From positions 248,001 through 312,000 of the forward strand of contig NZ_JAINVZ010000003.1 of assembly GCF_019890615.1 (NCBI RefSeq): 64,000 nucleotides of DNA, given 5' to 3'. Numbering within the stretch: the stretch's first letter is position 1; each line of letters starts with the position of its first letter. Source of the DNA: Streptantibioticus parmotrematis. GTDB taxonomy: Bacteria > Actinomycetota > Actinomycetes > Streptomycetales > Streptomycetaceae. Positions 1-64,000 of this stretch are shown here, piece by piece. The notes under the pieces are model-generated. The model saw only the letters and a program-made list of their open reading frames with translations, was not told the DNA's origin and did no database searches. Made by a program: the position numbers and the translations under genes.

Positions 1-1118
1 CCCGGCACACCACCCTCGCCCCGGGGGTCACGTACGAGGAGTTCTCGGTCCAGGAGACCGGTGGCACGGCCCACGGGTACGTCCTCGTGGCCGATCTGAC
101 CAACCGCCACGTCTCCGCCGATCTGCTGACGCCCGGCACGGTGGCGAGACCCGGGACCGTCTCCGACCTGGCCGACTCACAGGGCGCGGTCGGCGGGGTC
201 AACGCGGACTTCTTCGACAACAGCGAGACCCAGCACCCCGGCGTCGAGCCCACCAGCGCGGCCGTGGGTCCGGCCGTCGGGCGCGGGATCACGTACAAGG
301 CGGCGGTGCCGGACGGTCAGCGCTTCGGTCCGGCGATGCCGCCGGGCGACTCGACCCGCGATGTGATCGGGGTCGGCGCGGACCGGGTGGCCCGGCTGGA
401 CCGGCTCACCCTCTCCGGTGCGGTGTCCGCCGCCGGCCGCACGATCGCGTTGCGCGGCCTCAACCAGTACGCGCTGCCGGTCGGCGGGGTCGGCGCGTAC
501 ACCTCGCTGTGGGGGTCGGCCTCCCGCGAGCGGGCGGTCTGCGGCACCGACACCGACCGCGCCGCGGGGTGCACGACCGAGACCTACGAGGTGACGGTAC
601 GTCAGGGCAAGGTGGTGTCGGTCTCCGACTCCCCCGGTTCCGGGACCATCGCGCGGGGCACGGTGGTGCTGGTGGGGCGCGAGGGCGGTGCGACGGCGCT
701 GCGTGCGCTGCGGGTCGGGGAGCGGGTGACGGTCAGCGACCGTCTGACCGGGTCCGGTGGGTCGCCGCTGCGGTTCGCGGTCGGCGGGTTCCCGTTGCTG
801 CGTGGCGGCGCGCCGCTGTCCGGTCTGGACGACACGACGACCGCGATCCGCACCAGCGCGGGATTCGCCACGGGCGGCCACCGCTTCTACCTGATGGCCC
901 TGGACGGCGGTTCGGGGCACGGTGTGGGGCTGACGGTCGCCGAACTCGCCTCGCTCATGCGGGACTTGGGGGCGTCGTCGGCGGTGGACCTGGACGGCGG
1001 CGGCTCGTCGACACTGGTGGCCAGGCAGCCGCACGCGGCGGAGGTCACCGTGGTCAACCATCCGTCGGACGGGGCGGAGCGCCCGGTGCCCGAGGGGATC
1101 GGGATCTTCTCCCGCTAG
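1..1118 (+). CDS. Phosphodiester glycosidase family protein (5' end cut by window)
   Basis: The reading frame is open from base 3 with no start in the window, so this is the last 371 residues of a longer, probably exported protein. It resembles the NAGPA/DUF2233 phosphodiester glycosidase family, whose members remove a sugar from a phosphodiester-linked glycan. Seen directly: NADFFD early in the visible part and DLDGGGSSTLV near the C-terminus, both typical of the conserved family core. An internal GTG at 87 gives an apparent shorter start, but it lies inside conserved-looking sequence and is unlikely to be real. It ends at a hairpin and is convergent with the MarR gene. Substrate unknown. 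Confidence 0.8.
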   Translation, partial: RHTTLAPGVTYEEFSVQETGGTAHGYVLVADLTNRHVSADLLTPGTVARPGTVSDLADSQGAVGGVNADFFDNSETQHPGVEPTSAAVGPAVGRGITYKAAVPDGQRFGPAMPPGDSTRDVIGVGADRVARLDRLTLSGAVSAAGRTIALRGLNQYALPVGGVGAYTSLWGSASRERAVCGTDTDRAAGCTTETYEVTVRQGKVVSVSDSPGSGTIARGTVVLVGREGGATALRALRVGERVTVSDRLTGSGGSPLRFAVGGFPLLRGGAPLSGLDDTTTAIRTSAGFATGGHRFYLMALDGGSGHGVGLTVAELASLMRDLGASSAVDLDGGGSSTLVARQPHAAEVTVVNHPSDGAERPVPEGIGIFSR

Positions 1119-1126
1119 CGGAGACG

Positions 1127-1155
1127 TGGGCGTCCGGCCTTCCGCCGGACGCCCA
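1127..1155. terminator. Hairpin terminator between convergent genes
   Basis: There is a perfect 11-bp stem (1127-1137 with 1145-1155) and a 7-nt loop, 9 nt after the glycosidase stop and before the 3' end of the reverse-strand MarR gene. It probably works in both directions. There is no strong T-run, which is usual in this GC range. Confidence 0.7.
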
Positions 1156-1199
1156 ACTCATCTGTTACAGGCCGCCGTTACCGCTGCCACGGGCCGCCG

Positions 1200-1670
1200 T
1201 CATCGCGTTCCGTCGTCCTCGTCCGCCGCGCGGAACGGTCCGCGCATCACGAACTCGCGCAACTGCCGGGCGAAGACCGCCACCTCCTGCGGTTCCCAGT
1301 CGCTGAGGGCCGCGTTGATGTGGCCGGCCAGGCGTTCCCGTAGTACGTCCACTGTCTCCTCCCCGCGCGAGGTGAGCACCAGCAGTGACGCGCGCGCGTC
1401 ATCGGGGTCGGGCTCCCGGCGCACCAGGCCGGCTTCCTCCAGCCGGGTCGCGCGCCGGGTCACGCCCGAGCGGTCGAGGCCGATCTCCGGTGCCAGTTCC
1501 GCCGCGCTGCGCGGGCCGGACCTGGCCAGGCCGCTGAGCACCGGATACGTCAGTTCATCCACTCCCTCCCCCAGTCCGTCGGTCAGGCCCTGATAGAGGC
1601 GTGCCCGGGTGGTGCGCTTGAGCAGTACGCCCAGCGCTTCGGCGATCTCGTGTCCCGCGTCGTTCTCCAC
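1200..1670 (-). CDS. MarR family transcriptional regulator
   Basis: A 156-residue winged-helix regulator. The DNA-binding region (about residues 45-105) contains PRSAAELAPEIGLDRSGVTR as the recognition helices and EPDPDDARASLLVLTSRG as the wing, the classical MarR pattern. N- and C-terminal helices would form the dimer interface. The start is GTG, preceded almost directly by GGAGGG, a spacing too short to be comfortable, and no other start codon lies nearby. It is divergent from a SnoaL-like gene across a 114-bp gap carrying two perfect inverted repeats, so it very likely represses both itself and that gene. The effector is unknown; MarR proteins usually respond to phenolic or oxidative ligands. 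Confidence 0.93.
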   Translation of the reverse strand: MENDAGHEIAEALGVLLKRTTRARLYQGLTDGLGEGVDELTYPVLSGLARSGPRSAAELAPEIGLDRSGVTRRATRLEEAGLVRREPDPDDARASLLVLTSRGEETVDVLRERLAGHINAALSDWEPQEVAVFARQLREFVMRGPFRAADEDDGTR

Positions 1671-1676
1671 CCCTCC

Positions 1677-1746
1677 AGATTAGCGTGCGCGACGCACGCA
1701 GCATGGTGTACGGTGTGACCACAGCGTGCGCCGCGCACGCAAATCT
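1677..1746. promoter_or_regulatory. Twin MarR operators in the divergent promoter region
   Basis: Two perfect copies of GCGTGCG-N3-CGCACGC lie at 1683-1699 and 1724-1740, 41 bp centre to centre, about four helical turns. The outer flanks also match each other: AGATTAGCGTGCG at 1677 mirrors CGCACGCAAATCT ending at 1746 with one mismatch, so the whole block is one large imperfect palindrome. The arrangement suits cooperative binding by two MarR dimers on one helix face. Confidence 0.75.
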
Positions 1747-1784
1747 GAAAGTGCGGCGCCTTGAAGAACACGAGAGGTTTCGCC

Positions 1785-2180
1785 ATGTCCCGTCACACCG
1801 CCATCGTTCCCGCCCTCACCGACCTGCTCTTCAACCGGGAGCTGACCCTCGACGAGGCCGTCGACCGCCACTTCTCCCCCGAGTACCGCCAGCGCACCGA
1901 CGGCGCCTGGGCGAACCGCGCCGAGTTCACCGCGCACATCGCCCACCTGCGGGAGCTGGTCGCCGAGGGCGAGGTCGTGGTGCACGACGAGCTCGCCGAC
2001 GGCGACCGTTACGCCGACCGCCACACGGTCCGGGTGGTCAAGAAGGACGGTTCCGTCGTCCGCACCGAGGTGTACGTCTTCGCCCGCTTCGCCGAGGACG
2101 GCCGCTTCCTCACCATCGAGGAGACCACCCTGATGCTGGAGGGCTCGGAGGCCGACCGCGACCTGGGCAGCGCCCGCTGA
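1785..2180 (+). CDS. SnoaL-like / nuclear transport factor 2 family protein
   Basis: A 131-residue single-domain alpha+beta-barrel protein of the NTF2/SnoaL-like superfamily. Seen: N-terminal helices (LTDLLFNRELTLDEAVDRHF), then EYRQRTDGAWANRAEFTAHI and a beta-rich half with VVVHDELADGDRYADRHTVR and TEVYVFARFAEDGRFLTIEE, a cone fold that usually binds a small ligand or acts as a cyclase or isomerase. I chose ATG 1785, 7 nt after GAGAGG; a TTG 24 bp upstream has no ribosome site. It is divergent from and probably repressed by the MarR regulator. The product is therefore likely induced by the MarR ligand. Substrate unknown. Confidence 0.85.
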   Translation: MSRHTAIVPALTDLLFNRELTLDEAVDRHFSPEYRQRTDGAWANRAEFTAHIAHLRELVAEGEVVVHDELADGDRYADRHTVRVVKKDGSVVRTEVYVFARFAEDGRFLTIEETTLMLEGSEADRDLGSAR

Positions 2181-2280
2181 GTGCTGCGCGCGCCGCGCGT
2201 CCCCGCCCGGGCGGGCGGTCACGCGCAGGACGGACGGCCGGGGCCCGGCGCTCCCTCGACGGAGCACCGGGCCGGGCGCC

Positions 2281-2324
2281 GGGCCAGGGAGCGGGGCCAG
2301 GGGTCGGGGCCAGGGGTCGGGGCC
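2281..2324. repeat. Short 13-bp tandem repeat
   Basis: The unit GGGGCCAGGGGTC is present at 2293-2305 and 2306-2318, with a partial third copy to 2324 and a degenerate copy before. It sits between two convergent genes, just past the ABC-F stop, and is most likely slippage-prone spacer. Confidence 0.6.
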
Positions 2325-2337
2325 GGCACGCGGGGGC

Positions 2338-3948
2338 TCACATGGGGTCCCCCTCGGTCAGTTCGCCGTCCATCCGCACCCAGCGGGTGATGCCCAGGCC
2401 CCGCAGGAACGGCAGGTCGTGGCTGGCCACGATCAGCGCGCCGGGGTACGACGCCAGCGCCTCGGTGAGCTTGCGGACGCCGGCGAGGTCGAGGTTGTTC
2501 GTCGGCTCGTCCAGCAGCAGCAGTTGAGGCGCGGGGTCGGCGAGCATCAGCGCGGCGAGCGTGGCCCGGAAGCGTTCGCCACCGGAGAGGGTGCCGACCA
2601 GCTGGTTGGCCCGGGCGCCCCGGAACAGGAATCGCGCCAGCCGGGCCCGGATCTCGTTGTCACCGGCGTCCGGGGCGAACCGCGCCACGTTCTCCGCGAT
2701 GGTCAGCGCGTCGTCGAGCACGTCCAGCCGTTGCGGCAGGTAGCGCACGGGGACGTGGACGACCGCCTCGCCCGCCGACGGCGCCAGTTCGCCGACGAGG
2801 GTACGCAGCAGTGTGGTCTTGCCCGCGCCGTTGCGGCCGGTCAGCGCGATCTGCTCGGGGCCGTGGACCTGGAACCGCTCGGCCCGGCCGCCGTGGGCGA
2901 GGCGCAGCTCGCGCAGGGTGAGCACGGTGCGGCCCTGCGGCACTTCGGCCTGGGGCAGGTCCACGCGGATCTCGGCGTCGTCGCGTACCGCGGCGGCTGC
3001 CTCGTCGACGCGTTCCCTGGCCTCCTGCACCTTCTCCTGGTGCAGGAGGCGGTGCTTGCCCGCGGAGACCTGAGCCTGGCGCTTGCGTTCCCCCATCACC
3101 ACCTTGGGTTCGCGTTTGGTGTCGTACATCTTCTGTCCGTAGCGCACGCGCCTGGCCAACTTCACGTGTGCGTCGGCCAGTTCGCGCCGCTGGCGTTGCA
3201 GATCGCTCTCGGCGGACCGCAGCGTGCGTTCCGCCGCCTCCTGTTCGACGGCGAGGGCGTGTTCGTACGCGGTGAAGTTGCCCCCGTACCAGTGGACGCG
3301 TCCCTCCCTCAAGTCGGCGATCTGGTCGACGTGTTCGAGCAGTTCGCGGTCGTGGCTGACCACCACCAGCACCCCGCGCCAGGAGGCGACCGCGTCGTGC
3401 AGGCGGGCGCGGGCGCGCAGGTCGAGGTTGTTGGTGGGCTCGTCCAGCAGCAGCACGTCCGGGCGGGCCAGCAGCAGCGCGGCGAGCCGCAGCAGCACCG
3501 ACTCGCCGCCGGAGACCTCGCCGACCGTGCGGTCGAGGTCGAGGTGGCCGAGGCCCAGCTGGTCGAGGGTGGCGCGGGCGCGCTCCTCGACGTCCCAGTC
3601 GTCGCCGACGACCGCGAAGTGCCCTTCGTCCGGGTCTCCGTTCTCGATGGCGTGCAGGGCGGCGCGGACGCGGTCGATGCCGAGGGCTTCGTCGACGCGT
3701 GCGGTGGTCTCCAGGGTGAGGTCCTGCGGCAGGTAGCCCACCTCGCCGCGTACGCGCACGGTGCCGCGGGACGGCGTGAGCTCACCGGCGATGAGCCTCA
3801 ACAGGGTTGACTTTCCGGATCCGTTGAGGCCGACCAGGCCGGTGCGGCCCGGGCCGACGGCGAGTTGGAAGCCGTCGAACACGGTGGTGCCGTCGGGCCA
3901 GGCGAACGACAGGTCGGCGGTGGCGATGGACGCGGAGGGTTGTGACAT
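2338..3948 (-). CDS. ABC-F family ATP-binding protein
   Basis: A 536-residue soluble protein with two ABC ATPase domains and no membrane segment, the ABC-F layout. Domain 1 has Walker A GLNGSGKST (residues 40-48), signature VSGGES and LLLDEPTNNLDL. A charged helical linker (KRQAQVSAGKHRLLHQEKVQ region) follows, then domain 2 with GRNGAGKTT, LSGGERFR and LLLDEPTNNLDL. ABC-F proteins bind the ribosomal E site and act as translation factors or protect ribosomes from antibiotics; the paralogue here cannot be assigned to one drug class by eye. The ATG start follows GGGAG by 7 nt. Its long upstream region could host attenuation, but I see no defined leader. Confidence 0.93.
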   Translation of the reverse strand: MSQPSASIATADLSFAWPDGTTVFDGFQLAVGPGRTGLVGLNGSGKSTLLRLIAGELTPSRGTVRVRGEVGYLPQDLTLETTARVDEALGIDRVRAALHAIENGDPDEGHFAVVGDDWDVEERARATLDQLGLGHLDLDRTVGEVSGGESVLLRLAALLLARPDVLLLDEPTNNLDLRARARLHDAVASWRGVLVVVSHDRELLEHVDQIADLREGRVHWYGGNFTAYEHALAVEQEAAERTLRSAESDLQRQRRELADAHVKLARRVRYGQKMYDTKREPKVVMGERKRQAQVSAGKHRLLHQEKVQEARERVDEAAAAVRDDAEIRVDLPQAEVPQGRTVLTLRELRLAHGGRAERFQVHGPEQIALTGRNGAGKTTLLRTLVGELAPSAGEAVVHVPVRYLPQRLDVLDDALTIAENVARFAPDAGDNEIRARLARFLFRGARANQLVGTLSGGERFRATLAALMLADPAPQLLLLDEPTNNLDLAGVRKLTEALASYPGALIVASHDLPFLRGLGITRWVRMDGELTEGDPM

Positions 3949-4375
3949 GCGGGGCTCCCGGTCGGTTGACGTCGATGGGTGACGCGTGCCGACACCGTGG
4001 GAGGCGGGTACGAGCGGCGGGGACGGAGCGTCCCGGACCGGAGTCTCAGCAGGCCCGTGAGGGGCGTCCCGGGCGGGCCGGGAGGGCTGAGCGCGCCGAG
4101 CGGGCCGGGAACGCGGTCGCGGAAGGGCGGTTCGTCGCCGAGGTCGTACACGCGGCGGATCGCGTGGCAGGGCACGCGTTCACTGCACGGTGTCGTGGGG
4201 CCTCAGACGAGCAACGGCCTTCTCCGATCGGGCGACATCAGGACCACGTACGACGGTACGGGTGGCGGTGCGCCGCCGCAACGGGATATCGCCGTGCGCC
4301 ACCCGACGGGATCGTCGCGCACCTGGCCGGTCGCGCGGTCTTTTGGGGGCGGGCGGGGTGTGCTGTCCTGACGGC
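3949..4375. other. Divergent intergenic region, no supported gene
   Basis: A 427-bp gap between the reverse-strand ABC-F gene and the forward nitroreductase gene. Open frames cross it on both strands, but none has a ribosome site with a recognisable product. Antibiotic-inducible ABC-F genes often carry a regulatory leader, so the stretch next to the ABC-F start may be a long 5' UTR. I see no clear terminator-antiterminator pair in it. Confidence 0.4.
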
Positions 4376-5062
4376 ATGGCCGATGACACGATGCCCGCGG
4401 TCCCGAGCGGGCGCCCGTACCCGACCGTGCCGCTCCGCCCGATGGTGGTGACCGCGGACGAGGCCGTCGCCCGGGGCAGGGCCTTCCACGAGGTGATGGA
4501 GCGGCGCCGTACCGTGCGGGACTTCTCCCCGGAACCGGTGCCGGACGGCGTGGTGGAGTGGGCGGTGCGCACCGCGGCGACCGCGCCGAGCGGCGCCAAC
4601 GTCCAGCCGTGGCGTTTCGTCGCGGTCACCGATCCGGAGCGCAAACGGCGGCTGCGGGAGGCGGCCGAGACGGAGGAGCGCGAGTTCTACGGCCGCCGGG
4701 CGTCCGCGGAGTGGCTCCGGGCGCTGGAGCCGCTGGGGACGGACTGGCACAAGCCGTTCCTGGAACGGGCGCCGGTGGTGATCGTGGTCTTCGAGGTCCA
4801 CAAGGGCCCTGATTCGCCGCGCCCGTACTACACGAAGGAGTCGGTGGGCATCGCGGTCGGCCTGCTGCTGGCGTCACTGCACCAGGCGGGCCTGGCGACC
4901 CTCACCCACACCCCCAGCCCCATGCGCTTCCTCAACGACATCTGCGAACGCCCGCCCGAGGAGCGCGCGTCGTACGTGATCCCGGTGGGCTACCCGGCGC
5001 CGGACGCCCGGGTGCCGGACATCCGGCGCAAGGAACTCACCGAGATCCTGGTCAGGTTGTGA
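4376..5062 (+). CDS. Nitroreductase family protein
   Basis: A 228-residue FMN-dependent oxidoreductase of the nitroreductase fold. Seen: the FMN phosphate-binding start RRRTVRDF (about residues 43-50), [10 protein letters not shown] (about 71-80), and the late conserved segment [20 protein letters not shown] followed by [12 protein letters not shown], typical of the NfnB/iodotyrosine-deiodinase-like branch. Such enzymes reduce nitro, quinone or halogenated substrates with NAD(P)H as obligate dimers. I chose ATG 4376; the frame stays open further upstream but loses similarity. A methyltransferase gene follows after 58 bp on the same strand, possibly co-transcribed. Physiological substrate unknown. 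Confidence 0.9.
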
Positions 5063-5120
5063 GCCGCCGCACCGGCGGCGGCCAGGAACCGGAGGTGACA
5101 CGGCGTACGTCTCCCGCACC

Positions 5121-5888
5121 ATGACGTCAGACGAGCAGCAAGTGAACGCGCCCTCCGTCATGACCACCGGTTCGCCGAGGGGCAACCCCTACGACGTCTT
5201 CGCCGAGGGGTACACGACCGAGAACGAAGCCAACCTCGTCAACGGCTACTACCAGCGGCCCGCGATGCTGGCCCTCGCCGGGGACGTGTCCGGGCGGCGG
5301 ATCCTCGATGCGGGCTGTGGCTCAGGGCCGCTGTTCGCCGCGTTGCGCGACCGCGGTGCCGTCATGAGCGGGTTCGACGCGAGCGCCGGGATGGTTCAGC
5401 TGGCCCGGCGGCGCCTCGGCGACGACGCGGACCTGCGGCTGGCCGAGCTGGGCGGCCCGCTTCCGTACGCGGACGACACGTTCGACGACGTCGTGGCGGC
5501 CCTGGTGCTGCACTACCTGGAGGACTGGGGTCCGGCGCTGGCCGAACTGCGGCGCGTACTCAAGCCCGGCGGTCGGCTGATCGTGGCCGTGGAGCACCCG
5601 TTCGCGGTCCACCTGATGCACCGCGAGGCCGGGCGTGAGGCCGAGTACGGCTATTTCGCCACCACGAACTGGGTCGAGGAGTGGGCCTTCGGCGACCAGC
5701 GGGCCCCGGTGAGCATGTGGCACCGGCCGCTGCACGCGATGTCGGACGCGTTCACGGCGGCGGGCTTCCGCATCACGACCATCAGCGAGCCGGAGCCGGA
5801 CCCAGCGGCACGGGAGGCGTTCCCCGATGACATCGCCGCCAGGTCGCGCTTCTTGTGCTTCTTGTTCTTCGTCCTGCAGGCCGACTAG
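5121..5888 (+). CDS. Class I SAM-dependent methyltransferase
   Basis: A 255-residue Rossmann-fold methyltransferase. Motif I ILDAGCGSG is at about 61-69, the acidic SAM ribose-binding strand end is in MSGFDASAGM, and post-motifs include FDDVVAALVLHYLEDW and LKPGGRLIVAVEHPF, as in the Methyltransf_11/UbiE-like group. The C-terminal part contains WHRPLHAMSDAFTAAGF, a usual late segment of this group. The GGAGG upstream is about 25 nt from the ATG, too far, so the start is uncertain; an ATG at 5160 is an alternative. It probably methylates a small molecule; the substrate cannot be told. Confidence 0.9.
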   Translation: MTSDEQQVNAPSVMTTGSPRGNPYDVFAEGYTTENEANLVNGYYQRPAMLALAGDVSGRRILDAGCGSGPLFAALRDRGAVMSGFDASAGMVQLARRRLGDDADLRLAELGGPLPYADDTFDDVVAALVLHYLEDWGPALAELRRVLKPGGRLIVAVEHPFAVHLMHREAGREAEYGYFATTNWVEEWAFGDQRAPVSMWHRPLHAMSDAFTAAGFRITTISEPEPDPAAREAFPDDIAARSRFLCFLFFVLQAD

Positions 5889-6048
5889 CGCGCTGCGCGA
5901 CGTGGCGGCCCGGGGCGGCGTCGGACACCGCCCCGGCGAGGGACAGCAGTTCGACCCCTCACTCTCTCGGGCGGTCCGGGTTTCAGGCGTGGCGCATCGG
6001 CAAGGCGCACCAGCGCAAGACCGAACGCACCACCGCGAGGAGGCTGCA

Positions 6049-6240
6049 ATGGGCAAGCTCGGAGATCTGGCGAACAAGGCCAAGGAGATGGCCTCGAGCC
6101 ACCCCGACCAGGCGGACAAGGGCGTGGAGCGAGCTGAGCAGTTCGCCGACGAGCGCACCGACGACCGCTTCGACTCCCAGACCGACAAGGCCGCTGACGC
6201 GATCCGCCACACCTACGGCGGCGGCGGTGACGAGAAGTAG
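6049..6240 (+). CDS. Rv0909/MT0933-type antitoxin-like small protein
   Basis: A 63-residue charged protein starting at ATG 6049, 5 nt after AGGAGG. The N-terminal MGKLGDLANKAKEMASSHPD and the Asp/Lys-rich remainder match the MT0933 (Rv0909) antitoxin family common in actinobacteria. In mycobacteria the relative pairs with toxin Rv0910, a START-like protein. No such toxin gene is beside this one: the neighbours are a methyltransferase and a desaturase. It may therefore be an orphan with a different role, for instance a hydrophilic stress protein. It ends 31 nt before a strong terminator, so it is probably monocistronic. Confidence 0.85.
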   Translation: MGKLGDLANKAKEMASSHPDQADKGVERAEQFADERTDDRFDSQTDKAADAIRHTYGGGGDEK

Positions 6241-6271
6241 CGCCCCGTCCGCGTGACCCCTCCCCGGGTCG

Positions 6272-6298
6272 GGCCGCCGACGCACCGCGTCGGCGGCC
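6272..6298 (+). terminator. Strong intrinsic-type hairpin
   Basis: A perfect 12-bp stem (6272-6283 with 6287-6298) closes a 3-nt ACC loop and is followed by TT, 31 nt after the antitoxin-like gene. Confidence 0.8.
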
Positions 6299-6442
6299 TT
6301 CGCACGTCCGCCTCGCATGTGGATGCTCTCCGGGGCGCCGGACGACCGGTTCCGAGAACGGCCGGATGCGGCGCAGGCCGCCCGGGCCGCGAGAGTCTCC
6401 CGGTCCGGCACAGACGCACCCGCCCACGGGGGTTGTCCCCAC

Positions 6443-6483
6443 TCGTGGTCGGGTGGCCGCCCCCGTCGTGGTCGGGGGCGGCC
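6443..6483 (+). other. Hairpin and direct repeat upstream of the desaturase gene
   Basis: In the gap 6299-6570 the only structure I see is an 11-bp direct repeat TCGTGGTCGGG (6443-6453 and 6466-6476) and a 10-bp hairpin (6455-6464 with 6474-6483). They lie about 90 nt before the desaturase start and may belong to its 5' UTR or operator region. The rest of the gap holds nothing recognisable. Confidence 0.35.
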
Positions 6484-6570
6484 CGCATGGCCTGGAGCCT
6501 CGGCCGTCCATAGGTTCGATGAGCCGGCTCCCGCCACTAGATGGGAGCGTCCTCATCGCCTGGAGCTCTC

Positions 6571-7608
6571 ATGCCTGTGGCCAGTCCGTCCGTCCTGGAA
6601 GCCGAAGCGGCTACGGGGAGCGAGTTCGCGCCACTGCTGCGGCAGGTCAGGGAACGCGGTCTGCTGCGGCGGCGGCACGGGTACTACGCCTGGACGATCG
6701 GCGCCAACTTCCTTGCTCTCGCCGCCCTATGGACCGGCGTGCTGATATCCCGAGGGACGTGGTGGGTGCTGCTGCTCGCCGTGCCGATGGCGGTCATCAG
6801 CGGGCGGACCGCGTTCGTCGGGCACGATGCGGGCCACCAGCAGATCAGCGGCAACCGCAAGGTCAACCGCGCCCTCGGGCTGATCCACGGCGATCTACTG
6901 CTCGGCATGGGATACGGGTGGTGGAACGACAAGCACAACCGGCACCACGCCCACCCCAACCACGTGGGCAAGGACCCCGACGTCGAGGTGGGCGCGCTGG
7001 TGTGGACGCGGGCCCAGGCGGTCGAACGGGAGGGATTCGCACGCTTCCTGACGAAGTATCAGGCCTGGCTGTTCTTTCCCATGCTGCTGCTCGAAGGCGT
7101 CGCGCTCAAGGTCGCGAGCGTGCGGGACCTGCGCCGGCTGCCGCTGCCGGAACGCCGTGTGGAAGGCGCGTTGATGGCGGCGCACCTGGTGCTGTACGTG
7201 TCGCTGCTGCTGTCGGCGATGCCGGTCGGAACGGCGGTGGCGTTCGCGGCGCTGCACCACGCGTTGTTCGGGCTCCACCTGGGCTGCGCGTTCGCACCCA
7301 ACCACAAGGGCATGGAGATGCCACGGGACGACGAGCGGTGGGGGCACCTGCGGCGCCAGGTGCTCACCTCACGGGACGTGCGCGGCGGACGGGTCACCGA
7401 CTGGCTGCTGGGCGGCCTCAACTACCAGGTGGAACACCACCTGTTCCCCAGCATGCCGCGCCCCCACCTGCGGATCGTCCAGCCGCTGGTACGGGAGCAC
7501 TGCGCGCGCCTCGGGGTGCCCTACACCGAGGCCGGGCCGCTGGAGTCGTACGCGCAGGCGCTCGGTCACATGCACGCCGTCGGTGCCCCGCTGCGCCGCG
7601 CCAGGTAG
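6571..7608 (+). CDS. Membrane fatty acid desaturase
   Basis: A 345-residue integral-membrane diiron desaturase. All three histidine clusters are present: HDAGH (residues 85-89), HNRHH (122-126) and QVEHH (286-290). The last form, with Gln in place of the first His, marks the front-end/DesA3-like linoleoyl-CoA desaturase branch. Hydrophobic spans flank the clusters (about 41-75 and 175-215). It introduces a double bond into acyl chains and would alter membrane fluidity; the position cannot be deduced. I chose ATG 6571 because GGAG precedes it by 5 nt, while ATG 6541 has no ribosome site. No cytochrome b5 or ferredoxin domain is fused. The next gene begins 43 bp later. Confidence 0.92.
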   Translation: MPVASPSVLEAEAATGSEFAPLLRQVRERGLLRRRHGYYAWTIGANFLALAALWTGVLISRGTWWVLLLAVPMAVISGRTAFVGHDAGHQQISGNRKVNRALGLIHGDLLLGMGYGWWNDKHNRHHAHPNHVGKDPDVEVGALVWTRAQAVEREGFARFLTKYQAWLFFPMLLLEGVALKVASVRDLRRLPLPERRVEGALMAAHLVLYVSLLLSAMPVGTAVAFAALHHALFGLHLGCAFAPNHKGMEMPRDDERWGHLRRQVLTSRDVRGGRVTDWLLGGLNYQVEHHLFPSMPRPHLRIVQPLVREHCARLGVPYTEAGPLESYAQALGHMHAVGAPLRRAR

Positions 7609-7651
7609 CGTCGGGCGCGGCAGCCGGCCGACCGCAGCAGTAGGAGCCCAC

Positions 7652-9220
7652 ATGAACGGTGCGCAGACCCTGATCCGCAGCCTCGCCCACGCCGGTGTGG
7701 AGGTGTGCTTCGGCAATCCGGGGACCTCGGAGATGCACTTCGTGGCCGCGCTGGACGAGGTGCCGGGGATGCGGGCGGCGTTGTGCCTGTTCGAGGGTGT
7801 GGCGACGGGTGCGGCCGACGGCTACGGGCGGATGGCGGGCCGTCCGGCGGCGACCCTGCTGCACCTCGGCCCCGGCCTCGGCAACGGCCTGGCCAACCTG
7901 CACAACGCGCGCCGCGCCCACACTCCGCTGGTGAACGTGGTCGGCGACCACGCCACGTACCACAAGCGGCTGGACGCTCCGCTGGAGTCCGACATCGACG
8001 CGGTCGCCGGATCGGTCTCCGGCTGGCTGCGGCGTGCGACCGACCCGGGCACACTCGCGCGGGACGCCGTGGAGGCGGTCCGGGCCGCGACGCGCGCGCC
8101 GGGGCAGGTCGCCACCCTCGTCCTGCCCGCGGACGTCTCGTGGTCCGAGGCGCCCACCGGGCCGCCGCCCGCGCTGCCGCCGGTCGAGGTCACGACGGCG
8201 CCGGATGCCACGGTGGAACGCGCGGCGGCGGCGCTCACCGGCGGCGAACCGGCCGCTCTGCTGGTCGGCGGCGCCGCGACGCGCGGTGAAGGCCTGCGCG
8301 CGGCGGGGCGGATCGCGGCGGCGAGCGGGGCGCGGCTGCTGTGCGAGACGTTCCCCGCACGGCTGGAGCGGGGCGCGGGCGTGCCGGTGGTGGAACGGCT
8401 GGCGTATCTCGCGGAGATGGCGACCGGCCAGTTGGAGGGCCTGCGTCATCTGGTGCTCGCGGGCGCCGCGTCCCCCGTGTCGTTCTTCGCCTACCCGGGG
8501 CTGCCCGGGGACCTGGTGCCGGACGGGTGCGAGGTGCACGTACTGACGCGGGGCGACGAGGACGTGATCTCCGCGCTGGGCCACCTGTCCGAACGCGTGG
8601 CCGACACAAGGGAGTTGAAGGCGGCCACGCCGACTGCCGCACGGCCCGCGGCCCCGGAGGGCGACGCGCCGCTGACCTCCGAGGCGGTGGCGTACGCGGT
8701 GGGCGCGCTGCTGCCGGCGGACACGGTGGTGGTGGACGAGGCGAACACCTCCGGCCTGTGGCTGCCCGGCGCCACCGAGGGCGCGCCGCCGCACGACTGG
8801 CTGACGCTGACCGGCGGTGCGATCGGCCAGGGGCTGCCGGTGGCGACCGGCGCGGCCGTGGCCTGCCCGGGGCGGCGGGTGCTCTGTCTGGAGGCGGACG
8901 GCAGCGCGATGTACACGCTCCAAGCGTTGTGGACGCAGGCACGCGAGGGGCTGGACGTGACGACGGTGGTGTTCTCCAACCGTTCGTACGCGATCCTGGA
9001 GATGGAACTGCGCCGGGTGGGAGCCGCGGCGGCCGGACCGCGCGCCCGCGATCTGCTGGACCTGTCCCGGCCCGACCTGGACTTCGTCTCGCTCGCCCGT
9101 GGCATGGGCGTACCGGCGGAACGTGCCCGTACGGCGGGCGAGTTCACCGCGGCGGGGCGGCGCGCGCTGGCCGAGCCCGGGCCCGGTCTGATCGAGGCGG
9201 TCGTGCCACCGATCGGGTAG
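7652..9220 (+). CDS. ThDP-dependent enzyme, acetolactate synthase large-subunit-like
   Basis: A 522-residue three-domain thiamine diphosphate enzyme. The cofactor-activating glutamate is E48 in CLFEGVATG, the central domain lies near 180-330, and the ThDP/Mg site is LEADGSAMY (about 413-421) ending in VVFSNRSY. The Asp of the GDG motif is kept as ADG. It resembles the COG0028 group annotated in streptomycetes as acetolactate synthase homologue or benzoylformate-decarboxylase-like. No regulatory small subunit or other branched-chain gene is nearby, which argues against housekeeping IlvB. ATG 7652 follows TAGGAG. It is probably co-transcribed with the desaturase. True reaction unknown. Confidence 0.88.
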   Translation: MNGAQTLIRSLAHAGVEVCFGNPGTSEMHFVAALDEVPGMRAALCLFEGVATGAADGYGRMAGRPAATLLHLGPGLGNGLANLHNARRAHTPLVNVVGDHATYHKRLDAPLESDIDAVAGSVSGWLRRATDPGTLARDAVEAVRAATRAPGQVATLVLPADVSWSEAPTGPPPALPPVEVTTAPDATVERAAAALTGGEPAALLVGGAATRGEGLRAAGRIAAASGARLLCETFPARLERGAGVPVVERLAYLAEMATGQLEGLRHLVLAGAASPVSFFAYPGLPGDLVPDGCEVHVLTRGDEDVISALGHLSERVADTRELKAATPTAARPAAPEGDAPLTSEAVAYAVGALLPADTVVVDEANTSGLWLPGATEGAPPHDWLTLTGGAIGQGLPVATGAAVACPGRRVLCLEADGSAMYTLQALWTQAREGLDVTTVVFSNRSYAILEMELRRVGAAAAGPRARDLLDLSRPDLDFVSLARGMGVPAERARTAGEFTAAGRRALAEPGPGLIEAVVPPIG

Positions 9221-9284
9221 GGGGTCGGGGGCACCGGCCACGGATTCCCCGTGGTCGTCGAGGTTTCGCATGGCCGCTGAGACA

Positions 9285-9297
9285 GCAATACTGTTGC
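9285..9297 (+). promoter_or_regulatory. Candidate MerR-gene operator overlapping a -10
   Basis: The inverted repeat GCAA-TACTG-TTGC overlaps a second one, ACAG-N5-CTGT (9282-9294). A -10-like TACTGT (9289-9294) falls inside it, 55 bp before the MerR start. A site placed over the -10 suits autorepression. Confidence 0.4.
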
Positions 9298-9351
9298 ACC
9301 ACAGGGGCCGTATCCGCCCGGACCGCGACAGCAGGGAGCGAGGGCCGATCC

Positions 9352-10110
9352 ATGACTCCGCCGCCGGGGCTCACCGTGGACGAGCTGGCAGCGCGCGCCG
9401 GGGTGACCGTGCGCACGGTGCGCTTCTACGGCACCAAGGGACTGCTTCCGCCGCCGGTGCTGGGCCCGCGCCGGGTCGGGTGGTACGGGCCGGAGCACCT
9501 GGCGCGGCTGGCGCTGATCGAGGAGTTGCAGCACCAGGGGCTCACCCTGGCCGCGATCGAACGCTACCTGGAGCAGCTCCCCGATGGCATCACGGCGCAC
9601 GACCTGGCGATCCACCGCGCGCTCGTCGCCTCCTGGCTGCCGGAGGACGTACGGGAGACGACTCGCGAGGAGTTGGAGCATCGGGCCGGGCGGCCCCTCA
9701 CGGAGCAGGACGTGGAGCGGCTCGCCGCGATGACGGTGCTGCGCCGGACCGGCGATCCCGACCTCTTCGAGGTCGATCCGGCGATCCTGCACCTGGGGGT
9801 GCGGCTGCTGGACGTGCCGATCGCGCTGGAGACCATCCTGGCCGCGCGGGAGGTCATGTTGGAACATTCCCGGGCAGCGGCACGGGAGTTGAGCAGGATG
9901 TTCCGCGACGAGGTGTGGGAGCCGGGGCGTGAGGCGGCGATGAAGTCGCTGTCGGCACACATGCAGCCGCTCGTGGTGCAGGCGCTGGTGACGGCGTTCC
10001 AGCGGTCGCTGCGCGAGGAGGTCCAGGCGTGTTACGGGCCCCTGCGGGAAGCTGACGACGGCACGTCGGATCCCGGGGCGACGGCCTCCGATTCCGGGGC
10101 GACGACCTAG
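9352..10110 (+). CDS. MerR family transcriptional regulator
   Basis: A 252-residue regulator. The N-terminal winged helix (about 1-75) has LTVDELAARAGVTVRTVRFY and the second helix pair GWYGPEHLARLALIEELQHQG, which define MerR proteins. A dimerisation helix follows, then a larger C-terminal helical domain without Cys clusters, so metal sensing is unlikely; the effector is probably an organic ligand. ATG 9352 follows a GGGAG/GAGGG stretch. The last about 20 residues are a low-complexity tail with repeated SDPGAT/SDSGAT. The palindrome upstream suggests self-regulation. Targets could include the preceding ThDP enzyme, but nothing proves it. Confidence 0.92.
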   Translation: MTPPPGLTVDELAARAGVTVRTVRFYGTKGLLPPPVLGPRRVGWYGPEHLARLALIEELQHQGLTLAAIERYLEQLPDGITAHDLAIHRALVASWLPEDVRETTREELEHRAGRPLTEQDVERLAAMTVLRRTGDPDLFEVDPAILHLGVRLLDVPIALETILAAREVMLEHSRAAARELSRMFRDEVWEPGREAAMKSLSAHMQPLVVQALVTAFQRSLREEVQACYGPLREADDGTSDPGATASDSGATT

Positions 10111-10177
10111 CGGAGCCAAGAGAATGCTCTCGTGCCGCCGTCGCTGTCTGCGCCCGCTGATCGACTCGATACTCGCA

Positions 10178-11203
10178 TCAGGGCTCGCTCAGACGGTCCC
10201 CCCCGAACGGCCATGGCGAACTACGGCAGGGCTGCTTTGCCATGGCGACCCTTGGGTGAGAGAGCACGTGTCGCAGGACGTCAGCGATGTCCGTGGTCTC
10301 CTGGTTGGAGAGGATCGCGATGGTCAGGTCGGACTGCGGGAGCCATCCGAGGAAGGCTTGATATCCGGGATTGTCGCCAGGATGAAAGCGCATCGGCTGA
10401 CCGGCCAGAGTGCCCAGGAGATATCCGTAGCCACAACCCTCCGCGGCGACGAGGCTGTCCGTGCCCCATCCTCCGAGGGCGGACGCGTGGATGGTGGTCA
10501 TCATGTCTCGGGAGGAGGCGGCGACGACTCTGCCGGCGTTGAAGGCAGTGGTGTATCGGACCAGGTCTGCGGCTGTGGCCCAGATGTCGCCCGCCCCGGG
10601 CAGGGCGGCGAACGACGGGACATCCACCCGGCGACGGCCGCGGTAACCACGCGCCACTGGATCCCGAGGGATGGTCGAGCCATGGGTGGCATCCATACCC
10701 AGAGGGCGCAGCAGACGCGAGGTGAGGAAGTCCGCGTAGCGCAGACCACTTGCCTGCTCGAGGATCCATGCCGTCAGCAGGTAGCCTGGCGAGCTGTATT
10801 CCCATTGCGTGCCGGGGGTACTGCGCAGAGGCAGTATCGAGAATCGCTCGAGTAGGTCCTGTGCTCCGTCCGGGTCGCTGATGTCATAGTCCGGCAGAAC
10901 CCACCAGTGGCCCAGGCCCGAGGTGTGCGACAGAAGCTGATGCAGTGTCAGTTCACTCCAGCGTGGCCAGCGGCCGTCCAGCCATGACGCGATCGGCGCG
11001 TGAAGGTCGAGCTTCTCCTCCTCGACAAGGAGCATCGCCGCTGCGGCCGTGAACTGCTTGCTGACAGAGGCGATTTGAAACCGTGTTCCTGAGGAGCACG
11101 CAGCGCCCGTCCCCAAATCCGCCGTACCCGCGGCCGTTTCCATGACGATCTCCGTGCCGTGCGCCACGCAAATGGAGCCGCTGAACTCGACGAAGCTCTG
11201 CAT
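10178..11203 (-). CDS. Serine hydrolase of the beta-lactamase/transpeptidase-like fold
   Basis: A 341-residue class C beta-lactamase-like (Pfam Beta-lactamase) protein. The nucleophile tetrad SVSK is at 46-49, the second motif is the Tyr of EYSSPGY, and HPG in FHPGDNPGY replaces the usual KTG. There is no signal peptide, so it may be a cytosolic esterase or peptidase rather than a drug-degrading enzyme. The codon use differs from the flanks: many more A/T third positions (for example ATATCC, GAGATATCC on the forward strand), a sign of recent transfer. The ATG has no convincing ribosome site. It is convergent with the MerR gene (67 bp apart). Confidence 0.85.
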   Translation of the reverse strand: MQSFVEFSGSICVAHGTEIVMETAAGTADLGTGAACSSGTRFQIASVSKQFTAAAAMLLVEEEKLDLHAPIASWLDGRWPRWSELTLHQLLSHTSGLGHWWVLPDYDISDPDGAQDLLERFSILPLRSTPGTQWEYSSPGYLLTAWILEQASGLRYADFLTSRLLRPLGMDATHGSTIPRDPVARGYRGRRRVDVPSFAALPGAGDIWATAADLVRYTTAFNAGRVVAASSRDMMTTIHASALGGWGTDSLVAAEGCGYGYLLGTLAGQPMRFHPGDNPGYQAFLGWLPQSDLTIAILSNQETTDIADVLRHVLSHPRVAMAKQPCRSSPWPFGGDRLSEP

Positions 11204-11354
11204 GCCGCCACGCTAATGCCTCGACCCTGCTCTTCCTGCCCGGAGGGGCGTCGAGGCGTCTCCGCCGTTCGGCGGCATGCCTGCACGCGTTCGCCGACCG
11301 CGCCGAGTCAGGGTTTCCAGGTTCGCTCAGGCTGAAGCGCAAGGGCCGCGCCGT

Positions 11355-11419
11355 GGCTCGGGGCTGTCGCGGAGTGTGCTCCCCGAGCCGCCAGGGGCGG
11401 GGCCCCCGGCCCCGCCCCT
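11355..11419. terminator. Double hairpin downstream of the fatty-acid operon
   Basis: One hairpin pairs 11355-11363 with 11381-11389 over a 17-nt loop. The second is a perfect 12-bp stem (11393-11404 with 11408-11419) with a CCC loop, 15 nt past the stop of the reverse-strand FadB-like gene. The rest of the gap 11204-11434 holds no gene. Confidence 0.75.
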
Positions 11420-11434
11420 TCATCCCCGGCCGCC

Positions 11435-13615
11435 TCACGCACCGTCGCGGAAGGGCTCCCCCCGTTCCGCCTTCTCCAGCAACAACCCCGGCGGGGTGAA
11501 GCGGTCGCCGTACGTTGCCTGCAACTCTCGGGCCCGGGCCACGAAGCCCTGCGGGCCGCCCTCGTAGCCGTTGATGTACTGGAGGACGCCGCCGGTCCAC
11601 GCGGGGAAGCCGATGCCCAGGATGGAGCCGATGTTGGCGTCGGCCACCGAGGTCAGGACCCCTTCCTCCAGGCAGCGGACGCTGTCCAGCGCCTCCGCGA
11701 AGAGCATGCGTTCCTGCATGTCCTCGAACGGGATGCTCACCTCGCCGTCCGGCTTGGCGAAGTGCTCGCGCAGGCCCGGCCACAGCCGCGTACGCCTGCC
11801 GTCCTCGTAGTCGTAGAAGCCCGCGCCGCCGCTGCGCCCGGGGCGGTCGAACTCGTCGACCATGCGGTCGATGACCGCCTCCGCCGGGTGGGAGGTCCAC
11901 GTGCCGCCCGCCTCCTCGACGGCGCGCCGCGTCTCGTTGCGGATCTTGCGCGGCAGCGTCAGCGTCAGCTCGTCCATCAGGGAGAGGACCTTGGCCGGGT
12001 ATCCGGCCTGCGCCGCGGCCTGTTCGACGGAGACGGGGTCGGCGCCCTCGCCGACCATCGCGACGCCCTCGTTGATGAACTGGCCGATGACGCGGGAGGT
12101 GAAGAAGCCGCGGTTGTCGTTGACGACGACGGGCGTCTTGCGGATCTGGCGGACCAGGTCGAAGGCGCGGGCCAGCGCCACGTCGCCGGTGCGCTCGCCC
12201 TTGATGATCTCGACCAGCGGCATCTTGTCCACCGGCGAGAAGAAGTGCAGGCCGATGAAGTCCTCGGGGCGTGCGACGCCTTCGGCGAGCAGGGTGATGG
12301 GGAGGGTGGAGGTGTTGGAGCACAGCAGGGCGTCGGGGCCGACGACGTCCTGGATCTCCTGGAAGACCTTGTGCTTGAGTTCCGGGTTCTCGAAGACCGC
12401 CTCGATCACCGCGTCACAGCCCGCGAGGTCGCCCGCCTCCGCGGTCGGGGTGATGCGGGCCAGTGTCTCGTCGCGCTGGGCGGGCGTGGTGCGGCCCTTG
12501 GCGACCGCCTTGTCCAGCAGCCCCGCCGAGTACGCCTTGCCGCGCTCGGCCGCCTCCGCGGTGACGTCCTTGAGCACGACCTCGATGCCCGCGCGGGCGC
12601 AGGAGTACGCGATGCCCGCGCCCATCATCCCCGCACCGAGGACGGCCACCTTGCGCACGGTGTGCGGTTCGACGCCATTGGGGCGGCTGGCGCCGGAGTT
12701 GACGGCCTGGAGGTCGAAGAAGAACGCCTGGATCATGTTCTTCGAGGTGCGTCCGCAGGCCAGTTCGGTGAAGTAACGGGCCTCGATCACCTGGGCGTTG
12801 TCGAAGTCGACCTGCGAGCCCTCGACGGCGGCGGCCAGGATGTTGCGCGGCGCCGGGTAGGGGGCGCCGTTCAGCTGCTTCTTGAGGTTGGCGGGGAACG
12901 CGGGCAGGTTCGCGGCGAACTTGGGGTGGGCCGGGGTGCCGCCGGGGATGCGGTAGCCGTCCTCGTCCCAGGGCTGGCGGGCCTCGGGGTGGGCGTCGAC
13001 GAAGGCACGGGCGGCGGCGAGCATCTCCTCGCGGGTGGCGGCGACCTCGTGGACGAGACCGGCTTCCAAGGCGCGCTTCGGGTTGTACTGGGTGCCCTGG
13101 AGCAGCACCTTCAGCAGGGCGTCGGTGATGCCGAGCAGCCGCACGGTGCGCACCACGCCTCCGCCGCCGGGCAGCAGGCCGAGGGTGACCTCGGGCAGGC
13201 CGATCCTGGAGCCGGGGGCGTCGAGGGCCACGCGGTGGTGGCAGGCGAGGGCGATCTCGTAACCGCCGCCCAGCGCCGCGCCGTTGATGGCCGCGACGAC
13301 CGGCTTGCCCAGGGTCTCCAGGCGCCGCAGCGAGCGCTTCATGCGCAGGCTGCCCGCGTACACGTCACCGGCGGTCTCGGGGGTGGCGCGGATGAGGTCG
13401 CGCAGGTCGCCGCCGGCGAAGAACGTCTTCTTGGCGGAGGTGACGATGACACCGCGCACGCTGTCGCGTTCGGCCTCCAGCCGGTCCACGATCGCGTCGA
13501 GCGAGTCGCGGAAGGCGGCGTTCATGGTGTTGGCGGACTGGCCGGGGTCGTCGAGGGTGAGGGTGACGACGCCGTCGGCGTCCTGTTCCCAGCGGATGGT
13601 GGTGGACTCGGTCAT
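11435..13615 (-). CDS. FadB-type enoyl-CoA hydratase / 3-hydroxyacyl-CoA dehydrogenase
   Basis: A 726-residue bifunctional beta-oxidation enzyme. The N-terminal crotonase domain (about 5-200) has the oxyanion segment FFAGGDLRDL and the paired catalytic glutamates E120 (GGGYE) and E142 (LPEVTLG). The NAD-binding domain starts at VLGAGMMGAGIA (GxGxxG at 328-333), with LHFFSPVDKMPLVEI carrying the catalytic His, and two C-terminal dehydrogenase domains contain RPGRSGGAGFYDY and GFPAWTGGVLQY. Length and order match the FadB/FadJ alpha subunit. It is the last gene of a reverse-strand operon with thiolase, acyl-CoA dehydrogenase and CoA transferase, so it would catalyse steps two and three of the cycle in the cytosol. 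Confidence 0.95.
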   Translation of the reverse strand: MTESTTIRWEQDADGVVTLTLDDPGQSANTMNAAFRDSLDAIVDRLEAERDSVRGVIVTSAKKTFFAGGDLRDLIRATPETAGDVYAGSLRMKRSLRRLETLGKPVVAAINGAALGGGYEIALACHHRVALDAPGSRIGLPEVTLGLLPGGGGVVRTVRLLGITDALLKVLLQGTQYNPKRALEAGLVHEVAATREEMLAAARAFVDAHPEARQPWDEDGYRIPGGTPAHPKFAANLPAFPANLKKQLNGAPYPAPRNILAAAVEGSQVDFDNAQVIEARYFTELACGRTSKNMIQAFFFDLQAVNSGASRPNGVEPHTVRKVAVLGAGMMGAGIAYSCARAGIEVVLKDVTAEAAERGKAYSAGLLDKAVAKGRTTPAQRDETLARITPTAEAGDLAGCDAVIEAVFENPELKHKVFQEIQDVVGPDALLCSNTSTLPITLLAEGVARPEDFIGLHFFSPVDKMPLVEIIKGERTGDVALARAFDLVRQIRKTPVVVNDNRGFFTSRVIGQFINEGVAMVGEGADPVSVEQAAAQAGYPAKVLSLMDELTLTLPRKIRNETRRAVEEAGGTWTSHPAEAVIDRMVDEFDRPGRSGGAGFYDYEDGRRTRLWPGLREHFAKPDGEVSIPFEDMQERMLFAEALDSVRCLEEGVLTSVADANIGSILGIGFPAWTGGVLQYINGYEGGPQGFVARARELQATYGDRFTPPGLLLEKAERGEPFRDGA

Positions 13616-13717
13616 GGTGTTCGCGGCTCCGTGAGGACTGGGCGGTCGGGGCGGGTTCGTGCGGTCGCGTCCGGGCGACCGGCGGTGACGGGCGTACTCG
13701 CTCGGAGGCGTGGTCGC

Positions 13718-14932
13718 TCAGAGGCGTTCGACGACCGTGGCGATGCCCATGCCGCCGCCGACGCAGAGCGTGGCGAGGCCGTAGCGCTTCTCGCGCCGCT
13801 CCAGTTCGTCGATGAGGGTGCCGAGGATCATCGCGCCGGTGGCGCCCAGCGGGTGGCCCAGCGCGATGGCGCCGCCGTTGACGTTGACCTTGTCCAGGCT
13901 CAGGCCGAGGTCGCGGGCGAAGCGCAGGACGACCGCGGCGAACGCCTCGTTGATCTCGACCAGGTCGATGTCGTCGGGGGTCAGTCCGGCCTTGGCGAGC
14001 GCCTTGCGGGAGGCGGGGGCCGGGCCGGTGAGCATGATGGTGGGCTCGGAGCCGGAGACGGCGGCGGAGACGACGCGGGCGCGGGGGGTGAGGCCGTAGC
14101 GCTCGCCGACCTCGCGGGAGCCGATGGCGACCAGCGCGGCGCCGTCCACGATGCCGGAGGAGTTGCCCGCGTGGTGGACGTGGTCGATCCGCTCCACCCA
14201 GTGGTACCTCTGGAGTGCCACGGCGTCGAAGCCGCCGAGGTCGCCGATGCCCGCGAAGGACGGCTTGAGTGCGGCGAGCGAGTCGGCGGTGGTGCCGGGG
14301 CGCAGGTGCTCGTCGTGGTCGAGGACGACGAGGCCGTTGCGGTCGGTGACGGGGACCACGGAGCGCTCGAACCGGCCGTCCTTCCAGGCCGCGGCGGCCC
14401 GTTCCTGGGACAGCGCGGCGTACTCGTCGACGTCGCGGCGGGTGAAGCCCTCGATGGTGGCGATCAGGTCGGCGCCGATGCCCTGGGGCACGAAGCCCAC
14501 GTCGAAGTTGGTCATGGGATCGGCGAACCAGGCGCCGCCGTCGGAGGCCATCGGCACCCGCGACATCGACTCCACGCCACCGGCGAGCACCAGGTCCTCC
14601 CAGCCCGAACGCACCTTGGCGGCGGCCAGGTTGACCGCTTCGAGGCCGGAGGCGCAGAAGCGGTTCTCCTGTACACCCGCGACGCTGTCGGGCAGGCCGG
14701 CGGCGATCGCGGCGATGCGGGCGATGTCGGAGCCCTGGTCGCCGACCGGGCCGACGACACCCAGCACGATGTCGTCGATGGCGGCCGGGTCCAGGTCGGG
14801 GAAGCGGCGGCGCACCTCGTGGATGAGGCCGACGACCAGGTCGATGGGCTTGGTGGCGTGCAGCGCACCGTTCGCCTTGCCGCGCCCGCGCGGGGTGCGG
14901 ACCGCGTCGTACACATACGCTTCGGTGGTCAC
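13718..14932 (-). CDS. Acetyl-CoA C-acyltransferase (thiolase)
   Basis: A 404-residue degradative thiolase and partner of the downstream FadB-like subunit. The nucleophilic cysteine is C93 in [11 protein letters not shown], the histidine motif is in [14 protein letters not shown], and the second cysteine is in CVGGGMGIA close to the C-terminus. It cleaves 3-ketoacyl-CoA to acetyl-CoA and a shortened acyl-CoA. The two genes are separated by 102 bp in the same direction, so they would form an FadA/FadB-type complex. No leader or membrane segment is present. Long antisense frames over this gene are codon-bias shadows. Confidence 0.95.
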
Positions 14933-15028
14933 TTCGGTTGCCTTTCAAGGAAGGTGACGGCACGTCAGGTGACATGCGGGTGACGTACCGTCAGCACTGC
15001 TCTGTGGTGGTGTTGTGTCGACGGCCCG

Positions 15029-16171
15029 TCAGTTCAGCAGCGAACGGCCGATGATCTCCTTCATGATCTCGGTGGTGCCTCCGTAGATCGTCTGGATGCG
15101 GCCGTCGAGGAACGCCTTGGCGACCGGGAACTCGGCCATGTAGCCGTATCCACCGTGCAGTTGCAGGCAGCGGTCCGCCACCCGCTTCTGCAGTTCCGTC
15201 GCCCACCACTTGGCCATCGACGCGTCGACCGGGGTGAGCGCCCAGCGGTTGTGCTCGGTGACGCAGCGGTCGACGAACGTGCGGGTGACCGCGCACTCGG
15301 TGGCCATCTCGGCGATCTCGAACCGCACGTGCTGGAGCCTGCCGAGCGGCTTGCCGAACGCCTCGCGCTCCCTGACGTACGCGGTGGTCAGCTCCAGCAG
15401 GTGTTCGGCGGCGGCGATGGCGGAGACGGCGATGGTCAGCCGTTCCTGCGCGAGGTTGGTCATCAGGTGGACGAACGCGCCGTCGAGCTCGCCCAGCAGG
15501 TTCTCCTTGGGGACCACCACCTCGTCGAAGAACAACTCGGCGGTGTCCTGCGCCTTCTGGCCGATCTTGTCGAGGTTGCGGCCCCGCTCGAATCCGGGCG
15601 TGCCGCGTTCGACGACCAGCAGGCTCAGGCCCTTGGCGCCGCCCTCGGGGGTCGTCCTGGCGACCACGACCACGAGGTCGGCGAGGATGCCGTTGGAGAT
15701 GAAGGTCTTGGAACCGTTGAGCACCCAGTGGTCGCCGCGGTCGGTGGCGGTGGTGCGGATGCCCTGGAGGTCGGAGCCCGCGCCGGGTTCGGTCATGGCG
15801 ATGGCGGTGACGGTCTCGCCGGAGCAGAAGCCGGGCAGCCAGCGGCGCGTCTGCTCCTCGGTGGCGAGGTTGGCCAGGTACGGGCCGACGATGTCGTTGT
15901 GCAGGCCGATCGCGAGTCCCGAGGCGCCCGCCTTCGTGAACTCCTCGGCCAGCACGACCGGATAGCGGAAGTCGGCGGTGCCCCCGCCGCCGTACTCCTC
16001 GGGCACCGCGAGGCCCAGCAGCCCCTGGCGTCCGGCGGCGAGCCACGCGGAGCGGTCCACCACGCCCGCCCTCTCCCAGCGTTCGTGGTGCGGGACGACC
16101 TCCTTGGCCAGGAAGGTCCGCACGGTCTCGCGGAACGCCTCGTGCTCGTCGGTGAACAGGTCTCGCTGCAT
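15029..16171 (-). CDS. Acyl-CoA dehydrogenase, long-chain (LCAD) type
   Basis: A 380-residue FAD flavoprotein for the first beta-oxidation step. Seen: N-terminal helical domain, the middle FAD segment ITAIAMTEPGAGSDLQGIRT, and C-terminal AYVREREAFGKPL and IYGGTTEIMKEIIGRSL. The YGGT in place of YEGT is informative: in LCAD and isovaleryl-CoA dehydrogenases the catalytic base sits instead on a neighbouring helix, and here a Glu is present in HLLELTTAY. That supports long or branched acyl substrates. It lies 10 bp downstream of the CoA-transferase gene and is translated from ATG 16171. Electrons would go to ETF, which is not encoded here. Confidence 0.95.
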   Translation of the reverse strand: MQRDLFTDEHEAFRETVRTFLAKEVVPHHERWERAGVVDRSAWLAAGRQGLLGLAVPEEYGGGGTADFRYPVVLAEEFTKAGASGLAIGLHNDIVGPYLANLATEEQTRRWLPGFCSGETVTAIAMTEPGAGSDLQGIRTTATDRGDHWVLNGSKTFISNGILADLVVVVARTTPEGGAKGLSLLVVERGTPGFERGRNLDKIGQKAQDTAELFFDEVVVPKENLLGELDGAFVHLMTNLAQERLTIAVSAIAAAEHLLELTTAYVREREAFGKPLGRLQHVRFEIAEMATECAVTRTFVDRCVTEHNRWALTPVDASMAKWWATELQKRVADRCLQLHGGYGYMAEFPVAKAFLDGRIQTIYGGTTEIMKEIIGRSLLN

Positions 16172-16181
16172 ACCGGTGTCC

Positions 16182-17420
16182 TCAGGTGTCGGAGTCGGCG
16201 GGGCGCGGGGCGCCGGGGTCGGCGGGGCCGTTCGGGCTCGCCGGAGCCAGTCCCGGCAGGTCCCAGTCGCGGGCGACCTCGGCGGTGTGAAGGCCGGGCG
16301 ACGCGGGCGGCCTGCGCAGGGTTCCGGGGGTGGCGCTCAGCCGGGGCGCGGGCGCGGGCTGGGTCTCCCCCGCGACCTCGGTGAACGTCCCGCGGGCGGC
16401 CAGATGCGGGTGGCGGGCGGCCTCGCGCAGCGACAGCACCGGCGCCACGCACGCGTCACCGCCCTCGAAGACGGCCGTCCACGCGTCACGGGTGCGGGTC
16501 CTGAAGCGGGCGGCGACGCGGTCGCGCAACTCCCCCCAGCGCGTGATGTCGTCGCGGTCGGGCACGTCGGCGCCGGAGTCGGTCCCGGCCCCGGAGTCGG
16601 AACCCGCACCGGAGTCCGCGTCAGATCCCGCGTCCAGCCCCAGCAGGCGGGTGAACTCCTCGTAGAAGCGCGGCTCCAGCGCGCCGACCGCCATGTACCC
16701 GCCGTCCGCCGTCTCGTAGACGCCGTAGAAGGGCGCGCCGCCGTCCAGCAGGTTGACGCCGCGCCGGTCCTGCCAGACGCCCGCGCCGAGCATGCCCCAG
16801 ATCATGGCGCCGAGGTGGGCCACGCCGTCCACGATCGCGGCGTCCACGACCTGGCCCTGGCCGCTGCTGCGGGCGTGGTGCAGCGCGGCCAGCACGCCCA
16901 CGACGAGATAGAGCGCTCCGCCCGCGTAGTCGCCGAGCAGGTTGGCGGGGATCGCGGGCGGGCCGTCGGGCGGGCCGATCATGCCGAGGGTGCCGGCGGT
17001 GGCGAGGTAGCCGATGTCGTGCCCGGCGGCGGAGGCGAGCGGGCCGTCCTGGCCCCAGCCGGTCATCCGGCCGTAGACCAGCGCGGGGTTGCGCGCCAGG
17101 CAGGCGTCGGGGCCGACGCCGAGGCGTTCGGCGACGCCGGGGCGCCAGCCTTCCAGCAGCACGTCGGCGCGGGCGGCGAGGTCCAGCACGAGCGCGGGGC
17201 CGTCCGCGGCCTTGAGGTCCACCACGACGGAGCGCTTGTTGCGGTTGGTCACGTCGTGCGCGGGATCGATGCCGAGCGCGGGACCGCCGGGCCGGTCCAC
17301 CCGCACCACGTCCGCGCCGAGGTCGCCGAGGAGCATGGCGGCGAACGGGCCGGGGCCGATCCCGGCCAGTTCCACGACGCGCACTCCCGCGAGCGGACCG
17401 GGCGGACGCTGCTGCTCCAT
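16182..17420 (-). CDS. CaiB/BaiF family CoA transferase (racemase-like)
   Basis: A 412-residue family III CoA transferase. It starts with PLAGVRVVELAGIGPGPFAA, followed by LLGDLGADVVRVDRP, and has the conserved Asp region VVDAAIVDGVAHLG; this pattern and the long GGAPFYGVYETADGGYMAVG stretch resemble alpha-methylacyl-CoA racemase. It is the first gene of the operon, so it may activate or epimerise branched acyl-CoAs before dehydrogenation. Residues about 270-292 form an Asp/Ser/Gly/Ala low-complexity insert of three or four SGAxxD units encoded by imperfect DNA repeats, probably a surface loop made by slippage. Confidence 0.9.
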   Translation of the reverse strand: MEQQRPPGPLAGVRVVELAGIGPGPFAAMLLGDLGADVVRVDRPGGPALGIDPAHDVTNRNKRSVVVDLKAADGPALVLDLAARADVLLEGWRPGVAERLGVGPDACLARNPALVYGRMTGWGQDGPLASAAGHDIGYLATAGTLGMIGPPDGPPAIPANLLGDYAGGALYLVVGVLAALHHARSSGQGQVVDAAIVDGVAHLGAMIWGMLGAGVWQDRRGVNLLDGGAPFYGVYETADGGYMAVGALEPRFYEEFTRLLGLDAGSDADSGAGSDSGAGTDSGADVPDRDDITRWGELRDRVAARFRTRTRDAWTAVFEGGDACVAPVLSLREAARHPHLAARGTFTEVAGETQPAPAPRLSATPGTLRRPPASPGLHTAEVARDWDLPGLAPASPNGPADPGAPRPADSDT

Positions 17421-17462
17421 GGGCGGACTCCCTCGTCGCCTCGCGGTCCACGGGCCGAAGTC

Positions 17463-17486
17463 ACTGTGACAGTAACGATGTAACAG
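17463..17486 (-). promoter_or_regulatory. Candidate operator/promoter of the fatty-acid operon
   Basis: About 45-65 bp before the first gene is an 11-bp palindrome ACTGT-G-ACAGT (17463-17473) and a direct repeat GTAAC (17472-17476 and 17480-17484). A reverse-strand -10-like TACTGT overlaps them at 17469-17474. A repressor covering the -10 would suit a fatty-acid-inducible operon; the regulator is not adjacent. Confidence 0.4.
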
Positions 17487-17601
17487 CGACGATGCTAGGA
17501 AGTGCCGGGGCCGCGCGCAAGGCTTTCGTACTCACCAGTACACCGCGGAACGGGCGGTGGCGCCGCGATCCGGACACCGGAGGAACGAGACGGCGAACGC
17601 A

Positions 17602-17639
17602 CACGTGGGGGCCGGAGCGTTCGCTCCGGCCCCCACGTG
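17602..17639. terminator. Perfect 18-bp hairpin after tex
   Basis: Bases 17602-17619 pair with 17622-17639 without mismatch around TT, 24 nt past the tex stop and upstream of the CoA-transferase promoter. It insulates the two reverse-strand units. Confidence 0.85.
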
Positions 17640-17662
17640 CGGTTCGACGCCGCGCGCGTGTC

Positions 17663-20113
17663 TCAGCGGCGGCCGCGTCCCGGGCCTCCGTCGCCGCCGG
17701 CCAGGCCCGCGCGGCGCAGGGCGTCGGCCAGCGCGCCGTTGCCGCCGCCGTCACTACCGCCCGGCCGGGCCGGGCGCCCGCCGCGGTTCTGGCGCGGCGG
17801 GGTGTCGCGACGACGGCCGCCGCCACCCTGTCCGCCGCCCTGGCGGTCGTCAGCCCCGCCCTTGCCACCGCCCTGACGGTCGCCCCGACCACCCCGGCGA
17901 TCCTGCGCCTCGTCCTCCAGCCGCAGGGTGAGGGCGATGCGCTTGCGCGGGATGTCGACGTCCAGCACCTTCACGCGCACCACGTCACCGGGCTTGACGA
18001 CGTCGCGCGGGTCCTTCACGAAGGTCTTCGACATCGCGGAGACGTGCACCAGGCCGTCCTGGTGGACGCCGATGTCCACGAACGCGCCGAACGCGGCGAC
18101 GTTGGTGACGGTGCCCTCCAGCAGCATGCCGGGCGCGAGGTCCTTGAGCTCCTCGACGCCCTCCTTGAACGTGGCCGTCCTGAACGCGGGGCGCGGGTCG
18201 CGTCCCGGCTTCTCCAGCTCGCCCAGGATGTCGGTGACGGTCGGCACGCCGAAGGTGTCGTCGGCGAACTCCTGCGGCTTCAGGCCGCGCAACGTCGCGC
18301 TGTCGCCGATCAGTTGCCTGATGTCGCCGCCGGTCGCCTTCACGATACGGCGCACCACCGGGTACGCCTCGGGGTGCACGCTGGAGGCGTCGAGCGGGTC
18401 GTCGCCGCCGGTGATGCGCAGGAAGCCCGCACACTGCTCGAACGCCTTGGGCCCGAGCCGCGCGACGTCCTTGAGCCCCTTGCGGCTGTGGAACGGGCCG
18501 TTGTCGTCGCGGTGGCGGACGATGTTGTCGGCCAGGGTGGCGGTGATCCCCGAGACCCTGCGCAGCAGCGGCGCGGACGCGGTGTTGAGGTCCACGCCGA
18601 CGCCGTTGACGCAGTCCTCGACGACCGCGTCCAGCGAGCGCGACAGCTTGGACTCGGACAGGTCGTGCTGGTACTGGCCGACGCCGATGGACTTCGGGTC
18701 GATCTTGACGAGTTCGGCCAGCGGGTCCTGGAGGCGGCGGGCGATGGAGACCGCACCGCGCAACGACACGTCCAGCTCGGGGAGTTCCTGCGAGGCGAAG
18801 GCGGAGGCCGAGTAGACGGAGGCGCCGGCCTCGGAGACCACGACCTTGGTGAGGTTCAGCTCCGGGTGCGCCTTGATCAGGTCGGCGGCGAGCTTGTCGG
18901 TCTCGCGGGAGGCGGTGCCGTTGCCGATGGCCACGAGTTCGACGGCGTGCTCGCGGCACAGCCCGGCGAGCGTGGCCAGCGACTCGTCCCAGCGCCGTTG
19001 CGGCACGTGCGGGTAGATGGTCGAGGTGGCGACGACCTTGCCGGTGCGGTCGGTCACGGCGACCTTGACGCCGGTGCGGAAGCCCGGGTCGAGGCCGAGG
19101 GTGGCGCGGGCGCCCGCGGGGGCGGCGAGCAGCAGGTCGCGCAGGTTGGCGGCGAAGACGCGCACCGCCTCGTCCTCCGCGGTGGTGCGCAGCCGGGTGC
19201 GCAGGTCGATGCCGAGGTGGACGAGGATGCGGGTGCGCCAGGCCCAGCGCACGGTCTCGCGCAGCCAGCCGTCGGCGGGCCTGCCCCGGTCGGCGATGCC
19301 GAAGCGGGCGGTGATCGCCCGTTCGTAGCGCGTGGGGCCCTCCTGCGTGGGCTCGGCCTCCGGCTCCAGGGTGAGGTCGAGGACCTCCTCCTTCTCGCCG
19401 CGGAACATCGCCAGGATGCGGTGCGAGGGCAGCTTGGTGAACGGCTCGGCGAAGTCGAAGTAGTCGGAGAACTTCGCGCCCGCCTCCTCCTTGCCGTCGC
19501 GGACCCTGGCGGCCAGGCGGCCGTCGGACCACATGCGCTCGCGCAGTTCGCCGATGAGGTCGGCGTCCTCGCCGAAGCGCTCGACCAGGATCGCCCGGGC
19601 GCCCTCCAGCGCGGCGGCGGCGTCGGCGACCTCACCGGTGACGAACCCGGCCGCGGTCGCCGCCGGGTCGAGGCCCGGGTCGGCCAGCAGCCGGTCGGCG
19701 AGCGGTTCGAGCCCGGCCTCGCGGGCGATCTGCGCCTTGGTGCGCCGCTTGGGCTTGTAGGGCAGGTAGATGTCCTCCAGGCGGGCCTTGGAGTCGGCGG
19801 CGAGGATACGGACGCGCAACTCGTCGTCCAGCTTGCCCTGCGCCTCGACGGACTCCAGCACGGCCGCCCGGCGCTCCTCCAGCTCCCGCAGGTAGCGCAG
19901 CCGCTCCTCCAGGGCGCGCAGCTGCGCGTCGTCCAGGGTGCCGGTGGCCTCCTTGCGGTAGCGGGCGATGAACGGGACGGTCGCACCGCCGTCCAGCAGG
20001 TCGACGGCCGCCTTCACCTGCCCTTCGCGTACGCCGAGTTCGTCGGCGATCCGCCGCCCGATCGCCTCGTTGGATCCGGCGGCCCCGGTGGCGCTGTTCA
20101 CAGCTGTCGTCAC
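17663..20113 (-). CDS. tex: Tex-type RNA-binding transcription accessory protein
   Basis: An 816-residue cytosolic nucleic-acid-binding protein with the Tex order: N-terminal helical region, YqgF-like RNase H fold ([20 protein letters not shown]), helix-hairpin-helix elements ([20 protein letters not shown]) and a C-terminal S1 RNA-binding domain ([20 protein letters not shown]). The S1 domain is followed by an about 75-residue Arg/Gly-rich disordered tail ([13 protein letters not shown]), an extension frequent in actinobacterial copies that would add nonspecific RNA affinity. It is a single-gene unit ended by an 18-bp hairpin. The family is linked to transcription and RNA quality control; the exact role is unsettled. 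Confidence 0.95.
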
Positions 20114-20256
20114 TGTCTCGATCCGCTTCGTCGCTGAGCTGGTCCTGGCATTCTGCCGCTGCGGCCCGGCGCTTGTCGCGCAGGCCCCCCGGGGGTGGCG
20201 CGCGGCGGGCCGGGAGCGGCACGGGCCGGATGGCGTGGAACCGCCCCCTCATAGAT

Positions 20257-20285
20257 CTTGAACTTTCAAGCTTCAGGTGTACGGT
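20257..20285 (+). promoter_or_regulatory. Palindromic operator upstream of the VOC gene
   Basis: CTTGAA-CT-TTCAAG (20257-20270) is a perfect 6+6 inverted repeat, overlapping a -35-like TTGAAC; a -10-like TACGGT is at 20280-20285 with a short 15-bp spacer. TTGAA/TTCAA dyads are typical of MarR/DUF24-type repressors that control VOC dioxygenases. No such regulator gene is adjacent. Confidence 0.45.
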
Positions 20286-20364
20286 GGAGTGGCGGGACCA
20301 CCGCACACGGGGGACGGAGGGGATCAGGCCGGACCGGCCCGCCCCCAGCCAGGAGGAGGACGCC

Positions 20365-20862
20365 ATGCCCGTACGCAGGCTCAACCACGCGGTGCTCTAC
20401 ATCCGCGACGTCCGGCGCGCCGTCGGGTTCTACACCGAGGTGCTCGGCTTCGAGGTCGCCCAGGAGATGCCGGGCCGCGCCGCCTTCCTCAGGGCGCCCG
20501 GGACCCTCAACGACCACGACCTCGGCCTCTTCGCGGTGGGGGACGACGCACCCGGCCCGCGGCAGGGCGCGGTCGGCCTGTACCACCTCGCCTGGGAGGT
20601 CGGCACTCTCGGCGAACTCACCGCGATCGGGCGGGAGTTGAGCGAGCGCGGGGCGCTGGTCGGCGCCACCGACCACGCGGTCTCCAAGTCGTTCTACGCC
20701 AAGGACCCCGACGGCAACGAGTTCGAGGTGATGTGGCGGGTGCCGCGCGAGGACTGGCCGACGTCCGAGGGCGGCGGGATGCGGCAGCTCGACCTGGCGG
20801 AGTCCGTGGAGCGCTGGGGCGCCGACCTGGTGACGGGAGCGGCGGCGGGTTCCGCGACCTGA
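20365..20862 (+). CDS. VOC superfamily (glyoxalase/dioxygenase-like) protein
   Basis: A 165-residue vicinal-oxygen-chelate metalloprotein with two beta-alpha-beta-beta-beta modules. Expected metal ligands are visible: H8 in LNHAVLYI, the His of GLYHLAWEVG and the Glu of DPDGNEFEVMW. This pattern resembles catechol-2,3-dioxygenase (CatE)-like and glyoxalase proteins rather than bleomycin-binding proteins. ATG 20365 follows a strong AGGAGGAGG. It is monocistronic, bounded by a palindromic operator upstream and a 16-bp hairpin downstream. The likely job is detoxification of an aldehyde, quinone or catechol. Substrate unknown. Confidence 0.88.
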   Translation: MPVRRLNHAVLYIRDVRRAVGFYTEVLGFEVAQEMPGRAAFLRAPGTLNDHDLGLFAVGDDAPGPRQGAVGLYHLAWEVGTLGELTAIGRELSERGALVGATDHAVSKSFYAKDPDGNEFEVMWRVPREDWPTSEGGGMRQLDLAESVERWGADLVTGAAAGSAT

Positions 20863-20888
20863 TCCGGCCCGGTCCGGCGGGTACGTGA

Positions 20889-20935
20889 ACGGGCCGGCGG
20901 GAGCTCCCCGGAGACGGAGGCTCCCGCCGGCCCGT
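20889..20935. terminator. Bidirectional hairpin terminator
   Basis: A perfect 16-bp stem (20889-20904 with 20920-20935) and 15-nt loop lie between the convergent VOC and M20 genes, 27 nt after one stop and 31 nt from the other. Confidence 0.85.
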
Positions 20936-20966
20936 GATCGCTGTCGTTGCCGCTGTCGCCGGCGGC

Positions 20967-22208
20967 TCAGGCCAGCCAGGTGCGGGCCGCGGTGACCAGC
21001 GCTCGTACGCCCGTCGTCAGCGTCGGCTCGATGACGGGGGCGAACTTCGGGGAGTGGTTGGAGGGCACCTCGCTGTCGGCGGTGCCACCGTTCGCCGCGG
21101 CGGCGAAGGCGGCCGGGTCGGCGCCGCCCAGCAGCCAGTAGCACAGCGGTGCGCCCGCCGCCGTGGCCAGCACGCCGACGTCCTCGCTGCCGCTGACCGG
21201 GCCGGGGGCTACCACCTGCGCGTCGCCGAACTCCGTGCGGAAGGCGTTCATCGTGCGATCGGTCGTCTCCGGGTCGTTGACCAGTACGGGGAAGGAGTCG
21301 ACGACGGTGATCTCCGGGTCCTTCACCGCGCCGGACGCGGCGGCCTCGGCGTGCACGATCCGGCGGACGCCCTCCAGCACCCGCTCGCGCACCGGCTCCG
21401 TGTAGGAGCGGATGCTCAGGCCGAGTTCGGCGTCGTCCGGGATGACGTTCTCCTTGGTCCCGGCGCGCAGCGAACCGACCGTGAGCACCGCGGTGTCGGC
21501 CCCGGCGACCTCGCGGGCGACCACGGTCTGCAACCGCAGCACGGTCGCCGCGGCCATCACCACCGGGTCGATGGTGGTCTCCGGACGCGAGCCGTGCCCG
21601 CCGCGGCCGAACAACCGCACCCGCAGCGCGTCCGCCGCCGCGAACGCCGGGCCCGGGTGGGCGCCGACCCAGCCCGCGGGCATCGGCGCGACGTGCTGGC
21701 CGAGGACCACGTCCGGCTTGCCGACCCGCTCGAACAGGCCGTCGTCCACCATCGCCCGCGCGCCGCCGCCGATCTCCTCGGCGGGCTGGAAGAGCGCGAT
21801 CAGCGTGCCGGACCACTCGGCGCGGTCCGCCGCGAGCCGCTCCAGGGCGCCGACGAGACAGGTGACGTGCACGTCGTGGCCGCAGGCGTGCATCACCGGG
21901 ACCTCGTGGCCGTCCTCGTCGGTGTCGGTGACCTGGCTGGCGTACGGCAGGCCGGTGTCCTCGCGCACCGGCAGCGCGTCCATGTCGGCGCGCAGCAGCA
22001 CCGTCGGGCCTTCGCCGTTGCGCAGGACGGCGACGACGCCGGTGCGGCCGACGCCCCGGATCACCTCGAACCCCGCGGCCTCGGCCCGGTCGGCGGCGAT
22101 GCCGGCCGTGCGGTTCTCGCGGAAGGACAGCTCCGGGTGGGCGTGCAGATCCCGGTACAGCTCCTCAAGGGTCGTCGCGCCCGCCGTGGCGTCCTGCTCG
22201 CTGCTCAT
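20967..22208 (-). CDS. M20 family amidohydrolase / metallopeptidase
   Basis: A 413-residue dizinc hydrolase of the M20D branch, which removes acyl groups from amino acids or opens amino-acid conjugates. Seen: HAHPELSFRE at the N-terminus, the metal motif HACGHDVH, QPAEEIGGGA with the catalytic/ligand Glu pair, LGQHVAPMPAGWVG, and a dimerisation lid domain (about 185-300) containing RGGHGSRPE. A final metal His lies in SNHSPKFAPV. No signal peptide, so it acts in the cytosol. It follows the oxygenase gene by 132 bp on the same strand, and both lie behind the Cys leader peptide. That context hints at release of a sulfur-containing amino acid, but this is inference. Confidence 0.92.
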   Translation of the reverse strand: MSSEQDATAGATTLEELYRDLHAHPELSFRENRTAGIAADRAEAAGFEVIRGVGRTGVVAVLRNGEGPTVLLRADMDALPVREDTGLPYASQVTDTDEDGHEVPVMHACGHDVHVTCLVGALERLAADRAEWSGTLIALFQPAEEIGGGARAMVDDGLFERVGKPDVVLGQHVAPMPAGWVGAHPGPAFAAADALRVRLFGRGGHGSRPETTIDPVVMAAATVLRLQTVVAREVAGADTAVLTVGSLRAGTKENVIPDDAELGLSIRSYTEPVRERVLEGVRRIVHAEAAASGAVKDPEITVVDSFPVLVNDPETTDRTMNAFRTEFGDAQVVAPGPVSGSEDVGVLATAAGAPLCYWLLGGADPAAFAAAANGGTADSEVPSNHSPKFAPVIEPTLTTGVRALVTAARTWLA

Positions 22209-22340
22209 CGCTACCTCACCTGTGCTCGGCCTGTTCGCTCCGGCGGCCCGAGGGTCCGCCCGGGATGGTGATCTCCAACATCCCCCATTCCGCGCTCCGG
22301 CGCGAGTGCCGGTCGGCGGGCGCCGGGTGGAGCGCGGCGA

Positions 22341-23357
22341 CTACGCGGCGGCGGGTTCCAGCAGGGCCGCGTGGTGGCGGCGGGCGACCTGCGGGTGGGC
22401 GCGCAGCCAGCCCTTCAGCTCGTTGCGGCCGTACTCGGCGAACAACGGGTTGGCCGGGTCCCGCGTCGCGCCGGGCGCGCGATCCGCGTACGGGAACGGC
22501 ACCCGCTCGATGCGGGCGTCGAGGCGGGGGTTGTAGAAGAACGGCACGGAGAAGCGCTCCCGGGCGCCGGGCGGGCTGACGACGCGGTGGTTGGTCGCCT
22601 TCAGGTAGCCGTCCGTGGCGACTTCGAGGAGTTCGCCGAGGTTGACCACGAACGCGCCCGGCAGCGGCGGCACGTCGTGGAACCGCCCGTCGCCGCGCTC
22701 CACTTGGAGGCCGCCGACCTCGTCCTGGAGCAGCAGGGTCAGGAATCCGTAGTCCTTGTGGGCGCCGACTCCCTGGTCGGCGCCGTCCGGTGCGCTGCCG
22801 GGGTAGCGCACCAGCTTCAGGTGCAGATGGGGATCGGCGGCGAAGGCGTCCGCGTAGAAGTCGGCGGGCGCGCCGATGGCGGTGAGCAGTTCGCGCAGCA
22901 GCCGGTCGGCGACCGCGCTCAGCTCGTCGATCCAGCCGAGCGCGGCGGTGCGCAGCTCCGGCAGGGCGGCGGGCCACTGGTTGGGCCCCTCCAGCCACCA
23001 GTACGCGGGCTCGTCCGGACCGGGGACGCGGGCGGGGCGTTCGGCGCCTATGTCGATCTGGTCGCGCCAGTCGCGGCTGCCGCCGGTGCGCTCGTCACCG
23101 ATCCGGGTGTAGCCGCGGAAGTGCGGTGAGTCGAGGGTGGAGATGGCCAGGCGGTCGGCTTCCGGCAGGGCGAAGAACGCGCGCATGGTCCGGGTCAGGG
23201 CGGCGGTGCGCTCCGCGCTCACGCCGTGGCCGGTGAGCTGGAAGAAGCCCACTTCGTGGGCGGCGGTGTGCAGTTGGGCGTGGAGCCGTGCCCGGTCCTC
23301 GGGTCCGCGGTCGGCGGCGGACAGGTCGATGACGGGGAGCTGGTGGTCGTGCGTCAT
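22341..23357 (-). CDS. Isopenicillin N synthase-like Fe(II)/2-oxoglutarate dioxygenase
   Basis: A 338-residue non-heme iron oxygenase. The DIOX_N-like N-terminus begins LPVIDLSAAD and contains HEVGFFQLTGHG. The double-stranded beta-helix has the complete facial triad H200-x-D202 (GAHKDYGFLTLL) and H257 (ATNHRVVSP), and R268-x-S270 (RFSVPFF) for binding the 2-oxoglutarate carboxylate. It is therefore expected to be active, hydroxylating or desaturating a small molecule. Relatives include gibberellin-type and IPNS-fold enzymes; there are no other antibiotic genes here, so true isopenicillin synthesis is unlikely. The start has no obvious ribosome site. It is placed between a leader peptide and an M20 hydrolase. 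Confidence 0.92.
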   Translation of the reverse strand: MTHDHQLPVIDLSAADRGPEDRARLHAQLHTAAHEVGFFQLTGHGVSAERTAALTRTMRAFFALPEADRLAISTLDSPHFRGYTRIGDERTGGSRDWRDQIDIGAERPARVPGPDEPAYWWLEGPNQWPAALPELRTAALGWIDELSAVADRLLRELLTAIGAPADFYADAFAADPHLHLKLVRYPGSAPDGADQGVGAHKDYGFLTLLLQDEVGGLQVERGDGRFHDVPPLPGAFVVNLGELLEVATDGYLKATNHRVVSPPGARERFSVPFFYNPRLDARIERVPFPYADRAPGATRDPANPLFAEYGRNELKGWLRAHPQVARRHHAALLEPAAA

Positions 23358-23474
23358 GGGTGGTGTCCCGCAGGGTGAGGTCCCGGCCGGGCCCGGCGGT
23401 GACCGGGCACGCCACGCGCGGGCGCCGGGTGGGGCGCGGACGCGGTGCCGGAGGGTGAGTGGGAGGTCTCGGGG

Positions 23475-23549
23475 TCAGCCGCTGCGGCGACAGGACATGC
23501 TCGTGACGCGGACGAAGTCCACGTGTCGACGGCGCACGAGCAGGAGCAT
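23475..23549 (-). CDS. Actinobacterial Cys-type leader peptide (24 aa)
   Basis: A 24-residue frame, too short for standard gene callers, starts at ATG 23549 and stops at 23475. Its core RRRHVDFVRVTSMSCRR matches the actinobacterial putative leader peptides (xxRRHVDxxRxxSxxC), which lie upstream of sulfur-acquisition genes and are thought to act as cysteine-responsive attenuators; the Cys codon is at position 20. No ribosome site precedes it, but a TACCCT -10 ends exactly 6 nt before the ATG, so the transcript is probably leaderless. The dioxygenase begins 117 bp downstream and would be the controlled gene. That gap is GC-rich and can fold, but I cannot define one terminator by eye. Confidence 0.7.
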   Translation of the reverse strand: MLLLVRRRHVDFVRVTSMSCRRSG

Positions 23550-23555
23550 GCGTGA

Positions 23556-23600
23556 AGGGTACTCGCGCCCCCGGACGGCCGCGACGGTGACGAACGTCAC
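23556..23600 (-). promoter_or_regulatory. Leaderless promoter and upstream palindrome of the leader peptide
   Basis: The reverse-strand -10 TACCCT occupies 23556-23561. No -35 consensus is present at the proper distance. Instead a perfect dyad GTGACG-TT-CGTCAC (reverse strand; 23587-23600) lies about 26 bp upstream of the -10, a position suited to an activator. Confidence 0.45.
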
Positions 23601-23736
23601 GGCGGCGGGAGACGGCCCGCGGGAACACGGCGGGCCCTCACGGCGGCACGGAAGCGGGCCTCGCGCGGACGGCCCGCGCCCCGCCCGGCGTCTGCCGTGG
23701 CGTGCGGCGCGGGCCGTCGGGCCGTGCCGGGGACGG

Positions 23737-25731
23737 TCAGCGCAGGCGCGCCGCCTGGCCGGCCGGGAGCGTGCCCGGGACCGAGCCGTTCAGGCCGGTG
23801 AGCGGGACGCCCGCCGGGGGCTTGGCGTGGCCGGTGCCCAGGGCGCGGCGCAGCTGGGAGACGCCGCCGACCAGCGGCAGGTTCGCGTGCGATCCCGACA
23901 GGTCGAGCTTGATGGTCGGGGTCGACGGCGGGGCGACGATCAGCCCGTTGTCGGTGCCCGCGACGATCAGGGCGAGCCGGTGCCCGGCCGGGACGACGTG
24001 GTCGCTGGCGGCCAGCTGGAGGGTGATGGTGTAGGGCTTGCCCGGGGTGAGCGACACGCCCTTGTCCAGCGAGGCGTAGTGCCCGAGGTCGGCCCAGCCG
24101 CGGCTGAACACGGTGTAGCCGACGTTCTCGGTGTCGGCCGCGGTGTCCAGGAAGCAGGCGCTGTCGCCCGGTGTGCTGTCACCCCAGCAGGAGCGGGTGG
24201 TCAGCGTGGTGATGCCCTCGCCGTCGTCCTCGTAGTTGCGGATGGTGGCCGGGCCGAGGTCCACCAGGACGGCCGACAGGTGGGCGCTGGTGGTGGAGGA
24301 GGTCGCGGTGAGCGTCACCGTCCCGCTGCCGGACAGCCGCAGGTCCTGCTTGAGCGGCCCGGTGGTGAAGGCGACCTTGTCCGAGGTGGCCTGGTCGACC
24401 TGCGCCGACCAGTCGTCCTCGCTCTGCTTGGGGTTGTCGGTGTAGGTCTCGGCGCTGCCGGAGGCGGGCGGCGTGGTGCTCAGCGCGCCCAGCCCGTTGG
24501 TCGTCCCCGGGTCGAGGCTGAGCGGGGTCGTCGTGGTGCCGGACGGGGGCCACACCGCGTCGGTGGTCCAGTGGTCGGGGGTGCGCTCGATGTCGGCCAT
24601 CGGCTGGTTCTGGATGCCGTTGTCGACGCCCATCAGGTAGTGGTCGAACCACTGGTGCAGGGTGTCGACCCAGGCGCTGCGGCGGTAGTCGAACGGGTCG
24701 ACGTGGCCGGTCTGCGACAGCCAGATCTTGCGCTGCACGCCGTGCGCCGCGAGCGCGTCCCACCACTGGCCGAAGTTCTTGGTGCGGACGTTGAGGTCTT
24801 CGAGGCCCTGTGCGACGAAGACGCTGGCCTTGACCTTGGCGGCGTCGGCCACGTAGTCGCGCTGCTGCCAGGCCGACGTCCAGTCGCCGTCGCGTGGCGC
24901 CCCGTCGCGCAACGCCTGTTCCTCGGCGGAGCACTTGGACTGCGCCGCGGAGCTCTCCACCTCGGAGGCGAGTTCGTCGGGGCCGCCGTCGTAGAGGGCG
25001 GCGCCCTGCGCGAAGTAGTAGTCGTACCAGGAGCTGATGCCGCTGATGTCGACGATGGTCTTCAGGCCGTCGACGCCGGTGGCCGCGACCCCGTTGGCGA
25101 TCGTGCCGTCCCAGCTCTTGCCGATCATGCCGACCGACCCGTTGGACCAACTCGCTTGCGCGGCGGTCGTTCCGGTTCTCGTCGTGTAGCCCTTGGCTCT
25201 GCCGTTGAGCCAGTCGATGACCGCCTTGGCGGAGGTGACGTCGGAGGGGCCGCCGACGTCGACGCAGCCGTCCGAACGGTTGGTTCCGGCCAGGTCGACC
25301 AGGACGACGGCGTAGCCGCGCGGGACGAAGTAGTTGTCGTAGTAGAGCGGGAACTGCACCGGGTTCCCGTTCTTGTCGTACGTCTTGAGCTGGTTCTCGT
25401 TGCCCCGGCCGCAGCACGAGTAGTACGGGCTGGCGTCCATGATGACCGGGACCTTCTGGCCCTTGGCCGCCGGTTCGCTGGGCCGGATGATGTCGGCGGC
25501 CACCCGGTCGGTCTTGCCGTCGTGGTCACCGTCGATGCCGGTGTCGACCCAGACGGACTGCCGGATGGCGTTGGAGTAGGAGTAGACGGGCTGCGTGCCC
25601 GTGTCCTTCGGTGCGGGGCGGCCGTGGGCCATGGCCGGAGCGGTGAAGACGGCCAGGAGGGCGGCTACGACGACCGCCACGACCGACAGGGAGTGTAGGG
25701 GGATGCGGGCTCTCCGCGCGTGTGACAGCAC
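23737..25731 (-). CDS. Secreted Xaa-Pro dipeptidyl-peptidase-like hydrolase (CocE/NonD, S15)
   Basis: A 664-residue exported alpha/beta hydrolase. A signal peptide is seen (RRARIPLHSLSVVAVVV, then a hydrophobic run to TAPAMAHG, cleavage after AMA). The S15 catalytic core has the nucleophile elbow GKSWDG, Asp in GLEDLNVRT and His in QTGHVDPFDYRR, followed by the PepX C-terminal jelly-roll (from about residue 400). It would cleave X-Pro dipeptides or small esters outside the cell. I chose GTG 25731; the frame remains open 74 codons upstream but that part is Arg/Pro-rich and precedes the signal peptide. It is divergent from the deacetylase. Confidence 0.9.
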   Translation of the reverse strand: MLSHARRARIPLHSLSVVAVVVAALLAVFTAPAMAHGRPAPKDTGTQPVYSYSNAIRQSVWVDTGIDGDHDGKTDRVAADIIRPSEPAAKGQKVPVIMDASPYYSCCGRGNENQLKTYDKNGNPVQFPLYYDNYFVPRGYAVVLVDLAGTNRSDGCVDVGGPSDVTSAKAVIDWLNGRAKGYTTRTGTTAAQASWSNGSVGMIGKSWDGTIANGVAATGVDGLKTIVDISGISSWYDYYFAQGAALYDGGPDELASEVESSAAQSKCSAEEQALRDGAPRDGDWTSAWQQRDYVADAAKVKASVFVAQGLEDLNVRTKNFGQWWDALAAHGVQRKIWLSQTGHVDPFDYRRSAWVDTLHQWFDHYLMGVDNGIQNQPMADIERTPDHWTTDAVWPPSGTTTTPLSLDPGTTNGLGALSTTPPASGSAETYTDNPKQSEDDWSAQVDQATSDKVAFTTGPLKQDLRLSGSGTVTLTATSSTTSAHLSAVLVDLGPATIRNYEDDGEGITTLTTRSCWGDSTPGDSACFLDTAADTENVGYTVFSRGWADLGHYASLDKGVSLTPGKPYTITLQLAASDHVVPAGHRLALIVAGTDNGLIVAPPSTPTIKLDLSGSHANLPLVGGVSQLRRALGTGHAKPPAGVPLTGLNGSVPGTLPAGQAARLR

Positions 25732-25963
25732 GGGCGGACGGTACCGCCTGACACTGCCATGACAGAAGCGTTCTTCCGGACAATGATCGCGACGGCGTGC
25801 CCCGGAAAGCGGACGAGGGCTCGCGTCGGATGGCGGGCGACCCGCCCGGGAGCGCGGACGGCGGTCCGACGACCGCAGGCGAGGCAGCCGTCCGCGCCGC
25901 GGACCCGGCCCACCCGGCTCGCCCGCAACACCCCAAATACCACTGATAATCACATTCGCCCTC

Positions 25964-25969
25964 TACGGT
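25964..25969 (+). promoter_or_regulatory. -10 element of a probable leaderless transcript
   Basis: TACGGT ends 6 nt before the GTG start of the deacetylase gene, which has no ribosome site. The same 6-nt spacing is seen at the leader peptide at 23549. No good -35 is visible. The rest of the 244-bp divergent gap is AT-richer near this end and shows no other feature. Confidence 0.45.
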
Positions 25970-25975
25970 GGCCCG

Positions 25976-26794
25976 GTGACGTCCATCGATCGCCGAAGTG
26001 TTCTGCGGGCCGCGGCAGGGACCGCCGCGGGTGGTGCGCTGGCCGCCGGTTGCGGTGACGGCCACACCGTGCGGGCCGCCGCGCACCCGACCTCCCCGAC
26101 CGACCCGACGGCCTCACCCGCGTCGCGCACCCCCGCGGGCTCCCGCACGGGACCCGGCGCGCTGCCCGCGCTCCCGCCGGACCTGCCGGACCAGATCGCC
26201 CACGGGCCGTCCGGACACCCGATGGTGGCGCTGACCTTCCACGGGCAGGGCGACCCGAAGGAGGCCGAGGCGCTGCTCTCCGAGGCGGAGCGGGCGGGCG
26301 CCGGGCTGACCGTGCTCGCCGTGGGCAGCTGGCTGGAGGCGTATCCGGCGATGGCCCGGCGCGTCCTGGACGGCGGTCACGAGCTGGGCAACCACACCGA
26401 GAACCACCGCGACATCAACGCCATGCCGGCCTCGCAGGCGGCCGCGGAGATCGGTCAGTGCGCGGACCGGCTGCGGCGGCTGACCGGCGGCGTGGGCCGC
26501 TGGTTCCGGCCTTCGCAGGCCCAGTACGCGTCGCCGTCGGTGCTGCGGCTGGCCCACCGGGCGGGCTACCCGCACGTGTTGTCGTACGACCTGGACTCGC
26601 TCGACTACACCGACCCCGGGGCGGACGCCGTGCGCGAGACCGTGCTCGGCCACGTGCACGGCGGTTCCGTCGTCAGTCTGCACTTCGGCCACCCCGGCAC
26701 GGTCACCGCGATGCCCGCGATCCTCGACGGGCTGCGGCAACGGGGACTGCGCGCGGTGACCGTCTCGCACCTGCTGGCCGGCAAGGGCGATTGA
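25976..26794 (+). CDS. Polysaccharide deacetylase-fold Tat lipoprotein
   Basis: A 272-residue NodB-fold protein. The N-terminus has a twin-arginine signal (DRRSVLRAAAG) and a lipobox LAAGC with C26, so it is likely Tat-exported and lipid-anchored outside the membrane. A Pro/Ser/Thr linker (about 36-70) follows. Motif 2 H140-x3-H144 (GNHTENH) and the RPSQAQY segment of motif 3 are kept, but motif 1, normally TFDDGP, reads TFHGQGD (87-93). The metal-binding and base aspartates are thus missing or displaced to D93. The protein may be inactive, use an altered centre, or bind glycans only. It seems to be translated from a leaderless mRNA. Confidence 0.88.
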   Translation: MTSIDRRSVLRAAAGTAAGGALAAGCGDGHTVRAAAHPTSPTDPTASPASRTPAGSRTGPGALPALPPDLPDQIAHGPSGHPMVALTFHGQGDPKEAEALLSEAERAGAGLTVLAVGSWLEAYPAMARRVLDGGHELGNHTENHRDINAMPASQAAAEIGQCADRLRRLTGGVGRWFRPSQAQYASPSVLRLAHRAGYPHVLSYDLDSLDYTDPGADAVRETVLGHVHGGSVVSLHFGHPGTVTAMPAILDGLRQRGLRAVTVSHLLAGKGD

Positions 26795-26841
26795 CGTCAC
26801 GTCAGTCCGATGGCCGCCGGGAAGCGGTCCCCCCGAACAGC

Positions 26842-26884
26842 GGCGAGGCCGCGCGGCGCCCGAAGGCGACCGCGCGGCCTCGCC
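26842..26884. terminator. Bidirectional hairpin terminator
   Basis: A 15-bp perfect stem (26842-26856 with 26870-26884) has an inner CGCC/GGCG extension, so the hairpin is nearly continuous. It separates the convergent deacetylase and His-rich peptide genes. Confidence 0.85.
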
Positions 26885-26905
26885 CGGCCCTGCGCCGACG
26901 GATCG

Positions 26906-27157
26906 TCAGCGCACGTGGTGCCAGAAGCCGATGTGGTGGGTGTGGTGGTGACGGTGGTGGTGGAAGCGGTGCGGGTAGCCGTGGTGCAGGCGGCCGTGGC
27001 CCCAGTCGCTGCGGCCGTGACCCCAGTCGCCACGACCGTGGAAGGGCGCGTGGTGGTCGGTCGCGGCCTGGGCACCGCCGGCCGCGAGGACGACGGCGGC
27101 GGCGCCACCGGCCAGCACGCCCAGGGCGCGGCTCAGTGACGAGGTGAGGGACTTCAT
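26906..27157 (-). CDS. Small secreted histidine-rich protein
   Basis: An 83-residue precursor. ATG 27157 is chosen because GGAGG lies about 9 nt upstream; a start 21 bp earlier has none. A Sec signal peptide (MKSLTSSLSRALGVLAGG, then AAAVVLAAGGAQA) would be cleaved at AQA-ATD. The mature part has about 50 residues, of which 18 are His, in GDWGHGR/SDWGHGR repeats followed by HHH and HH clusters and a C-terminal WHHVR. No Cys is present. Such composition suggests reversible binding of Zn, Ni, Cu or heme at the cell surface. No metal transporter or Zur/Nur-like gene is adjacent. Function unproven. Confidence 0.75.
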   Translation of the reverse strand: MKSLTSSLSRALGVLAGGAAAVVLAAGGAQAATDHHAPFHGRGDWGHGRSDWGHGRLHHGYPHRFHHHRHHHTHHIGFWHHVR

Positions 27158-27362
27158 TGCTGATGCCTCCAAGGTCATTCGATGGGGACTTGGGTTCTGC
27201 CCAACGAACCAGGCAGCATCAGGTATTTGACCAAGGCGGGATCTTTACCGACAACAGCGACACACCACTTTTTCATGACGCAACCCATACAGACCTCACT
27301 CCTGGGCGGGAAATCCCGCACTGCTGTCCCGACTCCAGGACACTCGCGACGTCGATGATCGG

Positions 27363-27403
27363 ACTAATGCGCTTGAGCGGTAAAACTACTAAAGCGCATT
27401 AGT
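27363..27403. promoter_or_regulatory. Long inverted repeat upstream of the binding-protein gene
   Basis: Within the AT-richer gap 27158-27510, ACTAATGCGCTT (27363-27374) pairs perfectly with AAGCGCATTAGT (27392-27403) over a 17-nt centre. The centre contains GTAAA-N3-ACTAA (27380-27392), resembling ROK/XylR-type operator halves. It lies about 110 nt before the substrate-binding-protein start and most likely is an operator for a sugar regulator. I see nothing else in this gap. Confidence 0.5.
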
Positions 27404-27510
27404 TGTCCGCGATCCATTGACGCCCCATGGGCCCGGGGTGCATTTTCTTGACCGTCCGCCGACGCGCGTCGGCCGCTCGTCCGCCGACCCGAACCGAGGA
27501 GCCCGCGGTC

Positions 27511-28863
27511 ATGCGCCTTCCCCTGCCCCTGTGCCACGAGAACCCCCGTGGGCCAAGTGGAACGTTCCGCCGAACGACCCGTGGAAAAGCCGTCGCCGTC
27601 GTACCGCTGCTCGCCACCGCACTCGTGCTGACCGGGTGCGGATCGGGCGGGAACGGCTCCGGTTCGAGCGCGAACGGAAAGCCCGAAGGCACCATCACGT
27701 TCCAGACCTGGAATCTGCGCACGAACTACAAGGACTACTTCGACGGGCTGATCGCCGACTTCGAGAAGCAGTACCCGGACGTCCACGTCAAGTGGGTCGA
27801 CCAGCCCGCCGACAACTACGCGGAGAAGCTCAGCGCCGACGCCGCCGCCGGAACGCTTCCGGACGTCGTCAACGTCTCCCCCGACCTGTCCTACCCGCTG
27901 GCCAAGGCCGGCCTGCTGCTCAACCTGGACAAGGAGCCGGCCGCCGCGAAGTACAAGGCCGAGTACACGCCGCAGGCGTGGCAGGGCGACCAACTGCCCG
28001 GGCTGGGCGGCAGTTACTCCTTCCCCTGGTACCTCAACACCGGTCCGCTCTTCTACAACAAGGCGCTCTTCCGGCAGGCGGGGCTGAACCCGGACGACCC
28101 GCCGAAGACCTACGACCAGTTGTTCGCCGACGCCGACGCGATGGCGAGGCACTCGCACGGCACGATCGCCGCCTTCGCCCAGTCACCGTCCATCGAGGAC
28201 TTCGGGCGCTACGGCGTGCAGTTGATGAACTCCGACGAGACGGCGTTCACCTACAACAGCGCCAAGGGCGTCCAACTCCTCACCGCCTACAAGACGTTGT
28301 ACGACGAGGGCGGCCTCGGCTCGCAGGCGCTGTCCACCACACCGGACGCGGCGGGGCAGGCGTTCCTCCAGCAGAAGGTCGCGATGAACCCGGGCAGCGC
28401 CCACGACCTGGACAACTTCAAGGTCAACGCGCCCGACCTGTACAAGAACATCGGCATCACCGACGCGCCCGACAACACCGGGCACCCGAACATGTACCTG
28501 ATGGGCCTCGCCGTCAACAACACCAGCGAGCACAAGGCCGCCGCCATCGCCTTCGCCCACTTCGTCACCGACAAGCCGAACCAGGAGTCGTTCGCCCACA
28601 AGGTGGCGATCTTCCCCTCGACCGTGGGATCGCTCGACGAGCCGTACTGGACCAAGGACGACGGCACCAGCGAGGGCGCGGTGCGGGTCGCCTCCGCCGA
28701 AGCGCTCAAGGGCGCGGTCAACTACACGCCGGTGGTGATGACCGACCAGATGAAGATCGTGCTCCAGAACGAGGTGGCGAAGGCGCTCCAGGGCAAGGAG
28801 AGCCCGAAGCAGGCGCTCGACAACGCCGTCGCCCAGAGCGACCGGTTGCTGCGCCAGAGCTGA
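27511..28863 (+). CDS. Extracellular solute-binding lipoprotein of an ABC sugar importer
   Basis: A 450-residue family-1 solute-binding protein. The N-terminus is basic (FRRTTRGK), then a hydrophobic stretch ending in the lipobox LVLTGC, so it is anchored outside the membrane. The mature protein starts with a Gly/Ser linker and shows typical features: TITFQTWNLRTNYKDYFDGL, then DVVNVSPDLSYPLAKAG, and the hinge segment NTGPLFYNKALFRQAGL. This family binds oligosaccharides. ATG 27511 follows GAGGAG by 9 nt. Unusually, no permease or ATPase genes follow; the next gene is a CoA hydrolase. It must borrow a transporter encoded elsewhere. Confidence 0.92.
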   Translation: MRLPLPLCHENPRGPSGTFRRTTRGKAVAVVPLLATALVLTGCGSGGNGSGSSANGKPEGTITFQTWNLRTNYKDYFDGLIADFEKQYPDVHVKWVDQPADNYAEKLSADAAAGTLPDVVNVSPDLSYPLAKAGLLLNLDKEPAAAKYKAEYTPQAWQGDQLPGLGGSYSFPWYLNTGPLFYNKALFRQAGLNPDDPPKTYDQLFADADAMARHSHGTIAAFAQSPSIEDFGRYGVQLMNSDETAFTYNSAKGVQLLTAYKTLYDEGGLGSQALSTTPDAAGQAFLQQKVAMNPGSAHDLDNFKVNAPDLYKNIGITDAPDNTGHPNMYLMGLAVNNTSEHKAAAIAFAHFVTDKPNQESFAHKVAIFPSTVGSLDEPYWTKDDGTSEGAVRVASAEALKGAVNYTPVVMTDQMKIVLQNEVAKALQGKESPKQALDNAVAQSDRLLRQS

Positions 28864-28999
28864 CGCCCATGGCCCCGGCGGGCCCGCCGAACGGGAGGTC
28901 CGGCCCGGCGCCTAGGCTGGCGGCAGGAGTCCGGTTCCGCGGCGCTCCGGCCCACCGGCGCCGGACCCGCGTCGTCCAGGCAGGACAGTCAGGAGCAGC

Positions 29000-30040
29000 A
29001 TGAGCGTCCCCGTGAAGACGTCCGTACACGACGGCGTCGCGACCGTCCTGCTGGACCGCCCCGCCGCCCTCAACGCGCTCGACCTGCGGATGGTCCAGCG
29101 GATGCGGGCCGCGCTGGAGGCCTGGCGGGACGACGAGTCGGTGCGGGCCGTGGTGGTGCGCAGCACCTCCCCGAAGGCGTTCTGCTCCGGCGGCGACATC
29201 AGAGCCGTGCGGGAGGCCGCGGTGCGCGGCGACGCCGACGCGGTCCGCGGCTACTTCGCCGCCGAGTACGGGCTGGACGCCGCGGTCGCCGGATACCCCA
29301 AGCCGTACGTGGCGCTGATCGACGGCTACGCGCTCGGCGGCGGCCTGGGCATCTCGGTGCACGGCTCGGTGCGCGTGGTGACCGAACGCGCCGGGCTGGC
29401 GATGCCGGAGACGGCGATCGGCTTCTTTCCCGACATCGGCGCGGGGTACTTCCTGCCCCGGCTGCGCGGCGCGGTCGGCACGTACCTCGGTCTGACCGGG
29501 GCACGGGTCTCGGGCGCCGCCGCCGTCGAGTGCGGGCTGGCCACGCACTACGTGGATTCGGGTGAACTCCCGGCGCTGGAACGTGAGTTGAACGCGTCCG
29601 GCGGTCACGACCCGGACGCGGTCCTCACCCGGTACAGCACGACGCCGCCGCCCTCGGAGCTGCACGGCCGCTACGAGGCGATCGAGCGCTGCTTCGGCGT
29701 GGAGACGCTGGAGGAGGTCTTCGAGCGCCTCGACGCCGAGAGCCGCGGCGACGAGGAGGGCGACTGGGCCCGGGAGACGCTGGCCGCGCTGCGTCGGGGA
29801 GCGCCCTCCAGCCTCGTGCTCACTTTCGAGCTGCTGCGGCGGGGCGCGCGGTCGTCCCTCGCGGAGTGTCTGGACCGGGATCTGCGGCTGGCGCTGCGGG
29901 TCGCCCCGACCCACGACTTCACCGAGGGCGTGCGGGCCGCGCTCGTGGACAAGGACCGCGAGCCCCGGTGGTCACCGGAGACGTTCGGCGAGCTGACGCG
30001 GGAGCGGCGGGACCACCTGGTCGGGTTGCTCGACGGATGA
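29000..30040 (+). CDS. 3-hydroxyisobutyryl-CoA hydrolase-like crotonase
   Basis: A 346-residue crotonase-superfamily protein. Length and C-terminus fit 3-hydroxyisobutyryl-CoA hydrolase (valine catabolism) rather than simple enoyl-CoA hydratase: SPKAFCSGGDIRAVREAA, LGGGLGISVHGSVRVVTE, MPETAIGFFPDIGAGYFLPR and the late DFTEGVRAALVDKDREPRW. The conserved Glu of MPET is the expected catalytic residue. It acts in the cytosol on valine-derived CoA esters. ATG 29000 follows AGGAGCAGC, a moderate ribosome site. A 136-bp gap separates it from the binding protein, so it is likely a separate transcript. Its end is 30 bp from the convergent protease gene. Confidence 0.9.
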   Translation: MSVPVKTSVHDGVATVLLDRPAALNALDLRMVQRMRAALEAWRDDESVRAVVVRSTSPKAFCSGGDIRAVREAAVRGDADAVRGYFAAEYGLDAAVAGYPKPYVALIDGYALGGGLGISVHGSVRVVTERAGLAMPETAIGFFPDIGAGYFLPRLRGAVGTYLGLTGARVSGAAAVECGLATHYVDSGELPALERELNASGGHDPDAVLTRYSTTPPPSELHGRYEAIERCFGVETLEEVFERLDAESRGDEEGDWARETLAALRRGAPSSLVLTFELLRRGARSSLAECLDRDLRLALRVAPTHDFTEGVRAALVDKDREPRWSPETFGELTRERRDHLVGLLDG

Positions 30041-30070
30041 CGCGGCGCGAGACCGACTGACCGCCGTCGC

Positions 30071-30952
30071 CTACCGCTTCTTCCCGCCGCCGTCCAGCGC
30101 CACCGCCCGTTCGTACAACTTCCGTACGTCCGCGCCGAAGTACGGGCTGTACGACACGTCCGCCGTGTCGCCGCCCTCCTGGAAGCCGCCGATGACGCCG
30201 ATCACCGTGCCGGTGCCCGCCGCCGGGTCGTAGCCGGTGAGCCACGGGCTTCCGCTGGTCCCGCCGGGGAACCCCACGCAGTTGACGCGCAGTTGGCGGG
30301 CGCTCTGCCGGATGGTGGTGTTGACGCAGGAGATCGGCTCCTGGCCGCTGGACGGGTAGCCGGTGAGCCGTACCGGGCGGCCGAACGGTGTGTTCACGCC
30401 CAGGTTGTCGGCGCCGAGGACGTCCTCGACGTGCCTGCCGTGCAGCGGACGCAGGATGACGAAGCCGACGTCCAGGTCGGGGTCGGAGGTCTTCGTCCAG
30501 CGCGGGTCGACGACCAGGGCGCTCACCCGCCAGGTGCCGTTGGGCGCGGCGCCGTCGCGGTAGCTGGGGACGAAGACGATGTCCTTGCGGTAGCCGCTGC
30601 CCTGGCCTCCGTGGATGCAGTGCGCCGCGGTGAGCACGAGGTCCTTGCCGGGGCTGTGCACGACGCTGGCGCTGCAGAAGTGGTCACCGCTCGCGTCGTG
30701 GTCGAACAGCGCGCCGATCCGGGCGTTGCCCACCCTGGGCACCGGTGTGTACGACATGCCGTGCGGGGTGTGGATGTCGGCGGTCGCGCGGCGCAGGCGC
30801 TGCGCCGACCAGGTGCCGAAGGCGTCGCTGGTGTCCGCCGGGCCTCCGAGGGCGCAGGAGGACAGCAGCGCGGCCCCGGCCAGCAGCGCGCCCGCCGCGA
30901 CCACCCGGAGCCGCCGGGCCCTCGGACCGGTCCCGGTAGCGTGCACGCCCAT
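30071..30952 (-). CDS. V8/trypsin-like serine protease lipoprotein
   Basis: A 293-residue exported S1-fold protease. Signal with basic RARRLR, a hydrophobic core and the lipobox LLSSC (C33) predict lipid anchoring. The catalytic triad is complete: H111 (TAAHC), D161 (PDLDVGFV) and S233 in GGTSGSPW, the form found in V8-like glutamyl endopeptidases. Cysteines near the His (HFCSASV and TAAHC) and in ISCVN/RVNCVG can form disulfides. It would cleave proteins at the cell surface. It is convergent with the CoA hydrolase and divergent from the two-component system (177-bp gap). No inhibitor or propeptide gene is adjacent. Confidence 0.9.
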   Translation of the reverse strand: MGVHATGTGPRARRLRVVAAGALLAGAALLSSCALGGPADTSDAFGTWSAQRLRRATADIHTPHGMSYTPVPRVGNARIGALFDHDASGDHFCSASVVHSPGKDLVLTAAHCIHGGQGSGYRKDIVFVPSYRDGAAPNGTWRVSALVVDPRWTKTSDPDLDVGFVILRPLHGRHVEDVLGADNLGVNTPFGRPVRLTGYPSSGQEPISCVNTTIRQSARQLRVNCVGFPGGTSGSPWLTGYDPAAGTGTVIGVIGGFQEGGDTADVSYSPYFGADVRKLYERAVALDGGGKKR

Positions 30953-31129
30953 GCGCCCGATACTGGGCGCGCTCGTCGCCGTCCGCTACCGCAGTGGTCC
31001 GGACGGGGCCGGTACCGCGTTCGCAGGAAAGCCCGGTACGGTGCGGCCTCTGCGCCCGGTCCCCCGCGGCCGGCGCGCCCGCACCGCGACGCGTGTACGA
31101 CGGCACGCGCAGGCAGGAGAGGCGTTCCC

Positions 31130-31822
31130 ATGACCGAACGATCGGGCCGGGTCCTCGTCGTCGACGACGACGCCGCGATCCTGCGCTCCCTGGGGCGGGG
31201 GCTGCGGCTCGCCGGGTACGCGGTCGGCCTGGCCCAGGACGGCGCGAGCGCGCTGCGGGAGCTGGCGGACCAGCCCGTCGACGTCGTGGTGCTGGATGTG
31301 TCCATGCCGGGCATCAGCGGCATCGAGGTCTGCGAGCGGCTGCGGGCGACCGGGAACGACGTGCCGGTGCTGATGCTCTCGGCGCTGGACGAGGTGGCCG
31401 ACCGGGTGGCGGGATTGCAGGCGGGGGCGGACGACTACCTGGTCAAGCCGTTCGCGTTGCAGGAGCTCGAACTGCGGCTCCAGGCGCTGCTGCGGCGCAG
31501 GCCCGCGAGCCCCGGCGACACGGTGCGCGCCGGTGAGCTGGTGCTCGACCCGGGCTCACGAGAGGTGATCTACGCGGGCGCGCCGGTGCGACTGACCCGC
31601 CGGGAGTTCGAGCTCCTGGAGGTGCTGGCGCGCAACGCGGGCATGGTGCTCAGCCGCGACCAGCTGCTGGACCGGGTGTGGGGGTACGACTTCGAGGTGC
31701 GCACCGACGCCGTGGACACGTTCGTGAGCTACCTGCGGCGCAAGCTGGAGGCGGACGGGCGGCCGCGGCTGATACAGACCGTGCGCGGGGTCGGTTTCGT
31801 GCTGCGCGAGGAGGCGCGGTGA
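31130..31822 (+). CDS. OmpR-family response regulator
   Basis: A 230-residue regulator. The receiver domain (about 5-118) has the acidic cluster VVDDD, phospho-acceptor D56 (VLDVSMP), a conserved Ser in LMLSALDE and Lys in YLVKPF. The C-terminal winged helix (about 130-228) has LTRREFELLEVLARNAG and VDTFVSYLRRKLE, the OmpR/PhoB type, close to MprA/CseB-like actinobacterial regulators. ATG 31130 follows AGGAGAGG. Its stop overlaps the kinase start (GTGA), so the two are translationally coupled. A direct repeat with 11-bp period just upstream of gene 33482 is its best candidate binding site. Confidence 0.95.
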   Translation: MTERSGRVLVVDDDAAILRSLGRGLRLAGYAVGLAQDGASALRELADQPVDVVVLDVSMPGISGIEVCERLRATGNDVPVLMLSALDEVADRVAGLQAGADDYLVKPFALQELELRLQALLRRRPASPGDTVRAGELVLDPGSREVIYAGAPVRLTRREFELLEVLARNAGMVLSRDQLLDRVWGYDFEVRTDAVDTFVSYLRRKLEADGRPRLIQTVRGVGFVLREEAR

Positions 31823-33300
31823 AGCTGTCGACCAGGATCGCGATCGCGGTGGGCGTCACCGTGCCGCTGATGGTGCTGGCGTCCGGGCTGCTGCTGACGC
31901 GGCTGATCAGCCGGGACATCCACGCCGGTCAGGACGCGCGGCTGCGGGACCGGGCCGCCGTGGTGCTGCCGGTGGCGCGCGAGCTGCTGCGGGTGGACCG
32001 GGCGGGGCGGCCCGCGCAGCAGCAGTCACGGGAGCGCAAGCTGTTCTCCGCCGCGCTGGACGTGGGCGTCCGCGTGGTGTCAGGGACGGACGGCTCGGTC
32101 GCCGCCGAGGGCGGACCGCAGCCGACGGACAGCGTGCCCCTGCCCGCCGCGGCCGGCCGCAACCCGGTGACGGTCTCCGCGGACGGCAGGAGCTGGCGGG
32201 CGCTGAGCCTGCCGGTCACCGGCGGCCAGGCGGGCGACACCCTGTGGGTCTTCTCCCCCGCGTCGCAGGCGGACGCGGGCGTGAAGGCGGTACGGCGGCG
32301 GGTGCTGCTGGTCGCGCTGATCGCCGCGCCGGTCTCGGCGCTGGTGGGGCTGGGGATCGCCGAGCGGGCCACGTTGCCGCTGCGGCGCCTGCGGCGGCGG
32401 GCCGGTGGCCTGGACCCGGGGGTGAGCGCGGCCCGGCTCGATCACCGGCTGTCGCGCGTCACCGAGGTCGACGAACTGGCCGGGACGCTCCAGACGCTGC
32501 TGGCCCGCTACGACGAGCAGGCGGCCCGCACGGGTGAGGCGCTGGAGACCGCGCGGTCGTTCTCCGCCGCCGCCTCGCACGAGTTGCGCACGCCGCTGAT
32601 GAGCATGCAGACCAACCTGGAGATCCTCGCCGCCCACCCGGACCTGGATCCGTCCGAGCGCGCCGAGGTGGTGTCCGACCTGCGCGGCGAGCACGAACGG
32701 CTGCTGGGGCTGCTGGTGACGCTGCGGGCGCTGGCGCAGGGCGACCTGGTCGAGGCGGACTCCTTCACGCCCGTCGACCTCGGCCGGCTGGTGACCGCGT
32801 CCGCCGCCGACGCGGCGCGCAGGCATCCCGCGGCGCGCGTGACGGCCGCCGTCGGCCCGGACCCGCGCACCCGGGGCTGGGAGCCGGGACTGCGGATGGT
32901 CGTCGACAACCTGCTGACGAACGCGCTGGTGCACGGGCGTGCCCCGGGTGCGCCGGGCGCCGTCGTCGAGGTGGCGCTGCGCGCCCGGCCGGGAGCCGCG
33001 GTGCTCACCGTGGACGACCACGGCCCGGGCATCCCGCTGTCGGCCCGCGAGCGGGTCTTCCGGCGCTTCGAACGCGGCGGGGACAGCCCCGGCACCGGGC
33101 TCGGCCTGACCCTCGTCGCCCAGCAGGTCGACCTGCACGGCGGCGCGGTGCGGATCACCGACCGGCCGGACGGCACGCCGGGCACCCGGTTCGAGGTGAC
33201 GCTGCCGCTCAGCGACACGCCGACGGTGGTCCTGCCGGTCCACCGCGACTGGCTGACCGGCTCCCTCCCGCGCATCCCGAGCGGATCGCGGGAGGCCTGA
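31819..33300 (+). CDS. Membrane sensor histidine kinase
   Basis: A 493-residue kinase coupled to the preceding regulator by a 4-nt overlap (GTG start). Two membrane spans (about 6-28 and 161-180) enclose an about 130-residue extracytoplasmic sensor. A HAMP-like region follows, then the dimerisation/phosphotransfer domain with H254 (ASHELRTPL), and the ATPase domain with N-box MVVDNLLTNAL, G1 DDHGPGIP and G2 GTGLGLTLV. It probably senses an envelope signal and phosphorylates D56 of the regulator. The sensor domain has no motif I recognise. The C-terminal 35 residues after the ATPase domain are unstructured. Confidence 0.95.
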   Translation: MKLSTRIAIAVGVTVPLMVLASGLLLTRLISRDIHAGQDARLRDRAAVVLPVARELLRVDRAGRPAQQQSRERKLFSAALDVGVRVVSGTDGSVAAEGGPQPTDSVPLPAAAGRNPVTVSADGRSWRALSLPVTGGQAGDTLWVFSPASQADAGVKAVRRRVLLVALIAAPVSALVGLGIAERATLPLRRLRRRAGGLDPGVSAARLDHRLSRVTEVDELAGTLQTLLARYDEQAARTGEALETARSFSAAASHELRTPLMSMQTNLEILAAHPDLDPSERAEVVSDLRGEHERLLGLLVTLRALAQGDLVEADSFTPVDLGRLVTASAADAARRHPAARVTAAVGPDPRTRGWEPGLRMVVDNLLTNALVHGRAPGAPGAVVEVALRARPGAAVLTVDDHGPGIPLSARERVFRRFERGGDSPGTGLGLTLVAQQVDLHGGAVRITDRPDGTPGTRFEVTLPLSDTPTVVLPVHRDWLTGSLPRIPSGSREA

Positions 33301-33346
33301 CGGGCCGTACGGGCCGGGGCGGGCCGAACCGGGGCCCGGGAGGCGG

Positions 33347-33379
33347 CCACAAAGAAACCACAAGAAGCGCTCCTACGGT
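33347..33379 (+). promoter_or_regulatory. 11-bp direct repeat and -10, probable response-regulator promoter
   Basis: CCACAAAGAAA (33347-33357) is followed without gap by CCACAAGAAGC (33358-33368), a tandem direct repeat with 11-bp period, the spacing bound by OmpR-family dimers. A -10-like TACGGT lies at 33374-33379, so the repeat covers the -35 position, where no consensus -35 exists. The region is visibly A-rich among GC-rich flanks. Downstream is the secreted-protein gene. Confidence 0.55.
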
Positions 33380-33481
33380 CGTGTCCACGCGGCCCGCCGA
33401 GCCCTCCCAGCGGCGTGGCGGGCCGCTCCCTTCCGTATCGCAAGCCCCCACCCGGGGGCCGCACGAAGTGGAGTGAAGACC

Positions 33482-33916
33482 ATGCAGCGTCGCAAGGCGG
33501 CGATGGCCGCGACCGTGGCGGGCATCGCCCTGACGGGTTCCCTGGTGGCCGGAGCGGCGCCGTCCTACGCCGACAGCGCCTCCTCGACGGTCACCACAGC
33601 CGCGAAGGCACCGAAGGGCGACGGCGCTAAGGTGCTGTGCCGCCGGGTGCCCGCGCTGGAGCGCCGGGTGAACCGGGCGGTCAAGCGCCTGGAGGCCGGT
33701 GTGAACACGCCCGGCTCGATCGCGCGGCTCCAGCAGCGCATCGACAACGCCAACGCCAAGGGCGACACGGCCGTCGCCAAGCTGTTGGGCGACCGGATGT
33801 CCACCCGCAAGGCGCTGCTGCCGAACCTGGAGCAGCGGCAGACCGACCTGAAGTCGGTGGGGTCCTGGTGCCAGACGCAGGGCGACGCCAGCGGCTCGGC
33901 GGGCGTCGGCTCGTGA
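33482..33916 (+). CDS. Secreted helical protein of unknown function
   Basis: A 144-residue exported protein. Signal peptide: MQRRKAAMAATVAGIALTG to about SYA-DS. The mature part (about 110 residues) is dominated by charged amphipathic helices with heptad-like spacing (LERRVNRAVKRLEAGV, IARLQQRIDNANAKG and LPNLEQRQTDLKSVG) and has exactly two Cys, in KVLCRRV and GSWCQTQ, bracketing the helical region and probably disulfide-bonded. Similar proteins beside two-component systems occur in streptomycetes, with no known role. ATG 33482 is preferred over GTG 33473 because GGAG is 8 nt upstream. The stop overlaps the next start. It may be an envelope-stress effector or a ligand for the kinase. Confidence 0.85.
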   Translation: MQRRKAAMAATVAGIALTGSLVAGAAPSYADSASSTVTTAAKAPKGDGAKVLCRRVPALERRVNRAVKRLEAGVNTPGSIARLQQRIDNANAKGDTAVAKLLGDRMSTRKALLPNLEQRQTDLKSVGSWCQTQGDASGSAGVGS

Positions 33917-34161
33917 CGCGGCGTCGTCGGCTGTCCCTGGGCGTGGCGGCGGCCCTGGCCGTCCCGGTGCTGTTCACGACGGCCTGCTCCGGCCACGACA
34001 GCGGCGCCGCGGCAGGCGGCTCGCAGCCCGCGGCCACCTCGTCGCCGGGCACCGCGGCGCCCTCCGGGTCGTCCGCGGACCAGCTCCAGCAGATGCAGCA
34101 GAAGGTGAACGCGGCGCAGAGCGCGGCGGACGCCGCGGACCAGGACGCGAAGAGCAACTAG
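33913..34161 (+). CDS. Small lipoprotein of unknown function
   Basis: An 82-residue precursor starting at GTG 33913, whose GTGA overlaps the stop of the previous gene, so translation is coupled. Basic MTRRRRLS, a hydrophobic core and the lipobox LFTTAC predict an exported lipoprotein of about 57 residues. The mature part has an Ala/Gly/Ser/Pro linker, then one short Gln/Ala helix (DQLQQMQQKVNAAQSAADAA). It could form a coiled coil with the partner protein. No homologous function is known to me. A 17-bp terminator follows. Confidence 0.75.
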   Translation: MTRRRRLSLGVAAALAVPVLFTTACSGHDSGAAAGGSQPAATSSPGTAAPSGSSADQLQQMQQKVNAAQSAADAADQDAKSN

Positions 34162-34203
34162 CGCGCGGCGACACCCGCGAGGTACCGGAAAAGGTCCCTC
34201 GAA

Positions 34204-34239
34204 CGCAGTGCCCTCACCCGCCCGGGTGAGGGCACTGCG
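34204..34239. terminator. Perfect 17-bp hairpin
   Basis: Bases 34204-34220 pair perfectly with 34223-34239 around CC, 43 nt after the lipoprotein stop. It ends the secreted-protein/lipoprotein unit. Confidence 0.85.
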
Positions 34240-34405
34240 CACATTGACCGCTATGCGCTGACCAACTCCGACCTGCGGAAACGGCTTTCGCGCCGCATCA
34301 CCCCGTACGGCGTCCGGGTGAGTCCCGGCGTGTCGCCCGCGTCGCCAGGTGGCCGCCGGGCGGATTGGATCAGGGGGAGCCGTCCGGTCAACCCGGGAGT
34401 CCGCC

Positions 34406-34633
34406 ATGAACGGTGTGGGTCACATAGCCGGTCGTACGGGAAGCGCCCTCCGTACGCCCTCGGTCGTCACGACCGCCGTCACCGCGCCGCGCATCGGCAC
34501 GCCCGGCTCTCGGGTGCGCACCACGTCCGGTGCACCGCTTCCGGCCGCGTTCGTCCACGACCATCATCCCGCCGCCGTCCGCGGCAGCGGCGCGTGCCCT
34601 TCCTCGCGCCGCCCTCCGGACCGGAAGGCCTGA
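34406..34633 (+). CDS. Doubtful small hypothetical protein
   Basis: A 75-residue frame with GGGAG 6 nt before ATG 34406 and mostly G/C third positions. It has no recognisable domain, signal or membrane segment and is rich in Arg, Pro, Ala, Thr. An overlapping frame on the same strand is similarly open, so coding is uncertain. The remainder of the gap 34240-34738 holds nothing else I can support. Confidence 0.25.
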   Translation: MNGVGHIAGRTGSALRTPSVVTTAVTAPRIGTPGSRVRTTSGAPLPAAFVHDHHPAAVRGSGACPSSRRPPDRKA

Positions 34634-34738
34634 GCCGTACCGGCCTACCTCCCCGTCGCGGTGAGGGCCTTCCACCCCTGTCGTGCCCCGGTGCCGCCTC
34701 GCGCGCGCCGGGGCACGATGCCGTCCGGGCGCCGCGGA

Positions 34739-35506
34739 TCAGGGCGCGGTCGCGATGACGACGGTTGCGCCGAGGTCCTCGTCGCGCTCGATCCGGGGTA
34801 CCAGACCACCCGCGGCGACCGTCCGCACCGCACGTTCCGCCTGACGTGCGCTCGTCTCGACCAGCAGGCTGCCGCCAGGGGCCAGCCAGCGCGGCGCCTG
34901 TGCGGCGACCCTGCGCAGCACGTCGAGGCCGTCCGCGCCGCCGTCGAGCGCGACCCGGGGTTCGTGGTCGCGGGCCTCCGGGGGCAGCAGCTCGATGTCG
35001 TCGGTGGGCACGTAGGGCACGTTGGCGGTGAGGACGTCGACCCGGCCGCGCAGCGCCGTGGGCAGCGGGGCGAACAGGTCGCCGCGGTACACCCGGCCGC
35101 CCACGCGCTCCAGGTTGCGCCGGGCGCAGCGCACCGCCGCCGGATCGACGTCCGCCGCGTACAGCTCGGCACCGGGGACGGCGGCGGCGAGCGCGAGGCC
35201 GAGCGCGCCGGAACCGCAGCACAGGTCGAGCAGGACCGCGCCGGTCCTGGCCAGCGCGACGGCGTGGCCGAGCAGGAACTCGGTGCGGCGGCGGGGCACG
35301 AAGACGCCGGGGTCCACGGCGACGCGCAGCGAGGCGAACCCGGCCCACCCCACGACGTGCTCGACGGGCAGTCCGGCGGCGCGCAGGCCCGCCATCGTGG
35401 CGAGTTCGTCCGCGTCACGGGCGGTGGAGATCAGCAGGTCCGCCTCGTCCTCGGCGAAGACGCAGCCAGCGGCGCGCAGCGCGGCGACGACCTCGGCGCG
35501 CGTCAT
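34739..35506 (-). CDS. PrmC/HemK-like protein N5-glutamine methyltransferase
   Basis: A 255-residue Class I methyltransferase of the paralogous HemK-like group (putative protein N5-glutamine methyltransferase). Seen: N-terminal helical domain with ATMAGLRAAGLPVEHVVGWA, the SAM motif LLDLCCGSGALGLALA, YAADVDPAAVRCARRN, and NVPYVPTDD in place of the usual NPPY. The middle Pro is changed to Val, yet the Asn and Tyr that hold the glutamine amide remain. The substrate may be a release factor or ribosomal protein. I chose ATG 35506; the frame extends to GTG 35605 but adds a Pro/Val/Ser stretch encoded by a repeat. Neither start has a good ribosome site. Confidence 0.85.
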   Translation of the reverse strand: MTRAEVVAALRAAGCVFAEDEADLLISTARDADELATMAGLRAAGLPVEHVVGWAGFASLRVAVDPGVFVPRRRTEFLLGHAVALARTGAVLLDLCCGSGALGLALAAAVPGAELYAADVDPAAVRCARRNLERVGGRVYRGDLFAPLPTALRGRVDVLTANVPYVPTDDIELLPPEARDHEPRVALDGGADGLDVLRRVAAQAPRWLAPGGSLLVETSARQAERAVRTVAAGGLVPRIERDEDLGATVVIATAP

Positions 35507-35525
35507 GGGCGCCGAGGGCGAAGGA

Positions 35526-35559
35526 CGGGACGGGACGGGTGAGCGGGACGGGACGGGTG
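35526..35559. repeat. GGGAC-rich tandem repeat at the methyltransferase 5' end
   Basis: A 16-bp sequence CGGGACGGGACGGGTG occurs at 35526-35541 and 35544-35559 (18-bp period), itself built of GGGAC pentamers. It lies in the 306-bp gap between the methyltransferase start and the LysR stop, where no other feature is visible. Confidence 0.65.
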
Positions 35560-35812
35560 GGACGACGGGTACGACATGGGAGCCTTTCGGGATGCCCGCG
35601 GGCACTCCTCGACGGGCTACGCCGTACGGACCGTACGCGCCGGGGCGACGGAACGGGCGGAACGGCGGCGAGACGGGAGCACCCGGTCTGACACAGCGGG
35701 AATCGGTCTCACCTCCTCGGCTCGGTCCGGTGGCGGTCGTCGGTGACCGGTCCCGGATCCTGCGGCTGTCCTGGTACGGGGACGCACTGATGCCGCGTCC
35801 CGGTGCGCCACC

Positions 35813-36742
35813 CTACCCCAGCAGCCGGGTCCTGGGCGGCAGTTCCCCGGCCCGGCTCGCGGCGGCCAGGTGTTCGCCCAGCACCGTGTGCAACTCCCGT
35901 GCCGCGCGCGGCGGTTCGACGTCCTTGCGGTGCGCCAGCGAGATGGTGCGGTGCAGACCGGGCCCCTCGAAGGGGGTGACGCGCAGTCCGGAGCGCACGG
36001 CGGCCATGCCCGGCAGCACGGCGAGGCCGAGTCCGGCGCGCACGAAGCCCACGACCGCGTCCATCTCGCCGCCCTCCACGGTGAAGACCGGGTCGAAGCC
36101 CGCGGCGCGGCACACCGCGGTGGTCAGTTCCCGCAGGTCGTAGCCGCGCCGGAACATCACCAGGGGCTGGTCGCGCAGGTCGGCCACCTTCAGCCGCCCC
36201 CGGCTGCCCGGGGCCGGCGCGTCCGGGGAGGTGACCGCCACCAGTTCCTCGCGCAGCAGTTCGGTGGTGGCGAGCGCGGGGCCCTGGCCGGGCAGCGGGG
36301 TGATGACCAGGGCGAGGTCGAGTTCGCCGGCGGCCAGCACGCGGACCAGGTCGCGCGAGCCGCCCTCGTGGACGACCAGCTCGACGCCCGGGTAGCGGTC
36401 GTGGAAGGCGCGCAGCACGTCGGGGACGAGGCCGACGCACAGGCTCGGGGTGGCGCCCAGCCGGACCCGGCCGCGCCGCAGCTGCACGACCTCCTGCACC
36501 TCGCGGCGGGCGGTCTCGGTGTCGGCGAGGATGCGCCGGGCGAGCGGCAGCAGCGCCTCGCCCGCGTCGGTGAGCGCGATGTGGCCCCGGGCGCGGTGGA
36601 ACAGTTCGGCGCCCAGTTCCCGTTCGAGGGCGCGGATCTGCTGGGACAGCGAGGGCTGGGCGACGTGTGCCTGGGCGGCGGCCCGGGTGAAGTGGCGGGT
36701 CTCGGCGACGGTGACGAAGTAGTGGAGTTGATGCAGCTGCAC
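35813..36742 (-). CDS. LysR family transcriptional regulator
   Basis: A 309-residue LysR regulator. N-terminal HTH (about 1-65): MQLHQLHYFVTVAETRHFTR and AAQAHVAQPSLSQQIRALER. The effector domain shows the periplasmic-binding-protein fold (GRVRLGATPSLCVGLVPD; ELDLALVITPLPG; AGLGLAVLPGMAA). The GTG start at 36742 matches the family start; the frame extends 77 codons into the divergent promoter region, which is not coding. It is divergent from sdhCAB, with a T-N11-A box between, so it probably controls that operon or itself. The effector is unknown, perhaps a dicarboxylate. Confidence 0.93.
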   Translation of the reverse strand: MQLHQLHYFVTVAETRHFTRAAAQAHVAQPSLSQQIRALERELGAELFHRARGHIALTDAGEALLPLARRILADTETARREVQEVVQLRRGRVRLGATPSLCVGLVPDVLRAFHDRYPGVELVVHEGGSRDLVRVLAAGELDLALVITPLPGQGPALATTELLREELVAVTSPDAPAPGSRGRLKVADLRDQPLVMFRRGYDLRELTTAVCRAAGFDPVFTVEGGEMDAVVGFVRAGLGLAVLPGMAAVRSGLRVTPFEGPGLHRTISLAHRKDVEPPRAARELHTVLGEHLAAASRAGELPPRTRLLG

Positions 36743-36762
36743 ACCGCCATCGTACGGCGACG

Positions 36763-36777
36763 ATAGCCTGAGCCTAT
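36763..36777. promoter_or_regulatory. LysR box (T-N11-A) between lysR and sdhC
   Basis: ATAGCCTGAGCCTAT is a 15-bp imperfect dyad (ATAG/CTAT ends, CT/AG inner pair) with T at 36764 and A at 36776, i.e. T-N11-A. It begins 20 bp before the LysR start and lies upstream of the sdhC promoter. Confidence 0.5.
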
Positions 36778-36798
36778 TGAAACCAGCCATATCATGTC

Positions 36799-36829
36799 TT
36801 GGACCGATGCGGTGGTGCCGTCCTACCGT
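36799..36829 (+). promoter_or_regulatory. Candidate leaderless sdhC promoter
   Basis: TTGGAC (36799-36804) and TACCGT (36824-36829) with a 19-bp spacer; the -10 ends 7 nt before ATG 36837. No ribosome site is present, so a leaderless mRNA is likely. Confidence 0.4.
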
Positions 36830-36836
36830 CGCCGAC

Positions 36837-37541
36837 ATGGCACTGGCGACTCGGGCGGTACCGCGACCGTCCACCCTGGCGACCCTGTGGCGGTCCACGA
36901 TCGGCAAGAAGACGGTGATGGCCGTCACCGGCGTGGTCATGCTGCTCTTCCTCGTCGCGCACATGCTGGGCAACCTGAAGATCTTCTTCGGCGCGGGCGA
37001 CTACAACGCCTACGCGAGCTGGCTGCGCACCATCGGCGAACCGGCGCTGCACCACGGCTGGTTCCTGTGGATCATGCGGGTGGGGCTCGTGGCATCGGTG
37101 GCCGGGCACGTGGTCTCGGCGTGGCAGCTCAGCCGCCGCGACCTGGCCGCCCGCCCCACCGCCTACGTCCACCGGCGCCCGCGCGCGAGCTACGCGACGC
37201 GCACCATGCGCTGGGGCGGCGTCATCCTGGCGCTGTTCATCGTCTGGCACATCCTGGACCTGACGACGCTGACGGTGAACCCGCGCGCCGAGCCGGGCCA
37301 CCCGTACGAGAACGTGGTAGCCGACTTCCACAACTGGTACGCCGACGTCATCTACCTCGTGGCGATGCTCGCCCTCGGCCTGCACATCCGCCACGGCTTC
37401 CGGAGCGCGGCGCAGACCCTGGGCGCCGTCACCCGGCGCGGCGACCGGGCCTTCCGGATCGCCGGGAACGTGCTCGCCCTCGTCCTGACCGCGGGGTTCG
37501 TCGCGGTGCCCGTCTCGGTGATGACCGGAGTGCTGAACTGA
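36837..37541 (+). CDS. sdhC: Succinate dehydrogenase cytochrome b subunit
   Basis: A 234-residue integral-membrane diheme-type anchor of succinate dehydrogenase/fumarate reductase. About five hydrophobic helices are visible, starting with [20 protein letters not shown], then [52 protein letters not shown] and [18 protein letters not shown]. Histidines in VAHML, VWHIL, GHVVS and LHIRHGF are probable heme ligands. It holds the flavo- and iron-sulfur subunits on the cytoplasmic face and passes electrons to quinone. ATG 36837 is used; an upstream GTG is not. sdhA starts 1 nt after its stop. The one-anchor type is typical of actinobacteria. Confidence 0.93.
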
Positions 37542-37542
37542 C

Positions 37543-39485
<1,943 letters not shown>

Positions 39486-39489
<4 letters not shown>

Positions 39490-40232
39490 GGCTCACCCTG
39501 CGCATCTGGCGCCAGCCCGGCCCCGACGCCGACGGCGCCATGACCACGTACGAGGTCGACGGCATCGCACCCGAGATGTCGTTCCTGGAGATGCTCGACA
39601 CCCTCAACGAGAGGCTGATCACGGAAGGCGAGGACCCGGTCGCCTTCGACCACGACTGCCGGGAGGGCATCTGCGGCGCGTGCGGCATGGTGATCAACGG
39701 GCGGGCGCACGGGCCGGAGCGGACCACCACCTGCCAGTTGCACATGCGGCACTTCGCGGACGGCGACACCGTCGACGTCGAGCCGTGGCGCGCGGCGGCC
39801 TTCCCGGTCGTACGGGACCTGGTCGTCGACCGCTCGGCGTTCGACCGGATCATCGGCGCCGGCGGCTACGTCACCGTGCCCACCGGGAGCGCCCCGGAGG
39901 CGCACGCCACCCCGGTGCCCAAGCCCGCCGCCGACACCGCGTTCGAGCACGCCGAGTGCATCGGCTGCGGGGCGTGCGTGGCGGCCTGCCCGAACGGGTC
40001 GGCGATGCTGTTCACCTCGGCGAAGGTCGTCCATCTGAACGTGCTGCCGCAGGGCGCACCCGAGCGGGAGAGCCGGGTGCTGGACATGGTCGGGCAGATG
40101 GACGCGGAGGGCTTCGGCGGCTGCACCAACACCGGTGAGTGCGCGGTGGCCTGCCCGAAGGGGATCCCGTTGCCGTCGATCGCCGCGATGAACCGCGAGT
40201 TCCTGCGCGCGGCCCGCAAGGCACCCAGGTAG
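39486..40232 (+). CDS. sdhB: Succinate dehydrogenase iron-sulfur subunit
   Basis: A 248-residue electron-transfer subunit. The plant-type ferredoxin domain has [15 protein letters not shown] and a fourth Cys in TTCQLH for the 2Fe-2S cluster. The C-terminal bacterial ferredoxin domain has [15 protein letters not shown] and [17 protein letters not shown], giving the 4Fe-4S and 3Fe-4S (or 4Fe-4S) clusters. It carries electrons from the flavin to the heme b subunit. The start overlaps the sdhA stop. All cluster cysteines seem present, so the complex should be functional. No terminator is obvious in the 88 bp before the ABC transporter gene. Confidence 0.95.
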
Positions 40233-40320
40233 CCCCCGCCGCGGGGAAAGAGGTTTGCGCCGACCCGTCGGCGCGGCGCACACTCGGCGGGCACCGATCG
40301 CACCTTCCCGGGGGAGAGCC

Positions 40321-42174
40321 ATGCCCGATCAGGCCGCGTACCGCACCCGATGGGCGGCCTGGCGGATGCTGTGGTCGGCCTCCCGCACGCTGTCACTGAC
40401 CGCCCTCGCGCTGCTGGCCGCCGACGCGGTGCTGCCCAGCCTCACGCTGGTGGCGATGGGCTGGGCGACCGGCCGCATCCCGGCCGCAGTGACACACGGC
40501 GTGGACTCCCCCGCCGGGCACGCGCTGCTGTGGTCGCTGACGCTGGCGGCCTGCTGCTTCGCGCTGTCCATGCTGCGCGGCCCGGCGCAGGACGTGGTGA
40601 GCGCCGCCGCCCGGGCCCGGCTCACCGCCACGTTGCAGGAACGCCTGGTGCGGGCGGTCTCCGCCCCGGCCGGGATCGCGCACCTGGAGGACCCCGAGGT
40701 GCTGGACCGGCTCGCGTCGGCGCAGGGCGAGGTGGTGGGCCAGCAGCCCGCGGACGCGCCGATCACGCTGCTCCAGCAAATGGGCAGCAGGCTGGGCGGG
40801 CTGGTCGCCTGCGGGGTGCTGAGCACGTACCGCTGGTGGCTGGGCCTGGCGCTGCTGACCGCGTGGCTCGTCGTGCGGCAGCCGTTGCGCGCCCTGGTGC
40901 GTTCACGGGTCGGCACCTACCGGCGGGCGAGCCGGCCGCTGCGCCGCTGCTGGTACTTCCTGGGCCTGGCCTGGCGGCCGCAGTGGGCCAAGGAGGTGCG
41001 GGTCTTCGGGCTCGGCGAGTGGGTGGTGTCCGAGGCGTCCCGGCTGTACACCGAGGCGATGCGGCCCTCGTGGCGTTCGGTGGCCCGGCTCAACCTGCGG
41101 GTGGCGCTGTGCGCGCTGCTGGTGCTGGCCGCCTACGGGCTGGGCGCGGGCACCCTCGCCTGGGACGCGTCCCACCACGACGTCCCGTTGCGCACGCTGG
41201 CGACGATGCTGCCGATGCTGCTGGCCACCATGCCGGTCGGCAGTGTGACGGCGACCGACTTCAGCCTGGAGGGGATGCTGTCGGCGCTGCCCGACCTGGA
41301 CCGGCTGGAGGCCGATCTGGGTTCTGTAGAAGGTGACTTGACGGTGGATCAGGTCACGGGTGACGCCGCGGGGCTGCCCCGGGAGGCGATCCGCCTGGAG
41401 GGGCTGGCGTTCCGGTACCCCGGTGCCGAGCACGACGTCCTGCACGACCTCGATCTGGAACTGCCCGCCGGGCGCTCCCTCGCCCTGGTCGGCGTGAACG
41501 GCGCGGGCAAGACCACCCTGGTCACCCTGCTGGCCCGGCTGCGCGAGCCGACCGGCGGCCGGATCACCGTCGACGGCACCGACCTGGCCGCCCTCGACGC
41601 GAGATCCTGGCAACGCCAACTGGCCGTCGTCTTCCAGGACTTCACCCGCTACCCGCTCACCGTCGCGGAGAACGTCTCCCTGTCGCTGCGCGGTGATCCA
41701 CCCGACCCCGCGGCACTGGCCCGCGCCGCCGACCGGGCCGGGGCCGCCGAGCTGATCGCCGGACTCCCGCACGGCTGGGACACCGTGCTGTCCCCGCACT
41801 ACACCGGCGGCACCGACCTGTCCGGCGGCCAGTGGCAACGCCTCGCGCTCACCCGGGCGTTGTACGCCGTGGAACGCGGCGCCCGGGTGCTGATCCTCGA
41901 CGAGCCGACCGCGCAACTGGACGTGCGCGCGGAGGCCGCGTTCTACGACCGCTTCCTCGCCATCACCGAGGGCACCACCAGCGTGATCATCTCGCACCGC
42001 TTCTCCACCGTCCGCCGCGCCGACCGCATCGCGGTCCTGGACGGCGGCCGGATCACCGAGACCGGCGGCCACGACGAACTGCTCGCGGCGGACGGCCAGT
42101 ACGCGGAGTTGTTCCACGCCCAGGCCGCCCGCTTCACCGGCGCCACGGCCAGGACCGGCGGGAGGACGAACTGA
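40321..42174 (+). CDS. ABC exporter half-transporter 1 (membrane-ATPase fusion)
   Basis: A 617-residue type-IV ABC exporter subunit. The N-terminal half has about six membrane segments (for example TLSLTALALLAADAVLPSLT and ALCALLVLAAYGLGAG). The ATPase has Walker A VGVNGAGKTT, Q-loop VFQDFTRYP, signature LSGGQWQR and LILDEPTAQLD. ATG 40321 follows GGGGAGA. The stop overlaps the start of the next half-transporter (TGATG), so they form a heterodimer. Pairs of this type export peptides, lipids or drugs in actinobacteria; some sit in RiPP clusters, but no precursor peptide or modifying enzyme is visible here. Substrate unknown. Confidence 0.92.
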   Translation: MPDQAAYRTRWAAWRMLWSASRTLSLTALALLAADAVLPSLTLVAMGWATGRIPAAVTHGVDSPAGHALLWSLTLAACCFALSMLRGPAQDVVSAAARARLTATLQERLVRAVSAPAGIAHLEDPEVLDRLASAQGEVVGQQPADAPITLLQQMGSRLGGLVACGVLSTYRWWLGLALLTAWLVVRQPLRALVRSRVGTYRRASRPLRRCWYFLGLAWRPQWAKEVRVFGLGEWVVSEASRLYTEAMRPSWRSVARLNLRVALCALLVLAAYGLGAGTLAWDASHHDVPLRTLATMLPMLLATMPVGSVTATDFSLEGMLSALPDLDRLEADLGSVEGDLTVDQVTGDAAGLPREAIRLEGLAFRYPGAEHDVLHDLDLELPAGRSLALVGVNGAGKTTLVTLLARLREPTGGRITVDGTDLAALDARSWQRQLAVVFQDFTRYPLTVAENVSLSLRGDPPDPAALARAADRAGAAELIAGLPHGWDTVLSPHYTGGTDLSGGQWQRLALTRALYAVERGARVLILDEPTAQLDVRAEAAFYDRFLAITEGTTSVIISHRFSTVRRADRIAVLDGGRITETGGHDELLAADGQYAELFHAQAARFTGATARTGGRTN

Positions 42175-44018
42175 TGCGACGTCACTTGTCTCGCCTGCGT
42201 GGCCTGTTGCCGGACCTGCGGGTGCTCGCCCTGCTGGGCACGTCCGGCTTCCGTGCCGCGCCCCTGCTGATGACGGCCTCCGCGCTGCTGTACGTCGTCG
42301 GCTCGGTCGCCTCCGTCACCGGCACCCTCGGCTACCGCGTCGTCATCGACGCCGCCGCCCGGCACGACGCGCACCACGCGGCGGTCGGCGCGGCGCTGGT
42401 GGCCGCACTGTTCACCGTCTCGTGGGTGTGCGGGATCGTCGGCGCGATGCAGAACTCCGTGCTCACCGACAAGGTCGCGCTGCTGATCAACACCCGGCTC
42501 AGCCGCCTGACCGCCACCGTCGCCGGGCTCGAACTGCTGGAGCGCCCGGACCGGCTCGCCGACCTCGACCAGGTCCGCGACAACCGGCGCAGCGTCGCGG
42601 GCGCGCCCCGGCAGTTCCTCAAGGGCCTCCAGACGCTGGTGCGCGGCGGCGGCATCCTGGTGCTGCTCATCACCGTCTACCCGCCGATCGTCATCGTGCC
42701 GCTGCTGGGCGCGGTGCCCGCGCTGGCCGACCGGCGCGCGTCCCGGCTGCTGAAGCAGGCCGACGACGACCTGGCGCAGGACCGGCGACTGCTGGCCGAC
42801 CTGTTCCGGATCACCACCACCGCGGAGACCGCCAAGGAACTGCGCATCTCCGGCGTGACCCGTGACCTGGCGGCGCGGCACATGGCGCTCGGCGAGCGGG
42901 TGCGCTCCCGGTCGGTGAGCGCGGCCCGGCGCAGCGCCGCGTGGGAGGCGGGCGGCTGGCTGGTGTACGCGGCCGGGTTCTGCGGCGCGATCGTGCTGCT
43001 GGTGCTGCGCGCGGCGCACGGCCACACCAGTCCCGGCCAGGTCGTGATGGCGGTGAGCCTGCTGCGGCGGGCGCAGGGGCAGGTGTCCGGGGCGACCGAC
43101 ACCGCCGGGGCGATGGGCAGCGCGTTCCGCACGGCCGGGCGGCTGCTGACGCTGGAGGACGAGGTGGCCGCCGAGCACATCGCCACGCCGCGGACCGCCC
43201 CGGTGCCGGCGCGGCTGGTGGACGGCATCCGTCTGCAGGACGTGACGTTCGGCTACCACGGCTCGCGCGAACCGGTGTTGCGCGGCGTCGACCTGACGCT
43301 GCCCGCCGGTGCCACGGTCGCGGTGGTCGGCGAGAACGGCGCGGGCAAGACGACTCTGGTCAAGCTGCTCACCGGGATGTACCGGCCGACGGCGGGGCGG
43401 ATCACGGTGGACGGCACCGACCTCGCCGACATCGAACCTGCCCGCTGGCGCGAGCGCACCACGGCCGCGTTCCAGGACTTCTCCCGTTACCAGTTGACGG
43501 CACGTCAGGCGGTGGGCGTCGGCGATCTGCCGCGCGCGGACGACGACGCGGCGGTGCGGTCCGCCGTGCGGCGGGCGGACGCGGACGCGACGGTGGAGCG
43601 GCTGCCGAACGGGCTCGACACCCAGCTGGGCCGGTACTTCTCCGACGGCACGGAGCTGTCCGGTGGGCAGTGGCAACGGCTGGCACTGGCGCGGGCGTTG
43701 ATGCGCGAGGAGCCGTTGCTGACGGTGCTGGACGAGCCGACGGCGGCTCTGGACGCGGCCACCGAGAGCGCGCTGTACGCCCGTTGGGCGCAGGCGGCGC
43801 GCGAGGGGGCGGGGCGGGGGGCGGTGACCGTGCTGGTCTCGCACCGGTTCTCCACGGTGCGCACGGCTGACGTGATCGTGGTGCTGGAGGGGGGACGCGT
43901 GACGGAGGTCGGCGGGCACGAGGAACTGATGACCGCGGGCGGACCGTACAGCCAGCTGTTCACCCTCCAGGCGCGGGGCTATCTCGACAGCGGGAGGCCT
44001 GCGGCCCCTGCGGGGTGA
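42174..44018 (+). CDS. ABC exporter half-transporter 2 (membrane-ATPase fusion)
   Basis: A 614-residue partner of the preceding gene, translationally coupled through TGATG with GGAGGA just upstream. Membrane helices include TASALLYVVGSVASVTGTLG and the region around GWLVYAAGFCGAIVLLVLRA. ATPase motifs: Walker A VGENGAGKTT, FQDFSRYQL, LSGGQWQR, TVLDEPTAALD and the switch His in SHRFSTVR. Both ATPases look catalytically complete, which is less common for heterodimeric exporters, where one site is often degenerate. It is convergent with the ROK regulator. Cargo not recognisable. Confidence 0.92.
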   Translation: MRRHLSRLRGLLPDLRVLALLGTSGFRAAPLLMTASALLYVVGSVASVTGTLGYRVVIDAAARHDAHHAAVGAALVAALFTVSWVCGIVGAMQNSVLTDKVALLINTRLSRLTATVAGLELLERPDRLADLDQVRDNRRSVAGAPRQFLKGLQTLVRGGGILVLLITVYPPIVIVPLLGAVPALADRRASRLLKQADDDLAQDRRLLADLFRITTTAETAKELRISGVTRDLAARHMALGERVRSRSVSAARRSAAWEAGGWLVYAAGFCGAIVLLVLRAAHGHTSPGQVVMAVSLLRRAQGQVSGATDTAGAMGSAFRTAGRLLTLEDEVAAEHIATPRTAPVPARLVDGIRLQDVTFGYHGSREPVLRGVDLTLPAGATVAVVGENGAGKTTLVKLLTGMYRPTAGRITVDGTDLADIEPARWRERTTAAFQDFSRYQLTARQAVGVGDLPRADDDAAVRSAVRRADADATVERLPNGLDTQLGRYFSDGTELSGGQWQRLALARALMREEPLLTVLDEPTAALDAATESALYARWAQAAREGAGRGAVTVLVSHRFSTVRTADVIVVLEGGRVTEVGGHEELMTAGGPYSQLFTLQARGYLDSGRPAAPAG

Positions 44019-44055
44019 GCCCGCCGGGCGCGGCGGCCCTTCCGTGGGTCAGGGG

Positions 44056-44070
44056 CGGGGCGGAGCCCCG
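44056..44070. terminator. Short GC hairpin between convergent genes
   Basis: CGGGGC (44056-44061) and GCCCCG (44065-44070) form a 6-bp stem immediately before the ROK stop codon, 37 nt after the ABC gene. It is weaker than other terminators in the window. Confidence 0.4.
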
Positions 44071-45369
44071 TCACCCCTGCCGTGTGTCGAAGACGTGGTC
44101 GCGGGCCGTCTCCGCCGCCGTGGCGATCGCGCCGAGCAGGACCGCGTCGTCCCCCAGCGCGGACGCCACGACCCGGGGCCGCAAGGGCGTCAGGTCGCGC
44201 AGGTGGGTCCGGATCGGCGCCAGCAACAGGTCCCCGTTGCGCCCCACCGCGCCGCCGATGACCACGAGTTCGGGGTCGATCACCGCGGCGAGGGCGGCGA
44301 CCGCGTGCGCCAGCCGGGCCGCCTCGTGGTCGACGACCCGCACCGCGACGGCGTCCCCCGCGCGGGCCGCCGCGAAGACGTCCTTCGCCGTCGCCACCAG
44401 ATCCGCGCGCATGCCCATCGCATGGGCCAGCCGCACGACCGCGTCGGCCGACACCGCCCCCTCCAGCGGTCCGCCCCGCGCGGACCCCGGCGCGGGCGGC
44501 TCCCCGTCGACCGGCAGCGGGAACATCGGCAGGTAGCCGATCTCGCCGGCCGCGCCGTGCCCGCCCCGGAAGACCTTGCCGTCCGCGACGAGTCCGGCGC
44601 CGAGGCCGGTGCCGATCCACAGGTACGCGAAGAGCCGCGAGCCCTGCCCCGCGCCGACCGCGTACTCGCCGAGCGCCGCGAGGTTGGCGTCGTTGACGAC
44701 GTCCAGGCCGGTGCCGAGTTCGGCGCGCAGCCGGTCGAACAGGTCGCTGCGGCCCCACCCGGGCAGGTTGACCGCGTACCGGACCCGGTGGGTGCCGGGG
44801 TCGGTGACACCGGGGCTGCCGACGACGGTGTGCACGACCCGGGACCAGTCGAGCCCCGCCTCGGCGGCGACGGCGCGGGCGAGTTCCGCGGCGGCGTGGA
44901 CCATGGCGCCCGCGGTGCGGGCGGTGTTCGCCGCGTCGCGGCGGCCGACGACGCGGCCGTCGAGGTCGGCGGCGGCGGCCCGCAGCCAGCCGCGGCCGAC
45001 GTCGATCCCGATGACGTGGCCCGCGGTGGGATCGGCCTCGTACAGGACGGCGGCCCGGCCGCGCCCGAGGCCCCTGGACATCTCGCCGGTCTGCCTGACC
45101 AGGCCCGCGCGCTCCAGGTTGGCCAGCGCCGCGGAGACGGTGGGCTTCGACAGGCCGGTGGTGCGCGCCAGCTCGGCGCGGGAGGTGGTGCCCGCCGCGC
45201 GCAGCGCGTCCAGCAGGACGCGTTCGTTGAAGCTGCGCAGGACGCCACGGTTCCAGGGCCGTGCGCCCTGCCCGGCCCGCGCACCCGGCTCCGCCCTCGT
45301 CCCTGGCGACTCGACCCGCTCCTCCGGGTCGCGATCCGGCGCGCCCGCGCCGGTGGTGTCCGCGTTCAG
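44071..45369 (-). CDS. ROK family repressor with apparent CTG start
   Basis: The sugar-kinase-like ROK domain (from VIGIDVGRGWL; later GAAGEIGYLP, but no Cys zinc motif) is preceded in frame by a winged helix: LDALRAAGTTSRAELARTTG, LSKPTVSAALANLERAGLV. ATG 45081 would delete this helix. Upstream in frame there is no ATG, GTG or TTG before a stop at 45385-45387. A CTG at 45369, preceded by GGGGGA, is the most plausible start and gives 432 residues, the normal ROK repressor length. Alternatives are an ATC start or a sequencing error. It is divergent from the APC permease, with ROK-like half-sites at that promoter. Confidence 0.85.
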   Translation of the reverse strand: MNADTTGAGAPDRDPEERVESPGTRAEPGARAGQGARPWNRGVLRSFNERVLLDALRAAGTTSRAELARTTGLSKPTVSAALANLERAGLVRQTGEMSRGLGRGRAAVLYEADPTAGHVIGIDVGRGWLRAAAADLDGRVVGRRDAANTARTAGAMVHAAAELARAVAAEAGLDWSRVVHTVVGSPGVTDPGTHRVRYAVNLPGWGRSDLFDRLRAELGTGLDVVNDANLAALGEYAVGAGQGSRLFAYLWIGTGLGAGLVADGKVFRGGHGAAGEIGYLPMFPLPVDGEPPAPGSARGGPLEGAVSADAVVRLAHAMGMRADLVATAKDVFAAARAGDAVAVRVVDHEAARLAHAVAALAAVIDPELVVIGGAVGRNGDLLLAPIRTHLRDLTPLRPRVVASALGDDAVLLGAIATAAETARDHVFDTRQG

Positions 45370-45510
45370 GATCGTTCCCCCTGCTCAGGCCTGCCGGAGG
45401 CCGGTCACGGCTGGCTCACCGTTGTCGGTGGTCAGCCTACGAGACGGGTGGCGCGGGACGCGGTCCGGCCGGTGCGGTCCCGGCCACCGCGGGTGGTTTC
45501 CCACCACCCC

Positions 45511-45540
45511 TTGACCTGTATTTGTAAAGGAGACTAACTT
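45511..45540 (+). promoter_or_regulatory. Permease promoter with ROK-like operator
   Basis: TTGACC (45511-45516) and TAACTT (45535-45540) with an 18-bp spacer form a good sigma-A-type promoter. Within the spacer, GTAAA-N4-ACTAA (45524-45537; TTAGT-N4-TTTAC on the reverse strand) resembles published ROK/XylR operators and overlaps the -10. This fits repression by the divergent ROK protein. Confidence 0.55.
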
Positions 45541-45585
45541 GACGATTCCTTGACGGGCTACTTTCAGTCGGAGGAGGTGGGCTCG

Positions 45586-47130
45586 ATGGCGGCCACCGAT
45601 CACCACGCACCCGCGACGACGGACGGCGGCTTCGTCCGGCGGATCGGCCAGTTCCAGGCGAGTGCGATCAACATGAGCCAGATGGTCGGCATCGGGCCGT
45701 TCATCACCATCCCCGCGATGGTGCTGGCCTTCGGCGGTCCGCAGGCCGTCATCGGCTGGGTCGCGGGGGCCGTGCTCGCCCTGGCGGACGGCCTGATCTG
45801 GGCGGAGCTCGGCGCCTCGCTGCCGGGTGCCGGAGGCTCGTACATCTATCTGCGCGAGGCGTTCCAGTACCGGACCGGGCGGCTGATGCCGTTCCTGTTC
45901 ACCTGGACCGCGATGCTCTTCATCCCGTTGATCATGTCGACCGGCGTGGCCGGATTCGTGCAGTACCTGACGTATCTGTGGCCGTCGATGACCAAGGGCC
46001 AGGGCGACCTGGTGGGACTCGTGATGTGTGTCGCGGTGGTGCTGCTGCTGTGGCGGCGCATCGAGTCGATCGGGAAGCTCGCGTCGGTGCTGTGGGTCGT
46101 GATGATCGTGAGCGTGGCGTCGGTGATCGTCGCGGCGTTCACCCACTTCCACGCGAGCGACGCGTTCAGCTACCCGCCGCACGCCTTCGCGCTGGGCACC
46201 ACCAAGTTCTGGCTGGGCTTCGCCAGCGGGCTGACCATCGGCATCTACGACTACCTCGGGTACAACACCACCGCGTACATGGGCGCCGAGATCAAGAACC
46301 CCGGCCGGGTGCTGCCGCGTTCCATCATCTACGCGATCTTCGGTGTGATGGGGATCTACCTGCTGATGCAGATCGGCGTGCTGGGCGTCGTCAACTGGAA
46401 GGACATGATCGACCCGAACAACCCGGCCTCGCAGTCGGTGGCGGCGGTCGTCCTGCAGAGGGCGTGGGGCAAGGGCACCGCCGACGTCATCACCGTGCTC
46501 ATCCTCGTCACCGCCTTCACCTCGGTGTTCGCCGGACTGCTCGGCGGCTCGCGGGTGCCGTACGACGCGGCGCGCGACAAGGTCTTCTTCCGGCAGTTCG
46601 GCAGGCTGCACCCCAAGCACCGCTTCCCCACGCTGAGCCTGCTGGCGATGGGGGCGATCACGGCCGGGGCGTTCTGGTTCAGCCGCCACGTGGGCACGTC
46701 GGCGAAGACCCCGCCGCTGACCGTGCTGATCACCCTGCTGACGACGGTGATGGTGATCGTGCAGGCCTTCGCGCAGATCGCGGCCGTGACGGTGCTGCGG
46801 CGCAGGCAGCCCGGCCTGGCGCGGCCGTACAAGATGTGGCTGTATCCGCTGCCCAGCGTCGTCGCGCTGGTGGGGTGGCTGACGGTCTATGTCTTCGCCG
46901 ACAAGAACAACCCCGGTCTGCATCCCATCGAGTGGTCGCTGGGGTGGGTGGCGCTCGGTGTGATCGCCTTCCTGGTGTGGGCACGGCGGGAACACACGTG
47001 GCCGTTCGGCCCGAAGGACATCCGTGAGGACTTCCTGACGGTGGCCGAGGGTCGCGACGGCGATCCCACGGGCGACGGAGATCCCACGGGTGACGGTGAT
47101 CCCACAGGCGACGGCGAGTCCGCGGCATGA
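45586..47130 (+). CDS. APC superfamily amino acid/polyamine-type permease
   Basis: A 514-residue secondary transporter with about twelve membrane helices. The first helix region has MSQMVGIGPFITIPAMVLAF, the unwound glycine segment of the APC fold, followed by GAVLALADGLIWAELGASLP with the conserved Glu-Leu. It probably imports an amino acid or related compound by proton symport. ATG 45586 follows GGAGGAGG; a TTG 36 bp earlier is rejected. The cytosolic C-terminus ends in three exact DPTGDG hexapeptides encoded by an 18-bp tandem repeat. The stop overlaps the sugar kinase gene (ATGA), an odd partner for an amino acid permease. Confidence 0.92.
   Translation: MAATDHHAPATTDGGFVRRIGQFQASAINMSQMVGIGPFITIPAMVLAFGGPQAVIGWVAGAVLALADGLIWAELGASLPGAGGSYIYLREAFQYRTGRLMPFLFTWTAMLFIPLIMSTGVAGFVQYLTYLWPSMTKGQGDLVGLVMCVAVVLLLWRRIESIGKLASVLWVVMIVSVASVIVAAFTHFHASDAFSYPPHAFALGTTKFWLGFASGLTIGIYDYLGYNTTAYMGAEIKNPGRVLPRSIIYAIFGVMGIYLLMQIGVLGVVNWKDMIDPNNPASQSVAAVVLQRAWGKGTADVITVLILVTAFTSVFAGLLGGSRVPYDAARDKVFFRQFGRLHPKHRFPTLSLLAMGAITAGAFWFSRHVGTSAKTPPLTVLITLLTTVMVIVQAFAQIAAVTVLRRRQPGLARPYKMWLYPLPSVVALVGWLTVYVFADKNNPGLHPIEWSLGWVALGVIAFLVWARREHTWPFGPKDIREDFLTVAEGRDGDPTGDGDPTGDGDPTGDGESAA
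47062..47115 (+). repeat. In-frame 18-bp tandem repeat (3 copies)
   Basis: The unit GATCCCACGGGCGACGGA occurs at 47062, 47080 and 47098 with few third-position changes. It encodes DPTGDG three times at the permease C-terminus. Copy number can be expected to vary between strains. Confidence 0.9.
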
Positions 47131-48089
47131 GCGACGGAACGCGGCAGGACGGGGAGCGCGATTTCGTCCTGGGGATCGATTTCGGCGGCACGAAGGTCGC
47201 GGTCGCGGCGGCGGATCGCACGGGCCGGGTGCTGCGGTCGCTGCGGCTCGACACCCGCGCCGCCGACGGCGCCGCCCAGGCCGTGGAACGCGCCCTGCGC
47301 GCCGCCCGCGAGATGCGCGAGGCGCTGGAGACGGAGGGCGGCCGGTGCGTGGCGGCGGGCGCGGTGAGTCCGGGGGTGGTGCACGAGGACCGCATCCCGT
47401 TCGCCCCCAACGTCCCGGGCTGGGAAGACCTGAGGCTACGTCACCTCACGTCCGAGGCACTGGAGTTGGAGGTGGTCGCCTGCGCCAACGACGTGAAGGC
47501 GGGCGGCCTCGCGGAGGCACGGTGGGGTGCGTTGCGGGACGCCGATCCCGGGATCTTCCTCAGCCTGGGCACCGGTATCGGCGCGGCCGTCGTGGTGGGC
47601 GGGCGCGTGCTGGGCGGGGCGCACGGCGCGGCCGGCGAGATCGGCTACCTGCTGCGCGACGCCTCCGACACGGCCGGCGTGGCGTCCGGGCGCGCGCCGC
47701 TGGAGGAGTACGCCTCCGGCATCGGCCTGGCCCGCAGGGGATCGTCGACGCTGGGCGAACCGGCCACGGCCGCAGGCCTGTTCGCGTCGGCCGACGCACG
47801 GGCGCGAGCCCTCGTGGCCGACGCCCTCGACCAACTCGCCGTCCACGTGGCCAACTTGGCGATCACCGTCGATCCCGCCCGGATCGCGGTGGGCGGCGGC
47901 ATGATGGCATCCGCGGAACGCGTGCTGCCCGCGCTGGAGCGCCGCCTGAAGGAGTTCGTTCCCTTCCCGCCGGATCTGGTCCCCGCCCGCTACGTCCAGG
48001 ACTCGGCGCTGCGCGGGGCGTTGGCGCTGGCACTCGACGCCACGGGCGGGTCCCGTACGCCGTCGACCGGGGCCGAGCCACCGGCGTAG
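47127..48089 (+). CDS. ROK family sugar kinase-like protein
   Basis: A 320-residue actin-fold kinase without a DNA-binding domain. ATP site: LGIDFGGTKVAVAA (DFGGTK 18-23). Further motifs: GAVSPGVVHEDRI, the catalytic Asp of ACANDVKAGGLAEA, GTGIGAAVVVGG, and GAAGEIGYLL with Ala where the ROK zinc-binding His usually is. The Cys-rich zinc loop is also absent. So it belongs to the zinc-less ROK branch, and activity on glucose or N-acylamino sugars is possible but unsure. The start overlaps the permease stop. It lies upstream of two secreted glycosidases, which suits a carbohydrate role. Confidence 0.88.
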   Translation: MSDGTRQDGERDFVLGIDFGGTKVAVAAADRTGRVLRSLRLDTRAADGAAQAVERALRAAREMREALETEGGRCVAAGAVSPGVVHEDRIPFAPNVPGWEDLRLRHLTSEALELEVVACANDVKAGGLAEARWGALRDADPGIFLSLGTGIGAAVVVGGRVLGGAHGAAGEIGYLLRDASDTAGVASGRAPLEEYASGIGLARRGSSTLGEPATAAGLFASADARARALVADALDQLAVHVANLAITVDPARIAVGGGMMASAERVLPALERRLKEFVPFPPDLVPARYVQDSALRGALALALDATGGSRTPSTGAEPPA

Positions 48090-48150
48090 AGCAGACTGCC
48101 CCCTTCACTGACGGCGGCCCCGGCCCTCACGATTCCCCGTCGCGGGATGT

Positions 48151-48178
48151 CGCGGGATGTCGCGGCCGACGTCCCGCG
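48151..48178 (+). terminator. Hairpin after the ROK kinase
   Basis: CGCGGGATGTCG (48151-48162) pairs with CGACGTCCCGCG (48167-48178) with one G-T wobble. The left arm is preceded by a direct copy of CGCGGGATGT (48141-48150), so two alternative pairings exist. The hairpin is 62 nt past the stop. Confidence 0.55.
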
Positions 48179-48210
48179 GCCGGTCAACGGGTGAACACGG
48201 GCCGCACCTC

Positions 48211-48239
48211 TTGACGGCCCCTGAATTCACGAGTTAAAT
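48211..48239 (+). promoter_or_regulatory. Candidate GH30 promoter
   Basis: TTGACG (48211-48216) and TTAAAT (48234-48239) are separated by 17 bp, in an AT-rich patch within the gap 48090-48401. The 5' UTR would be about 155 nt. Nothing else was seen in this gap besides the upstream hairpin. Confidence 0.45.
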
Positions 48240-48401
48240 CACGCCGCGAAATAAGTCCGGACCTTCCCGGGCAGCCGCCCTCGCACCCCCGCCCTCCACC
48301 CGCGCAGCCCCGCAGTACGGCCCGGGGACGGGCCCGCCCAGGGACGGCGGACGCACGGCACCTTGCGAAACGGCGCCCCTCCCCCGCCCCGAAGGACCCC
48401 C

Positions 48402-50351
48402 ATGTCCTCAACTCCCCTTCTTCCCCACGACACTTCCCCCCGCCGCCTGCTCGCCGCGCTGGTGGCCGCCGTGCTCGCCGCCGCCTGCCTCCTGATCGCC
48501 GGACCCCAGGCGCCCACCACACCGACCGAGTCGCTCGCCGACGTGACCCCGGCCGCCGCGTCCGCCACCGGCCCGGTCGACATCTACCTCACCAGCACCG
48601 ACGACTCGGCCGGCCGCCACGTCACCCGGGGCCTCCAGGCGCAGACCCCCATCGCCTTCACCCCCGGCACCGGCACGAGCGGCAACGTCGTCACCGTCAA
48701 CCAGAACACCACGTACCAGCAGTTCACCGGCGGCGGCGCCTCGTTCACCGACACCGCCGCGTGGCTGATGAACTCCAGTGGCGCGCTGAGCAGTTCCACG
48801 CGGGACGACGTCATGCACAAGCTCTTCGACCCCACGACCGGCATCGGGCTGGACTTCCTGCGCAATCCCATGGGCGCCTCCGACCTCGCCCGCGCCGACT
48901 ACACCTTCGACGACATGCCGTCGGGCCAGACGGACCCGTCGCTCGCGCACTTCTCCATCGCGCACGACCTCGCCGACGTGCTGCCGCTCACCAAGGAGGC
49001 CGAGCAGCTCAATCCCGGCCTGAAGGTGATGGCGACGCCGTGGACCGCGCCCGCGTGGATGAAGGACAACGACTCCGACGACCAGGGCTGGCTCCAGTCC
49101 CAGTACTACGCGGCGTACGCGCAGTACTTCGTGAAGTACCTCCAGGCCTACCAGGCGCAGGGCGTGCACGTGGACTACGTGTCGGCGCAGAACGAACCGA
49201 CGTGCTGCTCCGGTTACCCCTCCACGCAGTGGAACGGTTCGGGTCTCGACTACTTCATCGGCAAGGACCTGCTGCCCGCGCTGCACGCCGCCGGCCTGCC
49301 CACGAAGGTGCTGGCGCTCGACTGGAACTGGAGCGACTACGCGTCGTACGGGGCGCCGGTGGTCGACGACACGGCGATCCGCGACGACCCGCTGTTCGGC
49401 GGCGTCGCGTGGCACGGCTACGACGAGGGCAGCGCGTCGGAGCAGACCACGGTGCACGACCAGTACCCGGACGTGCCCGCCTTCGACACCGAGCACTCCG
49501 GCGGCACCTGGATCTCCGACCAGCAGAGCGAGGACATGGGCAACATCATCGACTACACCCGCAACTGGGGTACGTCGGTGGTCAAGTGGTCGCTGGCGGT
49601 GGACCAGAACATGGGCCCGCACAACGGTGGTTGCGGCACCTGCACCGGCCTGATCACCGTGCACAACGGTGACAGCCGCAGCGGGCAGGTGGACTACACC
49701 GTCGAGTACTACGACATGGGCCAGCTCACGAAGTTCGTCACACCCGGTGCCCACCGCATCGATTCGACGGCGAACAGCACGCTGCCCAACGTGGCGTGGC
49801 TCAACCCGGACGGGTCGAAGGCGCTGATCACCTACAACGCGAGCGGTTCCGCGCAGCCGCTGACCGTCGACTGGGGCGGGCAGACGTTCACTTACCCGGT
49901 GCCCGCGCGGACCGCGGCCACCTTCACCTGGAGCGGCGCGCAGACCGCGGGCGGTGCCGCGACCGGGCGGATCACCGGATACGGCGGCACGTGCGTGGAC
50001 GTGGCGGGTGCGAGCCCGGCCGACGGCACGGCGGTCCAGCTCTACGACTGCAACGGCACCGACGCGCAGGAGTGGGCGGTCCTGCCCGATCGCACAGTGC
50101 GCGCGCTGGGCAAGTGCCTGGACGTGACCTCGGCCGGCACGGCCAACGGGACGCAGACGCAGCTGTACGACTGCAACGGCACGGGCGCGCAGCAGTGGGA
50201 TCCGGGCGCGAACGGGTCGCTGGTCAACCCGGCGTCGGGCCGTTGTCTGGACGCCACGGGGCCGAGTTCGGCGGACGGCACCCGTCTGCAGATCTGGGAC
50301 TGCACCGGCGCCGCCAACCAGCGGTGGACCCTGCCGTCCACCAGCGGCTGA
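48402..50351 (+). CDS. Secreted GH30 glycosidase with ricin-B lectin domain
   Basis: A 649-residue exported glycoside hydrolase. Signal: SPRRLLAALVAAVLAAACLL. The GH30 (beta/alpha)8 domain runs from about 95 to 430: FTGGGASFTDTAAWLM, acid/base E265 (SAQNEPTCCSGYPS) and nucleophile E364 (FDTEHSGGTW). A small beta-sandwich follows, then a C-terminal beta-trefoil lectin (about 525-649) with three DCNG/QxW-type repeats (AQEW, AQQW, NQRW). GH30 enzymes cleave beta-1,6-glucan, glucosylceramide or xylan; this one looks like the glucanase/glucosylceramidase subgroup. ATG 48402 follows GAAGGA. It probably degrades fungal or plant wall glycan. Confidence 0.93.
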   Translation: MSSTPLLPHDTSPRRLLAALVAAVLAAACLLIAGPQAPTTPTESLADVTPAAASATGPVDIYLTSTDDSAGRHVTRGLQAQTPIAFTPGTGTSGNVVTVNQNTTYQQFTGGGASFTDTAAWLMNSSGALSSSTRDDVMHKLFDPTTGIGLDFLRNPMGASDLARADYTFDDMPSGQTDPSLAHFSIAHDLADVLPLTKEAEQLNPGLKVMATPWTAPAWMKDNDSDDQGWLQSQYYAAYAQYFVKYLQAYQAQGVHVDYVSAQNEPTCCSGYPSTQWNGSGLDYFIGKDLLPALHAAGLPTKVLALDWNWSDYASYGAPVVDDTAIRDDPLFGGVAWHGYDEGSASEQTTVHDQYPDVPAFDTEHSGGTWISDQQSEDMGNIIDYTRNWGTSVVKWSLAVDQNMGPHNGGCGTCTGLITVHNGDSRSGQVDYTVEYYDMGQLTKFVTPGAHRIDSTANSTLPNVAWLNPDGSKALITYNASGSAQPLTVDWGGQTFTYPVPARTAATFTWSGAQTAGGAATGRITGYGGTCVDVAGASPADGTAVQLYDCNGTDAQEWAVLPDRTVRALGKCLDVTSAGTANGTQTQLYDCNGTGAQQWDPGANGSLVNPASGRCLDATGPSSADGTRLQIWDCTGAANQRWTLPSTSG

Positions 50352-50468
50352 CATCCCCCGGCCGCCGGACAGGACGACACACGGACGACATCTCCGGCAT
50401 ATGCGTTAAAGAGCCGCCGATCGACCGCATTCTGATCACGTCATCTCCGCCTCGCCGAGGAGTACGTG

Positions 50469-51548
50469 ATGCCCCGTCAGGACCGACCGGTCGGCCACCC
50501 CCGCCCCCTGCACCACCACAGCGGAAGCCCCTTCCGCCCCCGCGCCGCCGCGCTCGCCCTGTGCTCCGCACTCGTCTGCGCCGCGCTCGTCGCCACGGCT
50601 GTGCCGCCCGCGTCGGCGACCGCACCCGGCGCGGGGGCGGTGCCGGGGGCGGCGGCAGGGGCGCTCGGCTCACCCGGGATGGCGGTCGCCCCGTACTTCT
50701 ACAACGGCTGGGGCGATCCGCCCGACCCCGTCGCCGTGATGCGGGCGACCGGGGTGCGGTGGTTCAGCATGGCGTTCGTGCTGGACGGCGGCGGGTGCGA
50801 TCCCCAGTGGGACGGCACGCGTCCGCTGACCGGCGGCGTCGACCAGGCCACGGTGGACGCGGTACGGGCGGCGGGCGGTGACGTCATCCCGTCGTTCGGC
50901 GGCGGGCGCGGGCCGTACCTGGAGACCGGATGTCCGGACGCCGCGGCGCTGGCCGCCGCGTACCTCCGGGTCATCGACGCCTACGGACTGCGCGCGATCG
51001 ACGTGGACATCGAGGGCGCCCCCTACGCGGACGCCGGGGTGCGGCGCAAGGTGGTGGACGCCCTCAAGACGGTCAAGGCGGACGACCCGGGGATCGTGGA
51101 GTACGTGACCTTCCCCAGCGGCGGCGACGGCCCCGACGCGCCCCTGGTCGAGCAGGCCGCGGCCGCGGGGCTGCGGCCGGACGGCTGGTCGATCATGCCG
51201 TTCGACTTCGGCGGCACGGAGCACGACATGGGTGCCGCGACGATCCGGGCGGCCGAAGGCCTGGCCCGCGTCCTGCGTTCCGCGTACGGCTACGACGCGG
51301 ACGACGCGTACCACCACATGGGCATCTCCTCGGAGAACGGTGTCACCGGCGACGGCGAGGCGATCACGCAAGTCGACTTCCGCACGGTCGCAGCGTACGC
51401 GGCACGCCACCGCATCGCCCGGCTGACGTTCTGGTCGGTCAACCGCGACCGCCCGTGCCACGGCGCCTACCGGACGGACGACACCTGCTCCGGCGTCGCT
51501 CAGCGGGACTGGGACTTCACCAAGGTGCTGGTCGACTCCGGACTGTGA
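50469..51548 (+). CDS. Secreted GH18 chitinase-like protein
   Basis: A 359-residue exported protein. Signal: RPRAAALALCSALVCAALVA to PASA. The catalytic barrel begins MAVAPYFYNGWGDPPD, and the DxDxE signature of GH18 is present as D178-V-D180-I-E182 (RAIDVDIEG), with E182 the proton donor. Other segments: VRWFSMAFVLDGGGC, SIMPFDFGG and LTFWSVNRDRPCHG. It lacks a substrate-binding domain, unlike many streptomycete chitinases. ATG 50469 lies 6 nt after GAGGAG; a GTG one codon earlier is possible. The upstream gap has CGTTAAAG, similar to the GH30 promoter. Substrate is chitin or a related glycan by family. Confidence 0.9.
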   Translation: MPRQDRPVGHPRPLHHHSGSPFRPRAAALALCSALVCAALVATAVPPASATAPGAGAVPGAAAGALGSPGMAVAPYFYNGWGDPPDPVAVMRATGVRWFSMAFVLDGGGCDPQWDGTRPLTGGVDQATVDAVRAAGGDVIPSFGGGRGPYLETGCPDAAALAAAYLRVIDAYGLRAIDVDIEGAPYADAGVRRKVVDALKTVKADDPGIVEYVTFPSGGDGPDAPLVEQAAAAGLRPDGWSIMPFDFGGTEHDMGAATIRAAEGLARVLRSAYGYDADDAYHHMGISSENGVTGDGEAITQVDFRTVAAYAARHRIARLTFWSVNRDRPCHGAYRTDDTCSGVAQRDWDFTKVLVDSGL

Positions 51549-51569
51549 CGTATCGTCAGAATGCTTCCT

Positions 51570-53114
51570 TCAGGCCCGGGTTGTCGCGTGGCTCACGGCC
51601 GACAGCGGGGTCGCGATGTCCTCCAGGGAGCGGCGTTCCGCCTTCACCGCCAGGAACGCCGCGACGACCCCGGCCAGCGTCATCAGCGCCGCGCCGATGC
51701 GGAACGCGTTCACCGTGTCGGAGACCACGCCGGTGCTGGTCAGGTCGGAGAAGAGCAGGGGGCCGCTGATGCCGCCCGCCGCGGTGCCGATGGCGTAGAA
51801 GAAGGCGATCGCCATGGCCCGGGTCTCCATGGGGAAGATCTCGCTCACCGTCAGGTAGGCGCTGCTCGCGCCGGCCGAGGCGAAGAACAGCACGGCGCAC
51901 CAACAGGCCGTCAGCGTCACGGCGTCGAGGTGACCGCCGCCGAAGAGCCAGGCGGTGACGAAGAGCAGCACACCGCTACCGATGTAGGTGCCCGCGATCA
52001 TCGGCCGACGCCCCACAGTGTCGAAGAGGCCGCCGAGCAGCAGCGGCCCCATGAAGTTGCCGACCGCGATCACGGCGAAGTAGTAGCCGGTGTGGTCCGA
52101 GGGCGTGCCGTAGAACTTGTTGAGGATCGAGCCGAAGCCGAAGGTGATCGCGTTGTAGAGGAACGCCTGGCCGATGAAGAGGGCGAGGCCGAGGACCGCG
52201 CGGCGCGGGTAGTCGCGGAAGACGGTGCGCGCGATCTCACCGAAGCCGACGCTCTCGCGCTGGTGGATGGTGATCTCGCGGTCCACCGGCTCCAGTGGGC
52301 GGCCGGTCTCCTCGCTGACCCGTTCCTCGATGGAGGTCACCAGTTCCTCGGCCTCGTCGCCGCGGCCGTGGATGAACATCCAGCGCGGCGACTCCGGCAC
52401 GTTGCGCCGCACCAGCAGGATGACCAGGCCGAGGACCACGCCGAGGGCGAAGGTGAGCCGCCAGCCGACGTTCGCGGGGAAGTAGTGCGTGTTGAGCATG
52501 AAGATCGACAGCAGTGAGCCGCCGACGGCGCCCACCCAGAAGCTGCCGTTGATGATGAGGTCGACCCGGCCGCGGTGCTTGGAGGGGATCAGCTCGTCGA
52601 TGGCGGAGTTGATGGCCGCGTACTCGCCGCCGATGCCGAAGCCGGTGAGGAAGCGGAAGGTGAAGAACCACCACGGCTGGGTCGACAGCGCGGTGAGCGC
52701 GGTCGCGGCGAGGTAGACGACGAGGGTGATCAGGAAGAGCTTCTTGCGGCCGTTCCGGTCGGTGAGCCACCCGAAGAAGAGCGCCCCCACGCACGCCCCG
52801 GCCACGTAGAGCGCGGCGGCGAGGCCGGTGACCTGGGCGCTGGAGATGTCCAGACCGCTGCCGGGCTGGGACAGGCGGGAGGCGATGTTGCCGACGACGG
52901 TGACTTCCAGGCCGTCGAGGATCCAGACCGTGCCGAGGCCGATGACGATCATCCAGTGCCAGCGCGACCACGGGAGCCGGTCGAGCCGGGCCGGGACCGA
53001 GGTCCTGACGGCCGGTCCGCTCGCGGTGCCGCCACCTCCCGCGCCCGCCCGGCCCGTTGCCCTGCCCCGCCGGTCGTCGTCGTGTCCGCCGCGCACGTCG
53101 CCTGGCGTCGCCAT
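51570..53114 (-). CDS. MFS transporter, metabolite/sugar-porter type
   Basis: A 514-residue major facilitator with 12 membrane helices. The loop 2-3 signature GWLTDRNGRKK and the later GLFDTVGRRPM repeat are the MFS hallmarks, and FRFLTGFGIGGEYAAINSAI is characteristic of the SP/NiaP/SV2-like branch, whose members carry sugars, nicotinate or aromatic acids with protons. An about 50-residue Gly/Arg-rich N-terminus precedes the first helix. ATG 53114 follows GGAGG by 7 nt, so the frame upstream is not used. It has only 21 bp to the convergent GH18 stop, without a terminator. A central cytosolic loop (about 240-300) is charged. Substrate unknown. Confidence 0.9.
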   Translation of the reverse strand: MATPGDVRGGHDDDRRGRATGRAGAGGGGTASGPAVRTSVPARLDRLPWSRWHWMIVIGLGTVWILDGLEVTVVGNIASRLSQPGSGLDISSAQVTGLAAALYVAGACVGALFFGWLTDRNGRKKLFLITLVVYLAATALTALSTQPWWFFTFRFLTGFGIGGEYAAINSAIDELIPSKHRGRVDLIINGSFWVGAVGGSLLSIFMLNTHYFPANVGWRLTFALGVVLGLVILLVRRNVPESPRWMFIHGRGDEAEELVTSIEERVSEETGRPLEPVDREITIHQRESVGFGEIARTVFRDYPRRAVLGLALFIGQAFLYNAITFGFGSILNKFYGTPSDHTGYYFAVIAVGNFMGPLLLGGLFDTVGRRPMIAGTYIGSGVLLFVTAWLFGGGHLDAVTLTACWCAVLFFASAGASSAYLTVSEIFPMETRAMAIAFFYAIGTAAGGISGPLLFSDLTSTGVVSDTVNAFRIGAALMTLAGVVAAFLAVKAERRSLEDIATPLSAVSHATTRA

Positions 53115-53312
53115 CGCCCACCTCCCGCGCTCCCGGGCCGGCGGGTCCTCCTCCGGCCTCGGTACCTTTCTTCCTTGGCTGGTGCCCGGGCGCGGGCGGG
53201 ACACGCGTGGCGCGGGCCGATATGCGCCCGATATGGGGCGCGGGCTGCGCCGGATGCTACGGACGCCGGAGGCCGGGCCCCCGAACCGGACGTCACGGAC
53301 GCCGGAAGGCGC

Positions 53313-53972
53313 TCAAGCCGCCCCGCCCCGGCCGTCGTCGAGCCAGTGGCTGCGGCCCAGGTGGATCAGGCGCATCTGGCGGCGCGCGGTGCGCGCGATG
53401 GCCCGCTCCGCGGCGGCCGCTTCCGGCGAGGGCGCGGCCGGTACGTCGAGGAACGCGGTCGCCGTCATCACCATGTGGTCGACGTACAGGTCGGCCAGCA
53501 TCCTGACGTCCTCGGCGTTCCAGCCCTCCGACTCCGGCTGCCCGGCCAGGTCGATCGCCAACTCCTCGGCGAACAGCGTGAGTTCACCGGCGATGGCCTC
53601 GCGCACCTCGCGCACTCCCCCGTTGCGCTCGCGGGCGATGAAGCGGAAGTGGGCACGGTGGTCGCGCACGTAGGCGGCGATGACGTCGACCGTGCCGTCT
53701 ATGACCTCGTCGGACCTGGCGCGGCCGTCGCGGATGACGCGGACCATGGCGCGCAGCGAGCCGAACGACTCCTCGACCAGAGCGACGCCCAGGTCGCTCA
53801 TGTCGCGGAAGTGCCGGTAGAAGCCCGCGGGGGCGACGCCGACCTCGCGGGTGATCTCGCGCAGGCCGAGGCTGCTGAGGCTCTGGTGTTCGAGCAGCCG
53901 CAGTCCCGCGTCGAGCAGCGCCTGACGCGTGCGGAGCTTCTGGGCCTGGCGGGCCCCAAGGGTGTGACTCAC
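53313..53972 (-). CDS. TetR family transcriptional regulator
   Basis: A 219-residue TetR repressor. The N-terminal helix-turn-helix (about 10-58) reads TRQALLDAGLRLLEHQSLSS and REITREVGVAPAGFYRHFRD. The C-terminal helical domain holds the ligand pocket; the look is near FabR/acyl-responsive regulators that control membrane lipid genes, though this is not decisive. It starts at GTG 53972; an overlapping ATG is out of frame. It is divergent from a small membrane protein gene across an operator-rich 150-bp region, so it probably represses both. It is transcribed toward the MFS gene (198 bp away, same strand). Confidence 0.92.
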   Translation of the reverse strand: MSHTLGARQAQKLRTRQALLDAGLRLLEHQSLSSLGLREITREVGVAPAGFYRHFRDMSDLGVALVEESFGSLRAMVRVIRDGRARSDEVIDGTVDVIAAYVRDHRAHFRFIARERNGGVREVREAIAGELTLFAEELAIDLAGQPESEGWNAEDVRMLADLYVDHMVMTATAFLDVPAAPSPEAAAAERAIARTARRQMRLIHLGRSHWLDDGRGGAA

Positions 53973-53990
53973 ATCATCCAGTAAACAGTC

Positions 53991-54073
53991 GTTCGCCGAC
54001 TTTGGCGAGGGGTCGGGCGGGGTAAGGTAGGAGTGTCAGTGAACAAGTGTCATCCCAACTGTTCACCGACTTT
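53991..54073. promoter_or_regulatory. TetR operator region and divergent promoter
   Basis: A direct repeat GTTCnCCGACTTT occurs at 53991-54003 and 54061-54073. A dyad GTGAACA-N14-TGTTCAC (54039-54045, 54060-54066) overlaps the second copy. A forward promoter TTTGGC (54001-54006), 16 bp, TAAGGT (54023-54028) lies between, so repressor at either site would block it. Confidence 0.5.
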
Positions 54074-54122
54074 ACCGCGACGACACATCGTGGACCCACA
54101 CCGTCCACAGGAAAGGCCGATC

Positions 54123-54284
54123 ATGGCTCTCGCCCTCATCGTCATCGTCCTGGGAACGCTGTTCGGTGCCGCGGCGTACGCGCCCGCACCGGTGTTCGTC
54201 ATCGCCGGCGCGCTCATCGGCGGCTGGCTGCTGGCGTTCTGCCTGCGCGAGTACGTCTCCCGGACCCGCACCCGCGACCAGTGA
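54123..54284 (+). CDS. Tiny membrane protein
   Basis: A 53-residue protein of two hydrophobic helices (MALALIVIVLGTLFGAAAYA and FVIAGALIGGWLLAFCL) and a basic C-terminal tail (REYVSRTRTRDQ). ATG 54123 follows AGGAAAGG. It is controlled by the region shared with the divergent TetR gene and followed after 44 bp by another small membrane protein. No known domain. Two-helix hairpins of this size often modulate larger membrane complexes; no partner is evident. Confidence 0.7.
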   Translation: MALALIVIVLGTLFGAAAYAPAPVFVIAGALIGGWLLAFCLREYVSRTRTRDQ

Positions 54285-54328
54285 CGCGTCCGGACCCCTC
54301 ATCCACTCCGACTTAGGAAGCTGATCCC

Positions 54329-54604
54329 ATGAACACCGTCGCCTCTGCCCACACCCCGGCCGCGACGCGTTCGGACGCCGACGGCACCGCCGTGGCGTCG
54401 TTCATCATCGGCCTGCTCGGCACCTTCGTGCTCAACGCGGTCTTCGGACCGCTCGCCATCATCCTCGGCTGCGTCTCGCTGGCCCGCGCCACCCGGCGCC
54501 GCGGCCGCGCGCTGCTCGGCATCGCGCTCGGCGTCGCGGACGTCGCCATCCTCGCCACGCTGATCGCCACGCACCACAGCATCAGCTGGACGCCCGGCTT
54601 CTGA
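54329..54604 (+). CDS. DUF4190-like small membrane protein
   Basis: A 91-residue protein with two membrane helices (VASFIIGLLGTFVLNAVFGP, ALLGIALGVADVAILATLIA) separated by the polar ARATRRRGRA loop. The PLAIILGCVSLARATRR stretch matches DUF4190, common in actinobacteria. ATG 54329 follows AGGAAG by 9 nt. It is probably co-transcribed with the preceding tiny membrane protein under the TetR regulator. Function unknown; the family tends to occur near membrane or stress genes. Confidence 0.8.
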   Translation: MNTVASAHTPAATRSDADGTAVASFIIGLLGTFVLNAVFGPLAIILGCVSLARATRRRGRALLGIALGVADVAILATLIATHHSISWTPGF

Positions 54605-54704
54605 CGCGTCCGGTCCTCTCGCCTCTTCACTCCCCTCGCCTCTTCACCCTGACGCGCCCGCCGCACTCCCGGCATTCGTACGGCCGTTCGGATAAGCTCG
54701 GCCG

Positions 54705-56422
54705 GTGACCGCAGCCGCCGACCGCTTCGCCGTGGCCCCCGACGAGGTGGGCCCGGGCGGCCGGTTGCGGGCGGTCGCCGACGACGGGACGCCCGCCGGG
54801 CCGGTGGAAACGGTCACCGACCTCGCCCGCGCGATCGCCGATCTCGAAGCGCGCCGCCGCCCCCGCTGGATCTGGGCGGCCACCGACGACCTCTACCCGC
54901 GCCTGCTGGACCGCGTGCCGGTGCGGCTCGGCCGCTGCCACGACCTGAAGCTCACCGAGGCGCTGCTGCTCGGCCACGAAGGCCGCCACCGTCATCCCCG
55001 GTCGCTGGGCGCCGCCTGGGCCAGGCTGCGCGGCCTGCCCGTCCCCGACGACGCGCGCGAGGGCGCCGCGGACGGCCAGCCCTCGCTGTTCGCCGCCGAC
55101 CGGCACCGCCTGCCGCCCGGGGCGGACCATCTGGCGGCCGTCGTCGAGGTGCACGCGGACCAACTGCGCCGGACCGCCGGGGTCGAGAGCCCGGAGGCGA
55201 TGCGGCTGCTGTGCGCGGCGGAGTCGGCGGGTGCGCTGGCCGCCGTGGAGATGCGCCTCGACGGGCTGCCGTGGAGCGCGGGCGTCCACGACGAGTTGCT
55301 GTCGTCGCTGCTGGGCCCGCGCCCCGCGGCGGGCGCCAGGCCCGAGGTGCTGGGGCGGCTCGCGGCCGATTTCTCCGACGCGCTCGGCCGCCCGGTCAAC
55401 CCGGACTCGCCCGCGCAGGTGATGTCGGCGTTCGCCAGGATCGGCGTGCCGCTGGCCTCCACCCGGTCGTACGTACTGCGCGAGGTGACGCATCCGGCCG
55501 CCGCGCTGCTGCTGCGCTACAAGGAACTCTCCCGCATCCACTCGGCGCACGGCTGGGCCTGGCGCGAGAGTTGGGTGCGCGACGGCAGGTTCCGTCCGGA
55601 GTACGTGGCCGGCGGGTGGTCTCCGGTCGCTGGGCGACCCGGGGCGGCGGCGCGTTGCAGATCCCCCGCCCGCTGCGCTCGGCCGTCGTGGCCGACCCCG
55701 GCCATCTGCTGGTCGTCGCCGACGCCGGGCAGCTGGAGCCTCGGGTGCTGGCGGCGATGTCGCGGGACCGGGCGATGGCGGACGCCGCGGCGGGCGGTGA
55801 CCTGTACGCGGGTCTCGCTGCGGCCGCGTTCGACGGCGACCGGGCCCGCGCCAAGATCGGCCTGCTGGCGGCGATGTACGGCCAGACCAGCGGGGAGGCC
55901 GGGCAGTTGGTGGCGGTCCTGCGCAGGCGGTTCCCGGACGCCATGGAACTGCTGGAGGAGGCCGCGCGCACCGGCGAGGCGGGCGGCATGGTCCGCTCCC
56001 GCCTCGGCCGCACCTCGCCCCGGCCCTCGGCGGGTGACCCCGAGGACGAGGCGGGCCCGTTCGGCGACGAGTCGGGCGACGCGTCGCCCGCGCTGCGGGC
56101 CGCCCGGGCCTGGGGCCGGTTCACCCGCAACTTCCGCGTACAGGCCAGCGCGTCGGACTGGGCGCTCGCCCTGCTCGCGACGCTGCGGCTGTCTCTGGCC
56201 GGGCTGGGCGAGGACGGCGGCGCGGCCCCGGCCCGGCTGGTGTTCTTCCAGCACGACGAGGTCGTGGTGCACTGCCCCGCCGGTCTCGCCGACACCGTGG
56301 CCGAGGCGGTCCGGGACGCAGGTGTACGCGCCGGGCGCCTCGTCTTCGGGCCGACCCCGGTGCGCTTCCCGCTCGACACCCGGGCGGTCGCCTGTTACGC
56401 GGACGCGAAGGACAGCGCCTAG
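54705..56422 (+). pseudogene. PolA-like 3'-5' exonuclease/DNA polymerase, frame-shifted
   Basis: Two overlapping frames together encode one family-A polymerase-like protein (about 570 residues), annotated in streptomycetes as bifunctional exonuclease/polymerase. Frame 1 (from GTG 54705) gives an exonuclease-like N-terminus to EYVAGG. Frame 2 resumes VVSGRWATRGGG, with motif A DAGQLEPRVLA, motif B RARAKIGLLAAMYGQT and motif C FFQHDEVVVH. The junction is GGC-GGG-TGG at 55611-55619; stepping back one base at 55616 restores the family sequence exactly. Read as written, frame 1 runs to 56501 as nonsense. Either one base is missing (sequence error or mutation), or the ribosome shifts -1; no classic slippery heptamer is present. 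Confidence 0.75.
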
Positions 56423-56480
56423 CGCGCCGCGCAGCGGGCGACCGGACAGGCGCACGCGCGCACCGGGCGACCGGGCAGCA

Positions 56481-56541
56481 GCCGCAGGCCGTCAGCCTTG
56501 AGGCCGCGGGCCGTCAGCCCCGTAGCCGCAGGCCGTCAGCC
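56481..56541. repeat. 22-bp-period tandem repeat over the DUF427 stop
   Basis: Three copies of GCCGCAGGCCGTCAGCC (one mismatch in the middle copy) start at 56481, 56503 and 56525, with 5-bp variable spacers. The last copy contains the stop codon of the reverse-strand DUF427 gene. It may serve as a terminator-like or slippage element. Confidence 0.75.
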
Positions 56542-56925
56542 CTGGGGTGCCTCGGGCTCCGGGCCCTCCACGGTGATGTCGGCGACCGTGTCGTAGAACG
56601 ACAGATGTCCCTTGATCGCCGCCACCGAGGCCAGCGGCTCCTCGTACGCCCACACCACGTCCTGCTTGCGGGTGGCCTCCCCGTCGCCCAGGTAGGTCCA
56701 GTACGACGCGATGCCCTTGAACGGGCAGGTGGTGTGGGTGTCGGTGGGCTCGAAGAGGGTGAGGTCCACGTCCTGCGGCGGCAGGTAGTAGCGCACCGGC
56801 AGGCCGGTCTCGTGGACCACCACGGGACGGTGGCTGTCGGCGACCACGCGGCCCGCTATCTCCACCCTGACGTGCTGCGAGCCGGGCACGGCCGTGACGC
56901 GGTGCCCTCGCTGACTGTCCGGCAT
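56536..56925 (-). CDS. DUF427 domain protein
   Basis: A 129-residue single-domain protein. The family core is clear: VRVEIAGRVVADSHRPVVVH, GLPVRYYLPPQDVD, then TTCPFKGIASYWTYLGD and VVWAYEEPLASVAAIKGHLS. DUF427 proteins form a small beta-barrel of unknown biochemical role and are common in actinobacteria and cyanobacteria. No signal peptide or membrane helix. It is followed downstream by the tandem repeat that holds its stop, and preceded by the 13-C hairpin. No functional clue comes from its neighbours. Confidence 0.9.
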   Translation of the reverse strand: MPDSQRGHRVTAVPGSQHVRVEIAGRVVADSHRPVVVHETGLPVRYYLPPQDVDLTLFEPTDTHTTCPFKGIASYWTYLGDGEATRKQDVVWAYEEPLASVAAIKGHLSFYDTVADITVEGPEPEAPQG

Positions 56926-56993
56926 GACCGTCCTCCCTCTCCCCCGCGATGCGTTCCGTCACCCAGGACAACGACCGCCCGCCTCCGTCTGTT

Positions 56994-57027
56994 CCCCCCC
57001 CCCCCCGGGCCGTTTGTGCCCGGGGGG
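56994..57027 (-). terminator. Poly-C hairpin terminator
   Basis: A run of 13 C (56994-57006) forms part of a perfect 10-bp stem (57001-57010 with 57018-57027) around a 7-nt loop. It lies 35 nt past the quinone-reductase-like stop on the reverse strand. The homopolymer is likely length-variable and error-prone. Confidence 0.7.
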
Positions 57028-57061
57028 CGGGATCGGGGAGCCGGGCGGTCGTCGCGACCCG

Positions 57062-58090
57062 TCAGGCGTCGGCGACGTCGATGAGCACCTTGCCGACCGC
57101 GCCCTCCTCGACGGCCGTGTGGGCGTCGCCGGTGCGGTCCAACGCGTAACGGTGCAGCGGAAGTCCGGCCTCCTCGCCCACCCGCAACGCACCGTCGGCG
57201 ACCGCGGCCGAGACCGCCTCGACGGCCGCCGCCAGCGCCTCGTCGGGCACGGTGTAGAGCAGCACGCCCTGCCAGCGCAGGTTGCGGCTGAACGACTCGC
57301 GCAGCGGGATGGTGATCTCGTCGCCGCCGTTGTTGGCGTAGTAGGCGATCGCCGCGTTGTTGGCGGTCACCGCGACGTCCAGTCCGGCGTTGGTCGCCGG
57401 GGAGACCTCCACCACGATGTCCACGCCGTTCGGCGCGGCCTCACGGATCGCCGCGTCCGCTTTCCCGGTGCGGTAGTTGACGGTGTGCTGCGCCCCGGCC
57501 GCGCGGGCGAGCTCCGCCTTGCGGTCGCCGCTGATGGTCGTCACGACGGTGGCGCCGGCCCAACGCGCCAGCTGGATCGCGGAGTTGCCGACCGCGCCCG
57601 CCCCGCCCGCGACCAGCACGGTGCGCCCCGCCAGGGCGCCGGGGGCGAGTTGCCGGGGGCCGTCCTCCGCGACGGTCAGGCAGCGGTGGGCGGTCAGCGC
57701 GGGCACGCCGAGCGACGCGCCCACGTCGAACGAGGCCCCCTCGGGCAGCGGGACCGCCCGGTGCTGCGGGATCACGGTGTACTCCTGCGCACTGCCGTGC
57801 CCGCTCCCGTACGCGGCGAGGTACAGCCAGACGCGCTCGCCGACCCGGGAGGCGGGAACGCCCTCGCCGACCGCGTCGACGACGCCCGCGCCGTCCTGGT
57901 TGGGCACCTGACCGCCGCCGTCGTCGGGCAGCGGACGCATGGGCGTGGACCGCGACTTCCAGTCGGTCGGGTTGACGCCGGAGACGTGCACCTTGACGCG
58001 CACCTCGCCGGGGCCGGGTTCGGGAAGCGGCCGCTCGACGAGCGAGAGGACCTCGGGGCCGCCGTGCTGGGTGTAGACGATCGACTTCAT
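57062..58090 (-). CDS. Zinc-free alcohol dehydrogenase / quinone oxidoreductase-like
   Basis: A 342-residue medium-chain dehydrogenase/reductase. N-terminal GroES-like domain: MKSIVYTQHGGPEVLSLVER and VHVSGVNPTDWKSR, followed by the Rossmann domain VLVAGGAGAVGNSAIQLARW for NADP(H). The structural-zinc cysteines are absent, as in quinone oxidoreductases. It would reduce quinones or enones with NADPH in the cytosol. ATG 58090 is chosen; the frame continues upstream as Arg-rich shadow. Only a weak AGG ribosome site is seen. It ends at the poly-C hairpin and is 116 bp from the UvrA-like gene on the same strand. Confidence 0.92.
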   Translation of the reverse strand: MKSIVYTQHGGPEVLSLVERPLPEPGPGEVRVKVHVSGVNPTDWKSRSTPMRPLPDDGGGQVPNQDGAGVVDAVGEGVPASRVGERVWLYLAAYGSGHGSAQEYTVIPQHRAVPLPEGASFDVGASLGVPALTAHRCLTVAEDGPRQLAPGALAGRTVLVAGGAGAVGNSAIQLARWAGATVVTTISGDRKAELARAAGAQHTVNYRTGKADAAIREAAPNGVDIVVEVSPATNAGLDVAVTANNAAIAYYANNGGDEITIPLRESFSRNLRWQGVLLYTVPDEALAAAVEAVSAAVADGALRVGEEAGLPLHRYALDRTGDAHTAVEEGAVGKVLIDVADA

Positions 58091-58206
58091 GCCTGGATAC
58101 AAGTCGAGCGCGGCGCGGGTTCTTCCCGGCCCGGCGAGCCGATCGCGGTCGTTCGCCCGGATGGCCCCAGGGCCCGGCGAGGCGGCGGGCCCACGGACCC
58201 GCCGGT

Positions 58207-60798
58207 TCATCCCGTCGCGCCACCACCCGTCGCGCCACCGCGCAGACACTCCCGCAGGTACGGCGCCGTGCGGCTGTCCGGCGACTGCGCGACCTCGCGC
58301 GGCGTCCCCTGGGCCACCACCCGGCCTCCCTCGTCGCCGCCGCCGGGGCCGAGGTCGACGACCCAGTCGGCGTCCGCGACCACGGCCATGTCGTGTTCGA
58401 CGACGATCACCGAGTCGCCCGCGTCGACCAGGCCGTGCAACTGCCGCATGAGCACCTCGGTGTCCGCCGGGTGCAGGCCGGTCGTCGGCTCGTCCAGCAG
58501 GTAGACGGTGTGGCCGCGCCGGATGCGCTGGAGTTCCGTGGCCAGTTTGATGCGCTGCGCCTCACCGCCCGACAACTCGGTCGCGGGCTGCCCGAGCCGC
58601 AGGTAGCCGAGGCCGACGTCGCGCAGGGTGCGCAGGCCGCGCGAGGCCGCGGGCACGTCCGCCAGGAAGTCCGCCGCCGTGTCCACCGTCATCCCCAGCA
58701 CGTCGGCGATGGTCGCGCCGCGGTGCGTGACGGCCAGCGTGTCGGGGTTGTAGCGGGCGCCGCCGCAGGTCGGGCAGGGCGCGTACGTCCCGGGCAGGAA
58801 GAGCAGTTCGACGGCGATGAACCCCTCGCCCTGGCAGGTCCCGCAGCGTCCGCCGGGCACGTTGAACGAGAAGCGGCTCGCGGTGTAGCCCCGGGCCTTC
58901 GCCTCGTCGGTGGAGGCGTAGAGCTTGCGCACGGCGTCGAACAACCCGGTGTACGTGGCCAGGTTGGACCTCGGGGTGCGGCCGATGGGCTTCTGGTCGA
59001 CCCGGACCAGACGTCCCACCGCTTCGATCCCCTCGACCGTGCCGACGTGACGGTACGTCAACTCTGCCTCTTCGCCGTCCTCTTCGGCTTCGGCGGCGGC
59101 GGGTGCCGGGGCGCCGCGATCGCCGAGGTGTTCCGCGATGACGTCGGCGAGTACCCGGCTGACGAGGGTGGACTTGCCGGATCCCGAGACGCCGGTGACG
59201 GCGGTGAAGACGCCCAGGGGGAAGCGGGCGTCGAGGTCGCGGAGGTTGTGCAGGGTGATGCCACCGAGCGCCAGCCAACCGGTCGGCCGGCGCGGCTCGC
59301 GGCGCCCGTCCGGCTCCCCCGGCCCCGCGTCCCGCTCGCCGAGGGGCCCCGCGTCCCCTTCTCCGAACAGGAACCGCCGCGTGCGCGACTCCCGTACGTG
59401 GGCCAGTTCGGCGACCGACCCGCTGTGCAGCACGTGGCCGCCCTGCTCCCCCGCGCCGGGGCCGACGTCGACGATCCAGTCCGCGCGGCGCATCACGTCG
59501 AGGTCGTGCTCCACGACCAGCAGCGAGTTGCCCGCCTGGATGAGGCGTTCCAGCACGCCGAGCAGGGGCGCGGTGTCCGCCGGGTGCAGTCCCGCCGACG
59601 GCTCGTCCAGCACGTAGACGACACCGAACAGGCCCGACCGCAACTGCGTTGCCAGGCGCAGCCGTTGGAGTTCCCCGGCGGACAGGGTGGGGGTCGGCCG
59701 GTCCATGCCCAGGTAGCCGAGGCCGAGTTCGGCGAGCACCTCGATGCGGGCGAGCAGGTCGCGGGTGATGGTCTCGGCGACCCCGTCGCCCGGCCCTTCC
59801 GCGGTCGGCCGCAGCAGGGCGGCGAGCCGGTCGAGCGGCAGGGCGGTCAGGTCCGCGATGTCGTGACCGGCGAAGGTGACCGCCAGCGCCCCGGGGCCCA
59901 GCCTGCGTCCGCCGCACGCCGGGCAGGGGCCGCTGGTCATGAAGCGGGCGGCCCGCTCGCGCAGCGCGGTGCTCTTGGAGTCGGCGAACGTCTTCAGCAC
60001 GTAGCGCTTCGCGCTGGTGTAAGTGCCTTGGTAGGGGCGGGTGATGCGGTGGGCCTCGCGCACCGGGTGGACGGTGACCACGGGTTGCTCGTCGGTGAAC
60101 AGGATCCATTCGCGGTCGCGGCGCGGCAGTTCGCGCCAGGGCCGGTCGACGTCGTGGCCGAGGGCGTCCAGGATGTCGCGCAGGTTCTTGCCCTGCCACG
60201 CGCCCGGCCAGGAGGCGATCGCGCCTTGACGGATCGTCAAGTCCTGATCGGGGACGAGGGATTCCTCGGTGACGTCGTGCACGACTCCCAGGCCGTGGCA
60301 CCGCGGGCACGCGCCGACGGCGGTGTTGGGCGAGAAGGAGTCGGAGTCCAGGCGGGTGGCGCCCGGCGGGTAGGTCCCGGCGCGGGAGAAGAGCATGCGC
60401 AGCGAGTTGGACAGCGTGGTGACGGTGCCGACCGAGGAGCGCGAGGTGGGCGCGGAGCGCCGTTGCTCCAGGGCCACGGCGGGTGGCAGGCCGGTGATCT
60501 CCTCGACCTTGGGCGCCCCGACCTGGTGGATCAGCCGGCGGGCGTACGGAGCGACCGACTCGAAGTAGCGCCGCTGCGCCTCCGCGTAGATCGTGCCGAA
60601 CGCCAGCGACGACTTGCCGGAGCCGGAGACGCCGGTGACGACGACCAGCGCGTCGCGCGGCACGTCGACGTCGACGCCGCGCAGGTTGTTCTCCCGCGCG
60701 CCGCGCACGCGCAGGAACGGGTCGTGCGCCCCGAAGCCCCGGCTGCCCTCCGCCGACCCGGTCTCCGTGCCGCCCCGCCCGTCCGCACCGTTGGTCAT
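58207..60798 (-). CDS. UvrA paralogue (class II / drug-resistance type)
   Basis: An 863-residue UvrA-like ATPase. First Walker A TGVSGSGKSS, second TGVSGSGKST; signatures LSAGELQRLRLA and LSGGEAQRIKLA; zinc cysteines in CPRCHGLG, CPACGGRR, CGTCQGEG and CPTCGGAR. It is shorter than UvrA (about 940-1000), and the UvrB-binding insertion seems missing, the class II (UvrA2/DrrC-like) trait linked to DNA-damage tolerance and resistance to DNA-binding drugs. An Ala/Glu-rich linker (APAPAAAEAEEDGEE) is inserted in the second half. The ATG at 60798 has GCGGAG upstream; ATG 60822 does not. No uvrB or uvrC lies near. Confidence 0.9.
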   Translation of the reverse strand: MTNGADGRGGTETGSAEGSRGFGAHDPFLRVRGARENNLRGVDVDVPRDALVVVTGVSGSGKSSLAFGTIYAEAQRRYFESVAPYARRLIHQVGAPKVEEITGLPPAVALEQRRSAPTSRSSVGTVTTLSNSLRMLFSRAGTYPPGATRLDSDSFSPNTAVGACPRCHGLGVVHDVTEESLVPDQDLTIRQGAIASWPGAWQGKNLRDILDALGHDVDRPWRELPRRDREWILFTDEQPVVTVHPVREAHRITRPYQGTYTSAKRYVLKTFADSKSTALRERAARFMTSGPCPACGGRRLGPGALAVTFAGHDIADLTALPLDRLAALLRPTAEGPGDGVAETITRDLLARIEVLAELGLGYLGMDRPTPTLSAGELQRLRLATQLRSGLFGVVYVLDEPSAGLHPADTAPLLGVLERLIQAGNSLLVVEHDLDVMRRADWIVDVGPGAGEQGGHVLHSGSVAELAHVRESRTRRFLFGEGDAGPLGERDAGPGEPDGRREPRRPTGWLALGGITLHNLRDLDARFPLGVFTAVTGVSGSGKSTLVSRVLADVIAEHLGDRGAPAPAAAEAEEDGEEAELTYRHVGTVEGIEAVGRLVRVDQKPIGRTPRSNLATYTGLFDAVRKLYASTDEAKARGYTASRFSFNVPGGRCGTCQGEGFIAVELLFLPGTYAPCPTCGGARYNPDTLAVTHRGATIADVLGMTVDTAADFLADVPAASRGLRTLRDVGLGYLRLGQPATELSGGEAQRIKLATELQRIRRGHTVYLLDEPTTGLHPADTEVLMRQLHGLVDAGDSVIVVEHDMAVVADADWVVDLGPGGGDEGGRVVAQGTPREVAQSPDSRTAPYLRECLRGGATGGGATG

Positions 60799-60892
60799 CT
60801 GCTGGTCGTCTCCGCTCGGCATCGGTGGCTTTCGCCGCGATTGTACGGTTATGCGCTCGCCGCGGGCCGGGAACGTCCCCGGCCCGCCGCCC

Positions 60893-61804
60893 TCAGAACA
60901 CCGACAGCCCGGTCGCCGTGGTGAAGGCGTCGAGCGCGGCGACCGCGGCCACCGAGTTGCCGGCCGCGTCCAGCTCCGGCCCCCAGGCGCACAGCGAGGC
61001 CCGTCCGGGCAGCACGGCGAGCACCCCACCGCCCACGCCGCTCTTGCCCGGAAGTCCCACCCGGAATGCGAACTCGCCCGCCGCGTCGTAGCTGCCGCAG
61101 GTCAGCAGCACCGCGTTGATCCGCTTGGCCTCGCTGCGGCTCAGCAGCCGGATGCCGTCGGCCCGGGTGCCGTGCCGGGCCAGGAAGCCGCCCGCCAGCG
61201 CCAGGTCCCGGCAGCTCGCCGCGATCGCGCAGTGGCCGTAGTAGTGCTCCAGCACGGTGTCGACGTCGTTGTCCAGGTTGCCGTGGCTGGCGATGAAGTG
61301 GGCGAGGGCCGCGTTGCGGTGGCCGTGCTCGGCCTCGGAGGCGGCCACCACGGGATCGGTGCCGAGGTCCGGGTTGCCGGACTCGGCGCGCAGGAACTCC
61401 CGTACCGACTCGGCCGCGTCACCGGTGAGGGTGAGAAGGCGGTCGGTGACGACGAGGGCACCCGCGTTGATGAACGGGTTGCGCGGGATGCCGCGTTCAC
61501 TCTCCAGCTGGACCAGCGAGTTGAAGGGGTTGCCGGACGGCTCGCGGCCCACCCGGTGCCAGATGCCGTCGCCGCCGTGCGCGAGCACCAGCGCGAGCGA
61601 GAAGAGCTTGGAGACGCTCTGCACGGAGAATGGTTTCTCCCAGTCCCCGACACCGTGGACCTCGCCGTCGACGGTCGCCAGCGCCATGCCGAAGCCGCCC
61701 GGATCGACCCCGGCGAGCGCCGGGATGTAGTCGGCGACCCTCCCCCGGCCCTTCGTGGCGCGGGCGGCGTCCATCGCGTCGTGCAGCAGCTCCTGGTAGT
61801 CCAT
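60893..61804 (-). CDS. glsA: Glutaminase A
   Basis: A 303-residue glutaminase of the serine-dependent beta-lactamase-like fold. S63-x-x-K66 in SVQSVSKLFSL provides the nucleophile and base; ERGIPRNPFINAGALV, NLDNDVDTVLEHYYGHCAIA and the late GLPGKSGVGGG loop are all family-conserved. It deaminates glutamine to glutamate and ammonia in the cytosol, usually as a tetramer. There is no STAS domain, so the length is the short type. It is divergent from a TetR gene (99 bp). Nothing in the neighbourhood links it to acid resistance or nitrogen control. Confidence 0.96.
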   Translation of the reverse strand: MDYQELLHDAMDAARATKGRGRVADYIPALAGVDPGGFGMALATVDGEVHGVGDWEKPFSVQSVSKLFSLALVLAHGGDGIWHRVGREPSGNPFNSLVQLESERGIPRNPFINAGALVVTDRLLTLTGDAAESVREFLRAESGNPDLGTDPVVAASEAEHGHRNAALAHFIASHGNLDNDVDTVLEHYYGHCAIAASCRDLALAGGFLARHGTRADGIRLLSRSEAKRINAVLLTCGSYDAAGEFAFRVGLPGKSGVGGGVLAVLPGRASLCAWGPELDAAGNSVAAVAALDAFTTATGLSVF

Positions 61805-61838
61805 GGGCGCTATTGTCCACAGGCCCTAAGCTGCCTTG

Positions 61839-61876
61839 GGACGGCACCTCCTGCCTGGTGGGAGCCGGTGCCGTCC
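61839..61876. promoter_or_regulatory. Inverted repeat upstream of the TetR gene
   Basis: GGACGGCACC (61839-61848) and GGTGCCGTCC (61867-61876) form a perfect 10-bp dyad with an 18-bp centre, in the glsA/TetR divergent gap, 27 bp before the TetR start. It may be a TetR operator or a 5' UTR hairpin. Confidence 0.45.
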
Positions 61877-61903
61877 GCGTCACGTACCGATTGGAGCCGC
61901 ATC

Positions 61904-62488
61904 ATGACCGCCCCGGCCCGCCGTTCCCGGCTCACCCCCGAGCGCGAGGGCGAGCTGTACGAGGCCGTCATCGAACTGGTGCGGGAGGTGGGCTACGAGG
62001 CCATGACCATGGACGCGGTGGCCGCGCGCAGCCGGTCGAGCAAGGCGACGCTCTACCGGCAGTGGAAGGGCAAGCCGCAACTGGTCGCGGCGGCCATGCG
62101 GCACACCAAGCCGGTGCGGACCTCGTCGGTGGACACCGGGAGCCTCCGCGGCGACCTGCACGAGCTGGCCCGGCAGATCGGCGACGCGGCCGGCCGGGAC
62201 ACCGCGTTCATGAACGCGGTCGGCCACGCGGTGCACCAGAACCCGGAGCTGGCGGTGGCGCTGCGGGAGATGCTGATCGAGCCGGAGCGCGCGCTGCTGG
62301 ACCAGCTGGTGCGGCGCGCGGTGGACCGCGGGGAGATCCGCGCGGACGCGGCGGCGGTGGAGTTCTTCGTCCACATGCTGCTGGGCGCGCTGCCCGCGCG
62401 CAAGATCGTGGAGGACCGCTTCGCGGACGCGGACTACCTGTCGCGTTACGTGGACGCGGTGATCCTGCCCGCGCTGCTCGGTTCCTGA
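61904..62488 (+). CDS. TetR/AcrR family transcriptional regulator
   Basis: A 194-residue TetR repressor. HTH (about 15-60): LYEAVIELVREVGYEAMTMD and SRSSKATLYRQWKGKPQLVA. The C-terminal ligand domain is of the TetR_C11 type (ALREMLIEPERALLDQLVRR). ATG 61904 follows TTGGAG. It is convergent with a DHA2-type exporter and divergent from glsA. TetR next to MFS pumps commonly represses the pump, although here they do not share a promoter. An inverted repeat upstream could be its operator. Confidence 0.93.
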   Translation: MTAPARRSRLTPEREGELYEAVIELVREVGYEAMTMDAVAARSRSSKATLYRQWKGKPQLVAAAMRHTKPVRTSSVDTGSLRGDLHELARQIGDAAGRDTAFMNAVGHAVHQNPELAVALREMLIEPERALLDQLVRRAVDRGEIRADAAAVEFFVHMLLGALPARKIVEDRFADADYLSRYVDAVILPALLGS

Positions 62489-62518
62489 CCGGGCGGCGAT
62501 CGGGCACGAGCGGTACGC

Positions 62519-62557
62519 ACGCGGGGCCCGGACCGCCGAACGGTCCGGGCCCCGCGT
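62519..62557. terminator. Perfect 17-bp hairpin between convergent genes
   Basis: Bases 62519-62535 pair with 62541-62557 around a 5-nt CCGAA loop. It serves TetR and the reverse-strand MFS gene. Confidence 0.9.
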
Positions 62558-62587
62558 CCGGTCGAGTCGACCGGTTCGTGCCTCGCG

Positions 62588-64000
62588 TCAGTTGACCGGC
62601 TCGTGGCCGAGGTCGACGTCGAAGTCGTCCCGGCCCGCGCCGTCGACCCGCACCGGCGTGGCGACCGGTGCGTATCCGCTGGCGATCACGGTGTACTCGC
62701 CGCCGTCGAGGTCGGTGAACCCGTAGGCGCCGTCCGCGCCGGTGGTGGCGGTGCCGATGACGTTGCCCGCGGGGTCGAGCAGGGTGACCCGGGCGTCGTC
62801 CAGCGGGCTGCCCTCGGCGGTGCGCACGGTGCCGGTGATGCTGGCGCCTGGCGCGAGCCGGACCTCGTAGCGGTTGGCGCCGCCGGGGGCGACCTCGACC
62901 TGGAGCGCGGTCGGGCGGTGGCCCTCGGCGCTCACCGCCAGCGTGTAGCCGCCGGGGACCAGCTCGCCGAAGGTGAAGCCACCGTCGGAGTCGGCCGCGC
63001 CGGAGGCCACGACCTCGCCGCGGAAGTCGGTGGCGACCACCAGCGCACCGGGCAGCACCTCGCCGTCCGCGTCGCGTACCGCACCGCTCAGCCCGGCCGC
63101 GCCGGACAGGGTGAGGTCGAAGTCGACCGGCGTCTCACCGACCACCACGGTGGCGGCCTGCGGCGAGCGGGCACCGGCGGAGCCGATCAGCACGTACGTG
63201 CCGCCGCCCGGGGTGCCGACCTGGTAGCGGCCGTCCGCACCGGTGACGGTGCGGTCCAGCTGGCGGCCGCTGACGTCGATCAGGGTGACCACGGCCTGCG
63301 CCACCGGGGTGCCGTCGCCGTCGCGCACCAGGCCCTGGACGGGGGCGCCCGTGGCCGGGGACTTCTCCAGCACGGCGGTCTGCACCGGCGCGGAGGCGCC
63401 CAGGGCGGCCGCCACGGGGCTCACCGCGTCGGGCGCGCCGGAGACACCGGCACCCTGCCCGTCGCCCTCGCCGGGACCGGCGACCGGGCCCGCGGCACCC
63501 GCCGCGCCGCCCTCGTCGTCGGCCGGGGCGACCGCGCCCGCGGCCTCGGCGGCCTCGGCTGCGGCGGCCTGCAGGCCGGAGACCTGCCGCAGCGGGACCT
63601 CCTTGATGAACCACATCAGCAGGAACGCGGCCACCATGACGGCGGCGCCCAGCAGGAAGACGACGTGCATCGAGTCGGCGAAGCCCTGCTTGAAGGGCTC
63701 GGCCAGCCGCGGGTCCAGCTTCTGGATGAACGAGGAGTCACTCAGCACGCTGGACGAACCGCCGCTTCCGGTGGGGTTCTTGAGCATGTCGAGCACCGGC
63801 TTGTTGGCCGGGTTGGAGACCACCGACGGGTCGTGCAGAGCGCCCTGGAACCAGCTGGTGGGCACGTCGCTCCTGAACGCCGAGGAGATCTTGTCGCCGA
63901 CCGTGCTGAACAGCACGGACAGGAAGATCGCGGTACCGGCGGTGGCACCCATCTGGCGGAAGAAGGTCGACGACGCGGTGGCGACGCCCATGTCGCGCGG
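62588..64000 (-). CDS. DHA2-type MFS exporter with C-terminal carboxypeptidase-regulatory-like repeats (partial)
   Basis: The frame continues past the window edge; 470 residues are visible. The first part, PRDMGVATASSTFFRQMGAT, is the hallmark near helix 11-13 of EmrB/QacA (DHA2) 14-helix exporters. The last membrane span is VVFLLGAAVMVAAFLLMWFI. After an Ala/Gly/Pro linker come at least three carboxypeptidase-regulatory-like beta-sandwich repeats: GLVRDGDGTPVAQAVVTLID, GAVRDADGEVLPGALVVATD, and GTVRTAEGSPLDDARVTLLD. Family topology would put this tail in the cytosol, which is unusual for a domain normally outside. It may bind the cargo or a partner. A TetR gene is convergent. Confidence 0.9.
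   Translation of the reverse strand, partial: PRDMGVATASSTFFRQMGATAGTAIFLSVLFSTVGDKISSAFRSDVPTSWFQGALHDPSVVSNPANKPVLDMLKNPTGSGGSSSVLSDSSFIQKLDPRLAEPFKQGFADSMHVVFLLGAAVMVAAFLLMWFIKEVPLRQVSGLQAAAAEAAEAAGAVAPADDEGGAAGAAGPVAGPGEGDGQGAGVSGAPDAVSPVAAALGASAPVQTAVLEKSPATGAPVQGLVRDGDGTPVAQAVVTLIDVSGRQLDRTVTGADGRYQVGTPGGGTYVLIGSAGARSPQAATVVVGETPVDFDLTLSGAAGLSGAVRDADGEVLPGALVVATDFRGEVVASGAADSDGGFTFGELVPGGYTLAVSAEGHRPTALQVEVAPGGANRYEVRLAPGASITGTVRTAEGSPLDDARVTLLDPAGNVIGTATTGADGAYGFTDLDGGEYTVIASGYAPVATPVRVDGAGRDDFDVDLGHEPVN

Follow-up and report, generated by a model that had tools for sequence, protein, structure and literature searches.

The window, by which we mean the whole analysed stretch of 64,000 nucleotides of Streptantibioticus parmotrematis, carries on its minus strand a short leader ORF followed, after a gap of 117 nt, by a gene for a 2OG-Fe(II) oxygenase and, after a further 132 nt, by a gene for an M20 amidohydrolase. 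From upstream to downstream, the features of the locus are the following:

23587-23600, no strand assigned: perfect dyad GTGACG-TT-CGTCAC, fitting the Streptomyces Crp consensus GTG(N)6GNCAC
23561-23556, minus strand: -10 box TACCCT, ending 6 nt ahead of the leader AUG; predicted leaderless start
23549-23475, minus strand: leader ORF MLLLVRRRHVDFVRVTSMSCRRSG (ORF and translation), 24 codons, with the stop codon after MLLLVRRRHVDFVRVTSMSCRRSG
23499-23519, minus strand: codons D11-S17 of the leader, which are complementary to the ribosome-binding region of the oxygenase
23490-23492, minus strand: Cys codon UGU (codon 20), four codons ahead of the UGA stop; presumed stall site
23435-23474, minus strand: C-rich, G-poor spacer immediately behind the leader stop codon; Rho may load here
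23358-23385, minus strand: oxygenase ribosome-binding region, with a GYGGAC-like element before the AUG; window sequence GCGGGACA
23357-22341, minus strand: 2OG-Fe(II) oxygenase, 338 aa, 0 Cys, 1 internal Met, PF14226 and PF03171
22208-20967, minus strand: M20 amidohydrolase, adjoining the oxygenase only in this genus and lying outside the conserved unit

The leader peptide matches the NCBIfam family NF042934 ('putative leader peptide') with E = 1.2e-4 and 21.6 bits, under the curated cut-off of 27, and the Cys-rich leader family NF042936 (Ms4527A) with 22.5 bits, under the curated 45; it contains a single Cys, preceded by RVTSM. Searches of positions 22000-25000 against Rfam gave no family over its gathering score and three weak matches.

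Conservation of the leader and the oxygenase

The 24-aa leader peptide ahead of the oxygenase, proposed in a first-pass annotation of this DNA, was confirmed in place, and it is beyond chance, judged by its standing ahead of the oxygenase in 80 of 80 named-genome orthologs (the best 80 of 352 relatives). In 79 of these loci it was recognized by motif, and the 80th, L024, shows YVD in place of HVD. Comparison of the orthologs indicates that the peptide is also conserved outside the Cys, at HVD and RVTS. In a class-wide sample, the oxygenase was present in 70 of 394 genomes, and the leader preceded it in 17 of the 18 Streptomycetaceae loci. An order sample added 32 new Streptomycetaceae genomes, and all 26 loci read from these have the leader. 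These three sets overlap and contain 124 leader-bearing loci, 114 of them distinct.

The first-pass annotation had named absence of the leader before orthologous oxygenases as an argument against its reading. The counts above speak the other way, yet in family f50, where the oxygenases are 53-76% identical, the HVD leader was found in none of 13 loci. Locus L191 has no leader, neither at the oxygenase nor ahead of the genes upstream of it, and no Cys leader was found at the loci of f4 and of genus g68 in family f36. The f50, g68 and f4 loci thus indicate that Cys control is not universal. The upstream DNA of the f4 and g68 loci carries other conserved motifs.

In genus g61, which belongs to another family, 20 of 20 oxygenase loci carry at this position a poly-Cys leader that lacks HVD (e.g. 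VSTNTCRCCRR). Among the 51 class-sample loci outside Streptomycetaceae, HVD-type leaders were seen in three and poly-Cys leaders in two, against none and one in 158 control upstream regions, a post hoc control for which the motifs were written once leaders had already been viewed.

By these comparisons, the conserved unit is the leader plus the oxygenase, without the M20 gene, and this pair is kept across several different gene contexts. The upstream genes (X-Pro dipeptidyl-peptidase, VOC and Tex) were rejected as partners, as they adjoin the oxygenase in only 4-5 of the 80 loci. The M20 gene adjoins it in one of the best 80, that of a sister strain of the same genus; the sequence of L050 ends too near the oxygenase to judge. 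Reading from the M20 side, we found 29 places with homologs, and of the 18 homologs of other genera whose loci were read, none has a Cys leader and none has the oxygenase within a distance of 1.5 kb; likewise, no leader was seen ahead of M20 homologs in 20 loci read. These counts rule out M20 as a conserved partner. Here the two genes, on the same strand and close together, possibly form an operon, which is not a conserved arrangement.

The UGU codon and the RNA between the two genes

The conserved Cys of the leader is encoded by the rare codon UGU throughout, in 124 of 124 loci, of which 114 are distinct; in neighbouring ORFs UGU stands at 14%. The conserved codon lies four codons before the leader stop in 85 of 97 orthologs. 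Each leader holds one conserved Cys codon, unlike classical attenuators, which counts against Cys sensing. One candidate reason for the invariant codon, rejected here, was that the UGU region pairs with the ribosome-binding site, as it does in the fold of the window sequence alone: across orthologs, windows around UGU pair no better than with a shuffled ribosome-binding site. UGU is also used by leaders ahead of other genes in the window genome. Because of these two observations, slow decoding of UGU is the preferred explanation.

The complementarity lies further upstream. Three windows inside D11-S17 pair with the ribosome-binding site 1.75-2.2 kcal/mol better than with shuffled versions, and the real site does better in 78-85% of 87 orthologs (the distinct ones of 97 sequences, used in all folding and duplex tests), a significance overstated by the single-letter shuffles on related, non-independent orthologs. 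The GYGGA element stands just ahead of the start codon in 82 of 97 orthologs, in which starts were picked with this element in mind. In the window, 197 of 200 shuffles fold less well than the RNA spanning leader and spacer. At equilibrium, the leader-ribosome-binding-site pairing is not formed in the 87 orthologs (mean pair probabilities of at most 0.11), and the free leader favours a hairpin of its own over this pairing. Masking the leader raised the accessibility of the ribosome-binding site only from 0.42 to 0.45, with a rise in 58 of the 87 orthologs, and an ON/OFF model by equilibrium folding alone was dropped for yielding so little.

The 40-nt spacer shows a mean C minus G of 0.32 in 97 orthologs vs 0.005 in 1,482 control stretches, of which 0.9% match its excess. 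No intrinsic terminator was found in positions 22100-23760.

The promoter and its Crp-type site

The -10 box predicts a transcript starting at the leader AUG itself. The orthologous promoters (92 distinct of 97) have T at -12 in 79%, A at -11 in 80% and T at -7 in 85%, percentages biased towards the box since, among several in-frame starts, the one with a -10-like box was chosen. No consensus sigma-70 promoter was found in 22100-23760.

The dyad is, by its sequence, a Crp-type site, according to the consensus given in PMC10033298. Its centre lies at about -44.5 from the leader AUG in the window and at -41.5 in the commonest ortholog case. The perfect dyad occurs at 8 places genome-wide; allowing one mismatch gives three matches in the window, which is near chance (6 of 100 shuffles reach three). 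GTGA-N6-TCAC with at most one mismatch is present in 61 of 97 orthologous promoters vs 1.3 in shuffles, and the full Crp consensus in 50 of 97 vs 0.8, again with single-letter shuffles and related orthologs, so that significance is overstated. With at most two mismatches, the site is found in 72 orthologous promoters, in 47 of which it starts at -48. This sequence and fixed position back the earlier suggestion of a putative activator site, and a Crp-type protein probably assists RNA polymerase at the leader promoter.

The oxygenase and its sulfur-gene context

The window oxygenase scores 88 bits against PF03171 (cut-off 23). Site motifs of 2OG-Fe(II) enzymes were found across the proteins compared, HxD in 151 of 153 and HRV..Rx[S/A] in 153 of 153, using patterns broadened from an initial version that gave 122 and 91 of 153. 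Among solved structures, the window enzyme stands nearest to an ancestral ethylene-forming enzyme and to a Pseudomonas aeruginosa 'isopenicillin N synthase'; 9ovh scores 214 bits and 6jyv is also near. It shows no close similarity to isopenicillin N synthase itself, as IPNS 1bk0 scores 59.6 bits vs 214 for 9ovh.

The protein is poor in sulfur amino acids. Counted from the aligned start, all 97 orthologs are free of Cys and average 1.2 internal Met over 336 aa; for comparison, 452 neighbour ORFs that were called mechanically contain 0.89 Cys and 1.54 Met per 100 aa. In each of seven PF03171 paralogs, Cys and Met together number 4-12; these seven remained from 17 PF03171 loci once four orthologs (L249, L250, L251, L253) and six loci lacking a proper frame (L248, L252, L256, L259, L260, L263) were set aside.

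A same-strand sulfur-related neighbour, foremost MetY, was found at 19 of 57 class-sample oxygenase loci, and none of the kinds searched at the other 38; the reference proteins of this search came from the same 57 loci. MetY lies downstream of the oxygenase in 14 of the 57 (13 of 15 in f18 and one in f46), and SfnB-like proteins, homocysteine S-methyltransferase or MTHFR stand beside other oxygenases of the sample. In most Streptomycetaceae loci the oxygenase has no conserved sulfur neighbour. In the window genome, all six NF042934 leaders over the cut-off stand ahead of sulfur-type genes (FMN reductase, arylsulfotransferase, sulfite/PAPS reductase, ThiS plus a CysM-like protein, rhodanese and a sulfonate-type ABC transporter). 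As 6 of 14 control genomes also give NF042934 matches at E <= 1, none over the cut-off, we did not count on the weaker matches of the window genome.

The invariant UGU, the poly-Cys leader of g61, the Cys-free oxygenase and the sulfur-gene neighbours of distant orthologs back the connection with Cys and sulfur scavenging that was drawn in the first-pass annotation. By these several independent signs, the oxygenase probably aids sulfur recovery when cysteine runs short.

Proposed mechanism and alternatives

We propose that the leader acts as a leaderless, Cys-sensing attenuator that works by ribosome stalling and controls a sulfur-salvage 2OG-Fe(II) oxygenase, a reading that we consider fairly likely on comparative sequence grounds. 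A Crp-type protein would help the polymerase, transcription would begin at the leader AUG and the leader would be translated at once. With ample Cys-tRNA, ribosomes would pass UGU, stop four codons further and leave, and the freed leader codons 11-17 would pair with the oxygenase ribosome-binding region, turning the oxygenase off. With Cys short, the ribosome would wait at the slow UGU and cover part of codons 11-17, so that the oxygenase would be made. The Cys-free oxygenase would oxidise an organosulfur compound next to the sulfur and release a usable sulfur species, which may enter Cys/Met synthesis, for example through MetY, as the gene neighbours suggest. Taken by itself, the hiding of the ribosome-binding site has roughly even chances of being right.

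The same Cys sensor could instead govern a Rho-dependent switch, in which Rho would load on the C-rich, G-poor spacer, left naked once the ribosome has come off at the stop codon, and end transcription before the oxygenase, a ribosome at UGU hindering it. The C-over-G excess of the spacer and the intrinsic-terminator search, which found none, favour such a switch. Against it, when UGU occupies the A site, the usual ribosome footprint would reach only about to the stop codon, so that the waiting ribosome would leave the C-rich stretch itself uncovered, and the complementarity between leader and ribosome-binding site would go unexplained. Rho has been proposed for Cys leaders in Mycobacterium, according to the accessible part of Seliverstov et al. 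(PMC1262725). We regard the Rho switch as a real but lesser possibility; as the sensing step is common to both, its chances overlap with those of the ribosome-binding-site model.

The remaining alternatives bear on the enzymes and on the sensing itself. The oxygenase and M20, encoded on one strand with a 132-nt gap, could form a pathway opening an N-acyl or S-substituted Cys/Met conjugate in the manner of YxeK and YxeP. M20, a predicted N-acyl amino acid hydrolase (257 bits against TIGR01891, curated score 153.75), matches the N-alpha-acyl-glutamine aminoacylase 6slf and YxeP 1ysj, a YxeL/YxeK/YxeP route for S-(2-succino)cysteine exists according to the accessible text of PMC9706529, and the oxygenase of L155 is flanked by a GNAT acetyltransferase and two SfnB-like proteins. 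The adjacency in 1 of the best 80 loci and in 0 of 18 homologs of other genera speaks against it, as does the ordinary composition of M20 (3 Cys, 6 internal Met), and we consider it unlikely; the M20 step of the first-pass annotation falls with these counts, leaving M20 as at most a local accessory. More improbable still is that the leader, kept as a small peptide or upstream ORF, senses no Cys and that the oxygenase serves secondary or other metabolism under Crp. Conservation past the Cys (HVD, RVTS), the Crp-type site and the nearest solved relatives would suit this reading, but the poly-Cys leader of g61 at the same place, the sulfur genes behind other leaders of this type, the Cys-free oxygenase and the MetY neighbours would not.

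Returning to the Cys-sensing attenuator, a more specific form can be proposed tentatively, its chances falling a little short of even. The DIOX_N-branch oxygenase would hydroxylate the carbon beside the sulfur of a thioether or similar compound, giving a thiol or sulfide for MetY, and would represent a new class of sulfur-salvage enzyme. Two unrelated leader types (single-UGU HVD and poly-Cys) would couple it to the availability of Cys, and in Streptomycetaceae it would be coupled as well to a Crp-type activator at a class II position.

Relation to known systems

Canestrari et al. 2020 reportedly described mycobacterial attenuators that are poly-Cys leaderless sORFs, with Cys codons near the stop, ahead of sulfur genes. 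Like these (NF042936, Ms4527A), the window leader is predicted to be leaderless with its Cys codon near the stop, but it has one Cys codon, always UGU, a conserved peptide and another target gene; the g61 orthologs carry the poly-Cys version. The accessible part of PMC13236596 cites translation attenuation of Cys genes in M. smegmatis. With the NF042934 leaders, the window leader shares the HVD-type peptide and, through the six matches of its own genome, the association with sulfur-type genes; it differs by its score under the cut-off, by RVTSM before the Cys and by its 2OG oxygenase target.

Taurine dioxygenase is a 2OG-Fe(II) oxygenase of sulfur scavenging (accessible part of PMC7661421), a role proposed here for the window enzyme. 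The TauD-family sulfonate/sulfate-ester dioxygenases belong to PF02668, whereas the window enzyme lies in the DIOX_N / 2OG-FeII_Oxy branch (PF14226 and PF03171). In the Bacillus subtilis yxe pathway, an oxygenase frees N-acetylcysteine, which YxeP deacetylates (available text of PMC9706529). YxeP resembles the window M20; YxeK is a monooxygenase, whereas the window has a 2OG oxygenase with which M20 is not conserved. The available part of an S. lividans reannotation (PMC8079986) gives eight leader peptides, none named there as Cys-dependent, and a search of the literature, covering parts of a few full texts, found no paper tying the HVD leader type to the PF14226 and PF03171 oxygenase subfamily.

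The analysis gives an uncharacterised oxygenase of several actinobacterial families a testable role, sulfur salvage under cysteine shortage. It also suggests that single-Cys leaders with an invariant rare UGU are a layer of Cys control in the Streptomyces family, and that a Crp-type signal and the cysteine supply may be joined at one promoter.

Organization of the leader-oxygenase locus

The 2OG-Fe(II) oxygenase gene is preceded by a short leader ORF carrying one conserved Cys codon.

Features of the locus, in minus-strand order
23600-23587: perfect dyad
23561-23556, minus strand: -10 box
23549-23475, minus strand: leader ORF of 24 codons, reading MLLLVRRRHVDFVRVTSMSCRRSG
Leader to oxygenase, minus strand: spacer of 117 nt
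23357-22341, minus strand: 2OG-Fe(II) oxygenase
22208-20967, minus strand: M20 hydrolase, after a 132-nt gap

The leader ORF resembles two profiles but scores under both cut-offs: NCBIfam NF042934, a putative leader peptide (21.6 bits against a cut-off of 27; E 1.2e-4), and Ms4527A, a Cys leader (22.5 bits against 45). This kind of leader is already known as a profile. In the portions of the literature covered by our survey, no description was found of this leader type on the oxygenase subfamily, of the single invariant UGU or of the Crp-type site.

Conservation of the leader and of its UGU codon

Among the best 80 of 352 relatives of the oxygenase (named genomes, 78-96% identity), the leader motif is present at 79 orthologs and the 80th, L024, has a leader with YVD replacing HVD, confirming the leader that the first-pass annotation had observed. 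It is constant although the surrounding genes vary. The oxygenase was found in 70 of 394 genomes of a class-wide sample (E <= 1e-60), with the leader at 17 of 18 Streptomycetaceae, the window's own genome excluded (sole miss L114/L191), and in 63 of 147 genomes of an order-wide sample, where all 26 loci examined from 32 additional Streptomycetaceae genomes carry the leader. The HVD leader was found at none of the 13 oxygenase loci examined from 12 genomes of family f50 in the order sample (L284-L296), whose oxygenases are 53-76% identical.

Pooling overlapping sets gave 124 leader-bearing loci (114 distinct sequences), all 124 of which use UGU for the conserved Cys; in neighbouring ORFs, 14% of Cys codons are UGU. 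The leader UGU lies four codons upstream of the leader stop in 85/97, GUG encodes the Val of HVD in 97/97, and Ser at position 17, where present, is AGC/AGU (90/90). Eight of ten leader candidates in the own genome have Cys at the conserved place, always as UGU.

A search of this genome with NF042934 gave 14 matches at E <= 1. Six are above the cut-off, upstream respectively of FMN reductase, arylsulfotransferase, sulfite reductase and PAPS reductase, ThiS-like and CysM-like PLP enzyme, rhodanese and sulfonate-type ABC transporter genes. A seventh, slightly under the cut-off, has a rhodanese gene 614 nt downstream, and one weaker match precedes a cystine-type ABC transporter; the remaining matches look like chance. 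The leader before the arylsulfotransferase gene (leader L127, at C45:126073; target PF14269) stands out, since Cys leaders do not usually control such an enzyme.

The oxygenase is devoid of cysteine

Counted from the aligned start, Cys is absent from 97/97 Streptomycetaceae oxygenases, which contain a mean of 1.2 internal Met per 336 aa; per 100 aa, mechanically called neighbour ORFs (n=452) contain 0.89 Cys and 1.54 Met, and 4/101 of comparable size lack Cys. Cys-free too are all 39 proteins from the order-sample loci examined (Streptomycetaceae and f50) and, over the last 335 residues, 11/11 oxygenases of family f36, 10/16 of f4 and 7/15 of f18. In seven paralogous PF03171 proteins, Cys and Met together number 4-12. 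A study of Rhodococcus under sulfur starvation reports sulfur-sparing proteins (PMC8557817), and MetY also increases there.

Leaders and neighbours in other families

Outside Streptomycetaceae, HVD leaders occur at L148 (f30) and at 2/15 f18 loci (L152, L182). Genus g61 (f36) has the oxygenase in 20/60 genomes, each of the 20 loci with a near-leaderless poly-Cys ORF, e.g. VSTNTCRCCRR, before it. With motifs defined post hoc, a Cys leader was found in 5/51 class-sample loci outside Streptomycetaceae versus 1/158 control upstream regions.

Nine loci of f36 genus g68 (L135, L136, L175-L177, L179, L180, L183, L184) have an oxygenase that itself appears leaderless; most show a GGTAA...CAACA-like element upstream, so a different regulator may substitute there for the Cys leader. 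Six f4 loci (L153, L154, L157, L165, L168, L169) share the palindrome CCAACCGGTTGG inside AACCAACCGGTTGG, conserved 6/6 upstream of the oxygenase-flavin reductase pair, where a regulator probably binds; the search for a Cys leader upstream of the oxygenase found none in these six.

Distant orthologs adjoin sulfur genes (class sample, 57 loci). MetY lies downstream in 14 loci, 13 of the 15 from f18 (one of them partial, at the L150 edge) and one from f46. L191 has a homocysteine S-methyltransferase and a cystine-type ABC transporter, L166 MTHFR and L144 a Meth_synt_2 protein; SfnB-like proteins stand beside the oxygenase in L155, L160 and L191, and six f4 loci have a flavin reductase. Luciferase-family monooxygenases lie upstream in L150, L156 and L159, one tested from L150 being of NtaA/DmoA type. 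MetY, the homocysteine S-methyltransferase and NtaA/DmoA score above curated cut-offs, the SfnB-like and ABC proteins below. A same-strand sulfur neighbour of these kinds was present in 19/57 loci and absent from 38/57. Further neighbours are a taurine/nitrate-type ABC transporter (L301, upstream), a methionine gamma-lyase-like enzyme (L295, f50) and an MsnO8-family monooxygenase (L289, f50, downstream). The L155 oxygenase is flanked by a GNAT acetyltransferase, a LysR regulator and two SfnB-like proteins, making this cluster a candidate for deducing the substrate.

Promoter and control of the leader

In orthologous promoters the -10 box spans -12 to -7 relative to the leader start, a position biased by the partial use of the box in choosing among alternative start codons. 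GTGA-N6-TCAC occurs with <=1 mismatch in 61/97 promoters versus 1.3 in shuffles, and with <=2 mismatches in 72, of which 47 begin at -48 (centre -41.5, the class II activator position); in the window, the site lies 3 nt farther upstream than this commonest position. As judged from sequence, the dyad is a putative Crp site, in agreement with the consensus GTG(N)6GNCAC for Streptomyces in PMC10033298, a paper that also describes streptomycetes as lacking Crp-cAMP catabolite repression. Seven more perfect GTGACG-NN-CGTCAC dyads in the own genome (contigs C7, C9, C11, C23, C45) are possible Crp-type sites of other genes.

We prefer a model in which scarce Cys-tRNA would be the signal, the ribosome would stall at the leader UGU and the oxygenase would be controlled at the translation level. 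Leader codons 11-17 show complementarity to the oxygenase ribosome-binding region that is about 2 kcal/mol stronger than to shuffled versions, an advantage seen in 78-85% of 87 orthologs for three windows within these codons; windows not overlapping them differ from shuffles by <=0.84 kcal/mol. This complementarity suits masking of the ribosome-binding site, to which equilibrium folding lends weak support; the free leader RNA self-folds. The main rival is Rho-dependent termination in the spacer, which is very C-rich and G-poor 3' of the leader stop, as would suit Rho. Stalling with translational control and Rho termination would share one signal, Cys-tRNA scarcity.

The enzyme and its pathway

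Motifs and fold are of the 2OG-Fe(II) oxygenase type. The structure model (mean pLDDT 74.7, C-terminus weak) is nearest to 6jyv and an ancestral ethylene-forming enzyme (37-39% identity). The M20 protein is similar to N-acyl amino acid hydrolases and YxeP, which makes the oxygenase and M20 scavenging scheme of the first-pass annotation chemically reasonable; as a pathway partner M20 is not supported: it adjoins the oxygenase in 1/80 loci (best 80 of 352 relatives), an association confined to the window's genus among the genomes examined. The proposed Cys regulation and sulfur role are well supported by comparison (UGU 124/124, Cys-free 97/97, sulfur neighbours). MetY, which uses sulfide or methanethiol, is the commonest neighbour, and this points to a reduced sulfur compound as the putative product of the oxygenase, with sulfonates as possible substrates.
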